Assembly (NCBI RefSeq): GCF_000337575.1
Contig: NZ_AOIM01000036.1
Coordinates: 62,001-126,000 of the forward strand
Reading direction: 5' to 3'
Source: Natrialba hulunbeirensis JCM 10989
GTDB taxonomy: Archaea > Halobacteriota > Halobacteria > Halobacteriales > Natrialbaceae
DNA length: 64,000 bases
Position 1 is the stretch's first letter, and each line of letters starts with the position of its first letter. Positions 1 through 64,000 of this stretch are shown in pieces. A program made the translations under genes and the position numbers. The notes under the pieces are model-generated. The model saw nothing but the letters and a program-made list of their open reading frames with translations. It was not told the DNA's origin and searched no databases.

Positions 1-1891
1 TGTCGTCGTCGTCGTCACCAGCCTCGGCTTCGTCAGCCTCCTCAGCATCATCGTCATCAGCCTCGTCGGACGCATCGGAATCCGCCGCTGCGCCTGACTC
101 ATCGTCACCGTTCGAACTGGCGTGGCCGCAGTTCGAGTCGTAGGACTCGACGAAGCTGCTCTCGTCGGATTCGGTCTGGAGCGTCGTGCGTTCGGAGTCG
201 GCATCGGAGTCGCTGCGGGTGCTTTCCCGGTTGTCGACGTCGCTGTCACTGTCGTGCTGGTCGATGCTGTGCTCGCGTTCGCTCTCGTCGCTGCTCTCGC
301 TGCGGTCGCTCTCGCTCAGGTCGCTGCTGGTGTCCTCGTCGCTTGCGGACTCGGTCTCGATATCGTTGTTCTCGACCGTATCGACACCCGTATCGCTCTC
401 GCTGGCGGTCTCGCTCTCGGACTCGCTAGATTCGCTCAGGGTACTCTCGTCGAGGTCGCTCTCGTCGCTGTGCGTGCTCAGATCGCGTTCGCTCACGGTC
501 CGGTCGCTCGAGACCTCGCTCTCGTCGAACTCGCTGCTCGACTGCTCGTTGTCGTTATCAGTGGTCTCCAGGCTGCTCTCGTCCTGCGTGCGCTCGCTGT
601 CGGCGCTCGTGGTGTCGCTCTCGTCGCTTGCGGACTCGCTGTGGCTCCGGTCGCTGTCTGCGGAACTGGAGTCGCGCTCGCTCTCGTCGAAGGTGAGTTC
701 GGCACCGTGGCGTTCGTTCTGGCTCGCGTCGAACTCGAGGTCGCCCTCTTCGGAGTGGTCGTGCTCGCTGTCAGCGCTGGTGGAGTCCTGCTGGGAAACG
801 TCACGCTCGCTGGCGTCGCGTTCGGCTTCGTCCGTGGAGTGCTCGCTGGATTCGCTTTCGCTGTCACTGGACTCGCTGTCACTCTGCGTGTACTCCTCGG
901 AGTCGCTGTCGCTGGTGCTTTCGATCCGGTCGAAGGTATCGCGGTCGTTTTCGCCACGATCGCTCTCGTCGCGTTCGTCGTGATCGGACTCGCTGTCGCT
1001 CTCAGAGAGTTCGCTCTCGTCGCTCACACTCTCCTCGGACTCGCTGTCGTACTCATCGAGTGACTGCTCGCTGAAGTCGCGGTCCGACGCGTCGAGGGTC
1101 TGTTCGTCGTGATCGCTTTCCTCGAGTTCACTCTCGTTTTCGCTCGTATCGATCGAGTGGGTGTCGCGCTCGCTCACCTCGAGATCGGCATCGTCGTAGT
1201 CGATGTCGGTCTCGCTGCGGTCGCGTTCGCTCTCGTCTGATTTGCTGTCGCTCTCGTCAGTGGTCACCTCGCTGTCGCTCGCGCTCGACTCGCTCTCGTC
1301 GGACTCGCTGTCACTCGCACTCGCGTTCTCCTCGCTGTGCGTGCTGTCGCGGTCTGCCGTGCTGTCGTCGCGCTCGCTGACGGTGCGGTCCACGTCGCTC
1401 TCGCTTTCGTCGAGTTCGACATCAGCGTCGTCGATCTCGCTCTGGCTCTCCGAGCGTTCTTCCTCGTCGACGGTGCTGACGTCGTAGTCGCTGCTCGAGT
1501 CGGATTGCTCGTCGCGGTCGTTCACCTCGGAACTGCTCTGATCGGACTCGGTACTCGAGTCGCTCGCGCTGTCGCTGTCGCTCTGTTCGCGCTCGGACTC
1601 GTCGACAGTGGTGGAACTGTCGTTCTCGCTGTCGAGTTCACTCAGTTCGCTTTCGGTGCTCGATTCGCGCTGGTCGCTACTGGTTCGTTCTCGGTCACTA
1701 CTACTGTCGCTCTCGCTGTCTTCTGCTTCGTCGACGGTTGCCGTACTGTCGTCGACGGATTCGCCTTCGTCACAGCGGTCGTCAACCTGCATGGCTGCGC
1801 CGGGGCTCGCACCGGCGACGCCGCTAACGCCGACGGCGCTGGCAAGCAACAGGAGACCGACTACCGTGATGACTGTCAGTTTTCGGGTCAT
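1..1891 (-). CDS. Secreted Ser/Asp/Glu/Arg low-complexity protein (partial)
   Basis: The minus-strand frame starting at the ATG at 1891 stays open to base 2, giving about 630 codons with no stop, so the 3' end lies beyond the left edge. Residues 1-30 look like a Sec signal peptide: MTRK, a hydrophobic stretch with VVGLLLLASAVGV, then small residues (GVAGASPGAA). The rest is almost entirely Ser, Glu, Asp, Arg and Thr in irregular SES/ERD/SDSE repeats with no recognisable domain. A lone Cys follows the signal (DDRCDEGE) and another lies near the visible end (SNCGHASS), after which the chain becomes Asp/Ala/Glu-rich. It is the downstream neighbour and apparent paralogue of the protein at 2291-4051. 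It is probably an extracellular or surface disordered protein; the function is unknown. Confidence 0.75.
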   Translation of the reverse strand, partial: MTRKLTVITVVGLLLLASAVGVSGVAGASPGAAMQVDDRCDEGESVDDSTATVDEAEDSESDSSSDRERTSSDQRESSTESELSELDSENDSSTTVDESEREQSDSDSASDSSTESDQSSSEVNDRDEQSDSSSDYDVSTVDEEERSESQSEIDDADVELDESESDVDRTVSERDDSTADRDSTHSEENASASDSESDESESSASDSEVTTDESDSKSDESERDRSETDIDYDDADLEVSERDTHSIDTSENESELEESDHDEQTLDASDRDFSEQSLDEYDSESEESVSDESELSESDSESDHDERDESDRGENDRDTFDRIESTSDSDSEEYTQSDSESSDSESESSEHSTDEAERDASERDVSQQDSTSADSEHDHSEEGDLEFDASQNERHGAELTFDESERDSSSADSDRSHSESASDESDTTSADSERTQDESSLETTDNDNEQSSSEFDESEVSSDRTVSERDLSTHSDESDLDESTLSESSESESETASESDTGVDTVENNDIETESASDEDTSSDLSESDRSESSDESEREHSIDQHDSDSDVDNRESTRSDSDADSERTTLQTESDESSFVESYDSNCGHASSNGDDESGAAADSDASDEADDDDAEEADEAEAGDDDDD

Positions 1892-2131
1892 ATTCTCTCG
1901 AAACCTATCCCGTAGGCCACTGCTGTCTTCGCCACTGGGTCTTAAGAACGGGAGACGAAGAACCGGGAAAGGACGGGCGCGTTGGGGGCTGGGGACGCCG
2001 ATCTGACGACGAACGGATTGACGAGATGGTGTGTTCGGGCGGCCATTGCCCCGTGCTCGTGTCGGCGTCTGTGCTCGTACAGCGTGTCGGTGTTTTTGCC
2101 TTGCCCGTGGGTGTACTGTCGTTCCATCTGT

Positions 2132-2219
2132 CCACCATTCACCTGCTCTCTACCCACCAATCACCTGCCACCTATCCACCGATCACCTGCCACCTAGCCA
2201 CTAATCACCTGCCACCTGC
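2132..2219. repeat. 22-bp tandem repeat between the two Ser/Glu/Asp/Arg genes
   Basis: Three near-identical 22-bp units lie at 2154-2175, 2176-2197 and 2198-2219, each with the core ATCACCTGCCACCT. A fourth, more diverged unit (2132-2153) precedes them. They sit in the 399-bp spacer (1892-2290) between the stop of the upstream giant gene and the start of the next. No gene is seen in that spacer. The repeats lie well upstream of the start at 1891, so a role in its expression is possible but unproven. Confidence 0.8.
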
Positions 2220-2290
2220 TCATCCAATCTAACCGCCAAAAAACGATTGTGAGAACGGACGACTCCACTGCTCAGTGCGCGCTCGCGCGG

Positions 2291-4051
2291 CTACTCGAGT
2301 GCACTCACGTCGACGTCGAAGGTCCCGTCGTCGTTGGGCGTGATGATGCCCTTGCGCTCGAGTTCCTGGATGCTGTCGCCGGTGACGATCAGCCGTTCGG
2401 AGATCGTCTCGCAGTCGGAGTCGGTCGTCTGTTCGCGCTCGGTCTGGTCGCGTTCGGTTTCGCTCTGCTCGCGCTCGGCGTCGCTGTCGGACTCGCTGCG
2501 GTCGCTGTCGTGAGTCTCGAGATCGCGCTCGTGTTCGCGCTCGGTGCGTTCGTGCTCGCGTTCGGATTCGTCGGCGCGCTCGCTGCGGTCGCGTTCGGAT
2601 TCGTCGCGCTCGTGCTCACGGTCGCTGTTGCGCTCACGTTCGGTATCCCGGTCCTCGTACTCGTCCCTGCCGCTGTCGCGTTCGCGTTCGGTGTCGCGCT
2701 CGGAGGCGGTGGTTTCGCTCCCGTCGCGCTCGGTTTCATCCAGTTCTGCTGCGTACCGGCTGCCATCGCGCTCACTCAGGGAACGGTCGCTCGTCTCGTC
2801 GCGCTCGGTCCGCTCGCGCTGGTCGCGCTCTGAGTCGTTGTCCGTGGTTTCGAGGCTGCGGTCGTGCTGGTCGCGCTCGGTCTCGCTGCGGTCGCCCGCG
2901 ACCGATTCGCTGTCGAACTCGTGGCGGTCACGCTCGCTGCTGGCGTCGTCGCTCTCCGCCTGCTCGCTCGCTGCACGCTCGGCGTCGGTCTGCTCTGCGT
3001 CGCGCTCGCTCTCCGTCTCGTCGCTCGACTCCGCGTGGTCGTCGACACGCTCGCTTTCACTCTCACGCTCGCGCTGTTCGTCCTCTCCTCCCGAATCACT
3101 CTCTCCGCGCTCGAACCGCTCCGCATCGAACTGGGTCGCGTCGCGATCACTCGCTGATGCCGCGTGATCCGTACTCGTACTCGAGTCCCGTTCGCTGTCG
3201 CGGTCGGTGGTGTCGCGCTCGCCGGCGGTGTGATCACGCTCCTCGGTCGAGTGCTCGTCAGCGTCTGAGTCCGTCGACTCGGTTTCGCTCTCGTCGCTCT
3301 CGACATCGCTATGTGCCTGTTCGCTCACCGCACGGTCCGTGTCGTCGGAGTCGATAGTGGCCTCGCTGCGGTCGCTCGTACGCTCATCTGCGCTTCGTTC
3401 GCTCTCGTCGCTGTCGCTGCGCTGCTCGGCGTCGCGGTCGTCACTCTCGTCTGCCGTGCGCTCGCGCTCGCCCGTGTCGTGCTCGCTGTGCGTGCTGTCA
3501 GCGTCGGACTCACTGTCCTCGCGTTCGGCGGTCTCGCGCTCGGCGTCGGATTCGCGCTCGTCGGTCTCGACATCCGTGTCGTCGACCTCGCGCTCGCTGC
3601 GGTCGCGTTCGCTCTCGTCGCGTTCCTCGGCGGTGCGCTCGCTGCTCGCGTCGCGCTCCTCGTCGCGGTCGTTCACTTCCGACTCGCTGTTGTCGCGGTC
3701 GTACTCGCTGTCCTGGCTGCTGTCGCGCTCACTTTCGTCGCGCTCGTGTTCGTCGAGTGCACTCGAGTTGTCGCGCTCGCTCTCGCGCTCACTTGTGTCG
3801 GAGTCGCGTTCGTTCTCGCGATGATCGGCGTTCGATCGGTCGCGTTCGCTCTCGCTTTGGCTCTCACGCTCGTCGGTTTCGGTCGTGAGATCCATGGTTT
3901 CGTCGAGGTGTTCGCTCACGTCGCATCGCTCGTCGTCGAGGCTGTAGACGACGGTCTGGTCGTCGCCGTCGGTGACGGAGCCGGTCGCGGCGACGACGCC
4001 GCCTAACACCAGCAGAGCGATGACCGCGAGGACACCCACGTGATCTCTCAT
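2291..4051 (-). CDS. Secreted Ser/Glu/Asp/Arg polyampholyte protein
   Basis: 586 residues. Residues 1-25 form a hydrophobic signal or anchor (VGVLAVIALLVLGGVVA). Residues about 45-545 are a low-complexity chain of Ser, Glu, Asp and Arg with many ERDxSE-like motifs; Arg alternates with acidic residues, so the chain is a mixed-charge polyampholyte rather than simply acidic. A short ordinary C-terminus follows, with a Cys (SDCETISERL) and the segment IQELERKGIITPNDDGTFDV, which reads as folded. A Cys also follows the signal (DDERCDVSEH), so a disulfide between the two ends is possible. The neighbouring gene at 1-1891 has the same architecture. No family is recognised; the protein is probably secreted or cell-surface and intrinsically disordered. 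The codon set (mostly GAC, GAG, AGC, CGC) keeps several shadow frames open. Confidence 0.75.
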   Translation of the reverse strand: MRDHVGVLAVIALLVLGGVVAATGSVTDGDDQTVVYSLDDERCDVSEHLDETMDLTTETDERESQSESERDRSNADHRENERDSDTSERESERDNSSALDEHERDESERDSSQDSEYDRDNSESEVNDRDEERDASSERTAEERDESERDRSEREVDDTDVETDERESDAERETAEREDSESDADSTHSEHDTGERERTADESDDRDAEQRSDSDESERSADERTSDRSEATIDSDDTDRAVSEQAHSDVESDESETESTDSDADEHSTEERDHTAGERDTTDRDSERDSSTSTDHAASASDRDATQFDAERFERGESDSGGEDEQRERESESERVDDHAESSDETESERDAEQTDAERAASEQAESDDASSERDRHEFDSESVAGDRSETERDQHDRSLETTDNDSERDQRERTERDETSDRSLSERDGSRYAAELDETERDGSETTASERDTERERDSGRDEYEDRDTERERNSDREHERDESERDRSERADESEREHERTEREHERDLETHDSDRSESDSDAEREQSETERDQTEREQTTDSDCETISERLIVTGDSIQELERKGIITPNDDGTFDVDVSALE

Positions 4052-4353
4052 GGTTTTGGTCCCATCCTGGTTCTGTGCGCTGATCTAGTGCGTTGCGCCC
4101 GTTCGGCGATCGAGATGAAAGGGTAGAGCGGGTCTGAGCTGCGACGAGACGAGAGGGGGCAGCCGAACGGTGCAGACGGATCGCTAGACGGGACGTGTTT
4201 CGCCGCTCGCGGTCAAAAAGAGGCGATGAAGGGTGGGGAAGGATCGGGGTGAACGCCGCTCGTTCGGGCCGTCGCTAGGCGGTTCGCCCACGAGCGAGTT
4301 GCCCCCAGTATTACGACTGAGTTGGGGTGGGTAGCCCGCTCTCCGGCCCCGTG
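4052..4353. other. Intergenic, no gene seen
   Basis: About 300 bases between the start of the polyampholyte gene at 4051 and the stop of the small zinc-finger gene at 4354. It should carry the promoter of the former. I see no convincing coding frame, RNA gene or repeat. Confidence 0.5.
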
Positions 4354-4497
4354 CTACATCTCAACCTCACGGTTGCCGCCGGCTGCAATCGGACGGCAAT
4401 CGGTACAGTAGTAGCCGTGATACGCGTTCTGCCGTTTGTAGGTCACCCCACAGGCGATGCACAGCGAGCCGGTTCGATGGAAGCGATAGCTCATCAT
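4354..4497 (-). CDS. Very small zinc-finger protein
   Basis: 47 residues, beginning MMSYRFHRTG. Two CxxC-type pairs (CIACG at residues 13-17 and CTDC at 31-34) with 15 residues between them make a likely single zinc-binding knuckle, followed by a short polar tail. The frame is open further upstream to an ATG at 4590-4593, but that extension is Arg-rich and looks non-coding, so the internal start is preferred. Such short CxxC proteins are common in haloarchaea and mostly uncharacterised. It lies 114 bases downstream of the C2H2/membrane gene on the same strand. Confidence 0.6.
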   Translation of the reverse strand: MMSYRFHRTGSLCIACGVTYKRQNAYHGYYCTDCRPIAAGGNREVEM

Positions 4498-4611
4498 ATC
4501 GGTCCGAACGCGGGCACGAGTCGTATAGGATCGGTGAACGATGGAGACGAATCGGGTGTTCGCTCCCCGCCGGCGGTGTATCCGCGCCAACACGGGTCCC
4601 GAAACCGCGAC

Positions 4612-5286
4612 TCAGCCGCCCGACTCGGCGACGATTTCGACGTTGTCACCCGCACCCTCCTGCGCGTCGGCGACCGGCCCGACACCCTGCAGGACGTACG
4701 CCGATGGATCGACCTCGACGCCGTCGACGGTGACGCTGACCGCATCGCCATCGGCCTCATCGAACTCCTGCTCGCCGATCACGAACCGATCTTCGGTGGT
4801 CTCCATCCCGAGGGTCTCGAGTGCGTACTCGATCGTCACGTCCTCGCAGTGGGCGTGCCAGACCGTCGCGTCGTCGGTCGCGTGGAAGTGGAAGCACTCG
4901 TCGGCCTCGATGTACTGTGGCTCGTTGAAGTCGACCACGGTGTCGTCGTACTGGACAGTCACCTGCCCGTGCTCGTGGATCTGCGCCGTCGGATCGGGCT
5001 GGACGGCCGCCGCGCTGGCGGGATCATCGGTGTCGAGAAAGATCAGGCCGTAGCCGACGGCGACCAGCAGCAAGACCAGGCCGACGCTGGCGTACACCGC
5101 CAGCGTTCGAATTCGGAGGGTACTCGAGTTCGTGTTCGTGTGTCCGCCCGATGCCGACCCAGTTGGCTCGAGGCCGACGCGTCGCTGGTCGATTCGTGAG
5201 AGGTCGTCTGCGTGGGCCCGGAGGAGGTGGTCCTCGTACTCGTCGTCGGAGACGGTGGCCGCACAGTAGGAGCACTGAGTTGGCAT
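4612..5286 (-). CDS. C2H2 zinc finger, one membrane span and His-rich external domain
   Basis: 224 residues from the ATG at 5286, chosen because the protein then begins MPTQCSYC. Residues 5-25 are a C2H2-like finger (C5, C8, H20, H25). Residues about 62-84 are one transmembrane helix (ASVGLVLLLVAVGYGLIFL). Residues about 95-224 are outside the cell and contain His-rich motifs (IHEHGQVTV, FHFHATDD, VWHAHCEDV) that could bind metal. The predicted topology puts the finger in the cytoplasm and the His-rich domain outside. No enzyme family is certain; a metal- or redox-linked role is an inference from the His/Cys content. Confidence 0.75.
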   Translation of the reverse strand: MPTQCSYCAATVSDDEYEDHLLRAHADDLSRIDQRRVGLEPTGSASGGHTNTNSSTLRIRTLAVYASVGLVLLLVAVGYGLIFLDTDDPASAAAVQPDPTAQIHEHGQVTVQYDDTVVDFNEPQYIEADECFHFHATDDATVWHAHCEDVTIEYALETLGMETTEDRFVIGEQEFDEADGDAVSVTVDGVEVDPSAYVLQGVGPVADAQEGAGDNVEIVAESGG

Positions 5287-5568
5287 CTCACTGGTGGCTC
5301 TCGGACGACACAGGGCATGAAGAGTGGTCGAAGAATCGGGTATACTCAGTCTGTATGTCACATCTGCCCGAGACGCGTACGGCCATCACCACCGGTGGCC
5401 TTGTCCCTCACTATCGGGCGTCATGGTCTGCTTACGACCAGGTGTCGTCGCCCGCTGGCCGTCGATCACTAGGGCTCTCCGTTACCGTCGCACCATCGGC
5501 ACCACCCGTTCCCCATCCGCCGTCGATCTTCACCCACCGTACTTGCTGTGACGTGACCGCTCTTTCGT

Positions 5569-6789
5569 ATGGAGCGACCCGACCGTCGAACGTACCTCGC
5601 TGCGGTCGCTGGCAGTGCGGTCGCCATCGCCGGCTGTTTCGGCGACGGCCCGGACGATCCCTCCCCAGCCGACGCGGAGAACGCGACCGACAACTCCGAG
5701 GCGGGAGACGAGTCCGACTTAGACGAGGATGCGACGAACGGCGATGCTACTGACGAAGACACCGATGATGCCGACGATACCGACGATACCGACGACACCG
5801 ACGAAACGACAACCGCACTCGAGTTCGACCTCGGACAGCAACTCGAGATCGGTGACCTCGCGATCGTCGTCGCCGACAGCGACGTGACGGACGACGTCGT
5901 CGATGTTGACGGCGACCCCCTCGAGGTGGGAAGTGGTGCGGCAGTCGCTGTCGTCGATGTTGCCACACAGTACATAGACACCGGCACCGACGCTGGAGCA
6001 GCGGCCGTCGAAACTGTCGGTGATGTGCTCGAGATGACACTCCTGGTCGACGAGCAACCTGCAGAGCCGCTTGCGACCCCGCTATCGCCGCCGCCCACCT
6101 TCGAGGGGGCCAGGCTTGCACCGGGAGAGGTCAGCCGTACGGCGGTCGGCTACGAGGTTGACGCCGACGTGGATACCGACGCGCTCGTACTCGAACTCGA
6201 GCCGGTCGACGCGAGTGATGCGGTGATGGATCCGGACAGCGATGCGGATGCAGATACAGACGCCGCCGACGGCAACGACGATGACGACACCAACGGTGAC
6301 AGCGACAACGACAACACCGAGGCCACGTCCGCACTCGTCGACCTCGGTACCGATCGTGATGAGTCAGACATGACGGTCCTCGAGCAGGAACTGCCCGACT
6401 CGCTCGGCTTCTCGGAAGCAGCCGAACACGACGGACTCACGGTCACCGTCGACGGCCTCCAGCACGGGAACAACCTCGGCGGGTTCATGCAGTCCGACGA
6501 GGGCCACGAAATCGTCGCCGTCAGCGCGACGGTCGAAAACACGAGTACTCGAGACCGCGACCTCACGCCAGCACAGGTCAGACTCACGGACGGGTTCGGA
6601 TGGAGCCAGGCGGCCGCGCCCAGCGTGTTACGCGCGCTCGCCGATTTCGACGGTGTGACGATCGACGCCGGCGAAACGTACGACGGGACGATCACCTACC
6701 AGATCGAGACCGGTATCGACGCGCTGTACTGGGTGTTCGACTTCGGCGAGTGGGGGACGGATCGACGCGAGAGTTGGCAACTACGGTAG
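5569..6789 (+). CDS. Tat-exported lipoprotein with two DUF4352-like domains
   Basis: 406 residues. The N-terminus has twin Arg (residues 6-7, RRTYLAAVAG) and a lipobox ending at Cys23 (AIAGC), the usual haloarchaeal pattern for Tat export and lipid anchoring. An acidic Asp/Thr linker follows (residues about 26-82, with a run of DDTDDTD). Two similar domains start near LEIGDLAIVV and near SEAAEHDGLTVTV and resemble DUF4352-type immunoglobulin-like folds; they are separated by a second Asp-rich linker at about residues 222-245. The function is unknown. It is transcribed away from the zinc-finger/membrane gene at 5286, and the 282-base spacer between them should carry both promoters. Confidence 0.8.
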   Translation: MERPDRRTYLAAVAGSAVAIAGCFGDGPDDPSPADAENATDNSEAGDESDLDEDATNGDATDEDTDDADDTDDTDDTDETTTALEFDLGQQLEIGDLAIVVADSDVTDDVVDVDGDPLEVGSGAAVAVVDVATQYIDTGTDAGAAAVETVGDVLEMTLLVDEQPAEPLATPLSPPPTFEGARLAPGEVSRTAVGYEVDADVDTDALVLELEPVDASDAVMDPDSDADADTDAADGNDDDDTNGDSDNDNTEATSALVDLGTDRDESDMTVLEQELPDSLGFSEAAEHDGLTVTVDGLQHGNNLGGFMQSDEGHEIVAVSATVENTSTRDRDLTPAQVRLTDGFGWSQAAAPSVLRALADFDGVTIDAGETYDGTITYQIETGIDALYWVFDFGEWGTDRRESWQLR

Positions 6790-6832
6790 CGCAGTTACGC
6801 CAGCCAAAACAGGGATTGGGCTCTCCGCTATT

Positions 6833-7009
6833 CTACAGGAGCGCGTTATCGACACGGAGTGCGTTCGTTTCATCGGTTTCGTACGCCGCCATGATGAGGC
6901 CGACCACTTCTGGGTTCGACGGCTCGTATCCGAGTTGCTGTTCCATACTGGCTTTGATCTCCTCGAATCGATCGCTCTTCGATCCGTAGAGTTTGATGTG
7001 TGAGGTCAT
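6833..7009 (-). CDS. Small conserved protein, HIKLxGSK family (copy 1)
   Basis: 58 residues, beginning MTSHIKLYGSKSDRFEEIKA and ending DNALL before a TAG at 6833-6835. It is a clear paralogue of the protein at 14038-14208: both share the HIKLxGSK start, a charged helix, a GYExSNPEV core and a hydrophobic GLxMA segment. The size and amphipathic pattern suggest a small helical, perhaps DNA- or protein-binding, factor. It lies tail-to-tail with the lipoprotein at 5569 (43-base gap). The function is unknown. Confidence 0.75.
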   Translation of the reverse strand: MTSHIKLYGSKSDRFEEIKASMEQQLGYEPSNPEVVGLIMAAYETDETNALRVDNALL

Positions 7010-7618
7010 GGGAATCGCTTCCGTTGGGCAGAGTGTGATGGGCGTCTGTGGTGGAGTGGGGTCTGTGGACTCGAGTACACTCGACGAACACGAGGTGAGT
7101 GGGTATCCCTCGTGTGCGCTTGTGCGCTGGTAACGGCCAGTCGCAAACGTGGACTATGACTCCTTGCTACTGGCTTTGCTACCGTGTTCTTCGGCGCTCC
7201 GCGCTGCCGACATCACCGGCTGTTCCGTCTCGGTTCGCCGTGGGCGATCGATTCGTGGGAATCGACGGCACTGCCGGTTGGAGTCGCCACGCAGTCACGC
7301 AACAGCCTCGGACCCGGCACCACGACGCGATCGTGTGGGATAGCAGCATCCGCGTCTCGGTATGCAGCTACGCATTCGGACCGGTGTAGCGGTTTTGCGA
7401 GTAGTGCGCCGATGGAGCGGCGACAACCGGCACAGAACGACAACGGACCGTCACACACCACGGCGGATCGCTGCTATACGTCCACAAACGATACGCTGTG
7501 GGGTGAGTTGTCTGCCTATGTGGTTGGATGCCGGCGGCCCTAGATCCGTCGGCTCTATCGCTTCGCGCCCTGCGAGTGCTCGTATCCGATCTCTCCGATC
7601 CACGTTCACCACCCACTT
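7010..7618. other. Long spacer, no gene supported
   Basis: About 600 bases between the small gene at 7009 and the stop of the Bat-like regulator at 7619. Open frames here are short, rich in Arg, Ser, Cys and His, and lack acidic protein composition, so none is believable for a haloarchaeon. I see no repeat or RNA gene. It may be decayed sequence. Confidence 0.5.
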
Positions 7619-10393
7619 TCACCTTCCAGCACGCTCCTCGTCGCTGCCCTCGTCCCGAGCAAACACCAACTCCAGCAGCTTCCGTTCGGCGACCCGAAGA
7701 TGCGTGTTGAACGTCGGCTGCGCAATCTCCAGCATCTCGGCGACCGCCGCGCCACTCGTCTCCCGTGGAATGTCGAAATAGCCGCTCACGAACGCCGTCT
7801 CGAGTGCCTCGAGCTGGCGCGCCGTCAACGCCGACTCGAGTTCCGCCCGGAACCCATAGCCAGGTCTGGCGTCGACCTCTCGTTCGCGTCGCCGCACGAG
7901 CGTCGAATCGGGGTAGAGCCGGCTGACGAACTCGACGAACTCCCGTACGTCCGTCTGTGCGGGCAGCGAAACGACCAATCGGCCCGCCTCTTCGCTCGCC
8001 TCCTCGCTCGCCGCTCCGCCCGCCGAAATCCGCCGCGGGACGACGCCGTACTCGAGTAGCCGTGCGACGAGTGTCTCCTCGGTGAGCGTACACTCGAACA
8101 GCTGTCTGTCGCCGTGGGTGGTGACGAGTTGAGCGTCCGACACCGATGGTGAGCGTGCGGCCAGTTCGAGGATCGTCTCCTCGGTGGCGTTCTCGACCGT
8201 AAAAAAGCCTCGAATCGACCCCTCCGGTCGTGAGACGGCCGTTTCGAACTCGACTGCTCCACCCGTCTCCCGGGCCCACTCGAGCAACTCGATGTCCTCG
8301 CCTCGAAGCTGGAACTCGAGTTCGACCTCGCTGTGGCCGACCAGCGCCGTGCGCGTTTCGATGGCGTTGCTCGCCTGGGCAACCCACACGCCGAGGTCGG
8401 TAAGGAGTCGACGCTCGTCCGCGTCGAAGGCGGTCGGCCGCTCGCTGTACACCGTCAGGCCACCGTAGGACCGCTCGCGAAAGACGAGCGGCACGGCGAG
8501 GACCGCGCGAATACCCTGGCTGACGGCGGTCTGTCGCCAGTGCTGGTCGATCGATCCCGAAGCTGACAGCAGTCGCCGGTACGTGCACGGCTCGAGCGTT
8601 CGGAGCGTCGATGCCATCGGCTCGCCCTCGTCGACGAGCGCGTCCACGCTTGCGTCGGGGGACTCGAGTCCCTCCTGCTGGGTACCTGCCCAGGCGCGGT
8701 CTCGAACCGTCACCGTCTCGCCGGCGCTGTCGAGGGCTGCGATTCGGGCGACGGCGTAGCGCTCGCTCGCGATGAGTGAGTCACAGACGCGCGTCTCGAG
8801 TTCGCCGCGCGTCCAGGCGGTGCTGATCGCACGGGCGACAGCGCACACGAGTTCGATCGTCTCGGTGAGCGAGTCGACCGACCCGGTTGCAGCGTCGAGA
8901 TCCGTCTCACAGGTGTCCAGGTCGCGCTTCGCAGCGACGCGATCCAGTACTGTCCCCGCCGTCGCGCCGACGAGACGGACGAACGCCTGGTCGAGCGCGG
9001 TCAGCCGCGGTGTCTCATCCCCGTTGGTACCCGACGCTGACCGTGATCGTCTCTGTGCTGCACTCTCGTGGACGCCGGCGACGAGCACGCCGTGTGACCC
9101 GATCGGTGTGACGAGCCCGCACGCACGTCTCGGATCCGTCACCGTCGTCGGGGTCCCACGCTGGAGACCGGCGACGAACACCGGTTCTCGGTCGAGAAAG
9201 GCACGACTGAGCGGGCGTGTCTGCTCTACGAGTGAGACGGTTCGGTCGAACTCGCCGGCGCGCGTTGTCGCCTGCCGGCGGAGTGCATCACGCTCCTCGT
9301 CGTAGCAGTAGACTGCCGCGACAGTCGTCGTGGCCGTCGTGGCCGTCACCGACCGCCTGCTACCGGGCCGACTGCCGCTCTCGACGGTGTCGACGATTGT
9401 CCCACAAAACTCCCTCATTCCCGAGTCATCCGGCTCGACACGCGTGTTTGCGAGGGATTCGATACCGAGCAGTGCCCGCTCGAGACCATATGTCGTACTT
9501 CCGGCCTTGCTGTCCGTTGGGTGGGTCGTCTGTTCTCGATCCCCATCCCCATCCCCATCCCCATCCCCATCCCCATCCCCATCTCCTTCTCCCTCTTCAC
9601 CCTCTCTCCTTTCCTCTCCCGCTCCCCTGGTCCCCTCGCGCCAACTCTGGTCGAAAACCGTACAGACGAACGCCGCCCGAACGCGAACGAGCGAGACGAG
9701 CGCTGGGAATCGCTGTGCGGAACGCAGGGCAGTCACCGATCCGACCGCCGACCCGCGCGTCCACGCTCGCTGGGCGATAGACTCGAGTACCGTCGTCTCG
9801 TCGTCGGGAAAGACGCCGGTCCAGGAGGTCCCAATCAGGTGATCCCGGTGGTCGCCATGGAGAGCAGCGTGACTCGCGCTGACGGCAGTGAACGTGAGTG
9901 ATTCGTCGAGGACGCTGCTGCCGACCAGCGCAGTATCGGACGGACGGTCCGCGCGCGCCGTGTCCTCGCTTGCTCGTTCGCTACCGACGAGGGCGCTGAT
10001 TCGTGCTCCGAGCGTCCAGTAGCCGGCGTCGTCCGCATCGATCCGCACGAAATCCGTCGCGCCCGCGGACAGCGCGTGCTCGATGCGCTCCTCATCACGT
10101 ACTGTCGAGAAGACGACGACGGGGAGGTCGGAATCGACCGCTCGAATCGCCCGGAGCGGCGACCGATCGGAACTCGCCGACGGGCTGTGGCCGGTGACGA
10201 CACAGTCGACCAACTCGAGACGCTCGGCGAACGCATCGTCGTCGGTCGAGGACGCGACCTGTGCGTGGATGCCGAACTCGGCGTCGAACACGGCCGTTGC
10301 GGCGCGGGCAGTCCGCTCGTCCGTGTCGACGAAGAGGACGCGGATCGGTTCGGGCGAGTCGGGCGCGCGTCGCGTTGGTGTCGTGCTGTTCAT
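7619..10393 (-). CDS. Bat-like sensor-regulator (receiver/PAS/GAF/GAF/HTH-10)
   Basis: 924 residues. Residues about 17-138 form a receiver-like domain (RVLFVDTDE start, VVVFSTVRDE later), but at the usual phosphoacceptor site the sequence is VVTGHSP, with no Asp. A PAS-like segment follows at about 150-260, then a Gly-Asp repeat linker, a first GAF at about 310-490, a second GAF at about 500-680 (AVLAVPLVFRERSYGGL), a bacterio-opsin-activator region and a C-terminal HTH-10 (LTARQLEALETAFVSGYFDIPRET split by its helix-turn-helix, then FNTHLRVAERKLLEL). This family (Bat and relatives) senses light or redox and activates transcription. The target genes are not evident here. Confidence 0.85.
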   Translation of the reverse strand: MNSTTPTRRAPDSPEPIRVLFVDTDERTARAATAVFDAEFGIHAQVASSTDDDAFAERLELVDCVVTGHSPSASSDRSPLRAIRAVDSDLPVVVFSTVRDEERIEHALSAGATDFVRIDADDAGYWTLGARISALVGSERASEDTARADRPSDTALVGSSVLDESLTFTAVSASHAALHGDHRDHLIGTSWTGVFPDDETTVLESIAQRAWTRGSAVGSVTALRSAQRFPALVSLVRVRAAFVCTVFDQSWREGTRGAGEERREGEEGEGDGDGDGDGDGDGDGDREQTTHPTDSKAGSTTYGLERALLGIESLANTRVEPDDSGMREFCGTIVDTVESGSRPGSRRSVTATTATTTVAAVYCYDEERDALRRQATTRAGEFDRTVSLVEQTRPLSRAFLDREPVFVAGLQRGTPTTVTDPRRACGLVTPIGSHGVLVAGVHESAAQRRSRSASGTNGDETPRLTALDQAFVRLVGATAGTVLDRVAAKRDLDTCETDLDAATGSVDSLTETIELVCAVARAISTAWTRGELETRVCDSLIASERYAVARIAALDSAGETVTVRDRAWAGTQQEGLESPDASVDALVDEGEPMASTLRTLEPCTYRRLLSASGSIDQHWRQTAVSQGIRAVLAVPLVFRERSYGGLTVYSERPTAFDADERRLLTDLGVWVAQASNAIETRTALVGHSEVELEFQLRGEDIELLEWARETGGAVEFETAVSRPEGSIRGFFTVENATEETILELAARSPSVSDAQLVTTHGDRQLFECTLTEETLVARLLEYGVVPRRISAGGAASEEASEEAGRLVVSLPAQTDVREFVEFVSRLYPDSTLVRRREREVDARPGYGFRAELESALTARQLEALETAFVSGYFDIPRETSGAAVAEMLEIAQPTFNTHLRVAERKLLELVFARDEGSDEERAGR
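9541..9582. repeat. Hexanucleotide microsatellite (CCCCAT)x7 inside the regulator
   Basis: Seven perfect copies of CCCCAT (GATGGG on the coding strand) encode a Gly-Asp run in the linker between the PAS-like and GAF domains of the 924-residue regulator. Copy-number change would stay in frame and alter only linker length. Confidence 0.9.
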
Positions 10394-11241
10394 CGAGAGT
10401 CACACTCCGGGTGCACTGGCAACGCAGACGGATCCCGTCGCCGGGTGAGGAGGGGCGAAGCGGTGTCCGGTGTGGGTGGTGGCCGTAGACCGTAGGCCGT
10501 GGGCCGTGGGTCATGGACCATGGATGGTGGATCGCGCACCGCGGACCGTGAATGGTGGACCGCACACCGCGGACCGTGAATCGTGAGCCAGAGCCGACCG
10601 TTGCTTTCACTCGCCACTCCGGCAGGACCACGCCGGCAGCCAGTCGTGCTGATTGTGAGGCGAGACGAACCGGACGGTGTCGTACTAGCACTCCCTCCAG
10701 TGAGAGAACTGCCGTGCCGATGCCCGTTATCAGCCACAACCGACGTACGTTACACGGCTGTTGGGCCAGGGACTCGAGGGCGTGTCCGTCGAAACTGTCG
10801 GCTATCGGACCGGCCTACTCGAGTCCGGTCCAGTGGCGATTCGCTGCCGCGATAGGGGTCGCTATTCATATCGACTCGAGTGTCGCCGACCCACGATTCA
10901 GATAGCGCCAGCCGTTTTGTCGATGTCTGCGTGAACCCCAGTCGACGAAGTCTATGATAGGACAGGGAGGAACTGCCCCATCCGACGACGAATCGACACC
11001 GTTCTCTCAGCATACTCACGACGCCGACTCCCAGCAGCCCACGGCGCGTGATGAGGGCGATCGCGACGAGCACTCGGGTCCACCCGACGCACATCGGGAC
11101 TCGCCGGTGTGTCCGAGACCATGGCGATCCAGCGCTGTGATCGCCACGGCGTTCGACACGGTTTCGAGAGTCGTTCCGCCGCCGTGGCGCAGTCGTTTCC
11201 AGTCGGGAGCAGTCAGCCGGTCGCGCTGGCGCCCCCTCGAA
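10394..11241. other. Long spacer between regulator and halolysin
   Basis: About 850 bases between the divergent Bat-like regulator (start 10393) and the chosen halolysin start. The part up to about 10590 is repeat-rich. The frame just upstream of the halolysin start is open back to 10954, but its product is Ser/Arg/Pro-rich and unlike a signal or propeptide. No other gene is supported. Confidence 0.5.
10529..10584. repeat. 28-bp direct tandem repeat
   Basis: Two adjacent 28-bp units (10529-10556 and 10557-10584) share the core CACCGCGGACCGTGAAT. Shorter, degenerate relatives built on GGCCGT/GGACC motifs precede them from about 10482. They lie 90-190 bases upstream of the regulator start at 10393 and could affect its promoter, though they may be neutral intergenic repeats. 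Confidence 0.7.
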
Positions 11242-14010
11242 ATGGCATCATCGATTCGCCTCCTCGTCACGCTGGCACTGGTCTGTGCTGGCCGTCCAAT
11301 CACCCGGCGCACCTCGCTCGGCGCACTCGCCGGTGCGGTACTCACCGGATTCGGCGTTACCGCCGGGTCGGCGACCGACTCGGACGAACTGACCGAGAAC
11401 AGTGGTGACGACACCAGTGACGCCGATGAGCCGACCGACGACCTACCGCGGTACGTCGTCGGCCTCGAGCCCGGCACGGCCACCGAAAGCGTTGCCCGCA
11501 CCGCCTCGACAGTCTACCGCTCGCTCGGACTCGCCTCGAGTGGCAGTGTCGTCGTCGGTGCGTTCGACGAGGACGCACGCGAGGAACTCGAGTCCCGTTC
11601 GGACGTCCGGTACGTCGAACCGGATCACAAGCGGGTACAGGCGGTTCGAAGCAGTGACAACGGGACAAATCGCCAGCGCACCGGCGAACCCAACGACACC
11701 GTCGACCTGACCGACGAACAGCGAACGCCCTGGGGCGTCGAACGAATCGGTGCCGCCGAGGTCCACGAGCGCGGCACCGGCGAGGCAGATGCGACTGTCG
11801 CGATTCTCGACTCCGGTATCGACCCCGAACACGAGAGCCTCGACGTTCCCGACGGACGGGCGTTCGCCGACTGTGCCGGCAGCGACTGCGCTGCCGACTG
11901 GGACGACGAAACCGGTCACGGCACCCACTGCGCCGGCACCGTCGCCGCACTGGACAACGACACCGGCGTCGTCGGCGTCGCACCCGAGGTCGAACTCTGT
12001 GCGCTCAAGGTGCTCGCTGGCGACGGCTCGGGTTACGACTCGGACATTGCTGCCGCCATCGAGTGGTGCGCCGACAATGACATCGATGTCATCAACCTGA
12101 GTCTCGGCGGGAGCGACGAAGCGCAGGTACTCGAGGACGCCCTGCGTTACGCCTACGATCGCGACGTATTGATCGTCGCCGCGGCGGGCAATGCGGGCGC
12201 GGCTGGCGGGGTCGATTATCCGGCCGCGTACGACGAGTGTATCGCCGTCGGCGCGACGAACGACCACGACGAAGTGCCTGACTGGTCGGCCCGCGGCGAC
12301 ACCATCGAACTCGTCGCGCCGGGTGAGGCCGTCCTCTCGACCAAGCCGGGCGACGAGTACGTCTACCTCGAGGGAACCTCCATGTCGACGCCCCACGTCG
12401 CCGCAATTGCGGCCCAACTGCTGGGACAGGGGCTCGCCCACGCCGACGACACGGACGACGCCGACGAGCCGGGTGGCGTTCGCGGGGTCCTCCGCGAGAG
12501 CGCCGACGACATCGGTGCGGCAGACGACGAACAGGGGTTCGGCCTCCTCAACGCCTTCGAGGCACTCGAGTCGGTCGACCCTGTGACGACTGGCGACGTC
12601 ACGGACGTTCGGGCCAGCACTGCCACGCTCACCGGGGAGCTTCGATCGAACGCCGACGTAGAGTCAGCGGAGTGTTGCTTCGAGTGGCGGCAGGTTGACG
12701 AGGAGTGGGCCAGAACGGAGCCCAACTCGGTCGAGCGGGGTGAGTCGTTCAGCGCCGCACTCGAGGACTTACAGCCCGAAACGACGTACGACGTTCGGGC
12801 CGTCATGCTCGCCGATGGTGGAACGAGCGAGGGTGAGGGTGGAAATGGAGACGGAGACGGAGACGACGAAACCGACGACACTGACGGCGACGACGAGACA
12901 ACCGCGAGCATCGTCACCTTCGAAACCGGACGCGACGAACTCGCCGTCGAAACCACCGCCGTCGAGGCGGACGACCACCGGACGCTGCAGGCAACCGGCT
13001 CGCTCGAGGGCATTCGTGACGTAGATACTGACAGCGACGCCGACACCAACACCAGCTCCGTCACCGCATCGTTCCGCGTCCGACCGGAAGACGAAGAGAA
13101 CTGGGACTCGACTGACGCGCAGGTACTCGAGTCGATCGGCACGTACGAGGAGACGATTTCGGGACTCGAACCGGAGACGGTGTACGAAGTTGAGGCGGTC
13201 GTCGTTGCTGGCGACGGTGCTGTCGATGGGACCGACGATGCAGGCAACGAACGGGCGGGCGATGGGGAGAACGGGGACGAAGACGAGAACGAGGGCGACG
13301 AGACCACCGGCGGCATCGTCACGGCCGAAACGGACCCCGAACCCGGACTCCCGTCGATCGACCGCTTCGAACTCACAGACGACAGCAACGGCCAGTTCGT
13401 CCGTTGTGCGGTCAACTGGGGTGTGAGCGTGTCGAACGGCGAACTCGAACTCGTCGAGACGGAGTTGCGGTACGCGACGGATAGTGATGGCGACGGTGAC
13501 GGTGGCGGTGACGGCGATGGCCCCCTCCACCACGTCGTCACCGAACTCGAAGACCAGAGCGAGGAAAGCGGCATCCACACGCTCAGACACAGCGACCGAC
13601 TCGAGGGCGCCGGCGAATCGTACGCCGTCACGATCACCGTCACCGACACCGACGGCAACACGACCGACGCGACCGAACAGCTCACCCTCGACGAGCGCTC
13701 CCCGCCACCGAGCATCGACCAGTTCGACGTCACGACGGACGACTTCCTCGGCACCCCCGAAGCCGTCGTCGACTGGGCCGTCTCCGACGAGGGCGGCGAA
13801 CTCGACGGCGTCGTACTCGAGTTGCGCCGCGACGGCTCGCTCGTCGACGAGGCGGGTTCGATGGCGCGAGACGAGGACGCATCGGGAACGGATTCGCTCA
13901 GGGCCGACGATGCGGAGGGGAGCGGAACGTACGAGGTGTCGATTCGGGCGACGGACTACTTCGAACAGGTGGGTGAGGAGACTGAGACGGTCGAACTCGC
14001 GGGTGAGTGA
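11242..14010 (+). CDS. Halolysin, secreted subtilisin-like serine protease
   Basis: About 922 residues from the ATG at 11242. This start puts a Tat signal near the N-terminus (TRRTSLGALAGAVLTGFGV, residues about 21-45). An alternative ATG at 10954 adds 96 residues of non-coding character. An acidic propeptide precedes the S8 domain, whose catalytic triad is visible: Asp190 (ILDSGID), His226 (GHGTHCAGT) and Ser380 (GTSMSTPH). After about residue 440 come three or four fibronectin-III-like domains (repeated ETxYxVxAV and TASFRV motifs) separated by Asp/Gly/Glu linkers. It is much longer than typical ~400-500-residue halolysins because of these added domains. The likely role is extracellular protein degradation, with the extra domains perhaps binding substrate or surface. 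Confidence 0.85.
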   Translation: MASSIRLLVTLALVCAGRPITRRTSLGALAGAVLTGFGVTAGSATDSDELTENSGDDTSDADEPTDDLPRYVVGLEPGTATESVARTASTVYRSLGLASSGSVVVGAFDEDAREELESRSDVRYVEPDHKRVQAVRSSDNGTNRQRTGEPNDTVDLTDEQRTPWGVERIGAAEVHERGTGEADATVAILDSGIDPEHESLDVPDGRAFADCAGSDCAADWDDETGHGTHCAGTVAALDNDTGVVGVAPEVELCALKVLAGDGSGYDSDIAAAIEWCADNDIDVINLSLGGSDEAQVLEDALRYAYDRDVLIVAAAGNAGAAGGVDYPAAYDECIAVGATNDHDEVPDWSARGDTIELVAPGEAVLSTKPGDEYVYLEGTSMSTPHVAAIAAQLLGQGLAHADDTDDADEPGGVRGVLRESADDIGAADDEQGFGLLNAFEALESVDPVTTGDVTDVRASTATLTGELRSNADVESAECCFEWRQVDEEWARTEPNSVERGESFSAALEDLQPETTYDVRAVMLADGGTSEGEGGNGDGDGDDETDDTDGDDETTASIVTFETGRDELAVETTAVEADDHRTLQATGSLEGIRDVDTDSDADTNTSSVTASFRVRPEDEENWDSTDAQVLESIGTYEETISGLEPETVYEVEAVVVAGDGAVDGTDDAGNERAGDGENGDEDENEGDETTGGIVTAETDPEPGLPSIDRFELTDDSNGQFVRCAVNWGVSVSNGELELVETELRYATDSDGDGDGGGDGDGPLHHVVTELEDQSEESGIHTLRHSDRLEGAGESYAVTITVTDTDGNTTDATEQLTLDERSPPPSIDQFDVTTDDFLGTPEAVVDWAVSDEGGELDGVVLELRRDGSLVDEAGSMARDEDASGTDSLRADDAEGSGTYEVSIRATDYFEQVGEETETVELAGE

Positions 14011-14037
14011 GGCTGGCGTAGCGACTGAGTCTTGCAG

Positions 14038-14208
14038 TTATCGTTTCGGTCGTCGCTCTGTCGGGAGCGTTTCCAGGTCGAGACCGGCCATCAGGAGGCC
14101 GAGTACTTCCGGGTTGCTCAGTTCGTATCCCATTCGCTCGCTCAGTTCGGCTTTGACCTGCTCGAACCGCTCGGCCTTCGAGCCATGGAGTTTGATGTGT
14201 GTCGTCAT
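14038..14208 (-). CDS. Small conserved protein, HIKLxGSK family (copy 2)
   Basis: 56 residues, beginning MTTHIKLHGSKAERFEQVKA and ending ERRPKR before a TAA at 14038-14040. It aligns over its whole length with the 58-residue protein at 6833-7009 (HIKL.GSK..RFE..KA...E..GYE.SNPEV.GL.MA). It is tail-to-tail with the halolysin, 27 bases away, as copy 1 is with the lipoprotein. The function is unknown; the repeated position beside an exported-protein gene is notable. Confidence 0.75.
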   Translation of the reverse strand: MTTHIKLHGSKAERFEQVKAELSERMGYELSNPEVLGLLMAGLDLETLPTERRPKR

Positions 14209-14688
14209 AGACTGTACCAGCGGGCCGGTTTCGGCTCCGCTGCGTTCCTGGGTCCGTCGGTACCGTTCCAGTGTCGGTTCTGCGTCCGCGCGTCGATGAG
14301 TCGTGTCCGGTATCTGTGTTGCATGGGTGGTCTCGGCTGGCTATCGGCTGGACACGATCCCGGTCGCTTCGCCGCGAGTCTGTTCGTGTCGTCAACGGAA
14401 ACGAAAACGGGAACGGCGTACCTAAACCCCAGTCGAAGCAGTGGTGTCGATGGAGAAAGGTGGCACCCATCCGGCGTGGAAAACGGGCGGTTCCGTCCTC
14501 GCCCGTGTTCCGTTTCGGCTCGACTTGTTTCGGTTCGGCCCGTGCTCCGTCGCGTACGTGGCCATTAGACTGAGGTCCGTATGTGGCCACCAGACTGAGT
14601 CCCGTACGTGGCCACCGGGCTGACATCCATACGCGACTGCCACACGTAGCTCATCTGACCGCGCCGTTCGAACGTCGCCTACGGCAAC
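14209..14688. other. Spacer, no gene supported
   Basis: About 480 bases upstream of the HIKL copy 2 gene. Apart from the 25-bp tandem repeats at 14553-14652, no coding frame has haloarchaeal composition; the open frames are Arg- and His-rich. Confidence 0.45.
14553..14652. repeat. 25-bp tandem repeat array
   Basis: Three 25-bp units (14553-14577, 14578-14602, 14603-14627) share CGTACGTGGCCACC and a GACTGA-type core. A fourth, diverged unit follows to about 14652. There are no spacers, so this is not a CRISPR array. It lies beside the small gene ending at 14689. Confidence 0.75.
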
Positions 14689-14862
14689 TCAAACGGCCCG
14701 CCGAAGCGAAACGGACACTGTCGATCGAATCCACGCGCGCTCTGCTCGTTCGTCGTAAATCGTGACACGGCCGGTGTGGTCGACATCTGCGACGATCGTC
14801 GACGGAATCGGCGATGGCTCGGCGGCGGTGCGTGCGTCGCTGGAACGGTCCTCTGCTGGCAT
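14689..14862 (-). CDS. Small acidic protein, possible DUF7331-like
   Basis: 57 residues from the ATG at 14862 (an upstream ATG at 14889 adds nine). The C-terminal half reads DVDHTGRVTIYDERAERAWI, which resembles small haloarchaeal proteins with a VxIYDxxxxxAWI motif. The N-terminal half is Ser/Ala/Pro-rich and probably disordered. The function is unknown, and family assignment is from memory of the motif only. Confidence 0.5.
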   Translation of the reverse strand: MPAEDRSSDARTAAEPSPIPSTIVADVDHTGRVTIYDERAERAWIRSTVSVSLRRAV

Positions 14863-15086
14863 GGTTTCGTGGGCGGGCGATCTGTTCACCGTTCTCCGTC
14901 TCGGTTTCTCAATATCCCTTCCGTCACTCCGACTCTCCGTTTCTCAACACACGTCTATCCGTCTCGCAACACAGCTCTTCATCTCCGACAGTTCGCCCGG
15001 TCCTACGCGTACAGAGGCCGTCGCTGACCAACCGTCGACCGCCGACGTACTCCACCCTCGGGAACCCAGTCACGTCGACCCGCCGG

Positions 15087-17717
15087 TCAGGTTTCGTGGA
15101 CATCATCGCCGTCGAGAAACGCCCACAGTACGCTCCAGATCCCCTTCCGCAGGTGCTGGTGAAGCGTCGACGACGAAATCCCCATCGACGCCGCGAGTTC
15201 CTCCGCCGTGATCGCACGCGGCCAGTCGTAGTAGCCCGCCGCGTACGCCGACTCGAGTGCAGCCCGCTGTTTCTCGGTGAGTGTCGCGTCGACGGTCTGG
15301 TGGAACTCGGCTGCCGTCTCGACCGAGCGGTCGCGTTCGCGTTTGGCCGTCAGTTCCACGCCGTCGAACTCGGCGGCGAACAGGGACACGACCGTGCGAA
15401 CGTCTGCTGTCTGTGGTGCCTCCAGCGTGATGCGAGCCTCGTCGGCGCTCGCGACGGCGTCGCGAACGGCTGCGCCGCTATCGAGTGCGACGTGGGCGAG
15501 GGAGTTCGTAGCGACTGTCTGGAGGACGAGTTGCCGAGCGGGGTCGGTGTCGTTCTCGGTCTTGTCTCCTGCCGTGTTTCTGTCCCCGCCTGGGCTCCCG
15601 ATTCCGGTCCCGGCTCCGTCACTCCGGCGCTCACTAATCACACGCGCATCCGCTATCTGTGGGGCCGCCGCTGTCACTTCCAGCACGGCCGCCGGACCGC
15701 TTCCCGTGATCGTATAGTACGTGAGGATCTTTCCGCCTTCGACCGGCACCGACCGCTCGAACCGACACTCGCAGTCGAGTTCGGACGCCACGGCGAGCGG
15801 AAACAGCGTCGGATCAGCGATGCGGAACTCGAGTTCGATCACCGAATCGGCCAGGAGCAACAGCCGGTTCCGGATGGCGTTGATCGCGAAGCCGGTGACC
15901 CGGCCGAGTGATTCGAAGCCGATGACGGTCTCCTCGCCGAAGATCCTGTCGCCGGTTCCGTTGACGACCAGCACACCGAGCAGCCGATCGCCGTACATAA
16001 GCGGGATGGCTGCCGTCGAGACCACGTCAGCCGCGATCTCAGGGACTGGATTCGAGTCCGATTTCGGTTGCGATTTCGATGCTGCTCCTGTACCCGCGTC
16101 CGCAGCCGCTGGCACCATTCTTCTCCCTCCCACCTCACTCGGCACCTCGTAGGACCGGACGACTTCGACAGCCCTGCTCTCGAGCAGTCGGTCGACGGTC
16201 CCGTGGCCGATACTGGCGACCGACATCTCGTTGATCGCGTCCAGATCGCTGTCCGTGATGCCGTAGCCGACCCGGGTCGTGAGCCGATCCGTACTCGCCT
16301 CGATCTCACCGATCCAGGCGCTGTGATACAGCTCCGAGGCGACCAGGCGCTCACAGATCGTCTCCTCGAGTTCCTCGCGCGTCGACGCCTCGATGAGCCG
16401 CCGGCCGATCTCCTGAATGAGCGTGTTGATCTGGTTGTGGGTCTCGAGTTGATCACGCTGTGCACGCAGCTCTCGCTCGTGGGCCTCGAGGAGTCGGATG
16501 CGCTCGGCACGACCGATCGCCGTTCTGGCGTTGACTGCAAGCATCTCGGCGAGTTGGATAACCCGGTCGTCGAGATCCGAGCCGTTCTCTGCCAGGATGG
16601 TCACCACGCCATCGCCACCGATCGGCACGTGGAGGCTCGGGTACCCGTACCCGTTTCCGACACCGGTCGCTCCGTTCTCATCCACCTCAACGCCAGCCTG
16701 CCGGTTGACGACCGTCTCCCCCTCTCGGAATGCGTGGCCCGCGAGCGTTGCCTCGAGATTGTACGCCGTTCGCGTCTCGAGGAGTTCGCTCGCTGCATCC
16801 GTGAGCGCAGTGCACTCGAGTCGGTTCGTGTCGGAATCGAACAGGCGGACGCAGGCGATGTCGAACTCGAGGACTGTCTCGACGGCCTCTGCCGTGAGTC
16901 GGGCAACCGATTCGGGGTCGTCCGCGGTGAGCAACTCGCGAAGGCCGTTGGTGAGGGTTTCAAGTTGGCGCTGGCGTGCGATCCGCTCGGTGGTGTCACG
17001 GACGACGCAGACGATGCCGTCGTCGAGCGCGGAGAGCGTGAGTTCGATGGGTACTGTCGAGCCGTCTTCCCGACAGCCGGTCGCATCACCCCGCCAGGAG
17101 CCGTGTTCGGCGACGGTTGGGAGTACGTCGGCTTCGAATCGCTCGACCTCGACGTCGGTGAACAGCCGTTTCCAGGAGTGGCCGACGATCGCGGCCGCGT
17201 TGTCGTAGCCGAACAGCGTCGCGTGAACGTCGTTCGAGTAGACGATGCTACCGTCGTCGTCGGTGATCGCCATGCCGTCGTTTGCAGCGTCGATTGCTGC
17301 AGAGCGCTGGCGAATCAGCTGTTCGTGCGCTGCCTGCTCGTCGGCAGCCGTTGTGTGCCTGTGAACGACCGCGATAAACCGCCGCTGGTCATCATCTGTC
17401 GCCAATCGCAGCGTCAACGAGACGGGGTGCTCACGGCCGCGTCGGTCGAGGAGCAGACAGGACGCGGTCGCCTCGCCCGCCTGTCGTGCGCGCTGTCTGA
17501 GTCGGTCCAGTGTCGCTGCGTGCTCGCCCGCGACGAACTCCTCGATCGCCCGGTCGAGGAGCGCTCCATCCGGGTAGCCGAGCCACTCCCCTGCGGCCCG
17601 ATTCGCGAAGACGATAGCCCCCTCCGCGTCGAACCCGATGAGGCCATCGCTGCTTGCCGTTGCGATCTCCTCGAGGAACCGCTCGTCAACACGCGAAGAA
17701 GCGGTCTTCATTGTCAC
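15087..17717 (-). CDS. Bat-like regulator (PAS/PAS/GAF/GAF/HTH-10)
   Basis: 876 residues. PAS 1 covers about residues 10-125 (GLIGFDAEGAIVFANRAAGE) and PAS 2 about 137-250 (GMAITDDDGSIVYSNDVHA), followed by GAF 1 (about 262-405) and GAF 2 (about 425-620, with IPLMYGDRLLGVLVV), a bacterio-opsin-activator domain and an HTH-10 at the C-terminus (LTEKQRAALESAYAAGYYDW, then ITAEELAASMGIS). It has no receiver, unlike the regulator at 7619. Such proteins sense small molecules, light or redox and bind DNA through HTH-10. A TGTACA hexamer lies 15-20 bases upstream of the start. The target genes are unknown; the neighbouring lipoprotein is a candidate only by proximity. Confidence 0.85.
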   Translation of the reverse strand: MTMKTASSRVDERFLEEIATASSDGLIGFDAEGAIVFANRAAGEWLGYPDGALLDRAIEEFVAGEHAATLDRLRQRARQAGEATASCLLLDRRGREHPVSLTLRLATDDDQRRFIAVVHRHTTAADEQAAHEQLIRQRSAAIDAANDGMAITDDDGSIVYSNDVHATLFGYDNAAAIVGHSWKRLFTDVEVERFEADVLPTVAEHGSWRGDATGCREDGSTVPIELTLSALDDGIVCVVRDTTERIARQRQLETLTNGLRELLTADDPESVARLTAEAVETVLEFDIACVRLFDSDTNRLECTALTDAASELLETRTAYNLEATLAGHAFREGETVVNRQAGVEVDENGATGVGNGYGYPSLHVPIGGDGVVTILAENGSDLDDRVIQLAEMLAVNARTAIGRAERIRLLEAHERELRAQRDQLETHNQINTLIQEIGRRLIEASTREELEETICERLVASELYHSAWIGEIEASTDRLTTRVGYGITDSDLDAINEMSVASIGHGTVDRLLESRAVEVVRSYEVPSEVGGRRMVPAAADAGTGAASKSQPKSDSNPVPEIAADVVSTAAIPLMYGDRLLGVLVVNGTGDRIFGEETVIGFESLGRVTGFAINAIRNRLLLLADSVIELEFRIADPTLFPLAVASELDCECRFERSVPVEGGKILTYYTITGSGPAAVLEVTAAAPQIADARVISERRSDGAGTGIGSPGGDRNTAGDKTENDTDPARQLVLQTVATNSLAHVALDSGAAVRDAVASADEARITLEAPQTADVRTVVSLFAAEFDGVELTAKRERDRSVETAAEFHQTVDATLTEKQRAALESAYAAGYYDWPRAITAEELAASMGISSSTLHQHLRKGIWSVLWAFLDGDDVHET

Positions 17718-17847
17718 ATGTTACCACTTGTATGTACATAACTGTGCAATCCAATCTCGTCGCTCGATCTGCTTACTGTAGTGAGAAAACGTGGTAACTT
17801 CTTGGAACACGAGCGCCAATACTGGCAGCCTCGTCACCGTCGCCCGT

Positions 17848-18678
17848 CTAGCTGCCATCCTCGTCACCACCGTCCGTTTCACTGCCGTCCTCACTGCTAC
17901 CGTCCGCCTCTCCGTCCTCGTTACCACTGTCCGTCTCGGTGCTGTCCTCATTGCCACCACCCGTCTCCCCGTCGTCCCCGTTGCTACTGTCCGTCTCCTC
18001 GTCGTCCCCGTTGCTACTGTCCGTCTCCTCGTCGTCCCCGTTGCTACTGTCCGCCCCCTCGTCGTTCTCGCTATTTCCATCTGTACCACCATCGTCACCC
18101 CCATCCTCACCCTCACCCTCACCATTACCACTCTCAGCCCCTCCACCGCTCTCCTCACCATCTCCGTTCGCTTCGGCATCATCCGCCCCCGACACCACCG
18201 ACACGAACGTCTCCGCCACCCGCGTCAACAACTCGCGCCACTCGAGTCCACCCGAGAGATAGTCGTCGACCCACGACGCCTCGACCGTGAAGTAATCGAG
18301 CACCGCCCCGTCGTCCGGCCGATACGCCGTCGCTTCGAGTCGCGTCGATACCAGCCCCTCCTCGACCGTCGTCGTGTAGCCGTCCGTGACCAGTTCGATC
18401 TCTGCGGCGACGTCCGCCTCGCTTGCCCCCGTCGCATCGTATCCCAACTCGAGTACTGTACCGTCGTCGACCGGTTCGAGCGTTACCTGCTCGAAGTCGG
18501 CGGACTCGAGTGTTGTGTGGAACTCGTCGCGGATGTCGTCGTCGGAGCGGGTGCTTGCTGTGTCGTCGTCGGCCGATTCGGATCGGGTGTCGTTCTCCTC
18601 GGGCTCTGCGGTCGAACAGCCGGCGACGAGAACGACGGCAGAGCCGCTCACTGCCGCTAACAGCGTTCGTCGTCTCAT
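17848..18678 (-). CDS. Tat lipoprotein with Gly/Asn/Asp repeat tail
   Basis: 276 residues from the ATG at 18678, which places twin Arg at residues 2-4 and a lipobox ending at Cys21 (VLVAGC). Residues about 45-185 form a compact domain (DEFHTTLESADFEQVTLEPV onwards) with no family recognised. Residues about 190-276 are low complexity: Gly, Glu, Asn, Asp and Ser, including exact 10-residue repeats (TDSSNGDDEE-like). The upstream frame to 18777 lacks a signal, so the shorter start is preferred. It is a cell-surface lipoprotein of unknown role. Confidence 0.75.
   Translation of the reverse strand: MRRRTLLAAVSGSAVVLVAGCSTAEPEENDTRSESADDDTASTRSDDDIRDEFHTTLESADFEQVTLEPVDDGTVLELGYDATGASEADVAAEIELVTDGYTTTVEEGLVSTRLEATAYRPDDGAVLDYFTVEASWVDDYLSGGLEWRELLTRVAETFVSVVSGADDAEANGDGEESGGGAESGNGEGEGEDGGDDGGTDGNSENDEGADSSNGDDEETDSSNGDDEETDSSNGDDGETGGGNEDSTETDSGNEDGEADGSSEDGSETDGGDEDGS
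17971..18060. repeat. 30-bp tandem repeat in lipoprotein tail
   Basis: Three consecutive 30-bp units: 17971-18000 and 18001-18030 are identical and 18031-18060 differs at two or three bases. Each encodes a 10-residue Ser/Asn/Gly/Asp/Glu unit. The in-frame period means copy-number change would only lengthen or shorten the tail. Confidence 0.9.
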
Positions 18679-18823
18679 AGTGGCTCCACACCTGGGACCC
18701 TCGTGAAGAGACGCGGAAGAATGGGACCGAATCGGGTAGACTGTCGGCGCAGGCGCGATGGCACACGACACAGCCATGTCGGACGCGTTGTGACTTCGGT
18801 ACTCGCGTCACTGTCCAATTCAC

Positions 18824-19879
18824 TCAGTCGCTCACGTGCTCTCCTGGGAGTCCCGGTGCAAGTGCCGGCTCGCTGCTCGCTGCCCGCCCACTGCAGGGCG
18901 AACCGTCGGCTGCCGAGCGATAGATGCCGTCGATGACGCGCTGTACCGCGAGCGCCTCCGTGACCGTGTTTCGTGTCGGTCCCGTTCCGTCTTCGACAGC
19001 ACGCAGGAACGAGCGCGCCTGTCGCTCGTATGGATCAGTCGGATCAGCGTGTACGACCGTTTTGTGGCCGGATTCGAAGAGTTCGAGTCGCTCCTCGTTC
19101 GGGTGGAGTATTGCCCCGCCTTCAGTCCCTTCGATCACGAACGATCGGTTGTCCGGGCGGTTCGACTGCCACGCGACCTCGAGTGCAATCGTCGGTCCGC
19201 CCACACAGCGGATAAACGCACTCCCCGCGTCCTCGACGTCGAACTCGTGTTCGGGCGCGCGCCGCGTCGTCCCGACGATGTCGTCGACCGGCGGATACCC
19301 CGCGAGATACAGCGCGAGATCGATCGCATGCACCCCGATGTCGATGACGGCACCGCCGCCGGCGATCGACCGCCGGGTGAACCAACCGTCCGTACCGCCA
19401 TCGGGTATCCCCCGCTGTCGCACGTAGTTCGCCTGTACGTGCGTCAGCGTCCCGAACCGGTTCGTATCCTGGAGCCGTTTGAACTGCTCGACGACCGGTC
19501 GAAATCGGTTGTGGAAGCCGACCATACAAACACCGTCCGCGCTCGCTGCACTGTCGGCGATCCGCGCTGCATTTGCCCCGGTGTCCGCCATCGGCTTCTC
19601 GAGGAACACATCGAGACCGGACTCGAGTGCCGCGACGGCGTAGCGGTCGTGGTAGGCGTTGGGGACCGCGACGACCACGGCGTCGACGGCATCAAAGAGG
19701 CGGCGGTGGTCGTCGAAGACCGGGCTGTCGTAGCGGTCGGCAAATCGCCGCCGTGCACTGGCAGTGGTATCCATGCCGGCGAGGCTCGCTCCGAGGGCCG
19801 CATACCGGTCAGCGTGAAGCAAGCCAATGTTGCCGAGGCCGATGAGCCCGATCGTGGGTTGGTGGGTGGTGATAGCCAT
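18824..19879 (-). CDS. Gfo/Idh/MocA family oxidoreductase
   Basis: 351 residues. The Rossmann motif GLIGLGNIGLLHADRY (residues about 11-26), the EKPMADTG motif around residues 93-101 with the usual catalytic-region Lys, and the GFHNRFRP and DIGVHAIDL segments are diagnostic. These enzymes use NAD(P) on sugars, inositols or similar polyols. The substrate cannot be told from sequence, and no sugar operon is adjacent. The length is normal for the family. Confidence 0.85.
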   Translation of the reverse strand: MAITTHQPTIGLIGLGNIGLLHADRYAALGASLAGMDTTASARRRFADRYDSPVFDDHRRLFDAVDAVVVAVPNAYHDRYAVAALESGLDVFLEKPMADTGANAARIADSAASADGVCMVGFHNRFRPVVEQFKRLQDTNRFGTLTHVQANYVRQRGIPDGGTDGWFTRRSIAGGGAVIDIGVHAIDLALYLAGYPPVDDIVGTTRRAPEHEFDVEDAGSAFIRCVGGPTIALEVAWQSNRPDNRSFVIEGTEGGAILHPNEERLELFESGHKTVVHADPTDPYERQARSFLRAVEDGTGPTRNTVTEALAVQRVIDGIYRSAADGSPCSGRAASSEPALAPGLPGEHVSD

Positions 19880-20272
19880 ACACGGTCAGCGAGTCGTCGT
19901 GGTTCCGAGACTGCAAGCAACTGCAACAGCCGACTCTGTGCCAGGACAGAGCGCACATGGTGTTGAAGTCGCTGCTCGTCTCCGGTTCGGCATCGACGTC
20001 CGCCGCTGATCGACGCCGTTCAGTTCCGTCTCACGGTCAGTTGTAGGTGAGACGACGCAATTACGTCGCCGCCCAACTGCGTCCATGACCGGACCCTAGC
20101 CACATCGCTCCTGCTCGCGGCTGTTTGGTCTCGATACACGCCGCCAGTCGCGCAGTGTCGTTCAGGCTCCCTGTCGACCACCCAGCCCCTCCTCGATGGT
20201 CTGTGAAAACTGTGATCGGGACTGTGACTCGAGTTAGATCGCGCTACTGCTGCTCACGCTGTGCTGAACGCG
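19880..20272. other. Spacer, no gene supported
   Basis: About 390 bases between the start of the oxidoreductase (19879) and the stop of the Hsp20 gene (20273). No coding frame, repeat or RNA gene is convincing; it should contain the oxidoreductase promoter. Confidence 0.5.
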
Positions 20273-20851
20273 TCACTCGGGTTCGACCGTCCCGGTCGCC
20301 GTGTCTCCGTTCGCAGTGGTGTCACTCGAGTCCTCTCGGCTCGCGGTGGTCTGGCGCGGGGCTGGTGTGTGTCCGTCGTCGCTACTCGAGTGATCCGACG
20401 GTGGCGCTGTCCGCACGCTCGGTTCGGCGTCCGTTTCGGTCGCAGCGGTGCGCTCTGACTCGCTCTTCTCGAGTGCACTCGATTTCGGAATGTCGATTCG
20501 GAGGGTGCCGGTTTCGGAGAGGGTTGCGGTGCCGGCGTTCGGGTCGACGACTGCGTCGGGAGGGAGGTCGGCCTCACCACCGAGGTGCATTCCGCGGCCG
20601 GGGAAGCACATCGAGTACTCCTCGCGGAAGGGACGGAAGCGGTCGACCTTGATCTTGACATTGCCTTCGATGTAGCGAACCTGAATGTCGTCGGTCTCTG
20701 CACCCGGAACGTCGAAGACGACGAGATACGACGTGTCGTCCTCGAGCACGTCGACGTCGAGGGTCCGGTGGTTCTGGATACGGCCGCTCGCACGACCGAG
20801 TTGGCGGTACAGCGCGTGCTTGATCGAGGAACCGAGTTCGTTCGCAGTCAC
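20273..20851 (-). CDS. Hsp20/alpha-crystallin family small heat-shock protein
   Basis: 192 residues. The GTG at 20851 is chosen because a strong Shine-Dalgarno (GGAGGTG) lies just upstream; an ATG further up (20920) would add 23 non-haloarchaeal residues. The crystallin domain spans about residues 25-130 (TLDVDVLEDDTSYLVVFDVP, then DIQVRYIEGNVKIKVDRFRP). The last 60 residues are an acidic Ser/Thr/Asp tail. Small heat-shock proteins hold unfolding proteins in solution. Confidence 0.8.
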   Translation of the reverse strand: MTANELGSSIKHALYRQLGRASGRIQNHRTLDVDVLEDDTSYLVVFDVPGAETDDIQVRYIEGNVKIKVDRFRPFREEYSMCFPGRGMHLGGEADLPPDAVVDPNAGTATLSETGTLRIDIPKSSALEKSESERTAATETDAEPSVRTAPPSDHSSSDDGHTPAPRQTTASREDSSDTTANGDTATGTVEPE

Positions 20852-21120
20852 GCTGACACCTCCGTTACAGAGCCGAGCGAGCGAGAGCAGTGATACTGGC
20901 ACGAGCGGCGCGTGCTGCACGGAAGGGACGGCGGGGAGTGAGCGCGTAGCATGGCCGGATGTACGGCTACGTGATCCCCGTTGATATTGATTTTGGTGCC
21001 GAGTAAATTAACGTCTGACACATCACTGGTCGCCATGGGGTGCCGGTATAGCGACCGGCTATAGACGTGTTCTCCCTCCTCGTCGCTGGGGCCGTTTCTC
21101 TCTTCGTCGCCGGAACTCCC

Positions 21121-21279
21121 TCACAACTCGACCGGTTCGAGGCAGTCGGTGCCGCCACAGACGGGACAGGAGAGTTCGGAAACGTCGAACTCGTCCGGCA
21201 CGTCGTAGGTGTAGTGGTTTTCGAACAGGTCGAGGAAGCAGCTGTCATCGGTGCAGACGATTTCTTCGGTTGGTGGCAT
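21121..21279 (-). CDS. Small zinc-binding protein (DUF7559-like)
   Basis: 52 residues, beginning MPPTEEIVCTDDSC and ending with a CPVCGGTDC pair, so C9 and C14 plus the CxxC near the end can form one zinc site. The internal ATG at 21279 is preferred over 21309. The middle (LFENHYTYDVPDEFDV) is typical of a short conserved haloarchaeal family. It is divergent from the radical SAM gene that starts 118 bases away. The function is unknown. Confidence 0.7.
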   Translation of the reverse strand: MPPTEEIVCTDDSCFLDLFENHYTYDVPDEFDVSELSCPVCGGTDCLEPVEL

Positions 21280-21396
21280 GGGCGACAGTACCGGGACCAG
21301 GACCATCAACGCGGCGGTTGCGGCGGTCCGTGTGTCCCACTCGCGTCGTCCCGCGCGTTAGTCACCGTTTTGTCGTTCGAGGCGCTATCCGACGCT

Positions 21397-23184
21397 ATGA
21401 CTGACTCCGGCCCCGGTTCCGCCGCTGGCTCCGGTCCCGCCTCCGGGACGGAGCGCGCGAGCGAGGGGCTCTCGGTGACGATCGTCGACGGCTACGTCGA
21501 CGAACCCGCCCACTTCGGGGTACCGCCGTACATCTCGACGTATCCACGCTACACTGCGGGCGCGCTCGTCGACGCGGGCGTTCCGCGCGAGCAGATCACC
21601 TACCACACGATCGACGGCCTGCGCGACGAGCCAGACCGCTGGCGCGACGTCGACGAAGCGGACCTCATGATCTACCTCGGCGGGATGACCGTCCCCGGCA
21701 AGTACGTCGGCGGGACGCCCGCCGAACCCGACGAGGTCCGCAAACTGGCGTGGACCGCGAACGGCACGAGCCTGATGGGCGGCCCCGTCAAGTTCGGCGT
21801 CGGCGACGAGAACGCCGGCGCGACCGAAACTGAACGACAGGATCTGGACTTTGACTTCGTCGCCAAGGGCGACGTCGAGGCCGCCGTCCACGACTTAGTC
21901 GAGAGCGGACTCGAGGGGTTCAACAACCGGATGCGGGACGTGGACGAGGTCTCCCGGTGGGCCCAGCAGGGCGCGTTCGTGGTCGAACAACACCCGAACC
22001 ATCCCGACTATTTGATCGCCGAACTCGAGACGTCCCGCGGCTGTGCCTACCGCTGTTCGTTCTGTACCGAGCCGCTGTACGGCAACCCGACGTTTCGGCC
22101 GCCGCCGACGGTCGTCGGCGAGGTCGACGCGCTCGCAGACTACGGCGTGAAACACTTCCGGATCGGCCGGCAGGCCGACATTCTCGCCTACGGCGGCGAC
22201 GGCGAAGCGCCGAATCCCGACGCCCTCCGACAGCTCTACGGCGGTATCCGCGAGGTCGCACCCGATCTCGAGACGCTCCACCTCGACAACATGAACCCGA
22301 TCACGATCGTCGAGTGGCCCGAGCAGAGCCGCGAGGGGATCCGGATCATCGCCGAGCACAACACACCCGGCGACACCGCCGCGTTCGGACTCGAGTCCGC
22401 CGATCCGCTGGTCCAGGAGGAGAACAACCTGAACGTCACCGCCGAGGAGTGCTTCGAGGCGGTCAAGATCGTCAACGAGGAGGCAGGCTGGCGACCGGGT
22501 GGCCCGGACGATCCGACGGCCGGTTCGTCACAGCCCGACCCGAACGCCCGTCAGCTCCCGAAACTCCTCCCCGGAATCAACCTCCTCCACGGCCTCAAGG
22601 GCGAACGCGAGGAAACCTACCAGCATAACCGCGAGTTCCTCCAGCGCGTCTACGACGAGGGGCACATGCTCCGGCGGATCAACATCCGGCAGGTCATGTC
22701 CTTCGACGGCACCGACATGTCCGACACCGGCGCGGAAATCGCAAACGAGCACAAAAAGCTCTTCAAACGCTACAAACGCCAGGTTCGCGAGGAGATCGAC
22801 AACCCGATGCTCGAACGTGTCGCCCCGCCTGGAACCGTCCTCTCCGACGTGCATCTCGAGTACCACCAGGACGGCAGGACCTTCGGGCGACAGCTCGGGA
22901 CCTACCCGTTGCTCGTCGGCATTCCGGGCGAGCGAGAACTCGGGCGGACGATCGACGTTGCGGTCGTCGATCACGGCTACCGCTCGGTGACCGGCGTTCC
23001 GTACCCGCTCGACCTGAACGACGCGTCGATGGACGAACTCACGGCGATTCCGGGCGTCGGCGATCGGACGGCGGGCGACATCGTGGTCAACCGCCCCTAC
23101 GACTCCGTCGCGGCGGCCGCCCTCGAGACGACCATCGATGTGGACGAGTTCGTGACGACGCGCCCATTCGAGCGCGCGGATTGA
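21397..23184 (+). CDS. Radical SAM protein with C-terminal helix-hairpin-helix
   Basis: 595 residues from the ATG at 21397; the open frame extends upstream without coding character. The N-terminal part (about 25-200) resembles the B12-binding-like region of this family (TVDGYVDEP-type start, LMIYLGGMTVPG). The radical SAM cluster motif is C216, C220, C223 (SRGCAYRCSFC). A C-terminal HhH segment (LNDASMDELTAIPGVGDRTAG, about residues 545-565) suggests nucleic-acid contact. Archaeal homologues are annotated only as radical SAM proteins; RNA or DNA modification is an inference. Confidence 0.85.
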   Translation: MTDSGPGSAAGSGPASGTERASEGLSVTIVDGYVDEPAHFGVPPYISTYPRYTAGALVDAGVPREQITYHTIDGLRDEPDRWRDVDEADLMIYLGGMTVPGKYVGGTPAEPDEVRKLAWTANGTSLMGGPVKFGVGDENAGATETERQDLDFDFVAKGDVEAAVHDLVESGLEGFNNRMRDVDEVSRWAQQGAFVVEQHPNHPDYLIAELETSRGCAYRCSFCTEPLYGNPTFRPPPTVVGEVDALADYGVKHFRIGRQADILAYGGDGEAPNPDALRQLYGGIREVAPDLETLHLDNMNPITIVEWPEQSREGIRIIAEHNTPGDTAAFGLESADPLVQEENNLNVTAEECFEAVKIVNEEAGWRPGGPDDPTAGSSQPDPNARQLPKLLPGINLLHGLKGEREETYQHNREFLQRVYDEGHMLRRINIRQVMSFDGTDMSDTGAEIANEHKKLFKRYKRQVREEIDNPMLERVAPPGTVLSDVHLEYHQDGRTFGRQLGTYPLLVGIPGERELGRTIDVAVVDHGYRSVTGVPYPLDLNDASMDELTAIPGVGDRTAGDIVVNRPYDSVAAAALETTIDVDEFVTTRPFERAD

Positions 23185-23399
23185 TGCGGAGTCGACACCG
23201 AAATAACACCATATTGACACTGGACAAACACCAAACTGCTGCTGAATTGATGGAACATCCGTGTGTCACAATCCGCTTGTCTCGTCTCGATGGTCCGCCG
23301 AAACCACCGGTTGAAACCGGCCGTTGACGGAAAAATTCCCGACCATGGTCGGTAGTTCTAATACGGATGAGCGTCAGAGGTGGGATTGAGGGTCTACCT

Positions 23400-23837
23400 G
23401 TGGAAATATCTGAAAAACTCCTGTGTCTGTTCAGTACGGAGGTTTCGGCAGAGGAGGACCGATACGTCATCGAAGTACCACGTCAGGAAGTCGAGACCGG
23501 CGACATCGATCCCGACGAGATTTATCGCGTCGCGCTCATCTCTCGTGAGAGTGAGGACGGTGAGACAGATGCGTCGACGGCACAGCCGCAGGCGCAAGCG
23601 CAGACGCAAACCCAGACGCAAACGGCTCCGTCGGAGCCACAGCCACCGGTCGATGTCGGCGAAACGCGCTACGTCGAAATCGAAGATATCGGCAAGCAGG
23701 GTGATGGGATTGCTCGCGTCGAACGCGGGTACGTCATTATCGTCCCGGGAGCCGATGTCGGCGAACGTGTCAAAATCGAAGTGACGGAAGTCAAGTCGAA
23801 CTTCGCCGTCGGCGAAATCATCGAAGAGACGTTCTGA
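23400..23837 (+). CDS. TRAM domain protein
   Basis: 145 residues. The N-terminal part (VEISEKLLCLFSTEV, then YVIEVPRQEVETGDI) and the C-terminal TRAM domain (VEIEDIGKQGDGIARVERG, then GERVKIEVTEVKSNFAVGE) are joined by a Gln/Ala/Thr/Pro linker with alternating Gln. The GTG at 23400 is chosen because homologues usually begin at this EISEKL position; an in-frame ATG at 23367 is a plausible alternative. TRAM domains bind RNA; archaeal stand-alone TRAM proteins act as RNA chaperones. Confidence 0.8.
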   Translation: MEISEKLLCLFSTEVSAEEDRYVIEVPRQEVETGDIDPDEIYRVALISRESEDGETDASTAQPQAQAQTQTQTQTAPSEPQPPVDVGETRYVEIEDIGKQGDGIARVERGYVIIVPGADVGERVKIEVTEVKSNFAVGEIIEETF

Positions 23838-23998
23838 CTCCCGTTCGGGAGTCGTCCGGTCTTTGTAGTCGTCCGTGTTACACAGTCCGTGTCGCCCTCC
23901 AGCGGCTGTGATTCTGACCGTTCTCATTTCGGACTGCAGAGTCAGGTGGACAAACAGACACCCACCGGAGCAATCGGCCTCCGTGCTTTCCGAGACAA

Positions 23999-24766
23999 CT
24001 ACTGACCCGGAATCGTCCGCTGATACAGCGCCGGGTCGTCGTGATAACAGTCACCGACGACGACCGCATCCGCACCCGCCTCGAGTATCTCGGTCGTCTT
24101 TGCGGCCGAGTCGATGCCGCCGCCGTAGAGCAACACCGTCTCGTCGAGGTATCGCGCGGCTGCTTTCACGTCTTCCGGGCCGCCGTAGGTTCCCGAGTAC
24201 TCGACGTAGAAGATCGGAAAGTCGTAGAACATCTCGGTCGCGAGCGCAGCGCCAGCGACCTGCTCGGACGTATACGCCGTCTCGACGCCGGAAACGCCCG
24301 CGGCAGCCGAGTCGACGTGCTGGACGACGTACCCCTCACCGATCAGTTTCGTCGCCAGTCGCTCGACCGCGTCGACGCCCTTGGACGTAATCAGATCCCC
24401 GACGAGCGGCACACTGCTGCCGGTGAGTTCGTCCGGCTTGCGCGCGATTTCGGCAAAGAGATCGAGGTGCTTCCCCACGAAATTGTCGCGGTCGCCGTTG
24501 TAAACGGCAGGCACGGACAGATAGTCCACTGCGTCGAGCGTGTCGGTCGAGACCTGCTCGGCGCTGTAGGGCTCTTGAAAGATCGGCACGTCCGGGGCGA
24601 GCCGTGAGATCGACTGGATCGCCTCTAGCGTGTTCGACTCCGTCACGTCGTCGGACCCACCGACGATCACCAGATCAGTGTCCGCGATGACGCCAGCGTC
24701 GTCCGGGAGCGGCTTCGCGGGGTCGACTTTCGTCACGTGCCGGATGTCGGTCCACGGAATGTCCAT
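23999..24766 (-). CDS. Geranylgeranylglyceryl phosphate synthase-like (PcrB/GGGPS family)
   Basis: 255 residues. Motifs of the TIM-barrel family are present: HVTKVDPAKPLPDD near the start, FYVEYSGTYGGPEDV about residue 190, LLYGGGIDS and VVVGDCYHD near the C-terminus. GGGPS joins geranylgeranyl diphosphate to sn-glycerol-1-phosphate, the first committed step of archaeal membrane lipid synthesis. Haloarchaea often carry more than one homologue, so this may be a second copy. Confidence 0.8.
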   Translation of the reverse strand: MDIPWTDIRHVTKVDPAKPLPDDAGVIADTDLVIVGGSDDVTESNTLEAIQSISRLAPDVPIFQEPYSAEQVSTDTLDAVDYLSVPAVYNGDRDNFVGKHLDLFAEIARKPDELTGSSVPLVGDLITSKGVDAVERLATKLIGEGYVVQHVDSAAAGVSGVETAYTSEQVAGAALATEMFYDFPIFYVEYSGTYGGPEDVKAAARYLDETVLLYGGGIDSAAKTTEILEAGADAVVVGDCYHDDPALYQRTIPGQ

Positions 24767-24824
24767 ACTGAGCTATTTGTCGAGGTGTATAAATTTCCCG
24801 CTGGTTTCGTGTTGTCCGCCGGTA

Positions 24825-25529
24825 TCAGTCTTCGATCGGCGTCCCATCCGCCTGTTTTGCCCCCTCGGAGTCGTGAACGACGACCTCGCCAGATTCGACT
24901 GGTGTCGGTTCGTACGTATCGCGAACACCGATGGCCTCCTCGAGCTCCCGCACGGCGCGCTCTTTGAGCGCCGCGGCGAGATCCTCGGCGTCCGCCCGGG
25001 GGATGTCACGACCGAGTCCTTCACACTCGTGCGCCCGGACGACACCCTCCTCGTCGCCGGTTTCACCGGCTTCCTGTTGTGCCCCCAGCGCAACGCTGTC
25101 AACGACCTCGCCCATCGGCTGACTGGTGCCGGCGAGTGCCACGCTGAAGGGGTACGTGCGACAGATCAGCGGCCGGTCGTCGTGTGCGACACACGCGCCG
25201 ACACCGTCGTCGTCTTCCTCGTAAAAGGCACAGTCGCCACAGCCATCGGTCTGGAGCGCCCACTCGAAGGTCTCGCCCTCCGGCCCATCCTCGCCGTCGG
25301 CGAGTCCGTACGGCATCGGCCGGGCGACGTCGCGCCAGTCGCGCTCCGTCGACGCCTGGAGTTCGCGCACTTCGTCCGGGAACACCGTCGCCGTGTGGTC
25401 GTCTTCTGCTTCGCCGGTACAGCACGCGCCACAGCGCGTACACTCGAAGCCGATCGACTCGATAGCGTCGGCGAGCGCGTCGACGTCGAGAGTGCGAGCT
25501 TGCTCGAGTTCCGCCTCCAGTGATTGCAC
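24825..25529 (-). CDS. YkgJ family cysteine-cluster protein
   Basis: 234 residues. The cluster FECTRCGACC (about residues 28-37), DGCGDCAFYE (about 95-104) and LICRTYPF (about 121-128) match the YkgJ/Fe-S or zinc-binding Cys-cluster family. The C-terminal third is acidic and of low conservation. It lies 58 bases upstream of the GGGPS-like gene on the same strand and may be co-transcribed with it. The biochemical role is not known. Confidence 0.8.
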   Translation of the reverse strand: MQSLEAELEQARTLDVDALADAIESIGFECTRCGACCTGEAEDDHTATVFPDEVRELQASTERDWRDVARPMPYGLADGEDGPEGETFEWALQTDGCGDCAFYEEDDDGVGACVAHDDRPLICRTYPFSVALAGTSQPMGEVVDSVALGAQQEAGETGDEEGVVRAHECEGLGRDIPRADAEDLAAALKERAVRELEEAIGVRDTYEPTPVESGEVVVHDSEGAKQADGTPIED

Positions 25530-25673
25530 GTGTATGTCTGGTCATACGCGCCGAGCGGGAAAAGCGAGTCGCTCGTGGTGTCGGTGTCCTGTCATCCCCG
25601 CTCAGTCAGTGGATGGACGACCGAACCGCGATCAGGACAAACCGTTACGACCACCCACGTCATATGGTATTAT

Positions 25674-25937
25674 ATGACATCGTTGAACGAGGAGATGGCC
25701 GACGTCCAGACCGAGATCGATCACGTCCGCGACCGGATTCGGACAGACGTCCCCACGCTGTTCGAGTTCGATGTCACCGTCAGTCAGATCGAGTACAATG
25801 CGAACAACAACAGCGTGACCCTGACCGTCGAGCCGAGTTCAAACGCCCGTACGCAAATCTCGGACGAATTCGGCGGCGTCAGAGTGAAGATGGAAGACCA
25901 GCTAACCTTCGAGTTCCAGTTCAGTTCGCAGGAGTAG
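25674..25937 (+). CDS. Small hypothetical protein
   Basis: 87 residues beginning MTSLNEEMADVQTEID. It starts with a charged coiled-coil-like helix and continues as predicted beta strands (FDVTVSQIEYNANNNSVTLTV). An AT-rich element (ATATGGTATTAT) lies just before the ATG, so a leaderless transcript from further upstream is possible. A second start at MADVQ, seven codons in, is an alternative. No family is recognised. Confidence 0.65.
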   Translation: MTSLNEEMADVQTEIDHVRDRIRTDVPTLFEFDVTVSQIEYNANNNSVTLTVEPSSNARTQISDEFGGVRVKMEDQLTFEFQFSSQE

Positions 25938-25997
25938 CCAGTTGTCGGGGCAGTGCACAGCTGAGTGCCCGAGAAAGAAGAGCGCAAAAACAGTATC

Positions 25998-26822
25998 TCA
26001 CCGCGGGCGTGCACGCTCCCCATCCCACTCGAGTACCCCCTCGGTCTCGAGTTTCTGTAGGTGTGCGCGGACGGTCGCCCGAGCGAGGTCACGGACACCG
26101 GTCAGCTCCTTCTCGTACGCGCCGTCGAGGACCTCTGCGAGCGTCACTGCGCCGTCCTCGACGGCCCCGAGTACGCGCCGTTCGCGGCGCGCGCGGTGAT
26201 TGAGCAGCCGTTCGGTCGTCTCCCGCGGCGCGTCGATGGTCGGCCCGTGTCCCGGATAGAGCGCCGGCGGGTTCCGCGCCCAGAGCCGGCGCAGCGTCGT
26301 CACGTACGCGCGCATGTCTCCCTCGGGGGCACCGACGACGACGCTGCCCTCGCGGACCGCGCAGTCACCACAGAGGATCGGTCCGTCGCGGCCGTACTCG
26401 AGTGCGATGTGGTCGGGCGCGTGGCCTGGCGCATCGAGGATGTGGAGGTCGGTGTCGTCCAGTTGGATTGTCGTGTCCGGCCCGAACTCGCGGTCGGGTG
26501 TGTGTCCAGTCACTGCCGTAAACCGGTCGACGCGACCGCGTCTGGCCCAGACGGTTGCGTCGGTTTCGTCGGCGTAGGCACCAACAGCGCCGACGTGATC
26601 CGGGTGCGTGTGGGTGACGACGATGTGGTCGACGGTGCGCTCGGCGACGAGTTCGTCGAGTGTGTTGGTTCTGGCCGCCGGATCAACAAGGACGGCTGGA
26701 TCTTCGCCGATGATATACGTGTTCGTCTCGCCGCTCGGTGCGCGTGTTTCGACGGGAACGACACAGCGAGTAATAGCACTGCACTCAGTCACGGCGGCGG
26801 TGTCGGGCGGAGACGCGACCAT
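25998..26822 (-). CDS. MBL-fold metallo-hydrolase with winged-helix tail
   Basis: 274 residues. The HTHPDHVGA motif (about residues 72-80), the DAPGHAPDH motif and the GHGPTID segment are those of the LACTB2-like metallo-beta-lactamase fold that binds two zinc ions. Residues about 205-274 form a winged helix (LARATVRAHLQKLETEGVLE) typical of the BLACT_WH end domain. Relatives are hydrolases, some acting on RNA; the substrate is not determinable. Confidence 0.85.
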   Translation of the reverse strand: MVASPPDTAAVTECSAITRCVVPVETRAPSGETNTYIIGEDPAVLVDPAARTNTLDELVAERTVDHIVVTHTHPDHVGAVGAYADETDATVWARRGRVDRFTAVTGHTPDREFGPDTTIQLDDTDLHILDAPGHAPDHIALEYGRDGPILCGDCAVREGSVVVGAPEGDMRAYVTTLRRLWARNPPALYPGHGPTIDAPRETTERLLNHRARRERRVLGAVEDGAVTLAEVLDGAYEKELTGVRDLARATVRAHLQKLETEGVLEWDGERARPR

Positions 26823-26958
26823 ACACTGACATCACGGGCGACGACAATGTGGCTGTCGGCGGACCGAACACGACGGTTAGCAGTCCGTTCGACGGGTGGT
26901 GGAGTCCGTTCGGCAGCCGGGGTGAAGTCAGTTCGGTAAGCGGGGCCGTCAGGTGGAG

Positions 26959-27240
26959 TCAGTTCTTCAGGTAGTACACTTGCTTGCGGGCGTCGCGGAA
27001 GCTGTATCGCGAGTCGACGAGGCCGACATCCTCGAGACGGTTAAGTGCGTAGCGAACGGTGCGGTCTGGCAGCAGTGACTCTTCGGCGAGTTGTCCCTGC
27101 GAGAGCGGCGAATCGGTTTCGAGAACTTTCGCGACCAGTTTTGCGCTCGGTGGGAGATCACGAAGGCGCTCGCGGTACTCGTCGGCTGAGAGAACCTCCT
27201 CGGCTGCTGCGGTGCCATCCTCTGCGGTACTCGTGCTCAT
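26959..27240 (-). CDS. Winged-helix regulator (MarR-like)
   Basis: 93 residues. After an acidic N-terminal 20 residues, the helix-turn-helix is visible: LSQGQLAEESLLPDRTVRYAL, then a wing with RYSFRDARKQVYYLKN at the end. It is a single-domain DNA-binding protein, divergent from the methyltransferase that starts at 27487, with about 246 bases between. TATA-like elements (CTATAT near 27278) fit its promoter. The targets are unknown. Confidence 0.8.
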   Translation of the reverse strand: MSTSTAEDGTAAAEEVLSADEYRERLRDLPPSAKLVAKVLETDSPLSQGQLAEESLLPDRTVRYALNRLEDVGLVDSRYSFRDARKQVYYLKN

Positions 27241-27453
27241 ACCATGTCGAGCGGAATCAGTGCTGGTAAAGCTTCCCTATATGTGGATACGAATAATCCA
27301 AGTTGTATAAGGAGTACACATGTGATATTAATACAGGTGCCGAACTACATCGACCATGTGGCCAACCCCACGCCGTGAGTCGATCCTAGACGAACCCGTT
27401 CGGGAATAGCCCGACTGGTGACCAGTCAGATCCCCCGACCGACTCCAGTATCG

Positions 27454-27459
27454 TTTTAT
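27454..27459 (+). promoter_or_regulatory. TATA box of the methyltransferase gene
   Basis: TTTTAT centred about 30 bases upstream of the GTG at 27487 is at the distance expected for a leaderless haloarchaeal transcript. This spacing decides between that GTG and an ATG at 27418, which lies upstream of the box. Confidence 0.55.
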
Positions 27460-27486
27460 CCCACGGCTACTGTAGTTCCGCCCAGT

Positions 27487-28194
27487 GTGAAAGGACAGGA
27501 GTGGTACCAGGCCGACGACGTCGCCGAGGAATACGACGACAAACGCTTCTCGAAGGGCGGACAGCTAATTGACCGCCGCGAGAAGCAAGCCGTCCTCGAG
27601 GCGATCATGCCTGTCGAGGACCGGAATATCCTCGAAATCGCCTGTGGTACCGGGCGATTCACGGTGATGCTCGCCGAACAGGGCGCCGACGTCGTTGGAC
27701 TCGACATCTCTGCAGCGATGCTCCAACAGGGACGAACGAAAGCACAGCGTGCCGACCTCGCGGGGACACTCGAGTTCCTGCGCGGTGATGCCGGGCGACT
27801 GCCGTTCCCGGACGATCACTTCGATACGGTGATCGCGATGCGCTTTTTCCACCTCGCGGACGATCCGGAGGCGTTCTTGCGCGAAATGCGGCGCGTCTCG
27901 CGCGATCAGATCGTCTTCGATACGTTCAACCGGTTTAGCGCACGCAGCGTCTACAACTGGGCCCTGCCGATGGGCTCGCGGCTGTACTCGAAGAGCGAGG
28001 TCAGCGAGTTGCTCGCGAAGGCGAACCTGACGCTGGTCGACGTCGAGGACGACTTCCTCGTGCCGTACGGCCTCTATCGGTCGATTCCGAACGGACTCGC
28101 GTCGCCGATCCGGACGGTCGATACCGCGATTGGTGGGAACGCCGTTACCGACCACTTCGCGTCGGTGTCGTACTGGAACACGCGGCTTCGGTGA
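27487..28194 (+). CDS. Class I SAM-dependent methyltransferase
   Basis: About 235 residues from the GTG at 27487 (VKGQEWYQADDVAEEYDD). Motif I is ILEIACGTGRFTV, followed by DVVGLDISAAML and a motif IV-like PFPDDHFDTVIAMRFFHL. The substrate is not identifiable; UbiE/menaquinone-type or small-molecule methyltransferases have the same motifs. The C-terminus is ordinary and ends before a 130-base gap to the glycosyltransferase, so the two may share a transcript. Confidence 0.8.
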   Translation: MKGQEWYQADDVAEEYDDKRFSKGGQLIDRREKQAVLEAIMPVEDRNILEIACGTGRFTVMLAEQGADVVGLDISAAMLQQGRTKAQRADLAGTLEFLRGDAGRLPFPDDHFDTVIAMRFFHLADDPEAFLREMRRVSRDQIVFDTFNRFSARSVYNWALPMGSRLYSKSEVSELLAKANLTLVDVEDDFLVPYGLYRSIPNGLASPIRTVDTAIGGNAVTDHFASVSYWNTRLR

Positions 28195-28324
28195 CTCACC
28201 GCTCGTCTGGTCGTCTGGTCGCTTGATTGCACGGTCGCCCAGTCGCACCAGTGCACCACCGCACCACCGCACACCGGGCACAATCCCATCGTATTTTTAC
28301 TCCCGGGGTGTTCTACCAGACCAT

Positions 28325-29230
28325 ATGGAGCTCTCGGTAGTCGTCTCGACGCTCAACGACCGAGAGCGATTGCTGTCCTCGCTCGATGCGCTCTCTGCGG
28401 TCGTCCCGCAGTCGACGGAGGTGATCGTCGTCAACGGCCCCTCCTCTGACGGAACGACTGGTGTCGTTCGCGACCGTCCCGACGTCGACGTCCTCGTCGA
28501 AATCTCGGAGCGAAACGAGAACGTCTCTCGCAACGCCGGCTGCAGCGTCGCAACGGGCGACGTGATCGCCTTCCTCGACGGCGCGCACGCGGTGGAGGGC
28601 GGCTGGATCGACGCCATCGAAACCGCGGTCGCGGATGGCGCGGACGTTGTCACCGGCCCGGTCACTGGCTCGGGTGCACTCGAGACGATCGATGCTGAGC
28701 GGACGGCGACCGTCGCCCGCCGATCGGTGACGCTGTTCGACGGCAGCAACGTTGCCTTCGACCGAACGGTACTCGACGCGCTCGACGGGTTCGACGAGTA
28801 TCTGAAGGGTGACGGAGCGCGCGACTGTGCTCATCGGGTGGCCGGTCTCGGCTTCGACGTCCACTGGCAGGGTGAGATGGCCGTTCGCGCCGAAGTCGGA
28901 GCTGACGGCGGTCAGACCGAGCACGACTGGGGGGCGACGTACCGAGCGCTTTCGTACCGACTCGCGAAGAACTACGGTCCCCGGCCGACGGTCGTCGTGC
29001 GGACGATCGGCAGCGCGCTTCGCGACGGTGGGTCCGGCGTTCGCCGGATTGTCTCTGGCGAAGCAACACCGACGGGCTGGGTATCAGACGGGACTGACGT
29101 CGTTACCAACACCGCACGCGGGTTCGTCGACGGGGTGCGAGCACGTGTCGGTGACCGGTCGGCACAGCGGAATCCGAACGGGATTTCGGTGCGCCACGAT
29201 CGGGCGGTTCGAGTGTACGACCGTCGGTAG
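28325..29230 (+). CDS. Family 2 glycosyltransferase
   Basis: 301 residues from the ATG at 28325, so the protein begins MELSVVVSTLND, the usual GT2 start. The segments VIVVNGPSSDGT and GDVIAFLDGAHAVEGGW cover the nucleotide-sugar and metal-binding region, with Asp-Gly in place of the usual DxD (FLDGAH). There is no membrane span. It probably transfers a sugar onto a lipid or glycan at the cytoplasmic membrane face; the acceptor is unknown. Confidence 0.8.
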   Translation: MELSVVVSTLNDRERLLSSLDALSAVVPQSTEVIVVNGPSSDGTTGVVRDRPDVDVLVEISERNENVSRNAGCSVATGDVIAFLDGAHAVEGGWIDAIETAVADGADVVTGPVTGSGALETIDAERTATVARRSVTLFDGSNVAFDRTVLDALDGFDEYLKGDGARDCAHRVAGLGFDVHWQGEMAVRAEVGADGGQTEHDWGATYRALSYRLAKNYGPRPTVVVRTIGSALRDGGSGVRRIVSGEATPTGWVSDGTDVVTNTARGFVDGVRARVGDRSAQRNPNGISVRHDRAVRVYDRR

Positions 29231-29439
29231 TCGGGTACTGATAGTCGGGTGCCGATAACCGAGAGCTGATAGTTGGGACCTGTTACATAGCGACCGAATC
29301 GATCGATATCGAGAGTCAGAAGACAGGAGTCGGAGTGTTCGTTTCTTCCCATGCGTGTCACGGCCCGTTCTCCGTCGCTAACCGAGTCACAGGGTCACCG
29401 AGTCATCGAATCCGTCCGTCAGCCGCAGTCGCGGGCGAT

Positions 29440-30927
29440 TCAACGGTCGGCGTATGCTAGCAGAAGCTCAGCATGGGACAGTTCACAGTCAACGAGTCCG
29501 CCGACGGTGTCGGTGCCGTCGACCACGATGAACTCGTCGGCCCCATCGGAGTTGGCGCCGTACCCGAGTCCGATCCCATAGAGGACGGGAATATCAAATC
29601 GCGTTCCGAACACCGCCCAGGGAATACCAGCTGCAGAGAACGGCCACAGCGTCAGGTCGGTACCGTGATCCTCGAACACCTCCCTGGCGGCCACGACGAG
29701 GTCGGAGTCCGGATCGGTCTTACACCAGGTGTGTTTGCCGAACACGTCGACGTCGACGTCCTCGAACCCCTGATTGTCGAGGTGTTCACGGAGCTGGCGA
29801 TGGACGATGTCCGGATCGAACCCGCGAGGCATCCGAAGGTCGAGCGTCGCGTGTCCCTCGCCCGGGAGGATGAAGGGCTTGGTTCCGGTTCCGGAACCGA
29901 GAAATCCCGTATTGATTCCCTGGATGTTGAACGACTCGGGCCCGTAGAAGTGCTGGACGAACGCCTCCACAACGTCATCCTGGAGGTCCGCTTTCAGCCG
30001 CGTCACTTCGCCGCCACCCAGAGAGAGTCCTGGAAGGTGTTGCCACAACTCGTCTCTGGGCGTCTCCGTCCGGGTGTCGAGGCGATCGACGAATGCGCGG
30101 ACCTCCTCGCGTTCGTCCTCAGTCGGTGGTTCGTACTGATCGTAGAAGCCGTCGATCTCGATCTGGGTTCCGTTTTCATCGGTTAGCGACGAGAGGGCGT
30201 CCACGAGTCTCCAGGCAGGGCTGTCGACGGTCGCGTTACTCATCGCGTGAACGTCGCCGCCGACCGGTCCCCGACCCCACCGGTCGCCCGAAACCTGCAG
30301 GGTGAAATACAGCGCGGACTTGTAGCCGAGCGATCCCGTCACGTTTCCGTCTTCGCTCTGGCCAGCGAGCGGGCAGAGACAGGCGTCGGCGTTCCGGATG
30401 CGGTCGGCATAGCGATCGAGCATCTCGTAGTAGTGAGGGCTGCCGTTGATCTCCTCAGCCTCCAGCAAGAACATGACGTTCACCGGCAGCTCACCGAGCG
30501 CCCGCTTGGTCGCCTCGAGAGCGTTGAGCCAAGCGACGAACGCGCCTTTGACTTTGATCGCCCCGCGACCGTAGATGACTCGGCCGTACGCTTCGGTCTG
30601 GGCGAGTTCACCGCCGAAGGGATCGTGGGTCCACTCGTCTTCGTCGCCGACGGGGCGGGTGTCTAGCATCCCGTAGTTGACGATCGTCTTCTCTGCGCCT
30701 GCGTCATAGTACCCCCAGACGCCCGGCGCGCCGTCGGTCTCGATCAGTTCCGCCTCGTCACACCCGATCTCTTCGAGGTAGTCACGAGCCAGTTCGGCAA
30801 TCCCCCGGAGTCCGTTTCCGTCGACGCTAACGCTCGGTTGGCGGATCGCCCGCTGAATTCGCTCGATGTGGTCGTCCAGATCCGACTCGATCTGCTCGCG
30901 GAGTTGTTTGCTGTCGTGAGTGGACAT
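29440..30927 (-). CDS. M20/M25/M40 family metallopeptidase-like protein with altered metal site
   Basis: 495 residues with the full M20 fold. The motif that normally reads GHxD is GMLD (residues 86-89), so the first metal His is Met87. The usual metal-bridging Asp in GAxDxKG is replaced by Lys125 (GAIKVKG). The catalytic EE pair (158-159) and the dimer-domain His (GGDVHAM, H227) are kept. Near the end the His ligand position is Asp461 (NSDGADEFI). Ordinary M20 enzymes remove peptide or acyl groups with two zinc or cobalt ions. This one may use another metal arrangement or be non-catalytic. It stands alone on its strand. Confidence 0.75.
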   Translation of the reverse strand: MSTHDSKQLREQIESDLDDHIERIQRAIRQPSVSVDGNGLRGIAELARDYLEEIGCDEAELIETDGAPGVWGYYDAGAEKTIVNYGMLDTRPVGDEDEWTHDPFGGELAQTEAYGRVIYGRGAIKVKGAFVAWLNALEATKRALGELPVNVMFLLEAEEINGSPHYYEMLDRYADRIRNADACLCPLAGQSEDGNVTGSLGYKSALYFTLQVSGDRWGRGPVGGDVHAMSNATVDSPAWRLVDALSSLTDENGTQIEIDGFYDQYEPPTEDEREEVRAFVDRLDTRTETPRDELWQHLPGLSLGGGEVTRLKADLQDDVVEAFVQHFYGPESFNIQGINTGFLGSGTGTKPFILPGEGHATLDLRMPRGFDPDIVHRQLREHLDNQGFEDVDVDVFGKHTWCKTDPDSDLVVAAREVFEDHGTDLTLWPFSAAGIPWAVFGTRFDIPVLYGIGLGYGANSDGADEFIVVDGTDTVGGLVDCELSHAELLLAYADR

Positions 30928-31123
30928 TGATACCGTCTATCGTACCCTAGTACAAATCACTATGTGCCGTAGAAACGGCACCTGGGCTTTGATTTCGGCA
31001 GCTTCACCCACTCGGTCGCGGAGGTGTCACTGAGATACTGTGGACGCCTCTCCCGACGGCTCAGCATCCATGTAACACAGCAGATAGCTGGAAGCGACTA
31101 GCTGGGACTGCTCACAAGAGACC

Positions 31124-32086
31124 TTATTCTGGATCGAACCCACCCGCCAGCGCATCGAGCGCGAACAACACGAGCGCCCCGAGCACCGCCCAGGCGAGCG
31201 TGAACCCGATGACTTCACTCGTCCAGGCGTGTGCCTCGCCGATGTTGTGCAGCGGTGCAGGCACCGAGCCGGCGATCAGCCCGACCAGAAAGAGCAACGT
31301 CAGGTCGCGCTGCCAGTCGAGGGCCGCTCGAACCACGCGGGCGATCGTGACGAGGCCGACCAGACCGCCGACGACGAAGACGACAACGGCCGTCCCCGGA
31401 TCGAGTACGGCCTCTACCGAGCCAGCGCCGGAGACGTACTGGCCGACTGCGGTGAGAAAGTCACTCAGTTCGGTCATCATCACCACGTACTGGCCGAGCA
31501 GGATCAGGATGAGCGAGCCCGAGACGCCGGGGAGGATCATCGCACTGATCGCGAGCGCGCCCGAAAGGAAGATGAGCACCAGCCCGGTCCCCGGTAGCTG
31601 GAGCACGTTACTCGCGACGAGCAATGCCAGCGCGGTCCCGGCCCCCGCAGCGAGGAGGTGTCTCGTCGTGCTGAACGGCAGACTCCGAAAGAGGACCACC
31701 GCCGAGGCGGCAATGAGCCCGATAAAGAACCCAAAGAGTGCGATCGGCTGGGATTCGGAGAGCGCGGAGACCGCACTGCCGATGAGCGCGACCGCGGTTA
31801 CCATTCCGATGCCGAGCGGGAGCAGAAACTGCAGGTCCATCTCGAGTAGTGCCTCGCGCGCACGCTCCCGCCGGTCGGGGTCGTAGCCACGGAGGACCTC
31901 GAACGCGCGGCCGGGCGTGAGGGCGGTGACGGCGGTGATGAGCCGGCTGTAGAAGCCAAGGAGGAGGGCGACGGTCCCGCCGGAGATGCCGGGAAGGGCG
32001 TCGGCGATGCCCATACAGAGGCCGTAGCAGTAGGTTCGAAGGAGGGCGAGGCGGTCGCCGATTCCCTGGTCGATGTTATATCCCAT
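31124..32086 (-). CDS. DUF368 polyprenyl-phosphate transporter family
   Basis: 320 residues with about nine membrane helices. Two related motifs, GIADALPGISGGTVAL near the start and AMILPGVSGSLILILLGQY about residue 185, form the inverted repeat typical of DUF368. In bacteria this family (PopT) moves undecaprenyl phosphate across the membrane. By inference the archaeal protein may recycle dolichol phosphate used in N-glycosylation. No glycosylation gene is directly adjacent, though a GT2 gene lies about 2 kb away. Confidence 0.8.
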   Translation of the reverse strand: MGYNIDQGIGDRLALLRTYCYGLCMGIADALPGISGGTVALLLGFYSRLITAVTALTPGRAFEVLRGYDPDRRERAREALLEMDLQFLLPLGIGMVTAVALIGSAVSALSESQPIALFGFFIGLIAASAVVLFRSLPFSTTRHLLAAGAGTALALLVASNVLQLPGTGLVLIFLSGALAISAMILPGVSGSLILILLGQYVVMMTELSDFLTAVGQYVSGAGSVEAVLDPGTAVVVFVVGGLVGLVTIARVVRAALDWQRDLTLLFLVGLIAGSVPAPLHNIGEAHAWTSEVIGFTLAWAVLGALVLFALDALAGGFDPE

Positions 32087-32353
32087 TGGTTGGTGGCCGC
32101 TGGGTGTTCGGGGCGTTCCGAGGACTTCGGATACGCCAGGTGCTCCGGGTGCACCGGGTGTTCCGGGTATTCCGAGTGCTCGTCAGATGTGGGGCAAACA
32201 GTGATCGCAGCCGACTCCGTCCCGCGTCCATACGTGGCGGGTATTGGGGCACGACTATAAATTACTGCACTCGTCGCAGCAGTGGAGTATCGTTGTCAGG
32301 TCTGGGAAGCCCACGGGAAACGATCGCCGTGCTCACCGTTCAACTCGCAGCTC

Positions 32354-33196
32354 TCAGTGGCGGATCGGGAACTGTGCATCCGGCGAGAGCGCCTCGATCA
32401 CACGACAGGCATTCTTCGAAAACGCCCGCCAGAGCTTATCTTCGGAGACGTCGAGCGTGAGAATCTCCATCACCGCTACGTTTGGATGGCAGGCCGGCGC
32501 ACCGCTACCGAAGAGGACGCGGTCAGGATGCTCGAGTAACGCGCGCTCGAGTACGTCTCGGTAGCGAACGAAACTCGTCTCGACGTAGCAGTCGTCGAAC
32601 TCGTCCAGCAAATCCACCATCTCGTGCATCTGCGACCGGCTGAGCGGGTGGCCGCCGAAGTGGGCGACGACGACGGGAAACGAGCGGCCGAAGACGGTTT
32701 CGGCGAGCGCGGCCGGTGGCGCATCTGCACCGCCGCGGACGATCAGCGGGAGGCCCACATCGTCGAGCGTCTCGAGTACCTCCTCGTCTGGCAGGCCGTC
32801 GGTAAGCGGGTCGAGAACGAAGCCGTGAAAGCGGTCGTCGTAGGCGTACTTTTCGACATCACCGGGTGTCGTGTGGTATTCCTCCCGACCGCGGCAGCTG
32901 ACGACGTTGTGCAGGCGGCTCGTCGCGGTCGCGCCGGGCCGACGCGAGCCGTTGATCCGGGCGAACGCGACGAACGGTCGATCGACGCTGCGTCTGGCGA
33001 CGCCGTTGTTGGCTGCGACGTAGCTCGTCTCTGGTTCGGCCGGCGGAAAGACGACCGATCTGGTGATTCCCGCTTGATGCATCTCCCGTTCGAGGCGGTC
33101 GGGGGTGATCGTCCGACCGCACGGTTCGCCGCGTCGTCCGGGGGCCAGTCGGGCGTAGCTGTCGACGACGCGAAACCCATGTTCCAGCTCCAGCAT
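32354..33196 (-). CDS. Amidohydrolase-fold protein
   Basis: 280 residues from the ATG at 33196 ([17 protein letters not shown]); the frame remains open well upstream, but that part overlaps the thermosome promoter and lacks coding character. The TIM-barrel amidohydrolase signature is visible in [26 protein letters not shown] and [13 protein letters not shown]. The N-terminal HxH metal motif expected near the start is SYARL here, so a metal ligand pair is missing. It is divergent from the thermosome gene. The substrate is unknown. Confidence 0.75.
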
Positions 33197-33304
33197 CCCA
33201 CGCGGTCGTTGTATGTCGAGCCATATTTTGCTACCGACTTTCACAACGCCTGGCAACGGTCGTTTGTCGGTGTCAGAATCGCAAGACGGAGGAGGTGCAA
33301 GAGG

Positions 33305-33318
33305 GAAAAACTTATATA
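33305..33318 (+). promoter_or_regulatory. BRE/TATA promoter of the thermosome gene
   Basis: A purine-rich BRE-like run (GAAAAA) followed by CTTATATA lies 36-49 bases upstream of the ATG at 33354. This is a strong archaeal promoter and predicts a short 5' leader of about 10-15 bases. Confidence 0.75.
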
Positions 33319-33353
33319 GAAGTGCTGACGACATAGTTAGTGAGGATTCAACC

Positions 33354-34931
33354 ATGGCACAACAGCGACGCATGGGCGGACAACCCATGTTCATTATGAG
33401 CGAGGACAGCCAGCGAACACAGGGCCGCGACGCCCAGTCGTCCAACATTATGGCCGGCAAAGCAGTTGCCGAGGCCGTACGGACGACGCTCGGACCTCGC
33501 GGGATGGACAAGATGCTCGTCGACTCGAGTGGTGAGGTCGTCATCACCAACGACGGCGCGACCATCCTGAACGAGATGGACATCGAGCACCCTGCGGCCC
33601 AGATGATCGTCGAAGTCGCCGAGACCCAGGAGGAGGAAGTCGGCGACGGGACGACGACCGCAGGCGTGATCGCTGGCAACCTGCTCGGCGAGGCCGAGGA
33701 CCTCATCGATCAGGACGTCCACGCTACGACGATCGTCGAGGGCTATCACGAGGCCGCCTCGATCGCACAGGACGCGATCGACGAGCAGGTCGGTGACGCC
33801 GCCGTCGACGACGAAATTCTGAAGCAGGTCGCCGAATCCAGCATGACCGGCAAGGGAACCGGTGGCCTCACCGCCGAATCCCTCGCAGAGACGGTCGTCG
33901 AGGCCGTTCGCCACGTCGAGACCGACGACGGCGTCGCCCGCGACAACGTCACCGTTCACACCCAGATCGGTGCCTCCTCGAACGCGACCGAACTCGTCCC
34001 CGGCATCGTCATCGACGAGGAGCCGGCCCACGAGGGCATGCCCTCGGCAGTCGAGGACGCCTCGATCGCCGTCCTCGACGTCGAACTCGGCGTCCGCACC
34101 GGCGACGTCGACGCGGAGTACGCCATCGACTCCATCGACCAGCTCAACGCGGCTATCGATGCCGAAGAGAGCGAGGTGCAAGGTTACGCCGAAACCGTCG
34201 CCGAAAGCGGCGCTGACGTCGTCATCACCACGGATGACGTCGACGACCGCGTGAGCACGTTCCTCGCGAACGAGGGCATCCTTGTCTTCGAGAACGTCGG
34301 CAGCAGCGACACCAAGGACATTATCTCCGCAACCGGCGCAACCCGCGTCGGCGCACTCGACGACCTCGAGGAAGCCGACTTCGGCCACGCCGACCGTATC
34401 AGCGCCGAAAACTACGGCGACGACGACCTCGCGTTCGTCGAAGGCGGTGCAGCCGCCGAAACCGTCACCGTCTTCGTCCGCGGCGGCACCGAACACGTCG
34501 TCGACGAACTCGAGCGCGCCATCGGTGACGCACTCGACGTCGTCGCGACCGCACTCGAGTCGGGTGAGGTCGTCCCCGGCGCAGGTGCCACCGAGATCGC
34601 CATCGCGGACAAGATCCGCCAGGAAGCCGCCGGAATCGAGGGTCGCAAACAGCTCGCTGTCACCGCCTTCGCGGACGCGCTCGACGTCGTGCCACGAACG
34701 CTCGCCGCGAACACCGGTCAGGACCCGATCGACGCACTCGTCGACCTCCGCGCCGCCCACGAATCCGAGGGCCGCGCCGGCCTGATCACCGACGGCGAAG
34801 ACGTCACGATCGGCGACCCACTCGAGTCCGGCGTCGTCGACCCGGCCGACGTCAAGCGTGAGGCGATCGAGAGCGCGACCGAAGCTGCGACGATGATCGT
34901 CCGTATCGACGACGTTATCGCCGCCGAGTAA
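33354..34931 (+). CDS. Thermosome subunit (group II chaperonin)
   Basis: 525 residues from the ATG at 33354 ([15 protein letters not shown]). Chaperonin signatures are clear: [32 protein letters not shown] (nucleotide binding) and [15 protein letters not shown] near the C-terminus. Subunits assemble into eight- or nine-membered double rings and fold proteins with ATP. The gene is single here, with its own strong promoter. Haloarchaea usually carry two or three subunits elsewhere; which paralogue this is cannot be told. Confidence 0.95.
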
Positions 34932-35144
34932 CGCTCTCGTCGCTGTCTTCCGCCGCGGTATAGCTGTATCGCGTTTCGATTTTTCTGGTCCGTCAGTATT
35001 GCGAGCGTGGGAGTGGAAACTGTTCAGACCTCCAGGACGAACCATATTCTGACCATCCCGGTACCACATTCTGGTGTTCGAACTGGTCACGGTGCCCGAA
35101 TGGCCAACAGTGTTAAGTGTTAACATCCCTTTCCGCTAGCTGTT

Positions 35145-35516
35145 ATGTCCGGCATGGCTCCATCAGACCGATTGACACCGGTCCACGAGGCGGTTGGCCA
35201 GACCGTCTACCACGACGACACTCGCGGCACCTACCACCTGTGGTGTGACGACAGCGAGTACGAGCCCGTGACGGTGGCGCTTCCGCTCGCCATTTCGTCG
35301 ATTTCGGGCGTCGAGCCGGCCGACCTCGAACCGCTCGCTGATAGCATCGATCCGGACGCACTCAACGCGCTGGTCACCGACTGGCGACGGCATCCGTCAC
35401 ACCGGATCGACGAGCGGGCCGGTTCGATCTCGTTTCTGTTCGCCCAGCACGACATCACGATTCACGACGACGGCGAGATCGTGATCGACCCCGAGCGGTC
35501 GGGTATCGGCAGATAA
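35145..35516 (+). CDS. HalOD1 output domain protein
   Basis: 123 residues. The pattern VTVALPLAISSISGVEPADLEPL and a closing strand DITIHDDGEIVIDP is that of the haloarchaeal HalOD1 domain, thought to be an output module of signalling systems. A second start (MAPSDRL) three codons in is possible. TTAAGTGTTAAC-like AT-rich sequence upstream is a probable promoter. The partner is not identified. Confidence 0.8.
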   Translation: MSGMAPSDRLTPVHEAVGQTVYHDDTRGTYHLWCDDSEYEPVTVALPLAISSISGVEPADLEPLADSIDPDALNALVTDWRRHPSHRIDERAGSISFLFAQHDITIHDDGEIVIDPERSGIGR

Positions 35517-35640
35517 CGCGCTGTCGACCGTTTTTGACACGGCTTGCCCTCCCCTCTCTGATCGGCTCACACACAGCTACAGCGCTATCACTCGCACCTG
35601 TGCCGACTCCTGGGCGACCACCCTCGCTCGCCGGCCACCG

Positions 35641-36624
35641 CTACGGCTCGTCTGCGGGGGCCTCGAGTACCACTGCATCGCCGACCCCGAGGTCGAACGC
35701 CTCGTCACCCCGTCCCTGGTTGACGTCGAGTTCGACGTAGCCGTGGCTCCCGACGGTTGCGAGGCGCTCGCCGACGGGAACGGCGGCGAAGGTGTCCACA
35801 GCGGGAACGCGTTCGCCGTTCGCGACTACGTGGTTGCGGTCGTGGCCGTCGTCGTGATCGTCGTCACGGCCACCTGTCATCAGAAATCGCCCCGGAACGT
35901 TCGTAATGGCGTTGCCGAAGTCGTCGACGACCAGCACTTCTCCCTCGGCGCGGTCCCCATCGATAGTTGCGCTCGGCAGTGTGCAGTCCACGACCGAGTC
36001 CGTCCGCTCGAGGAAGGGGAGTTCGCCCAACTCATCGCGCCGGTCGAGGCCAAACTCGTGAACGTCGCCAGCAGCGGGTGCGAACACGTCGCGGCCGTGG
36101 AACGTGTTGCTTGCTGGGCCAGCCGCCGCGTCATCGCTGCGCTGGGAACCGTCCTGGCCCGCAACCGCCGGCGGCTCGAGTTCGATTTCGTCGATGACGT
36201 AGTACTCGAGTGGCCGTGCCGGCGATGTATCTCCGTCCGCGTCTGTGCCTGCGCCTGTTCCTCTACTTGTGTCTGCGCTTGCGCCCGCGAGTCGGCGGGC
36301 GACCGGCAGCAGGACGCCGTTGTCCGGTCCGACAAGGATGTGTTCGCCCGCGCGGACGACGAGTGCGTCGCGGTCGGTGCCGACGCCGGGGTCGACGACC
36401 ACGAGGTGAACTGCCGGTGGGTAGTACGGCAGGATTTCGCGCAGCCAGAAGGCGCTCGCCCGGATGTCCTGACGTGGGAAGTCGTGGGCGATGTCGACCA
36501 GTCTGGTCTCAGCAGGTGAGTTGGTCCCAGCGCCGATTTCCGTACTGTTGCCGACACGCTGACAGAGCACGCCCTTCATCGCCGCCGGATACGGCGACCC
36601 AAAGTCCGACGCGATCGTGATCAT
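35641..36624 (-). CDS. SAM hydrolase / SAM-dependent halogenase family (DUF62)
   Basis: 327 residues from the ATG at 36624 (MITIASDFGSPYPAAMKGVL). The nucleophile-region Asp7, VVVDPGVGTDRDALVV and GPDNGVLLPV are family motifs, and the C-terminal VVDDFGNAITNVPG completes the second domain. Most archaeal members hydrolyse S-adenosylmethionine to adenosine and methionine rather than halogenate. A Gly/Thr/Ala/Asp-rich insertion follows the first domain. The extension to 36918 is not coding-like. Confidence 0.8.
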   Translation of the reverse strand: MITIASDFGSPYPAAMKGVLCQRVGNSTEIGAGTNSPAETRLVDIAHDFPRQDIRASAFWLREILPYYPPAVHLVVVDPGVGTDRDALVVRAGEHILVGPDNGVLLPVARRLAGASADTSRGTGAGTDADGDTSPARPLEYYVIDEIELEPPAVAGQDGSQRSDDAAAGPASNTFHGRDVFAPAAGDVHEFGLDRRDELGELPFLERTDSVVDCTLPSATIDGDRAEGEVLVVDDFGNAITNVPGRFLMTGGRDDDHDDGHDRNHVVANGERVPAVDTFAAVPVGERLATVGSHGYVELDVNQGRGDEAFDLGVGDAVVLEAPADEP

Positions 36625-36701
36625 ACCGTATCGAACTCGCCGATTCAGAAAAGGTTGTCCGGAACCGAATTCCCGGCCGGAGAGCGGGCCCTGCCGTCCG
36701 C

Positions 36702-37247
36702 TCAGGTCTCGCCACGGACTGCCGCAATCAGCCAGGCAACAGCCCAGCAAACCACTGCCACCAGGAACAGGGCGATCGCCTCGTGGCCGGTTACGCCGGC
36801 GACGGACTCGAGTCCGAACGTCAGTGCGATCGACGCTGATTGGAACCCAGGCCCCCAGAACTCTGCAAAAAGAACGACGATCGGATAGCTCACGACGGCG
36901 CTGACGAGCGCACAGCACTCGAGACAGAGTAGGACGAACGTGCCGGGTCCGAGTGCAAGATCTGTTCCCGATCCTGCTGCGTCGATGACTCGTCGGAGGA
37001 CGACAAAGCCCGGTGGCAGACCGGCGGTCAACGTCAGCGCGACTGCGTACATCGAAAGGCTCTGCAGCGTATTACTGAGTGCACCAAAGCCGCTCGTCGG
37101 TGTCGTCATCCCGGTGGCAACGGCGAGCGTTACGAGCATCCCACCGAGTGTAGCGACGCCGAGTATTGCTATCGTTGTCGCCACCCACGGCGAAGGAAAT
37201 CGGGTTAGATCTCGTCCCTGTGAGCGGTCTGGAACCGGGGTGTACAC
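36702..37247 (-). CDS. Four-helix membrane protein, unknown
   Basis: 181 residues with about four hydrophobic spans (residues about 22-46, 66-86, 102-125, 148-178) and short polar ends. No conserved motif is recognised. It lies 3 bases downstream of nadM on the same strand, so the two are probably co-transcribed, but no functional link can be inferred. Confidence 0.75.
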   Translation of the reverse strand: MYTPVPDRSQGRDLTRFPSPWVATTIAILGVATLGGMLVTLAVATGMTTPTSGFGALSNTLQSLSMYAVALTLTAGLPPGFVVLRRVIDAAGSGTDLALGPGTFVLLCLECCALVSAVVSYPIVVLFAEFWGPGFQSASIALTFGLESVAGVTGHEAIALFLVAVVCWAVAWLIAAVRGET

Positions 37248-37250
37248 GCG

Positions 37251-37778
37251 CTACTCGCCGTTCGAATCTGAGCCGCTGACCATCTGAATGCGCTCGATAC
37301 CGCCGATCTCGTCGACAACTTCGACGACCGGTTCGGGGACGAGCGACTCCCAGTCGCCGCCGTTGATCATGCGTTCGCGAACTTCGGAGCCCTCGAGTAC
37401 GTCCCGGTTGAACATCGGTGACTGACGGATTTCGATGTCGGCTTCGCGAAAGAGCTGGATGACGAGCGGGTTGTTCGAGTAGGCGACGTCGAAGTCGGGG
37501 CTCATGCTCTGGACGTGGCTCACCCAGACGGAGTTGCGTTCTAAGTCTTCGATGGGGACGGCGTAGGTGACGAGGTCGGTGTCGACGAGCGACTTCGTGA
37601 TCATCATGATTCGCTCGCCGGCGGTGAACGGGTTGCGAACGGTGTGTGAGTTGTCGGCGCTGCCGATGCCGAGGACGAGTTCGTCGACGTCGGCGGCGAT
37701 GCGTTCGACCATGTTGTAATGGCCGTTGTGGAAGGGCTGAAAGCGGCCGATGTAGAACCCCCGGGTCATGCCAGACAT
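37251..37778 (-). CDS. nadM: Nicotinamide-nucleotide adenylyltransferase (archaeal NadM type)
   Basis: 175 residues. The nucleotidyltransferase motif FQPFHNGHY (about residues 13-21), a GIGSADNSHTVRNPFTAGER segment and ISxxxxR-type SEVRERMINGG near the end match archaeal NadM, which joins NMN and ATP to make NAD. An alternative start is the Met at residue 4 (MTRGFYIGRF), the usual family start. It may head the pair with the downstream membrane protein. Confidence 0.9.
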   Translation of the reverse strand: MSGMTRGFYIGRFQPFHNGHYNMVERIAADVDELVLGIGSADNSHTVRNPFTAGERIMMITKSLVDTDLVTYAVPIEDLERNSVWVSHVQSMSPDFDVAYSNNPLVIQLFREADIEIRQSPMFNRDVLEGSEVRERMINGGDWESLVPEPVVEVVDEIGGIERIQMVSGSDSNGE

Positions 37779-38147
37779 TGTTTTGGCATCGCGCTTAAGA
37801 GTGGCGAGTTGGTCGCGGGCGAATCGGTTTTGCGTTGGGTATCGTCCGTCGTTTTCTTACCACTGGAGTTGCTCGCGGACACTCCGTCTCTTTGTGGACA
37901 GACACGTCCGGCACTGTATGAACCGGCCTCGAGTTCTCGACGATGAAACCGGTTTCTGTCCGTGAGTGTCCGGGAATGTAACGGGTATTTCGCTGTCACG
38001 TCCACACGGATCTATGCCAGTACAGTCTCGATATAGGACGTGTCCGTTAGCCGCCCTATCCGCCGTTTTCGGCACTCGACACGATTCGACGCATGGAGAA
38101 AGTATATCAGTGGCAATCCCTTCGAAACAGGTACCGAACAGAGTTCT
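37779..38147. other. Divergent spacer with lonB promoter
   Basis: About 370 bases between nadM (start 37778) and lonB (start 38148). GTATAT at 38102-38107 is a likely TATA box for lonB, and CTTAAG-like sequence just upstream of nadM may serve that gene. No further gene is seen. Confidence 0.5.
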
Positions 38148-40529
38148 ATGAGCAACGATACGAACGTTGACGACCCTCCCGAGGACGCCTCCGGAGCTGC
38201 GCCGGACGAGGAACAGGCGCAGGAGACGGAGCGGGAGCACGAGACCGAGCGCACGGAGGAGCGCTCGCGATCTCAGGCTTCTGACTCTCAGTCTCAGTCG
38301 CAGTCACCGTCTCACTCTTCGGAGACGGAGCGTCAGGGAGACCGGTCGCCGACCGACGAAACCGGTGACCCAGACGACGTCGACGGCGGAACTGATGTCA
38401 CCAGCGACGATGCACAGGAGAGTCGGATTACCGTCGGTGACGACGGTCTCGGAACTGACGATGCCGACCACGAACAGACCGAGAGCGGAGACAATCCCGG
38501 GACTAACAGCGTTACCGGAAGTGTCGTAGACGACGATGGCGGTGATGATGACGATGACGAAATCGAAACCGTCGACGACCTCGGTAGTACGGTCGAAGTC
38601 GATCCGGGTGTCGAAGTAGACGACGATATTGCCGAAGACGACCTTCTCGGTGGCCTCCAGATCGACTCGACGGAAGACATCGAAGTTCCCGACCGACTCG
38701 TCGATCAGGTCATCGGGCAGGACGAAGCGCGGGACATCATCATCAAGGCGGCAAAGCAGCGCCGGCACGTGATGATGATCGGCTCCCCGGGGACCGGGAA
38801 GTCGATGCTGGCGAAGGCGATGAGTCAGCTCCTGCCACAGGAGGACCTACAGGACGTACTCGTCTATCACAACCCGGACGACGGCAACGAGCCGAAGGTC
38901 CGTACCGTCCCGGCAGGGAAGGGTGAACAGATCATCGATGCGCACAAGGAGGAAGCGCGAAAGCGCAACCAGATGCGCTCGATCCTGATGTGGATCATCA
39001 TCGCGATCATCATCGGATACACGATCCTCAGCCCGGCGAGCATCCTGATGGGGATTATCGCAGCCGGTGTCATCTGGCTGATCTTCCGCTACACCAGCCG
39101 CGGCACGGACGCGATGGTGCCGAACATGATCGTCAACAACGGCGAGCAGCGCCAGGCACCGTTCGAGGACGCGACCGGTGCACACGCCGGTGCGCTGCTG
39201 GGCGACGTTCGCCACGACCCGTTCCAGTCCGGTGGGATGGAGACGCCGAGCCACGACCGCGTCGAACCGGGCTCGATCCACAAGTCCAACAAGGGCGTGC
39301 TGTTCGTCGACGAGATCAACACGCTCGACGTGCGCACCCAGCAGAAGCTGATGACGGCGATCCAGGAAGGCGAGTTCTCGATCACCGGCCAGTCCGAGCG
39401 CTCCTCGGGCGCGATGGTCCAGACCGAGCCCGTCCCCTGTGACTTCGTCATGATCGCTGCAGGGAACCTGGACGCGATGGAGAACATGCACCCCGCACTC
39501 CGCAACCGTGTCAAAGGATACGGGTACGAGGTCTACATGGACGACACCATCGAGTCCACGCCGGAGATGCGCCGGAAGTACGCCCGGTTCATCGCCCAGG
39601 AGGTCGAACGCGACGGTCGCCTGCCACACTTCACCCGCGATGCCGTCGAGGAACTGCTCCTCGAGGCCAAGCGTCGCTCGGGCCGGAAGAACCACCTGAC
39701 ACTGCACTTCCGCAGCCTCGGTGGACTGGTCCGCGTCGCTGGCGACATCGCCCGCGCCGAGGACCGCGACCGCACGACCCGCGATGACGTGCTCCAGGCC
39801 AAGCAACGCTCCCGGTCGATCGAACAGCAGCTGGCCGACGACTACATCGAACGCCGCAAGGACTACGAACTGCAGGTCACCGACGACGGCGTCGAAGGCC
39901 GCGTCAACGGCCTCGCAGTTATGGGCGAAGACTCCGGGATCATGCTGCCCGTCATGGCCGAGATTGCACCCGCACAGGGTGGCGGTCAGGTCATCGCCAC
40001 CGGGAAGCTCAAGGAGATGGCCGAGGAGTCCGTCCAGAACGTCTCGGCGATCATCAAGAAGTTCTCCGACGTGGACCTCTCGGAGAAGGACATCCACATT
40101 CAGTTCGTCCAGGCCGGCCAGCAGGGTGTCGACGGCGACTCCGCCTCCATCACGGTGGCAACCGCCGTCATCTCCGCACTGGAGGACATCCCGGTCAACC
40201 AGTCGGTCGCGATGACCGGTTCGCTGTCGGTCCGTGGCGACGTGCTCCCGGTCGGTGGGGTGACCCACAAGATCGAAGCCGCCGCCAAGGCCGGCTGTAG
40301 CAAGGTCATCATCCCGAAGGCCAACGAGCAGGACGTGATGATCGAAGACGAGTACGAGGAGATGGTCGAGATCATCCCGTGTGAGAACATCAGCGAAGTG
40401 CTCGATGTTGCACTCGAGGGTGAACCGAAGAAGGACTCGCTCGTCGACCGCCTGAAGTCGATCACCGGCTCGGCGTTCGACCAGCAGACGGTCGGCTCCG
40501 CAAGCGGGTCGAACCCAAGTCCACAGTAA
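38148..40529 (+). CDS. lonB: Membrane-anchored archaeal Lon protease
   Basis: 793 residues from the ATG at 38148. An acidic, Ser/Gln/Glu-rich N-terminal region (about 1-180) precedes the AAA+ domain: Walker A GSPGTGKS (residues 212-219), two transmembrane helices around 285-325 (ILMWIIIAIIIGYTILSP, then GIIAAGVIWLIF) inserted in the AAA+ domain as in LonB, then Walker B VLFVDEIN. The protease domain has Ser665 (GVDGDSAS) and Lys708 (THKIEAA) as the catalytic dyad. LonB degrades membrane and soluble proteins and is essential in haloarchaea studied so far. The long acidic N-terminus is haloarchaeal. Confidence 0.95.
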   Translation: MSNDTNVDDPPEDASGAAPDEEQAQETEREHETERTEERSRSQASDSQSQSQSPSHSSETERQGDRSPTDETGDPDDVDGGTDVTSDDAQESRITVGDDGLGTDDADHEQTESGDNPGTNSVTGSVVDDDGGDDDDDEIETVDDLGSTVEVDPGVEVDDDIAEDDLLGGLQIDSTEDIEVPDRLVDQVIGQDEARDIIIKAAKQRRHVMMIGSPGTGKSMLAKAMSQLLPQEDLQDVLVYHNPDDGNEPKVRTVPAGKGEQIIDAHKEEARKRNQMRSILMWIIIAIIIGYTILSPASILMGIIAAGVIWLIFRYTSRGTDAMVPNMIVNNGEQRQAPFEDATGAHAGALLGDVRHDPFQSGGMETPSHDRVEPGSIHKSNKGVLFVDEINTLDVRTQQKLMTAIQEGEFSITGQSERSSGAMVQTEPVPCDFVMIAAGNLDAMENMHPALRNRVKGYGYEVYMDDTIESTPEMRRKYARFIAQEVERDGRLPHFTRDAVEELLLEAKRRSGRKNHLTLHFRSLGGLVRVAGDIARAEDRDRTTRDDVLQAKQRSRSIEQQLADDYIERRKDYELQVTDDGVEGRVNGLAVMGEDSGIMLPVMAEIAPAQGGGQVIATGKLKEMAEESVQNVSAIIKKFSDVDLSEKDIHIQFVQAGQQGVDGDSASITVATAVISALEDIPVNQSVAMTGSLSVRGDVLPVGGVTHKIEAAAKAGCSKVIIPKANEQDVMIEDEYEEMVEIIPCENISEVLDVALEGEPKKDSLVDRLKSITGSAFDQQTVGSASGSNPSPQ

Positions 40530-40547
40530 CGACAGGAGGGTCGATCG

Positions 40548-41681
40548 ATGGTACAGTGGACGGCGTTCGCGGCGATCACGGGCGTCGTCCTCGTGTTGTT
40601 GCTCGTTCTTTCGCATCTGACGCAGTCGTCATTTGCTGACGCTGAGGGTGACGCTGACACCAGTGCTGGCACTGACGCCGATACGACGACTCCTACCGAC
40701 ACGGACGCAGCCACTTCTTCCGAGTCTGACTCCCCGCCAGCGAGCGCTAGGGAGTCTGTAGAGACCGTGGAGTCCGTGGCGGAAGAGAGCCGTCCTGCTC
40801 CAGAGTCAGCTACCGACGCCGGTACTGACACGGATATTGACACTGGCACCGGTACTGGCACCAACACCGGTACTGACACCAACACCAGCGCCGATATCGA
40901 CATCAGCACCGACCTTGGCAACGCCAGCGCCAACACCAACGCTACCGAGACCAGCGACCGACCACACGACACAGCACGCTCTCCTTCCCGCACCCAGCGC
41001 GACGAAATCGACCCCACCGACCTCTCGACGGGGATGCTCCTCGCGAACGTCGCCGTCTCACAGGGTCTCTTCCTCTTGCTCATCCTCGGCGCGATACTCT
41101 ACACCGGCATCCCAGCGTGGGCACTCGGCGTCGAGTTCAGCGTCGACTACCTCACGACCGGCCTCCTCATCGGCACAGTCGCCGGCATCCTCCTCTACAT
41201 CGGGAACGAGTTCGGCGCCGCACTCGCGACACGATTCGGGTTCGACCACGACGAACGGCTCCGGTCGATGCTCGCTCCCGACTCCGCGCGCGGCTGGCTC
41301 GTCCTCTTGCTCGTCGTGCTCCCGATCATCGCCATCTTCGAGGAACTGCTCTTTCGCGCCGCGCTCATCGGCGTCCTCTCGGCCGGCTTCGACATCTCGC
41401 CGTGGCTGCTCGCCTTCCTCTCCTCGATCGCGTTCGCGCTCGGCCACGGCATGCAAGGCACCGTCGGCGTCGCCGTCACCGGCGCACTCGGCCTCGTCCT
41501 CGCCGCCCTGTTCATCGTTACCGGGAGCTTCCTCGTCGTCGTCGTCGCCCACTATCTGATCAATGCACTCGAGTTCATCGTGCACGAAGCGATCGGACTC
41601 GAGTGGAGTGAGTCGCTGGTGGGGGAAGAGTCGGCGTCTCCCTCGGCGTCTACGGCGTCCGATCCGGACCTCGAGGAGTAG
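40548..41681 (+). CDS. CPBP family intramembrane metalloprotease
   Basis: 377 residues. The N-terminal membrane span (VLVLLLVLSHLT) is followed by a low-complexity Thr/Asp/Gly/Asn linker of about 110 residues. The CPBP domain then has EELLFR, FALGHGMQG and HYLIN, the three motifs of type II CAAX prenyl endopeptidase-like proteins. Such proteins cleave membrane substrates or process bacteriocin-like peptides. It follows lonB by 18 bases on the same strand, so co-transcription and a shared membrane-quality role are plausible. Confidence 0.8.
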   Translation: MVQWTAFAAITGVVLVLLLVLSHLTQSSFADAEGDADTSAGTDADTTTPTDTDAATSSESDSPPASARESVETVESVAEESRPAPESATDAGTDTDIDTGTGTGTNTGTDTNTSADIDISTDLGNASANTNATETSDRPHDTARSPSRTQRDEIDPTDLSTGMLLANVAVSQGLFLLLILGAILYTGIPAWALGVEFSVDYLTTGLLIGTVAGILLYIGNEFGAALATRFGFDHDERLRSMLAPDSARGWLVLLLVVLPIIAIFEELLFRAALIGVLSAGFDISPWLLAFLSSIAFALGHGMQGTVGVAVTGALGLVLAALFIVTGSFLVVVVAHYLINALEFIVHEAIGLEWSESLVGEESASPSASTASDPDLEE

Positions 41682-41725
41682 TGTGGAATCCGAACGATAA
41701 AGCGTCCACACGAGTCAGTTCGGAT

Positions 41726-42073
41726 ATGAGTCGGAGTAACGATATCCCGGATGCAGCGTATCGTGCGATCTTTCTCGGCGTGATCCTCTACTTCGCGCTG
41801 GTCGTCTACAGCGCGACGACCGGAGACGTAATCGTCTCTCTTGCTTCCGAGTTCGTCTTCGGAGCGATCGCGATCGGTGTCGGGGTCGTGTTGTTCGATC
41901 TGGCGGATGGTGAACTCTCGGCGGCGCTCGGTGGTGCCGTCTTTCTGATCGGGGGCGGGATCGCACAGTTTGGAGCGTTGTTTACACAGTCGCCGACGCT
42001 CAATCAGATGTCGTCGCTGCTGGTCTTCGTCGGGATCGGGCTGTATCTGTACGTTACGTGGACGGCGGAGTGA
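41726..42073 (+). CDS. Small membrane protein, unknown
   Basis: 115 residues from the ATG at 41726 (MSRSNDIPDAAYRAIFLG). Four hydrophobic spans cover most of the chain (ILYFALVVYSA, FGAIAIGVGVVLF, ALGGAVFLIGGGIA, LLVFVGIGLYLYV). No motif is recognised. It lies 45 bases after the CPBP gene and may be the last gene of that run. Confidence 0.7.
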   Translation: MSRSNDIPDAAYRAIFLGVILYFALVVYSATTGDVIVSLASEFVFGAIAIGVGVVLFDLADGELSAALGGAVFLIGGGIAQFGALFTQSPTLNQMSSLLVFVGIGLYLYVTWTAE

Positions 42074-42116
42074 GGGTCGGCCGGTATGACACGATGCCAC
42101 AGTATATTACAGCACA

Positions 42117-42587
42117 CTACAGCTCTTCGAGCGAGCGCAGTTTCTGCTCGACAGCCGGCGGCGCAGCACTCGGGCCGTCGCGGACGCGGTGGTCGGGAAT
42201 CAAAATTGGAGCCGGATTCTCGTCGAGCGCGGTCCGAACCAGAATGATGTCGTCCTGATCGTCGGGGTCGAGATCGGGCGTCATCTGTGTAAGCGTGGCG
42301 ACGTCGACCTGATCACCGTACGGAATCGACTGCACTTGTTCGAGTACGGCGCGCTGGTCGGTCGGAATCGTCAGTGCGACCTGCACGTCGTCGAACGTCA
42401 CCGGTTCGAGACCATCCAGGTACTCGAAGAGCTGATCGAGTACGGGGTGGTCGGTTTCAGCGCCGTCCTCGGGTACGTCCGGAAAGGAAACGGTCAGCAC
42501 GCGCCCGCTGGCCGCACCGAGCTGTACGTACCGGTCGAGATACGTCGACTCACGCGCGTAGATCCCGGCGTCCGTAACGTCCTCCAT
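42117..42587 (-). CDS. MGMT-like protein lacking the acceptor Cys
   Basis: 156 residues from the ATG at 42587. The C-terminal half matches the MGMT/ATL DNA-binding domain (VLEQVQSIPYGDQ, then NPAPILIPDHRVRDGPS), but the alkyl-acceptor motif PCHR reads PDHR (Asp132). It therefore cannot transfer alkyl groups in the usual way. Bacterial and archaeal alkyltransferase-like proteins have Trp or Ala at this site and bind lesions without repair; Asp here is unusual. It is divergent from trpC. Confidence 0.75.
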   Translation of the reverse strand: MEDVTDAGIYARESTYLDRYVQLGAASGRVLTVSFPDVPEDGAETDHPVLDQLFEYLDGLEPVTFDDVQVALTIPTDQRAVLEQVQSIPYGDQVDVATLTQMTPDLDPDDQDDIILVRTALDENPAPILIPDHRVRDGPSAAPPAVEQKLRSLEEL

Positions 42588-42662
42588 ACGCGGCCTGTAG
42601 GAAACACGGCCTTGAATAGTCGCCGGTCGTCGCCATGAGCGGCGGCGGATGGCGCAACACTT

Positions 42663-42690
42663 TTGTACAGATGAGTACGTTGATGTACAA
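42663..42690 (+). promoter_or_regulatory. TGTACA-type operator upstream of trpC
   Basis: Two copies of TGTACA form the outer arms of a perfect inverted repeat (TTGTACA at 42663-42669 and TGTACAA at 42684-42690), and a third GTAC lies between them, at exactly 10-base spacing (65, 75, 85 in the last two digits). The site ends two bases before the trpC ATG. TGTACA is the TRP box bound by TrpY in Methanothermobacter, so a tryptophan-responsive operator is a strong inference. Confidence 0.65.
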
Positions 42691-42692
42691 CA

Positions 42693-43564
42693 ATGACTTC
42701 TGGTACGGAGCTCGCACCACCGGTGCAATCCATTCTCGCAGCGGCCTCCGAGCGCGCTGGAGAGGGATGCAACCGGGAACGGGCACCGCTCGATGTCGAC
42801 GCGCGGTCGTTTCGCGACGCGCTCGCGCAAACTGAACGAGACGGCCGGGTACCGGTTATTGCCGAGGTGAAACCGACGAGTCCGACGACGGACGGCACGC
42901 GCGAGGACGACCCCGCCGAACTGGCCGAGGCGATGGTTGCAGGTGGTGCGACGGCGATTTCGGTCCTCACCGAACCGACTCACTTCGGCGGCTCGCCGGA
43001 CGCATTGCAGCAAGTCCGAGCGGCCGTCGACGTCCCCGTCCTCCGGAAAGATTTCATCCTCGAGGAGGCAAGTCTGGACGTGGTCGAATCCGACCTGGTC
43101 CTCTTGATCGCCCGGTTCGTCGACAACCTCGACGAGCTCGTGGCAGCCGCTCGCGAGCGCGGCTTCCAGCCGCTCGTCGAGGTCCACGACCGCGAGGAGC
43201 TCGCTGACGCGCTCGAGGCCGGTGCGACGCTCATCGGAGTGAACAATCGTGATCTCGCAAAACTCGAGGTCGACCTCGGAACGTTCGAAACGATTGCACC
43301 GCACGCGAGGCGACTCTGTCGCCTCGACGAGTCGAGCGGTGGAACCGAGAGACCGGACCCGGACGACGTGACGCTAATCGCCGAGAGCGGGATTTCGAAG
43401 CCTGCAGACGTCCGTCGGATGCGTGAGGCAGGTGCAGACGCACTGCTCGTCGGCAGTGCGATCATGGATCAGGACGGAAACGGAGACGGCGACGTGACGG
43501 CGAACACGCGACGACTGGTAGAAGCAGTGGAACCGACAGCAACGACGGAGACACGCACACAGAC

Positions 43565-43568
<4 letters not shown>
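42693..43568 (+). CDS. trpC: Indole-3-glycerol-phosphate synthase
   Basis: 291 residues. The barrel motifs [10 protein letters not shown] (catalytic Glu/Lys), [29 protein letters not shown] and [12 protein letters not shown] follow in normal order. It closes the indole ring of carboxyphenylamino-deoxyribulose phosphate. The first gene of trpCBA, it overlaps trpB by four bases (ATGA at 43565-43568). The C-terminal 25 residues are a Thr/Glu tail. Confidence 0.95.
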
Positions 43569-44832
<1,264 letters not shown>

Positions 44833-44836
<4 letters not shown>

Positions 44837-45717
44837 CCGGTGAACAGACTGGGGCGATAGAGAGCGACACCGAGGCCGCCATCCGCGAGGACCACCCCGC
44901 GCTCATTACGTATATTACCGCGGGAGACCCGTCGCTCGAGGACACCAAGGAATACGTCGAGGCCCTCGACCGCGGCGGGTCGGACCTGATCGAACTCGGC
45001 CTGCCGTTTTCCGAGCCAATCGCCGAGGGGCCGACCATCCAGGCCGCAATCAACCGCGCGCTCGACGCCGGGACGACGCCCGCGCGGTTCTTCGAACTCG
45101 TGGACGAACTCGAGACGGATGCGCCGTTGCTGGTGATGACGTACTACAACATGATCCTCCAGTACGGCTCTGAACCCGATGTCCGCCCGTTCGTCGAACG
45201 CGCGGCCGACGCGGGCCTCTCGGGGATCATCGTTCCCGACCTGCCCGCGGAGGAGGCGGACCCGCTCCGAGACGCCTGCGACGACCACGGCCTCGACCTC
45301 GTCTTCATCGTCGCGCCGACGACCGCCGGCGAGCGCCTGAACCGGATCATGTCCCAGGTCTCGGGCTTCGCTTACGTCCAGGCCCGCCTCGGGACCACCG
45401 GCGCGCGGGCGGATGTCTCCAACGCAACCCACGACAGCCTGACCCGACTCTCGGCGTACGACGTCCCCAAGGCCGTCGGATTCGGCGTCAGCGAGGGTGA
45501 CCACGCCGCCGAGATCATCGACGCCGGCGCGGACGGCGTCATCGTCGGCAGCGCGCTCGTTGACATCATCGCCGAACACGGCACGGGCGACGCGCCCGCG
45601 GCGGCTGCACTCGAGTCCAAGGCGCGCGAACTCAAGCGAGGGGCGCGCCGCGGAGGCGAGCAGGGGAACGGACACGAGCAGGGGCGGGAAGAAGCACCGG
45701 AACCAGAACAGCCATAA
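44833..45717 (+). CDS. trpA: Tryptophan synthase alpha chain
   Basis: 294 residues. The signature [20 protein letters not shown] (with catalytic Glu) and the [27 protein letters not shown] and [13 protein letters not shown] segments are diagnostic. It splits indole-3-glycerol phosphate to indole. The last 35 residues are an acidic, Gly/Gln-rich tail. It is the final gene of the trpCBA operon. Confidence 0.96.
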
Positions 45718-45741
45718 CCGCAAGTTTGCTATACACTCGCA

Positions 45742-46545
45742 ATGACTACAGCAGGACTCACAGCACGACTGAATCGGATCGGAACAGACGACTCGTACGT
45801 AATTATCCCGATGGACCACGGGCTCACGATGGGGGCCGTCCAGGGACTGAAAGACATCGAATCGACGATCGACGGCGTCACTCGCGGCGGCGCGGACGCC
45901 GTCCTCACGCAGAAGGGAATCGCCCCGCGTGTTCACGACAACACGAACGGGAAGGGCTACATCGTCCACCTCAACGGCTCGACGACGATCGGTCCGGACG
46001 AGCAGGATAAACGCCTAACTGGGACCGTCGAAGAAGCGATTCGCGCCGGTGCGGACGCCGTCTCCTTCCATATCAACGTTGGCTCTGATTACGAACCTGA
46101 ACAGACGAGCCAGCTTGCAGACGTGACGCGAAAAGCCGAGCAGTTCGGGATTCCGGTACTCGCGATGGCCTACGCCCGCGGTCCGGGCGTCGACTCCGAG
46201 GACCCTGAGGCGCTCGGTCACGCGGTCCGTCTCGCCGAAGAAGTCGGTGCGGATATCGTCAAGACGGGCTACAGCGGCGACGCCGAGAGCTTCCAGCACG
46301 TCGTCGAATCGACTCGCCTGCCGGTCGTCATCGCCGGTGGCTCGAAAGGAACCGACCGCGAGACCGTAGAGATGGTCCGTGGCGTCATGGACGCCGGCGG
46401 TTCTGGCGTCTCGATGGGCCGGTCGATCTTCCAGCACGAGAACCCCGAAGCCATCACCCGCGCCGTCTCTGGCGTCGTTCACGACGACCTGTCGACGGAG
46501 GATGCGCTTGCAGCGGCCGGGCTCGCGATCGAAGTCGAACACTGA
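45742..46545 (+). CDS. 2-amino-3,7-dideoxy-D-threo-hept-6-ulosonate synthase (aldolase-type)
   Basis: 267 residues. IIPMDHGLTMG near the start, VSFHINVGSDYEPEQ, GADIVKTGYSGD (Schiff-base Lys) and VIAGGSKG define the archaeal DhnA-type class I aldolase. Together with the type II dehydroquinate synthase (here at 52003) it supplies dehydroquinate in archaea lacking DAHP synthase. It follows trpA by 24 bases. A fructose-bisphosphate aldolase role is the alternative, but the aromatic-amino-acid context favours the first. Confidence 0.85.
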   Translation: MTTAGLTARLNRIGTDDSYVIIPMDHGLTMGAVQGLKDIESTIDGVTRGGADAVLTQKGIAPRVHDNTNGKGYIVHLNGSTTIGPDEQDKRLTGTVEEAIRAGADAVSFHINVGSDYEPEQTSQLADVTRKAEQFGIPVLAMAYARGPGVDSEDPEALGHAVRLAEEVGADIVKTGYSGDAESFQHVVESTRLPVVIAGGSKGTDRETVEMVRGVMDAGGSGVSMGRSIFQHENPEAITRAVSGVVHDDLSTEDALAAAGLAIEVEH

Positions 46546-46708
46546 GCACTGACTCGATCTCGGATCACCGATCACCGCTCGCTACGTTCGGTTACTATTC
46601 TTCTCGGACTCTTGGCGCTCTCGTCGGTCCCACCGCCCTCATCGTTCTCGCCGCACCCATCGCCCTCTCCGTTCTCGTCACGCCCGTCGTACTCGTCACA
46701 CTCGCCAC

Positions 46709-47707
46709 TCAAACGCCGTTTTCTGGCCTGATCTCGAGTGGGTCGTGCTCGACGAGTTCGTCGACGATTGCACCGCCGACGCGGGCCGCATTGTCGAGCG
46801 CCAGCGCCAGGCTCGCCTCGTTCCCGTCGAAATTTTCCTCGACGGACTGGCCGGGTGCTGCGCGGTCGTAGTTCGCCACGGCGCGCACGCTCAGGTATCG
46901 ATCGAGGCGGTCGAAGCGCTCGAGTGCCGTCGCCGTCGCGGCATCTTCCATCTGGGTCGTCAGGTAGGGTGAGATACCGTAGGCGTCACAGAGCCACTCG
47001 ACTTCTTGAGCGTAGCGCGGGCCGTGCCAGAACTCGTCGCCGCAGACGGTTGGGCCGCGTTCGACGGCGGGTCCCGCCTCCTGCGCGTCTGGATAGCTGT
47101 CCTGGTATGCCCGCGCGTCGGCGTCCGTCCGGAGCGACGTGTCGTCGGCAGCCTCGCAGGCGACATCGACGAGCGCGTCCTCGAGGTGGTGAACGTAGTC
47201 GTGCGGTCGGTAGGCGAGGAGGTCGAGGCCCGCATCCGGGTCGTCTCTGCCCTCGTTGGATTCGGGATGAGCCGTGTGAGCTGCCTGCGTCTCGTGACTC
47301 CCGTTCGTCGCCCGATCCCAGCGGTGCTTTCGATCCCAGTCGACAACCGCGTCGGCGATAGCGACGGAGCCGAGTGCGATCCGTTCGGGCGGTCCGCCGG
47401 CAATGCCCGCCGAGACAACATAGGCGGCCGAGAGGTCGATTTCGGGCGAGGCGAGCAGTGCTGTCACGCTCGTCGCCGCGTCGCTCTTGCCGATGCCAGT
47501 CGTCGTGATCGCAACACCGTCGCTCGTCAGGTAGACCGGCGTTTTCGCTCCGCTAACCGAGACGGCATCAACGATGTCGGAACGCTCGAGCCAGGGCCGA
47601 CGCTCGGTCAGCGGCGGCTCCGCGACGGCAGGGAGCACCAGCGCCGCGGGGCGGATCAACTCGTTCGGATCCGTCTCCCGCGGCTCTGGAACTGCGAGGT
47701 CGTTCAT
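46709..47707 (-). CDS. Nucleoside permease/phosphorylase-like protein (NUP family)
   Basis: 332 residues from the ATG at 47707. The phosphorylase-fold motifs VSAGIAGGPPERIALGSV and GDEFWHGPRYAQEVEWL followed by TTQMEDAATATAL match the NUP 'purine nucleoside permease' family, which despite the name looks like a phosphorylase. There is no membrane span, so a cytoplasmic or periplasmic enzyme for nucleosides is likelier than a transporter. A His/Asp/Glu-rich loop is inserted in the middle. Convergent with the ADH synthase. Confidence 0.75.
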   Translation of the reverse strand: MNDLAVPEPRETDPNELIRPAALVLPAVAEPPLTERRPWLERSDIVDAVSVSGAKTPVYLTSDGVAITTTGIGKSDAATSVTALLASPEIDLSAAYVVSAGIAGGPPERIALGSVAIADAVVDWDRKHRWDRATNGSHETQAAHTAHPESNEGRDDPDAGLDLLAYRPHDYVHHLEDALVDVACEAADDTSLRTDADARAYQDSYPDAQEAGPAVERGPTVCGDEFWHGPRYAQEVEWLCDAYGISPYLTTQMEDAATATALERFDRLDRYLSVRAVANYDRAAPGQSVEENFDGNEASLALALDNAARVGGAIVDELVEHDPLEIRPENGV

Positions 47708-47858
47708 GCTGTGGCGGTTGCAGCGAACGGGCAAAGGCGCACCGACCGCGGTCGAGATCTGCAACTGATCGCGTCCCCCGGAGACGGCAAACCGTGTATA
47801 GCGCCGTCTTCTGGACCGGAAGAATTTCAGTCTCCGTCTGCGTTCCCAGTCCGTAGAC

Positions 47859-48431
47859 GTGACCGACGGCGAACAGCTCACGATTGACGACGAAATCATC
47901 GCACGGGCGCGGATCCACGCCCGCGAGGTCGTCGCCGACAACGACCTGGATATCGAGCTGTCTGCACTCGAGTGGGACGTCTCTGCGCGGGCAAAGCGCC
48001 GGGCTGGACTCTGTCGCTGGCGGGCGGCTCGTGAGGAGGCGACGATCGTGTTGGCGCGGCGGGCGTACGAGCGTTACGAGTGGTCGGAGTTCGCTGCGGT
48101 CGTCAGGCACGAACTCGTTCACGCCTGGGAGTACCAGCAGTTTGGTGAGTCGGGACACGGGCCACGGTTTCGCGAGCGCGCGGCCGACCTGGACGCACCG
48201 CGACACTGTCGGTCGTTTTCGGAGCCGCGGTACGTGCTGCGCTGTCTCGGGAGTGACTGCGAGTGGTCGGCCAAACGCCACCAGGCCTCGAAGCCGGTTC
48301 GTGCGCCGGACGGCTATCGCTGTGGCGTCTGTGGCAGCGGGTACGAGGTCGAACACGTCGAGAGCGGCCGGACGTGGTCGTCTGCGAGCGGCTACGGTGG
48401 CGCGAAGGCGGCGCTGGGTGACGAGTGGTAG
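47859..48431 (+). CDS. SprT-like zinc metalloprotease
   Basis: 190 residues starting at a GTG (47859). The zincin motif is HELVHAWEYQQFGESGHG, with HExxH and a further His. The C-terminal part has CxxC-type pairs (RCLGSDCEW, RCGVCGSGY) forming a zinc ribbon. SprT/Spartan proteins degrade DNA-crosslinked proteins, though archaeal members are untested. Confidence 0.85.
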   Translation: MTDGEQLTIDDEIIARARIHAREVVADNDLDIELSALEWDVSARAKRRAGLCRWRAAREEATIVLARRAYERYEWSEFAAVVRHELVHAWEYQQFGESGHGPRFRERAADLDAPRHCRSFSEPRYVLRCLGSDCEWSAKRHQASKPVRAPDGYRCGVCGSGYEVEHVESGRTWSSASGYGGAKAALGDEW

Positions 48432-48450
48432 CGCGTTGGTCTGGGTGTCT

Positions 48451-48581
48451 GTTGGTTGTCTGGTGTCCGCTGCCTGTTGTTTGTTGTTTGTTGTCTGTTG
48501 TTGGTTGTCTGGTGTCCACTGCCTGTTGTTTGTTGTTTGTTGTCTGTTGTTGGTTGTCTGGTGTCCACTGCCTGTTGTTTG
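48451..48581. repeat. 49-bp tandem repeat
   Basis: Two full 49-bp units (48451-48499, 48500-48548) and a partial third (from 48549) share GTTGGTTGTCTGGTGTCC and TGTTGTTTG runs. The whole 229-base spacer between the SprT gene and the next ORF (48661) is repeat-rich and Thr/Cys/Val-biased on either strand; no gene is seen in it. Confidence 0.85.
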
Positions 48582-48660
48582 TCTGGTATCCGCTACTCAC
48601 GTTCGCGAGCCGAATCCGGAGCGCGGAACACTTATTCGGCGCTGTGGACCTGTTCTAGAC

Positions 48661-49257
48661 ATGGGACTATTCGATCTAATGCTCGGCTCGTCCGGTCCAG
48701 GCGAGCAGGGCGTCGAGGGGAAATCGTACACACTCCCGAAGGAAACACACGATTTCGTCTACCCCGTCGCCGTCCGCCGCGAGGAGGTAGCGGCGTTCAC
48801 AGAGCTCATCGAGGCCGAAGCGAACGCACCGTACGTCGAGGAAGAAACCGAGGAACTGCAGGATGTCTTCGACGACGTGCTTGGCGACGCCGGCATCGAC
48901 GCATCGGATCTGGCCGAACAGAAGCGCCAGACGCGACTCGCGGTCGAGCCAGTCATCGACCACTGGCGCGAGCAGGTGGGCGCTGCTGGAGACAGCAGTG
49001 AGAGCACTGAGGACGGTACCACTGGCACCGACGATTCCAGCAGCCACACCGACACCATCACCACCGTCTACGCCCGCCCCGGCACCGACGACCGGCTGCT
49101 CGCGTTCACCAAACTGTGCAAGCAACGGGACGACCAGCCAGACGACCCGTTCGAACTCCCCGCATCGTTTCCCGACGCAGCGGCCCTGCTGACTCGCCTG
49201 CGGGACGCAACCGATAGTCAGTACCGAGCAGTCGTCCACACGGATCTTCTCGAGTAG
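48661..49257 (+). CDS. Hypothetical acidic protein
   Basis: 198 residues from the ATG at 48661 (MGLFDLMLGSSGPGEQGVEG). It has a predicted helix-rich N-terminal half (DFVYPVAVRREEVAAFTELIE), a Ser/Thr/Asp linker at about residues 115-138 and a second structured half (ITTVYARPGTDDRLLAFTKL). No family is recognised. It is tail-to-tail with the HAD hydrolase at 49298. Confidence 0.7.
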   Translation: MGLFDLMLGSSGPGEQGVEGKSYTLPKETHDFVYPVAVRREEVAAFTELIEAEANAPYVEEETEELQDVFDDVLGDAGIDASDLAEQKRQTRLAVEPVIDHWREQVGAAGDSSESTEDGTTGTDDSSSHTDTITTVYARPGTDDRLLAFTKLCKQRDDQPDDPFELPASFPDAAALLTRLRDATDSQYRAVVHTDLLE

Positions 49258-49297
49258 TCATCGGCTCACATTCTCCTCGAAACAACCCTGCCCACCC

Positions 49298-49999
49298 TCA
49301 GAGAATCGTCTCAAACGACTCCAGCGTCCCAAGCTCGTACGTCGGCTGGTGCACCGTCGGATCGCCGTGTTGGACCTGGTTCTCGAGTTCGATCCAGGCC
49401 GAGTCGAGCCCCATTGCGTTCGCACCGCCGACGTCCGCGTGCAACGAATCCCCGATGTGGACCGCCGTCTCTGGGGTCGCCTCGAGTGCCTGCAGTGCGT
49501 ACTCGAACGGTGCAGTGTCGGGTTTCGGGAAGATACCCGCCGCCGGATCCGTGAAGACACGAACGTCGAACGCGTCCTCGATATCGAGCGCGCGGAGCTT
49601 CTGTGTCTGAGTTTTGCGGCCGCCGTTCGTGATCAGGCCGACCGGTCCCTGCTCGCGGGCGGACTCGAGTGCCGCCTTCGCGCCGGGGCGAAACTCGACG
49701 GCGGTTGGATCCTCACGCTCGAGGTAGGCCGCGGCGAGTTCTGCTGCGCCGCCGGGACCGAGCTGGTCCTGGACGTGCGGCTCGGCCTGTGTAGCGACAG
49801 TCGAGAAGAGCGCTTCGTAGAACTCGCGGGCGGTCTCGGCTGTCGGGAGGTCGGGAATCACGGCTCGAAGGTCGGCCGGTGTGCAGAACGGTTCGATACC
49901 GGCGTCGTCGAACGTGCCGGCGAGGAGGGGGTCCGGATCCTGGATGGGCTCGCAGAGAGTGCTGTCGAGATCGAAATAGATCGCATCGTAGGCTGCCAT
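49298..49999 (-). CDS. HAD-superfamily hydrolase
   Basis: 233 residues. Motif I is YFDLDSTL (nucleophile Asp at about residue 10), motif II GLITNGGRKTQ and motifs III-IV KPDTAPFEYAL, then HIGDSLHADVGGANAMG. The sequence is like HAD phosphatases of the phosphoglycolate/2-haloacid group; the substrate is not determinable. It lies divergent from the CARF-like regulator. Confidence 0.85.
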   Translation of the reverse strand: MAAYDAIYFDLDSTLCEPIQDPDPLLAGTFDDAGIEPFCTPADLRAVIPDLPTAETAREFYEALFSTVATQAEPHVQDQLGPGGAAELAAAYLEREDPTAVEFRPGAKAALESAREQGPVGLITNGGRKTQTQKLRALDIEDAFDVRVFTDPAAGIFPKPDTAPFEYALQALEATPETAVHIGDSLHADVGGANAMGLDSAWIELENQVQHGDPTVHQPTYELGTLESFETIL

Positions 50000-50126
50000 T
50001 GAGTCGTCGTACGAACGCGATGGTTCTGAACGTTTCGTCGCACGGTGGGATGGGTGGACGGCGTCGAGACCCGTGAGAGTCCACTGATTCGACAGGTGTT
50101 ATTTCGGAGGCGGTCGTTGTCCGGGT

Positions 50127-51041
50127 ATGGACGTCGTCAAACGAGTACACGTCGTGCCGCTGGGCTACGAGTACGACCGGATCGTCGAACCGATTCGGCG
50201 CCAGCGCGCCGACCTCGTCTATCTTCTCGAACACGATGGTGGACACCGTAAACCCGATAAGACGAGTGAGTCACCGGTTCCTGGCCCTGAATCAACTGCT
50301 GGCATGGACCGATCGGACTCCAGTTCCAGCGCTTCTACTGACACCCCACCCACTGCCGACGACAACGGCCCACCAGCCACGTACCACGACGAGTTGCGCG
50401 AGGAACTCGAGTCTATCGTGCCGGACGTCCAGACGTGGTCCTGCGACCTCACGGACGTCTACGCCGTCCTCGGAGCCGTAACGACGATTGCCTCGAAACA
50501 CGCTGACGACGACGTCTCGGTCAACGTCTCCGGTGGCGGGACCATTGCTGCGATCGGCGCGACGATGGCCTGCATGGATGTCTCGACCGATGCACGGGCG
50601 TTCTACGTGGAGCCGGAGTCCTACGCCCACGACGGGACGACCGAACCGTCCTCGACCGGAATCGACGAAATCGACGGACTACCGACGTACCCGCTCGACT
50701 CGCCGACGGCGGACCAGGTCGCAATCATGGGGTTCCTCCGTGATCCGACCTCGTGGGACGGCTACCACGACGACCGGACTGCACCACCGAAAAAGAAGGA
50801 TCTCATCGAGTTTGCCCGCGACCGCGGCCTCTCGTTCATGGCTGACCGCCAGTCGCCCGACGAGCGAGCCGGAGAGGACAAGGGTGCGTTTCGTGTCCTC
50901 GATACGCACGTGCTGAACCCGCTCGAAGCCGACGGCTACGTCACGATCGAATCCGTCGGTCGTCGGCGAGTCGTCTCGCTCACCGAACAGGGAGACAACG
51001 CGTATCGGGCATTCAAGCACAAAATTTCGGAGTTAGACTAA
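50127..51041 (+). CDS. HFX_2341-type regulator (CARF-like domain and winged helix)
   Basis: 304 residues. The N-terminal domain begins VKRVHVVPLGYEYDRIVEPI and contains VSVNVSGGGTIAAIGATMAC, the glycine-rich loop typical of CARF domains. The C-terminal third is winged-helix-like (LIEFARDRGLSFM, then VLNPLEADGYVTIESVGRRRVVSLT). A Ser/Thr/Pro/Asp-rich linker sits at about residues 55-85, within the CARF-like part. No CRISPR array or Cas gene is in this window. The protein may sense a cyclic oligonucleotide, by family analogy only. Confidence 0.75.
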   Translation: MDVVKRVHVVPLGYEYDRIVEPIRRQRADLVYLLEHDGGHRKPDKTSESPVPGPESTAGMDRSDSSSSASTDTPPTADDNGPPATYHDELREELESIVPDVQTWSCDLTDVYAVLGAVTTIASKHADDDVSVNVSGGGTIAAIGATMACMDVSTDARAFYVEPESYAHDGTTEPSSTGIDEIDGLPTYPLDSPTADQVAIMGFLRDPTSWDGYHDDRTAPPKKKDLIEFARDRGLSFMADRQSPDERAGEDKGAFRVLDTHVLNPLEADGYVTIESVGRRRVVSLTEQGDNAYRAFKHKISELD

Positions 51042-51105
51042 CAGACAAACTCGTAGCACGTCTCAGTGTCCCAGCCACGTTACTGCTGTCTCGGTTCTCT
51101 CGTCC

Positions 51106-51780
51106 CTACTCACACCGTGTTCGGCGTCGCGCCATCAGCGTCGCGAGCGTCGTCCCGAGTCGGGCGAACTCGAGATCCCCACGCAGCCGGTCGGCGTGAG
51201 CCTGCAAGCCATCCTCGTCGAGTCCGAACGGGGTGGCATCTTCACAGTGGGTCGCAGCAGCTTCCACACGGCTGAGCAGACAGGGCGCTGCGTCGGCAAC
51301 CGCCGGGCGAAACCGCTGGGTATGGTGGCAGGCGGGCGACGACGATCCGGCAGCACGCGCTGCGGCCAGCAACTCCTCGACAACGATGAGTCGCCGGCGG
51401 AGGGTTCGAATCGTCGATGCGTCAGCGGGTGGGGTCAGCGTGCTCGCGATGGCTGCGTCGGCCCCCGAAATCGCCTCGGAGTCCGCGTCGAACGCAGCCG
51501 CGAGTCGCTCACACTCGAGTGTCGCGTGCCGGCTGCGCCGACTCGCGAGACGGATCGCGGCCAGGACGGCAGCGGGGCGGCCGTACTCGAGTGTTGCCAG
51601 TTCGCCCCCGTGGGCGAACGCTGCACGGGCGACCGGGCCGAGTGCGTCGGCGTCCAGCCGGTCGATGGCCTCACCGACCGTGCTGACGGAGTCGGATGCG
51701 TCCGCTGCAGCCTGGCTATCCGTCTCGGCTGAACCGGTCGTCGCGTCTGCGTCGTCGGGTTCGAACTGGCGCTGACCCAT
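51106..51780 (-). CDS. Hypothetical acidic protein
   Basis: 224 residues from the ATG at 51780 (MGQRQFEPDDADATTG). It is Ala-rich and helical (ELATLEYGRPAAVLAAIRLAS, TIRTLRRRLIVVEELLAAARAAG), with a few Cys and His (SPACHHTQRF, APCLLSRVEAAATHCED). No family is recognised. It is divergent from the dehydroquinate synthase gene. Its upstream region has a direct repeat ATCGATACT (51835 and 51853). Confidence 0.65.
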   Translation of the reverse strand: MGQRQFEPDDADATTGSAETDSQAAADASDSVSTVGEAIDRLDADALGPVARAAFAHGGELATLEYGRPAAVLAAIRLASRRSRHATLECERLAAAFDADSEAISGADAAIASTLTPPADASTIRTLRRRLIVVEELLAAARAAGSSSPACHHTQRFRPAVADAAPCLLSRVEAAATHCEDATPFGLDEDGLQAHADRLRGDLEFARLGTTLATLMARRRTRCE

Positions 51781-52002
51781 GATTGAACTGTCTCGCGATA
51801 GAATATTAGTCACTTCTACAAAGGTATCAATACTATCGATACTATCCATACAATCGATACTTTCCTACTATTGTCACCTACGAGCTGCCGGGGCCGGCAG
51901 CGTCCCCTTCCGATAGCTCGTCTCCCCGAATCGAGGCGTCGCTCATCGACATCGCCTGCCAGATCCGCCACGTTCAAGCCGGTTCCCTTCGACCGTCGAG
52001 TC

Positions 52003-53271
52003 ATGACACGATCCGTCTGGATCAAAGCCGACGACACCGTCGGCGACTGGGACGACCGCCGTGCGCGCATCACGGCCGCACTCGAGGCCGGCGCGGACTG
52101 GGTACTGGTCGACGAGAAGGACGTCGAACGCGTGCGCGAACTCGGTGACATCAACGTCGCCGCCTTCCGTACTGATGGCGACGTGACGCTGGTCGACGAC
52201 GCCGAAGCCGACACCGAGAGTTCTGATGTCGACGAACTCGAGGAGATCGACAACGTCGACGATTCCGAAAATCTCGATGTCGACATCACTGAACCGACCG
52301 ATGGGACGGCTGCCGACGCCGTCATCGTCGGCAAGGACGGCGAAGGTGATGCCACGATCGATCTACCGAACGACTTCTCCGGCTCGGCCGACCTCTCGAC
52401 GCTTCGTCGCGACGGCGACAAGGACATCGATCGCGGCGCGTACGTTCGCATCCTCGACACCGAGTACGAGGCGTTCGCCGAAGCCGCCGCCGAGGAGGGT
52501 GAGTACACCATCGTCATCGGCGAGGACTGGACGATCATCCCACTCGAGAACCTGATCGCTCGCATCGGCGAGGAGACCGACCTCGTCGCGGGCGTTACCA
52601 GCGCCGAGGAGGCCAAAACTGCCTTCGAAACGCTCGAACTCGGCTCCGATGCGGTCCTCCTCGATTCCGACAACCCCGACGAGATCAGACGAACGGTCGA
52701 GGTTCGCGACGAGGCAGAACGAGAGTCGCTCGACCTCCAGTACGCTGAAGTGACCGATGTCGAGCAGATCGGCAGTGCGGATCGGGTCTGTGTCGACACC
52801 GGGAGCCTCCTCGAGCACGACGAGGGAATGCTCGTCGGGTCGATGAGCCGCGGCCTCGTCTTTGTCCACGCCGAGACGGCCGAGTCGCCGTACGTCGCCT
52901 CGCGACCGTTCCGGGTCAACGCGGGTGCGGTCCACGCCTACGTGCGAACACCCGAGGGCGGCACGAAGTACCTCTCGGAACTCCAGAGCGGTGACGAGGT
53001 GCAGGTCGTCGATACGAACGGCAACACGCGTGAGGCAATCGTCGGCCGAGTCAAGATCGAGAAGCGGCCGATGTTCCGTGTCGCCCTGGAAACCGACGAC
53101 GGCGACCATATCGAGACACTCCTCCAGAACGCCGAGACGATCAAGGTCGCAACCGGCGACGGACGGAAAGCAGTCACCGATCTCGCGGCGGGCGACGAAC
53201 TCCTGTTGTACTACGAGGACACGGCACGCCACTTCGGCGAAGCGGTCGAGGAGAGTATTATCGAGAAGTAA
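52003..53271 (+). CDS. 3-dehydroquinate synthase type II (archaeal)
   Basis: 422 residues from the ATG at 52003 (MTRSVWIKADDTVGDWDDRR). The archaeal DHQS II signature is present: WTIIPLENLIA, DTGSLLEHDEGMLVGSMSRGL split over two segments, and FRVNAGAVHAYV. It converts the ADH synthase product to dehydroquinate. An Asp/Glu-rich insertion (DESSDVDELEEIDN-like, about residues 65-105) is a haloarchaeal feature. The matching aldolase is at 45742, and dehydroquinase at 53892 acts next. Confidence 0.9.
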   Translation: MTRSVWIKADDTVGDWDDRRARITAALEAGADWVLVDEKDVERVRELGDINVAAFRTDGDVTLVDDAEADTESSDVDELEEIDNVDDSENLDVDITEPTDGTAADAVIVGKDGEGDATIDLPNDFSGSADLSTLRRDGDKDIDRGAYVRILDTEYEAFAEAAAEEGEYTIVIGEDWTIIPLENLIARIGEETDLVAGVTSAEEAKTAFETLELGSDAVLLDSDNPDEIRRTVEVRDEAERESLDLQYAEVTDVEQIGSADRVCVDTGSLLEHDEGMLVGSMSRGLVFVHAETAESPYVASRPFRVNAGAVHAYVRTPEGGTKYLSELQSGDEVQVVDTNGNTREAIVGRVKIEKRPMFRVALETDDGDHIETLLQNAETIKVATGDGRKAVTDLAAGDELLLYYEDTARHFGEAVEESIIEK

Positions 53272-53326
53272 CGAGTCCGAGAGGCTGCTATACTGACCGG
53301 GCCGCTCACTGCTGGGGCTATGTAAT

Positions 53327-53770
53327 TTACTTCGGGTTTGCGTCCGTCTCTGCTTCTGTCTCCGCATCCGCTGCGGGCTCGAGTCGCGTCGTACACCAGT
53401 GACAGAACGTCAGGTCCTCGTCCAGTTCCTTGCCACACTCCGGACAGGACGGTCCGCCCTCACCGTCTGCGTTCGTGTTCGATCCAGGTGGAAATCCGAG
53501 TCCGCGAAAGGTCGCGTCGATCGCGGCAAACAGGGCAATAAAGGAAAAGAGGAACTGTGTAATCGTATCCGTCTCGTTGGCGACCGCCGTCATGCTATCG
53601 GAGACCGAATCAGCCGCGGCGATCTCTCCAGTCGGGAGAAAGACCACCGCTGCCCCGATGAACAGTCCGCCGAAAACGAGCGCACGGATCCAGTCACGGA
53701 TCAGCGCGTGGCCGGCGCCGGGGAGGAACAGAGAGATGCCGCCGGCAACGAGGGCACGAAGCCATGTCAT
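53327..53770 (-). CDS. Membrane protein with C-terminal zinc ribbon
   Basis: 147 residues. Three hydrophobic segments (about residues 5-23, 29-45, 70-88) precede a zinc ribbon of CPECGKELDEDLTFCHWC type and an acidic tail. It resembles haloarchaeal DUF7575-type proteins. It lies between dehydroquinate synthase and dehydroquinase but on the opposite strand to the former; no functional link is proved. Confidence 0.75.
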   Translation of the reverse strand: MTWLRALVAGGISLFLPGAGHALIRDWIRALVFGGLFIGAAVVFLPTGEIAAADSVSDSMTAVANETDTITQFLFSFIALFAAIDATFRGLGFPPGSNTNADGEGGPSCPECGKELDEDLTFCHWCTTRLEPAADAETEAETDANPK

Positions 53771-53891
53771 CGTGTGTAATGATATGAGAGGCGACTCCTT
53801 AACATTCCGATTCTGATTCCGTTTCTGTCTGCTGTGTACTCGAGTACCCCGGCTATCCCGCTGGGTTGCCCTGAAAGGGATCGGGACCGTC

Positions 53892-54614
53892 TCAGTCGGC
53901 TGCCGGCTCTAGCTGTGTCACCAGCCGTGAAAGCGTCTCGAGATCGTACTGGCCCGGTGCTGTCGCCTTCGACGGGTCGACCGGCGCGTAGCCGATTCGC
54001 GAACCGTACACCGGCGCGACGGCTCGCGTGTGGCTCCCGGCAGCGCCCATTGCCATCGTGGCGACCGTGTGCTCATCCTCTCGTGCGAGCTGGTGTGTAA
54101 CGGTCAACAGCGCCAGCGCATCGCTTCGGTCCGTCGCCGTCACCGCGAGTTTGCCCACATCGCCGTACCGACAGGCGTCGGTGAGCGTTTCGCTCATCGC
54201 CACAACACTCGGCGTCTCCTCGAAGTCGTGTGCGGAGGCCACGACAGTCACGCCGCGCGTAGCGGCCGTCTCGTTGAGCGTTGTCGCGGATCCATCGCGC
54301 AGCGACGCGAGTTCGATGTCGATCGCTTGCACTGCATCCAGTTGTGTCACCTCGGCCAGCGCGTCCAGGCGCTTCTCGTCGTCTGCAGCCTCCCCACCCT
54401 CCCAGGCGGCACGGTTCGTCGCCAGCACCGGCAGTGCGTCGGCCGTCTCTTCGTACTCAGCGTCGTACGACTCGAGTGCGGCGACTGGCTCGCTGGCCAG
54501 ATCCATCCGGAACTCGATTACGTCGGCGTGGCTGCGCGCGGCTGGCTCCTCACTGAGGTCGGCTGTCGACGCGGCGAGCGTGAACGACTCGAACTCGAGA
54601 CCCTCCAGACCCAT
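53892..54614 (-). CDS. aroD: 3-dehydroquinate dehydratase type I
   Basis: 240 residues. The EFRMDL motif (about residues 33-38), VVASAHDFEETP with the catalytic His, KLAVTATDR with the Schiff-base Lys, and TVATMAMGAAGSHTRAVAPVYGS are those of type I dehydroquinase, which forms dehydroshikimate. It works right after dehydroquinate synthase (52003). Normal length. Confidence 0.92.
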   Translation of the reverse strand: MGLEGLEFESFTLAASTADLSEEPAARSHADVIEFRMDLASEPVAALESYDAEYEETADALPVLATNRAAWEGGEAADDEKRLDALAEVTQLDAVQAIDIELASLRDGSATTLNETAATRGVTVVASAHDFEETPSVVAMSETLTDACRYGDVGKLAVTATDRSDALALLTVTHQLAREDEHTVATMAMGAAGSHTRAVAPVYGSRIGYAPVDPSKATAPGQYDLETLSRLVTQLEPAAD

Positions 54615-54716
54615 TCGTGTGCAGTGATGGGGAACTGATCGAAAAACGGTGTCGGTTGGTGCAGCGTGTGTTACTGTCGAGAGAGAAACCGAGAACCGAA
54701 ACAGCCGAATCCGAGG

Positions 54717-55697
54717 TTAGGCCAGTCCGAGCGTCTCCTCGGCTTCGAGGAGTTCGTGGTAGCGGTTCCGGATCGTGACTTCGGAGATGTCAGCGACGTC
54801 CGAAACGGCGGCCTGCGTGGTCTTCTCGTTGGTCAGCAGGGCTGCGGCGTAGACGGCTGCGGCCGCGAGGCCGACCGGCGACTTGCCGCTGTGAACGCCT
54901 TTCTCCTTCGCGTTCTGGAGCAGTGCACGGGCGCGGTGTTCGGCTTCGTCGGAAAGATCGAGGCCGGAGGCAAAGCGTGGCACGTAGCTCTCTGGGTCTG
55001 CAGGCTGGACCTCGAGGCCGAGTTCGCGAACGACGTAGCGGTAGGTGCGCGCGATTTCGTTCTTCTCGACGCGCGAGACATCTGCGATCTCGTCGAGTGA
55101 CCGGGGAACGCCGGCCTGACGGGCAGCAGCGTAGACACAGGCAGTGGAGACACCTTCGATCGAGCGTCCGGGGAGCAGATCCTCATCGAGTGCGCGTCGG
55201 TAGATGACAGATGCGGTCTCGCGAACGTTGGTTGGCAGGCCGAGTGCGGAGGCCATGCGGTCGATCTCACCGAGGGCCTGCTTCAGGTTGCGCTCCTTCG
55301 AGTCGCGGGTGCGAAAGCGCTCGTTCCACTTGCGCAGGCGCTGCATCTTCTCGCGCTGGCGGGAACCAAGCGAGTTGCCGTAGGCGTCCTTGTTCCGCCA
55401 GTCGATGTTCGTCGACAGGCCCTTGTCGTGCATCGTGTTCGTCGTCGGCGCGCCGACGCGGGACTTTTCGTTCTTCTCGGCGGCGTCGAATGCGCGCCAC
55501 TCAGGGCCGCGGTCGACGGAATCCTCCTCGACGACGAGGCCACAGTCCTCACAGACCGTTTCGCCGTGTTCGTCGTCGACGACGAGATTTCCCGCACACT
55601 CCGGGCAGGCGAGGTCGTTCTGCTCGCTTTCGGTCTCCGACTCTTCCGTTCGTTGTTCGCTACGTCGTACTCTCGTGTTTGATGGTGCGTTGGTCAT
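54717..55697 (-). CDS. tfb: Transcription initiation factor TFB
   Basis: 326 residues from the ATG at 55697 (MTNAPSNTRVRRSEQ). The zinc ribbon CPECAGNLVVDDEHGETVC with CEDCG (about residues 31-54), the B-finger region with RNKDAYGNSLGS, and two cyclin-like repeats (ending in VTIRNRYHELLEAEETL, about residues 125-326) are complete. TFB recruits RNA polymerase to TBP-bound promoters. Haloarchaea have several TFB genes; which one this is cannot be told. It is divergent from the DUF84 gene. Confidence 0.95.
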   Translation of the reverse strand: MTNAPSNTRVRRSEQRTEESETESEQNDLACPECAGNLVVDDEHGETVCEDCGLVVEEDSVDRGPEWRAFDAAEKNEKSRVGAPTTNTMHDKGLSTNIDWRNKDAYGNSLGSRQREKMQRLRKWNERFRTRDSKERNLKQALGEIDRMASALGLPTNVRETASVIYRRALDEDLLPGRSIEGVSTACVYAAARQAGVPRSLDEIADVSRVEKNEIARTYRYVVRELGLEVQPADPESYVPRFASGLDLSDEAEHRARALLQNAKEKGVHSGKSPVGLAAAAVYAAALLTNEKTTQAAVSDVADISEVTIRNRYHELLEAEETLGLA

Positions 55698-55909
55698 ACG
55701 ATGGCAAATACTGCCCGGACAGACGACTGCAAAAGCCCGGACGGATTCGTTACCTACTTCGTTCCGAGACACACGGGTTAAGGATTTCGGAATCCGCCTT
55801 CGATACCCCGCGAAAACGCGTAATTCGTGGGAACTGGTATGAACAATGACGATAAAATCCGCGACCCCGAACCGGCGAATCCAAGTGTGAACCGCGCTCA
55901 CCGTCGAAC

Positions 55910-56518
55910 ATGGAGATTGCGGTTGGCAGCACGAACCCGGTCAAGGTCGACGCCGTCGAACATGTACTCGAGTCCCACAACTGTGCGTGTGGCTGTGATT
56001 GTGACCGTGATTCTGAGTGCGACCATGGCTATGAGGACGACTGCAGTTGCGACTGCCCGGCGCTAGATCCACCAGCTACCCCCGTCGCAGTCGACTCCGG
56101 CGTTCCCGAACAGCCCTGGTCGGTCGAAGAGACGATTACGGGGGCACGAACCCGTGCCCGACGAGCGTACGACACGACGACGGCCGACTACGCCGTCGGA
56201 CTCGAGGGCGGCGTCGCACGAGTCGACGGCGTGGACGGACTCTCACTGATCATGTGGGCTGCCGTCACCGACGGCACTCGTGTCGAAGTCGGCGGCGGCC
56301 CGACGCTGCGCCTACCGGACGAAATCGCGACCCGACTCGAGAACGGCGAGGAACTCGGACCGGTGATGGACGACGTCCTCGGCACGACCGGCATCGCGGA
56401 ATCGGAGGGTGCTGCCGGAGTTCTTACGGACGGTCTCACTGATCGTACGCGGGCGCTCAGCGAGGCTGTTGCCTGTGCGTTCGGTCCGTTTCTCACCTTG
56501 TACTACGACACACCATAG
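55910..56518 (+). CDS. Inosine/xanthosine triphosphatase family (DUF84) with Cys-rich insertion
   Basis: 202 residues. MEIAVGSTNPVKVDAVEHVL, SVEETITGARTRARRAY and DYAVGLEGGV identify the DUF84/YjjX NTPase fold, which removes ITP and XTP from the nucleotide pool. Between strand 1 and the next segment is an insertion with eight cysteines in 25 residues (C25, C27, C29, C31, C37, C45, C47, C49), which is absent from usual family members as I know them. The insertion could bind metal. Confidence 0.8.
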   Translation: MEIAVGSTNPVKVDAVEHVLESHNCACGCDCDRDSECDHGYEDDCSCDCPALDPPATPVAVDSGVPEQPWSVEETITGARTRARRAYDTTTADYAVGLEGGVARVDGVDGLSLIMWAAVTDGTRVEVGGGPTLRLPDEIATRLENGEELGPVMDDVLGTTGIAESEGAAGVLTDGLTDRTRALSEAVACAFGPFLTLYYDTP

Positions 56519-56612
56519 CCTGCTGGACGTGCCTTAGCCTGCCGGGCGTTCCTGGAGGACACGGCAACGGCCAGTCTAACAGTCACCCCTCCATGAGAGT
56601 CTCCCCCGTGAA

Positions 56613-56722
56613 CCCATTAACTGGCCGTACCAACTTCCCCTTTCCAGCCGATTATTCATCGATTACTACCCCTGAAAATCGCAAGACAGCGTCCCATTAA
56701 CCGCACGTACCAAACCCCCTAA
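56613..56722. repeat. Direct repeat upstream of the DUF7123-type gene
   Basis: A 30-bp segment at 56613-56642 (CCCATTAACTGGCCGTACCA start) recurs at 56693-56722 (CCCATTAACCGCACGTACCA start), exactly 80 bases apart. The second copy lies 25-55 bases upstream of the ATG at 56748, the zone for promoter or activator contacts. Confidence 0.7.
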
Positions 56723-56747
56723 GGGTGACCCCGTCGTTTCAGCTAGT

Positions 56748-56981
56748 ATGAGCACCGCAATGGCCACCGACCTCACGAGCAAACAACGTCAGATCCTGCA
56801 GTACTTCCGGGAGCATGCTGCAACGAAGACGTACTTCAAGTCCCGGCTCATCGGGCAGGAGCTCGGGATGACGGCGAAAGAGGTCGGCTCGAACATCAGC
56901 GCACTCCAGGAAGGCAACTACGATATCGAGATCGAAAAGTGGGGCTACTCCTCGAGTACGACCTGGAAAGTTAGCTGCTGA
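56748..56981 (+). CDS. Small winged-helix protein (DUF7123-like)
   Basis: 77 residues (alternative start at residue 5, MATDLTS). A helix-turn-helix is visible: LTSKQRQILQYFREHAATKTY, RLIGQELGMTAKEVGSNISALQ, then a wing YDIEIEKWGYSSSTTWKV. It is probably DNA-binding. The repeated element upstream may control it. Confidence 0.8.
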   Translation: MSTAMATDLTSKQRQILQYFREHAATKTYFKSRLIGQELGMTAKEVGSNISALQEGNYDIEIEKWGYSSSTTWKVSC

Positions 56982-57147
56982 GACGCGGCTCGGACACCAC
57001 TCTGGCCCCGGTCCGATCTGGACCCAGCTTCGACTTCGACCCTGTTTTGAGCCGTTTGCCAAACTGTTCGTTCGAGCGACAGCGAGCGAACGCCGCAGTC
57101 GCTGCCCCCTCCTTTATTCGGTTCACTGCGCAACTACGAACCGACGA

Positions 57148-57849
57148 ATGACGATACCGATCCTCTTCGACATGGACGGGATCATTCTCGAGGGTCCCCG
57201 CACTGCACCGCAGGTGTACGCCGACGCGGCCGACGCCGCACTCTCCGAGTTCGGCGTCTCGCCAACACCCGACCAACGCCGCGACCTCAGACGACACGGC
57301 ACCGACGCAGTCGAGCGCCGCTGTGCCGAACTCGAGATCGACCCCGAGCGCTTCTGGAAGCAAAAGGAACGCTATGCCTCCGAGGGCACACACGAGCGCC
57401 TCCGAACCGGCAAGCGCGGCCGCTACGACGATACCGACGTGCTCACCGACCTCGCGGCGCGCACGACGATCGGACTCGTCACCAACAACCGCCACCAGAC
57501 CGCCGAGTTCGTCGCCGACTACTACGACTTTGCGTTCGACGTCGTTCGCGGGCGCGATCCGACGTTCGCAGGCTATCACCGACGCAAGCCGGATCCCTAC
57601 TACATCGAGGACGCACTCGCTTCGCTCGACCTTGACAGCAGTGACACCACCAACGGCCGGCGAGGCCTCTACATCGGCGACTTCGAAAAGGACATCACCG
57701 CCGGCACGGCCGCCGGTCTCGACACCGCGTTCGTCCGCCGCGAGCACAACCGCGGACTGGAACGACCTGCTGACGCGACGTACGAACTCGAGTCCCTTTC
57801 GGAACTGCTCGATGTGCTCGACGAGCTAGAAGGTGAGGCAGGTAACTGA
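57148..57849 (+). CDS. HAD-superfamily hydrolase
   Basis: 233 residues. Motif I FDMDGIILEGP (Asp nucleophile about residue 8), motif II GLVTNNRHQT, motif III HRRKPDPYYIEDAL and motif IV YIGDFEKDITAGTAAG are complete. Length and cap type fit phosphoglycolate phosphatase-like enzymes; the substrate is open. It follows the small winged-helix gene. Confidence 0.85.
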   Translation: MTIPILFDMDGIILEGPRTAPQVYADAADAALSEFGVSPTPDQRRDLRRHGTDAVERRCAELEIDPERFWKQKERYASEGTHERLRTGKRGRYDDTDVLTDLAARTTIGLVTNNRHQTAEFVADYYDFAFDVVRGRDPTFAGYHRRKPDPYYIEDALASLDLDSSDTTNGRRGLYIGDFEKDITAGTAAGLDTAFVRREHNRGLERPADATYELESLSELLDVLDELEGEAGN

Positions 57850-57878
57850 CCGCGCTGGCCGTAGTCTCCGGTGAACAC

Positions 57879-58523
57879 TTAGACTGTGTCCGGATCGGCG
57901 TCAGTCTCCGACTCGTAGCTCAGATACTGATCCGCGTTGCGCGCGACCTGCGTGGCGCGCTCGTCGAACGAATCTGCGTGGCGAACGACGAGCAACAGCA
58001 CCGTCGTCGGCCGTTCGACCGTATAGCCGCCCTCTCGGGAGAGCAGCCCCGCCTCCTCGAGTTCACCTGCGTACTTGCTCACCGTCGGCGCGGACACCGA
58101 GAGCGCCTCGGCGAGGTCGCCCGCAGTTGCGTCGGGAGTCGAGAGTAGTTCGACCAGCATACCTCGTGGCGTGTCCCGGCGGAGGTAGCCGAGTGCTTGC
58201 TTTTCGAACTCGTCGAAGCGGTCGGCGAGTACGAACCGTTTGTAGTCACCGTCGCTGTATCGCTCGATCGTGTCCGCGTCCTCGAGTCGCCGGAGGTGGT
58301 GTTGGGTTTCACCGGTGCCGAGCTGAAGATCGTCCCGGATCTTCGAGAAGTGTGCGCCCGGCGTCGTCGAGAGATAGCCTGTGATCGCGTCGCGAGCGTC
58401 GCTATCACCGCTCTCAGCCGACGCTGTCGTAGAGAGGCCTGCAAGCGGGGTAGACGCGCCGACGGCGGCGAATCGGCGCAGGGTCGCTCGTTTCTCGTCG
58501 TCGACCCCGTCGGACGATGTCAT
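57879..58523 (-). CDS. Winged-helix regulator with Tat-like N-terminal segment
   Basis: 214 residues. The N-terminus has KRATLRRFAAVGASTPLAGL (residues about 11-30), like a weak Tat signal or anchor. Two HTH regions follow: about residues 45-95 (LGTGETQHHLRRLEDADTIERY) and 115-165 (TAGDLAEALSVSAPTVSKYAGEL). The C-terminal part has RPTTVLLLVVRH, possibly a membrane-adjacent or beta region. The family is common in haloarchaea. Whether it is exported is doubtful since it would have to act on DNA. Confidence 0.75.
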   Translation of the reverse strand: MTSSDGVDDEKRATLRRFAAVGASTPLAGLSTTASAESGDSDARDAITGYLSTTPGAHFSKIRDDLQLGTGETQHHLRRLEDADTIERYSDGDYKRFVLADRFDEFEKQALGYLRRDTPRGMLVELLSTPDATAGDLAEALSVSAPTVSKYAGELEEAGLLSREGGYTVERPTTVLLLVVRHADSFDERATQVARNADQYLSYESETDADPDTV

Positions 58524-58678
58524 GTCTGTCTACCATCCGAAAGAACGCCGACCGTAAAACCGGTTTCGCTCCGTTTCGTTCAGCAGGACGTGATCGTCAG
58601 GGATGCTAACGACTCGTTAGTCTGTCGGTATGCCCGCAAAAAAGCGGCTCGAAGCGAGTCTGCGATCGAAGCAGCGAC

Positions 58679-59857
58679 TTAGTTCGTGCTGTCGGTGCCG
58701 GCGTCGTCGACAGGTGAGCCGCCGTCAGTTTGACCCTGGCCCTGGAACTCCTGGTCCATCTCTTCGATGACTTCGTCAGGATCCGAGATTTCCGCGGGGT
58801 CCTCGCCTTCCTTGATCGCCTGGGCTTCCTGTTCCATCGCCTCGACGTCCATGTCGGCTTCCTGGTCGATTTCGCCGATGATCTCGCTGATGTCGTCGAG
58901 ACCGATCAGTTCGCGCGTCTCCTCGTCGAACCCGCGGCTCTCGAGTTCGGTGCCGTCTTCTTTGACGTCGCTGCCGGAGAGGTGCTTGCCGTAGCGGCCG
59001 ACGAGCGATGAGAGTTCCTGTGGGAGGACGAACGTCGTGGACTCGCCCTGCCCAATCTCGGCGAGCGTCTCCATGCCTTTGTCGATGACGGCGCGTTCGC
59101 CCATCGATTCGGCCGAGCGGGCACGGAGCACAGTCGAGATGGAGTCACCCTGTGCTTCGAGGATCTGGCTCTGCTTTTCACCCTGTGCACGGATGATCTC
59201 ACTCTGCTTTTCACCTTCTGCCTTCTCGACGGCACTGCGGCGTTCACCCTGTGCCTCGAGAATCATGGCACGGCGTTTTCGCTCTGCGGAGGTCTGTTGC
59301 TCCATCGCGCGCTGGACATCCTTCGATGGGTTGACCTCGCGGACCTCGACGGACTCGACACGGATACCCCACTCGTCGGTGGGTGCGTCGAGTTCCTGGC
59401 GAATACGCGCGTTAATCTCCTGGCGCTTGTTGAGCGTATCGTCGAGTTCCATGTCGCCGATGACGGCACGGAGGGTCGTCTGGGCGAGGTTCGATGTCGC
59501 CTTCTTGTAGTTGTCGACCTCAAGGAACGCCTTCTTCGCGTCCATCACCTTGATGTAGACGACGGCGTCGGCGGTGACGGGCGAGTTGTCGCGGGTGATT
59601 GCTTCCTGACGGGGAACGTCCAGCGTCTGCGTTCGCATGTCGAACCGGTAGGTGTTCGAGACGAACGGCGGGACGAAGTTGATACCCGGCTCCAGGAGCT
59701 TGCGGTACTCGCCGAAGACGGTGAGGGCTCGTTTCTCGTACGCGTCGACGATTTCGATCGCGCTGAGCAGTGCAGCGACGACCACGACGAGGACGAGGGC
59801 ACCGAGGAATAACACGGCACCACCAGTGGTTTGTAGGGGGATCAGTTCTGCGACCAT
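58679..59857 (-). CDS. SPFH-domain protein (stomatin/prohibitin family)
   Basis: 392 residues from the ATG at 59857, which has a strong Shine-Dalgarno (GAGGGG) in front. One N-terminal membrane helix (VLFLGALVLVVVVAALLSAI) precedes the SPFH domain (AYEKRALTVFGEYRKLLEPG) and a long coiled coil with Ala/Glu/Gln repeats (EAQGERRSAVEKAEGEKQSE). The C-terminal tail is acidic. Stomatins scaffold membrane microdomains and work with NfeD, whose gene is next upstream (59985). Confidence 0.9.
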   Translation of the reverse strand: MVAELIPLQTTGGAVLFLGALVLVVVVAALLSAIEIVDAYEKRALTVFGEYRKLLEPGINFVPPFVSNTYRFDMRTQTLDVPRQEAITRDNSPVTADAVVYIKVMDAKKAFLEVDNYKKATSNLAQTTLRAVIGDMELDDTLNKRQEINARIRQELDAPTDEWGIRVESVEVREVNPSKDVQRAMEQQTSAERKRRAMILEAQGERRSAVEKAEGEKQSEIIRAQGEKQSQILEAQGDSISTVLRARSAESMGERAVIDKGMETLAEIGQGESTTFVLPQELSSLVGRYGKHLSGSDVKEDGTELESRGFDEETRELIGLDDISEIIGEIDQEADMDVEAMEQEAQAIKEGEDPAEISDPDEVIEEMDQEFQGQGQTDGGSPVDDAGTDSTN

Positions 59858-59984
59858 ATTCCCCTCTTGCGGCGGTGACGGGAAAAATGTTCCCTTGTTT
59901 AACCAATTTTTGCTACAGGAGTCAGTGGCGAAAAGGCTACATGTTCGATCCACTCGATCACCTCGAGAAAGGCCAACCGGACCG

Positions 59985-60683
59985 TTAGCCGGACTTCTCC
60001 GTTTCCGTCACCGACTCGTCGATGCTGTTGGTGGGATCGGTTCCCGTCTGGGGTTCCGTATCCGCCGCTTGCGAGGTCGTACTCGAGTCGGTATCCGACT
60101 CAGTTGTCTCGGTCGTTTCATCCGTCTTTGTCTCTGCCTCTGCCTCTGTCTCTGTCCCTGTCTCCCCCTCCGTCTCGCTCGCGTTCGAGGCGAGTGCGCG
60201 GTCGATTTCGTCCTCGCCGATCGCACCGAGCGATTCGACGGTCAGAATGTTCCCGCCGCCGGGGTCGAGGACGATGACTTCCTCGCCTTCTTCGATGGAG
60301 CCGCTGGTCGTCCGCGCGCTGTAGTAGGGTGCGAAGCCGCCATCGTCGAGTTTGACCTCGCCGCTGCGGGTCGTGACCGTCTCGGTTACGTAGCCCGTCG
60401 AACCGGCGAGCGTGTCCGAATCCGAGGTCTGGGCGGTCCCCTTCCCGCCGTAGAAGTCGAACTCGTTGTAGATGTAGGCCGCGACGACGCCGATGAGCAG
60501 CGTTAGTCCTGCCAGAATGAACGGACTGCTGACCGGAAACAGGACGCCGATCAATCCCGCACCGACCAGCGCAATCCCGATCACGATGAGGTGTGCTCCC
60601 GGCGAGAGGGCCTCGAGCGCCATCAGTACGAGACCCGCCGATAGGAGCAAGAGCGCCACGTTCCCAAAGAGGGCGTCGAGCAT
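59985..60683 (-). CDS. NfeD family membrane protein
   Basis: 232 residues. Four hydrophobic spans (about residues 5-22, 27-44, 49-70 and part of a fourth) precede a C-terminal OB-like domain (GSTGYVTETVTTRSGEV, then GEEVIVLDPGGG) and a Thr/Glu/Asp tail of about 75 residues. NfeD is the usual partner of stomatin, and its gene lies directly upstream here, 127 bases away on the same strand. The pair probably forms one membrane complex. Confidence 0.85.
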   Translation of the reverse strand: MLDALFGNVALLLLSAGLVLMALEALSPGAHLIVIGIALVGAGLIGVLFPVSSPFILAGLTLLIGVVAAYIYNEFDFYGGKGTAQTSDSDTLAGSTGYVTETVTTRSGEVKLDDGGFAPYYSARTTSGSIEEGEEVIVLDPGGGNILTVESLGAIGEDEIDRALASNASETEGETGTETEAEAETKTDETTETTESDTDSSTTSQAADTEPQTGTDPTNSIDESVTETEKSG

Positions 60684-60810
60684 ACCTGACGGTAAGGGCT
60701 CAGCCCGATTAAATGTTTACTGCCCCACTGTTTCGAACTGATCGTCGAAATTCGCCGCCAGACGGCCTGCTCACACTCGAGTAGCCAGCTGTGGCTGTGA
60801 CACTCCCCCC

Positions 60811-61791
60811 TCAATCGTCCGACGGCGACCCGTTCGTGATCGTCGTATGCGCCCCGATGAGCGCGCCCGCGAGATCCAGATTCTCGATGTGGGTCCCCTC
60901 GTCGATGATCGACCGTCGAATATCGCCGTTCTGGACCGTTGCATTCGGGAAGATCACCGCATGGTCGAGGTTCGTTCCGTCGAGTGTCGCACCCTCCATC
61001 ACGTGGACGTTGTCGCCGATGGTGGTGTCCTCGAGTGTCGCCGAGTCGGCGATCAGCGACTCGCCATCGAGATGCCAGGAGACGGCGTCGAGGTAGCTCT
61101 CGGGCGTCCCGATGTCGAACCACGCGCCCTCGAATGTGTAGGCGTACGTCGGCTCGCGGTTCTGGAGCCACTGGACGAACCAGCCGGGCTCGTCGGGGTT
61201 GTTCCCCTCCTCGAGATACGTCGGCAGAAGCGACAGCGAATCCTGCGGGAACGCATAGCAGGCGATCGAGACCAGCGTCGAGTTCGGCTCGTCGGGTTTC
61301 TCCTGGAAGTCGACCACGCGGTCGTCCTCGAGTTCGACCAGTCCATAGGATTTCGCCTTCTCGCGGGAGCCAACGTCGTAGGCGGCGAGCGTTGGCGCGT
61401 CCTGTTGTTCGAAGTAATCGACGAACTCCGAGACGTCGAAGCTGATCAGGTTGTCGCCGGCGATGATCAGCAGGTCGTCGTCGACGTTCTCGCGGTCGAT
61501 AAGCTGGGCAAGCGCGCCGACAACGCCGAACTTGTCGTCTTCCTCGGTCGTGTCCTCGACGGAGAGCTGTGGCTTCTCGAATTCGCTGTCGGCGAGGTGG
61601 GCCTCGAAGTCGGCCGCGAAGCGCTCGTTCGTGCTCACGTACACGTCGTCGATTCGCTCGTCCGCCTCGAGTTCGGCGAAGATACGATCGATGACGGTCG
61701 ACTCACCGATCGGGAGGAACATCTTGGGCCGATGCTTCGTGATCGGCCACATCCGGGTCGCATAGCCACCTGCAAGGACGACGGCCTTCAT
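60811..61791 (-). CDS. Sugar nucleotidyltransferase (with left-handed beta-helix end)
   Basis: 326 residues from the ATG at 61791 (MKAVVLAGGYATRMWPITKHRPK). The pyrophosphorylase signature LAGGYATRMWP with the usual Arg, then GDNLISFDVSEF, IGTPESYLDAVSWH and a C-terminal beta-helix (ADSATLEDTTIGDNVHV, repeated). It makes an NDP-sugar such as dTDP- or UDP-sugar. The specific sugar is not determinable. Upstream sequence to 62025 lacks coding character. Confidence 0.9.
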   Translation of the reverse strand: MKAVVLAGGYATRMWPITKHRPKMFLPIGESTVIDRIFAELEADERIDDVYVSTNERFAADFEAHLADSEFEKPQLSVEDTTEEDDKFGVVGALAQLIDRENVDDDLLIIAGDNLISFDVSEFVDYFEQQDAPTLAAYDVGSREKAKSYGLVELEDDRVVDFQEKPDEPNSTLVSIACYAFPQDSLSLLPTYLEEGNNPDEPGWFVQWLQNREPTYAYTFEGAWFDIGTPESYLDAVSWHLDGESLIADSATLEDTTIGDNVHVMEGATLDGTNLDHAVIFPNATVQNGDIRRSIIDEGTHIENLDLAGALIGAHTTITNGSPSDD

Positions 61792-61896
61792 GGCCCGTGA
61801 TTCACCAGCAGGATGTAAGTCACTTGCCCTTTCACAGATCCTGTCCGCGGCGAGCAGAGCGCCAGACCAATAACGGTCGCGGTGATACACCCGGGC

Positions 61897-62190
61897 ATGC
61901 GAGAAGCCGACGAAACGACGCGCCAGCGACTCGCGGACGCGCTGCGCGCCGAGCCGGCGACGCCGAGCGAGCTCGCAGTCGAACTCGATCTCACCCCACA
62001 AGCAGTGCTTCGCCACGTCGAACACGTCTCCCGATCGGTCGACGCGGCGGACGACGAACAGCTCCTCGTCGCCCCGCCGCGGTGTCGCGACTGCGGCTTC
62101 GACTCGTTTGACGACCTCGTGAATCGTCCCTCACGCTGTCCGTCCTGCAAGAGCGAGTCCGTCGCGGAGCCGACGTTCACGATCGAATAA
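61897..62190 (+). CDS. Winged-helix protein with C-terminal zinc ribbon
   Basis: 97 residues from the ATG at 61897 (MREADETTRQRL); a GTG at 61882 would add five. The helix-turn-helix (TPSELAVELDLTPQAVLRHVEHV) is followed by a CxxC-x(n)-CxxC zinc ribbon (APPRCRDCGFDSFDDL, PSRCPSCKSE). It resembles small archaeal transcription-associated factors. It is divergent from the nucleotidyltransferase. Confidence 0.8.
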   Translation: MREADETTRQRLADALRAEPATPSELAVELDLTPQAVLRHVEHVSRSVDAADDEQLLVAPPRCRDCGFDSFDDLVNRPSRCPSCKSESVAEPTFTIE

Positions 62191-62442
62191 GGCTTGCAAC
62201 TGCTGTCATCTCCGTTCCAATCAGGACGCCACGAACAGGTAAGAAAGCGTGACAAAACTGAGACGGTTTCGACACTAATATTTATCGTGCCCCCGAGAAA
62301 CCCGTACGTACCCGCAGGTGGCGACAGTCTCAAACAGGACTTCAGGCCAGTTTGACGGCTCCGGTCCAGGTACTGCGTTCACCCAGATCCGGCCACCCTT
62401 CCGCCACGCCACGTTCACCCCACCACTCTCACCCCCACCACG

Positions 62443-62817
62443 ATGACTGCGACCTCACACACGACAACCGACCGCGCCGCGTTCGTTCTCGCGGCACTCG
62501 AGTGGCTCGACCAGCGCGAACAGCGCCTTGATCCGGAGGGAGTCGATGCGGCGTTCGACCTCCTCTCGAGCGAGCGCCGCCGGCAGTTCCTCTCCGTCAT
62601 GACGACCCACGAGGAGGCGCTCACCCTCCCTGACGTTGCGGAGGAGGTCGCCGTCCGCGAGACGGGCGAACCCGTAACCGAACTCTCGGCCGAGTGCGTC
62701 GCGGACGTCTACATTTCGCTGTATCACGATCACCTCCCGCGACTCGTCGATGCGGGGCTCGTTGCGTACGATCAGGAGCGCGATCTCGTGCGCCCGACGG
62801 CGGTTCGCGAGCAGTAA
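62443..62817 (+). CDS. DUF7344-type winged-helix protein
   Basis: 124 residues. The motif LSSERRRQFLSVM with LPDVAEEVAVRE, and YISLYHDHLPRLVDAGLVAYDQERDLV at the end, matches the haloarchaeal DUF7344 winged-helix family, which is thought to regulate transcription. An AT-rich element (TATTTATC near 62279) lies about 160 bases upstream. Targets are unknown. Confidence 0.8.
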   Translation: MTATSHTTTDRAAFVLAALEWLDQREQRLDPEGVDAAFDLLSSERRRQFLSVMTTHEEALTLPDVAEEVAVRETGEPVTELSAECVADVYISLYHDHLPRLVDAGLVAYDQERDLVRPTAVREQ

Positions 62818-62855
62818 CGACTCACTCTGACTGTGACTTCTGTGCCACTCCCACC

Positions 62856-63428
62856 TCAGAACTCGACGTTCGACGTCGACGTTAGATCGTCGTCCGTTTC
62901 GACGGGTCCACGACCGACGAACGCGTACTCGTCGTCCGTCAGATAGACATCGCCGTCGACGACGGTCGTCTCGAGTGCGGCGAGCGTCGCGCCCTCACAG
63001 GGGCCGTACGTACACAGGCCGGAGTCGGCCTCGAAGTACGCGCCGTGGTTCTCGCAGATGAGTTCGTCGTTTCGCATGGCTGCGCCCGATCCCTTGTCGA
63101 GTTTGATGTGCGTAAAGTGCTGACAGAAGTTGAGCCAGCAGGAGACGGCGGTCGGGGTATCGGTCTCGTCGGTTTCGGTGGCGACGAGGATTGCCTCACG
63201 TTCGTCCGCAGAGGTGGGTCCGCCGTCGCTGCATGCCGTTGTGTTGTCCCCGCTGTCACTACTATTACTACTGATGCTACTGGCACTACTGTCACTACTG
63301 TCACTACTGGCACTACTGGCGCGTTCCTCGACCTGATCTCGTTCTGCAACTCGAAACAAAAGCGTCGAGTCAGTCGGCACGGCAGAAAGCGGTGCAATCC
63401 GTCGAGCAGCGTCTATCCCCATCGCCAC
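62856..63428 (-). CDS. Rieske [2Fe-2S] domain protein
   Basis: 190 residues (start at MAMGID, or at the Met two codons later, 63422). The Rieske ligands are visible: Cys-x-His in NFCQHFTHI and Cys-x2-His in LICENHGAYFE, followed by CTYGPCEGATL. A Ser/Asp run of about 25 residues (residues 37-62) separates a beta-strand N-terminus from the Rieske fold. Single-domain Rieske proteins pass electrons in oxygenase or electron-transport systems. No oxygenase gene is adjacent. Confidence 0.85.
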   Translation of the reverse strand: MAMGIDAARRIAPLSAVPTDSTLLFRVAERDQVEERASSASSDSSDSSASSISSNSSDSGDNTTACSDGGPTSADEREAILVATETDETDTPTAVSCWLNFCQHFTHIKLDKGSGAAMRNDELICENHGAYFEADSGLCTYGPCEGATLAALETTVVDGDVYLTDDEYAFVGRGPVETDDDLTSTSNVEF

Positions 63429-63531
63429 GCAGTTTTGAGTCGCGGCTGGTCAACGTTTCGACTGCGCTGTGGGTGTGTGACGACGACCCGTCACCGAGCC
63501 ACGTACAAACAATCCAGCCGCAAACCGCCGC

Positions 63532-64000
63532 TCACAACCAGTCACCCGTCCGCGAATAACACGTCCGTTCGACCAACTCGTCGTACAGCCCCGACAACTG
63601 CGCCGTAATCGGCCCCCCACCGATCGGCGTCCCGTCCAGACTCGCCACCGGTCGCAACTCCCACGTCCTGTTCGTCAGAAACGCCTCGTCCGCCCCCGTG
63701 ACGAACTCGAGTTCGTACGACCCCTCCCGGACTGGGACATCCGTTTCGGCGGCCAACTCGAGTACGAACTCACGGGTAATGCCGGGAAGCACGGAGCCGT
63801 CGGCTGCGGGGGTGTAGAGCGTCTCGTCGCGGACGAAGAACAGGTTGCTCGTCGCGCCTTCGGCGACGATACCGTCGGTGTCGCACATGAGCGCCTCGTC
63901 GGCGGCTCGGTCGAGTTCGGTGCGTGCCAGGATGCCGTTGAGGTAGTTGTGGGTCTTCGCACCCGCGGGCAGCGCTTCGTCGGGGATCCGCCGCGTCTCG
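63532..64000 (-). CDS. Aminotransferase class IV (partial, 5' end beyond right edge)
   Basis: The frame is open from base 64000 down to the stop at 63532. KTHNYLNGILARTELDR includes the PLP-binding Lys, followed by GIVAEGATSNLFFVRD and a C-terminal GGPITAQLSGLYDELVE. It matches aminodeoxychorismate lyase (PabC) and branched-chain aminotransferase relatives. The N-terminal half lies outside the window, so the two cannot be told apart. Confidence 0.85.
   Translation of the reverse strand, partial: ETRRIPDEALPAGAKTHNYLNGILARTELDRAADEALMCDTDGIVAEGATSNLFFVRDETLYTPAADGSVLPGITREFVLELAAETDVPVREGSYELEFVTGADEAFLTNRTWELRPVASLDGTPIGGGPITAQLSGLYDELVERTCYSRTGDWL

Follow-up and report, generated by a model that had tools for sequence, protein, structure and literature searches.

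A helically phased GTAC array before trpC as a probable TrpY-type operator of haloarchaeal tryptophan operons

The window analysed here, a whole stretch of 64,000 nucleotides from Natrialba hulunbeirensis JCM 10989, carries a four-gene tryptophan operon that opens with trpC and closes with aroA' (Table 1). In Halobacterium salinarum the aroA' homologue, OE1472F, belongs to the trpCBA operon, as stated in an excerpt of a published study (PMC4162585). The gene divergent from trpC probably does not belong to the trp control system, and aroB', which serves below for comparison, lies elsewhere in the window.

Table 1. Positions of genes and promoter features in the 64,000-nucleotide window.
Feature	Position	Strand	Evidence or remark
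Divergent gene, weak match to the methylguanine-DNA methyltransferase DNA-binding domain	42117..42587	-	PF01035, E = 1.5e-5, below gathering score
BRE-like element (CGCAACAC), trpC core promoter	42653..42660	+	CGCAA directly precedes the TATA-like element in almost every one of the 56 promoters aligned
TATA-like element TTTTGTA	42661..42667	+	3' end common to box 1; ~30 bp before ATG
Predicted operator array, three GTAC boxes at 10-bp spacing	42663..42690	.	one copy in the 4.16-Mb genome; kept before trpC in relatives
Box 1 (TTGTACAG), position -28	42665..42668	.	GTAC in 49/56 trpC promoters
Box 2 (GAGTACGT), position -18	42675..42678	.	GTAC in 39/56; GTCC in 10
Box 3 (ATGTACAA), position -8, beside the start codon	42685..42688	.	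GTAC in 47/56; GAAC in 5
trpC, indole-3-glycerol phosphate synthase, first operon gene	42693..43568	+	haloarchaeal TrpC NF041303, 392.1 bits, cut-off 380
trpB, tryptophan synthase beta	43565..44836	+	TIGR00263, 595 bits, cut-off 392; overlaps trpC stop
trpA, tryptophan synthase alpha	44833..45717	+	TIGR00262, 250 bits, cut-off 102
aroA' (2-amino-3,7-dideoxy-D-threo-hept-6-ulosonate synthase), fourth operon gene	45742..46545	+	TIGR01949, 358 bits, cut-off 299
aroB'	52009-53268		

The sequence immediately before trpC (window 42661-42695) reads TTTTGTACAGATGAGTACGTTGATGTACAACAATG. A first-pass annotation had described three GTAC centres spaced 10 bp apart and ending two bases before the trpC ATG, with TTGTACA and TGTACAA forming a perfect inverted repeat around the central GTAC. 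Both descriptions are exact: the bases CA separate position 42690 from the ATG, and the outer arms pair perfectly over 7+7 bases with the central GTAC in the middle, while the inner spacers (AGATGA and GTTGAT) are asymmetric. The array sits on the predicted core promoter, with box 1 on the TATA-like element and box 3 ending just before the ATG. The TATA-like element reads TTATGTA in many relatives, and CTTWTGTAC is conserved; mean column information across the trpC promoters was 1.32 bits at -40..-33 compared with 0.26 bits at -60..-41. We take the CGCAA-containing element of this promoter to be the BRE. The distance from the TATA-like element to the ATG fits a probably leaderless trpC transcript, and box 3 would cover its predicted start site.

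A fourth position in the same phase falls on trpC bases +2..+5 (window 42694-42697). It reads GACT in this genome and GAAC, GGAC or GACC in 38 out of 56 genomes, owing to the frequent use of AAC or GAC as second codon of trpC; it may be a box inside the open reading frame or simply reflect codon preference.

We then searched for the pattern GTAC-N6-GTAC-N6-GTACAA, which matched once in the whole 4.16-Mb genome. Given the GTAC frequency of the window (258 per 64 kb), chance would give 0.004 triples at the array spacing per 64 kb and about 0.27 per 4.16 Mb, so a lone genomic occurrence is unremarkable and it is position and conservation that are decisive. Nine one-mismatch triples were found elsewhere in the genome and showed no connection with tryptophan genes. 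One of them (L382, G000:C35:292467) lies directly 5' of the start of an open reading frame whose product resembles a TetR-type regulator by eye, and is probably an unrelated autoregulatory site.

Among haloarchaea the pattern was found in 35 out of 61 genomes, while a reversed control pattern had no matches in the same 61. All matches precede trpC with two exceptions: one lies before trpB (in G059; see below) and one in a GTACA repeat of low complexity (G006:C59). To describe conservation at the level of single bases we used trpC upstream regions from about 15 haloarchaeal families, which yielded 56 usable promoters (G044, G050 and G059 gave no trpC start codon, and G046 was excluded from the counts). 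At least one box was present in 53 of these promoters, at least two in 48 and all three in 34. Every GTAC found between -60 and -1 (135/135) fell exactly at -28, -18 or -8, where about 13 would be expected at random. The GTCC variants of box 2 occur mostly outside the genome's own family, and the outer boxes persist there. Conservation in related haloarchaea, on which the first-pass annotation had staked its proposal, thus extends to all three positions across about 15 families. A chance origin of the GTAC cluster, as the expectation of 0.27 per genome might suggest for this genome taken singly, is refuted by this conservation across families: the boxes occupy the same base positions before trpC and are essentially absent elsewhere, and we give the idea practically no credence. 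Judged by this comparison of sequences, the GTAC array is a real control element, far beyond chance.

The same 10-bp code was found in the second tryptophan operon, trpDFEG, whose promoters carry GTAC, G(N)NC, AGAC or ACAC, and GTAC at offsets 0, +10, +20 and +30. Two distant genomes (G044 and G059) combine a perfect GTAC as third trpD box with a decayed first box (GAAC or GCAC), an argument that each of the four phased positions counts. Relative to the trpC boxes, those of trpD are shifted with respect to both the TATA element and the start codon, and the 10-bp register is identical. A single inverted repeat was also considered as the operator unit and was rejected, because trpD needs boxes at 0, 10, 20 and 30 and the inner spacers of the trpC array are asymmetric. 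Upstream of the trpD boxes, a block reading TAATTGAAGGTTTCGAATC is strongly conserved in many genomes (e.g., L098), possibly as the core promoter of a divergent gene. No regulator gene was seen in the neighbourhood of trpDFEG.

In two deep haloarchaeal lineages (G046 and G059), trpC has no array before it, and the array is found instead at the trpC-trpB junction, before trpB (at about 1501-1526 of locus L053 in G059 and about 1502-1515 of locus L112 in G046). The moved array has its own upstream BRE/TATA-like sequence, which in G059 reads GCGCAAGACAGAAGGCTAATGTACAGAGAAGTACATCGATGTACAAG. The array therefore acts like a unit of promoter plus operator rather than like something that belongs to trpC itself.

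An array that overlaps a TATA element with box 1 and a start site with box 3 could be nothing but a conserved strong core promoter (TATA, spacer and initiator) with no dedicated repressor, all the more as other haloarchaeal core promoters, such as that of aroB', are also conserved. Comparing the two promoters in the same 24 genomes, we found that their cores are equally kept (1.46 bits for aroB' and 1.47 bits for trpC at -40..-30), whereas the spacers at -29..-1 differ (0.99 vs. 1.46 bits). In a set of 27 aroB' promoters, none had a GTAC. The displacement of the trpD boxes from the TATA element and start codon, with retention of the 10-bp spacing, also speaks against a plain core promoter, as does the fact that the trp operons are known to be regulated (PMC4162585, as excerpted); we consider this explanation highly improbable.

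The two operons that carry boxes appear to be the regulated ones. According to the excerpt of PMC4162585, growth of H. salinarum without aromatic amino acids induced the trpCBA-OE1472F and trpDFEG genes (12.5-fold for OE1472F, i.e., aroA'), while aroB' (OE1475F) changed 1.5-fold and was reported as unchanged; the step from our boxes to H. salinarum rests on conservation. The same excerpt gives inductions of 3.6-6 fold for aroK, aroA and aroC. A larger haloarchaeal regulon was considered and rejected, given that aroB' has no boxes and that the nine one-mismatch triples showed no tie to trp. A search for KRTGTAC-N5-TGNACAT with one mismatch allowed returned trpD plus one coding match only.

TGTACA is the binding box of TrpY in the trp promoters of Methanothermobacter, which is why the first-pass annotation had proposed a similar code for haloarchaeal trpCBA. 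To find a candidate regulator, we located methanobacterial genomes through an McrA query sequence, took the gene divergent from trpE (product about 167 aa) and reached through it the NCBIfam model NF053754, 'TrpY family transcription regulator' (cut-off 180), which it matches. The genome studied here encodes its own match at G000:C32:1932-2420 (234.7 bits). Each of the 50 near-complete haloarchaeal genomes tested has a gene that scores above this cut-off, with one copy in nearly all and extra matches in a few that were weak fragments; Haloferax volcanii, from the control set, also matches the family, as do 190 out of 197 genomes of the phylum. No plasmid copies of TrpY were found. The protein encoded here and its methanobacterial counterpart are 35% identical end to end and keep a VDRR stretch, and each has a weak C-terminal ACT match. 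Going by the family, the N-terminal part of haloarchaeal TrpY is predicted to bind DNA; a search for a PDB sequence match to TrpY returned none.

In this genome trpY lies near hisA/hisB and is unlinked to trp (L255, 1920-7424). In several relatives the sequence just 5' of trpY resembles the end of hisB. With hisB/hisA as neighbours of its gene, TrpY may have a histidine-related role or ligand. No 10-bp GTAC array was found before trpY in 50 haloarchaeal genomes, with isolated GTACs in 14 of them. Autoregulation of trpY through an array of its own was considered and rejected, the promoter of trpY having none.

A comparable layout was found in methanogens. GTACs in the methanobacterial trpY/trpE intergenic regions lie 30, 30, 20, 20 and 20 bp apart, with GTAT, ATAC or GAAC at 10-bp offsets (loci L213, L214 and L216-L219). 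Two genomes of one methanogen genus (f19, a family we read as Methanosarcinaceae), with one TrpY each, contain only two perfect triple arrays, one before a TrpB-like gene (TIGR01415) and one before aroA' (TIGR01949). Nearly all of the 80 non-haloarchaeal genomes of the phylum have TrpY, but only 7 had a perfect triple array and 73 had none, meaning that a perfect triple is no universal mark of TrpY. Elsewhere in the phylum, triples precede a gene of the lactate-permease family and one for an unassigned membrane protein; others are close to a gene without assignment or within what looks like coding sequence. Those before the permease-family and membrane-protein genes come from a single non-haloarchaeal family (L337, G082:C1:1254430, and L338, G101:C6:20578), and the two genes are possible aromatic amino acid transporters.

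Taken together, this comparison supports both the proposed TRP-box-like code for trpCBA, with trpDFEG sharing its 10-bp register, and the analogy with TrpY, for which a family member is present in every near-complete haloarchaeal genome and the methanobacterial GTACs are spaced at multiples of 10 bp; haloarchaeal use of the code by TrpY is itself predicted from sequence. We thus think it likely that the array is a TrpY/TRP-box operator of trpCBA-aroA', lying across the TATA box and the start site, through which the operon would be repressed when tryptophan is plentiful. The array itself, its conserved register, its specificity for the two trp operons and the occurrence of TrpY are seen directly in the sequences; TrpY as the binder, tryptophan as the ligand and repression as the effect are the parts of this reading that we infer. 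Specifically, three TGTACA-type boxes one helical turn apart would span the promoter from the TATA element's 3' end, through the interval between TATA and start, to the start site. With tryptophan plentiful, TrpY would occupy adjacent boxes along the same face of the helix, so that TBP, TFB and RNA polymerase could neither reach the TATA element and the start site nor assemble there; with tryptophan scarce, it would leave and the operon would be expressed. The trpDFEG operon would be controlled by TrpY too, via the four-box version. Our confidence is no higher because trpY lies apart from trp and has no array of its own, and because the TrpY homologue of Thermococcus kodakarensis does not regulate trp (PMC6737238).

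The array may alternatively be a real trp operator that is read by another protein: LrpA2 or another member of the Lrp/AsnC family, or else a homologue from the TrmB family like HAH_0923, suggested in Haloarcula hispanica. LrpA2 (OE2776F) was induced 14.9-fold in H. salinarum without aromatic amino acids, as given in the excerpt of PMC4162585. Both trp operons of Har. hispanica need TrmB for induction without TrmB binding nearby, so that an additional factor has been postulated (PMC10817205), and the lack of linkage between haloarchaeal trpY and trp also leaves room for another binder. Against this, the 10-bp GTAC code matches the methanobacterial trpY/trpE layout and the arrays that precede aromatic genes in a methanogen genus with TrpY, TrpY is universal among the near-complete haloarchaeal genomes, and the Har. 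hispanica study detected neither a TrmB site nor a TrmB motif close to the trp operons (PMC10817205). We found no link between LrpA2 and the GTAC boxes in this analysis. On balance we regard a different binder as unlikely, and retain TrpY as the candidate.

Going further, it is quite possible, and we put it forward tentatively, that methanobacteria, other methanogens and haloarchaea share from their ancestor a single helical-phase operator code that TrpY reads. Such a code might have moved among trpE, a TrpB-like gene, aroA', trpC, trpB and trpD and among box numbers, its 10-bp register kept because TrpY molecules line up cooperatively along one side of the helix, while haloarchaeal TrpY might have become unlinked, non-autoregulated and dedicated to two trp operons.

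The TrpY system is known from a methanogen, and its haloarchaeal use is unassigned in PMC10817205, in PMC6737238 and in the excerpt of PMC4162585. As for the switch of the haloarchaeal trp operons, an unknown extra factor was postulated in the first of these and LrpA2 merely suggested in the last, as excerpted. What is gained here is a predicted operator at base resolution, a candidate regulator that every near-complete haloarchaeal genome tested encodes, and the prediction of a regulon with two operons. Moreover, the trade-offs between boxes in a fixed 10-bp register, together with the move from trpC to trpB, make a clean natural data set for studying an archaeal regulator that reads tandem sites along a core promoter.

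The system can be compared with several known regulators. LrpA2 was proposed as a regulator in H. salinarum on account of its induction, with no target site given in the excerpt of PMC4162585. TrmB, known from Halobacterium and Haloarcula, affects the Har. hispanica trp operons indirectly (PMC10817205). Tar (TK0271) of T. kodakarensis likewise controls aromatic amino acid operons in a euryarchaeon, but it is an activator and a different protein whose site is TGGACA-N8-TGTCCA, and the TrpY homologue of that species plays no part; haloarchaeal TrpYs sit in other branches of the TrpY family, and were noted as homologues without known function (PMC6737238). The closest comparison is with the TrpY/TRP-box system of Methanothermobacter thermautotrophicus (trpY-trpEGCFBAD). 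There, trpY lies by the trp operon and is autoregulated (PMC6737238), whereas here it lies beside his genes with no array of its own; the trp genes here are divided between two operons with three and four boxes; and box 3 abuts a probably leaderless start codon, haloarchaeal TrpY binding being predicted. The separation of trpY from trp weakens strict membership of the TrpY/TRP-box system, although adjacency is unnecessary for the mechanism. The two systems have in common GTAC-centred boxes in the trp core promoter, phasing of about 10 bp (seen in the methanobacterial relatives) and a TrpY-family gene in the same genome.
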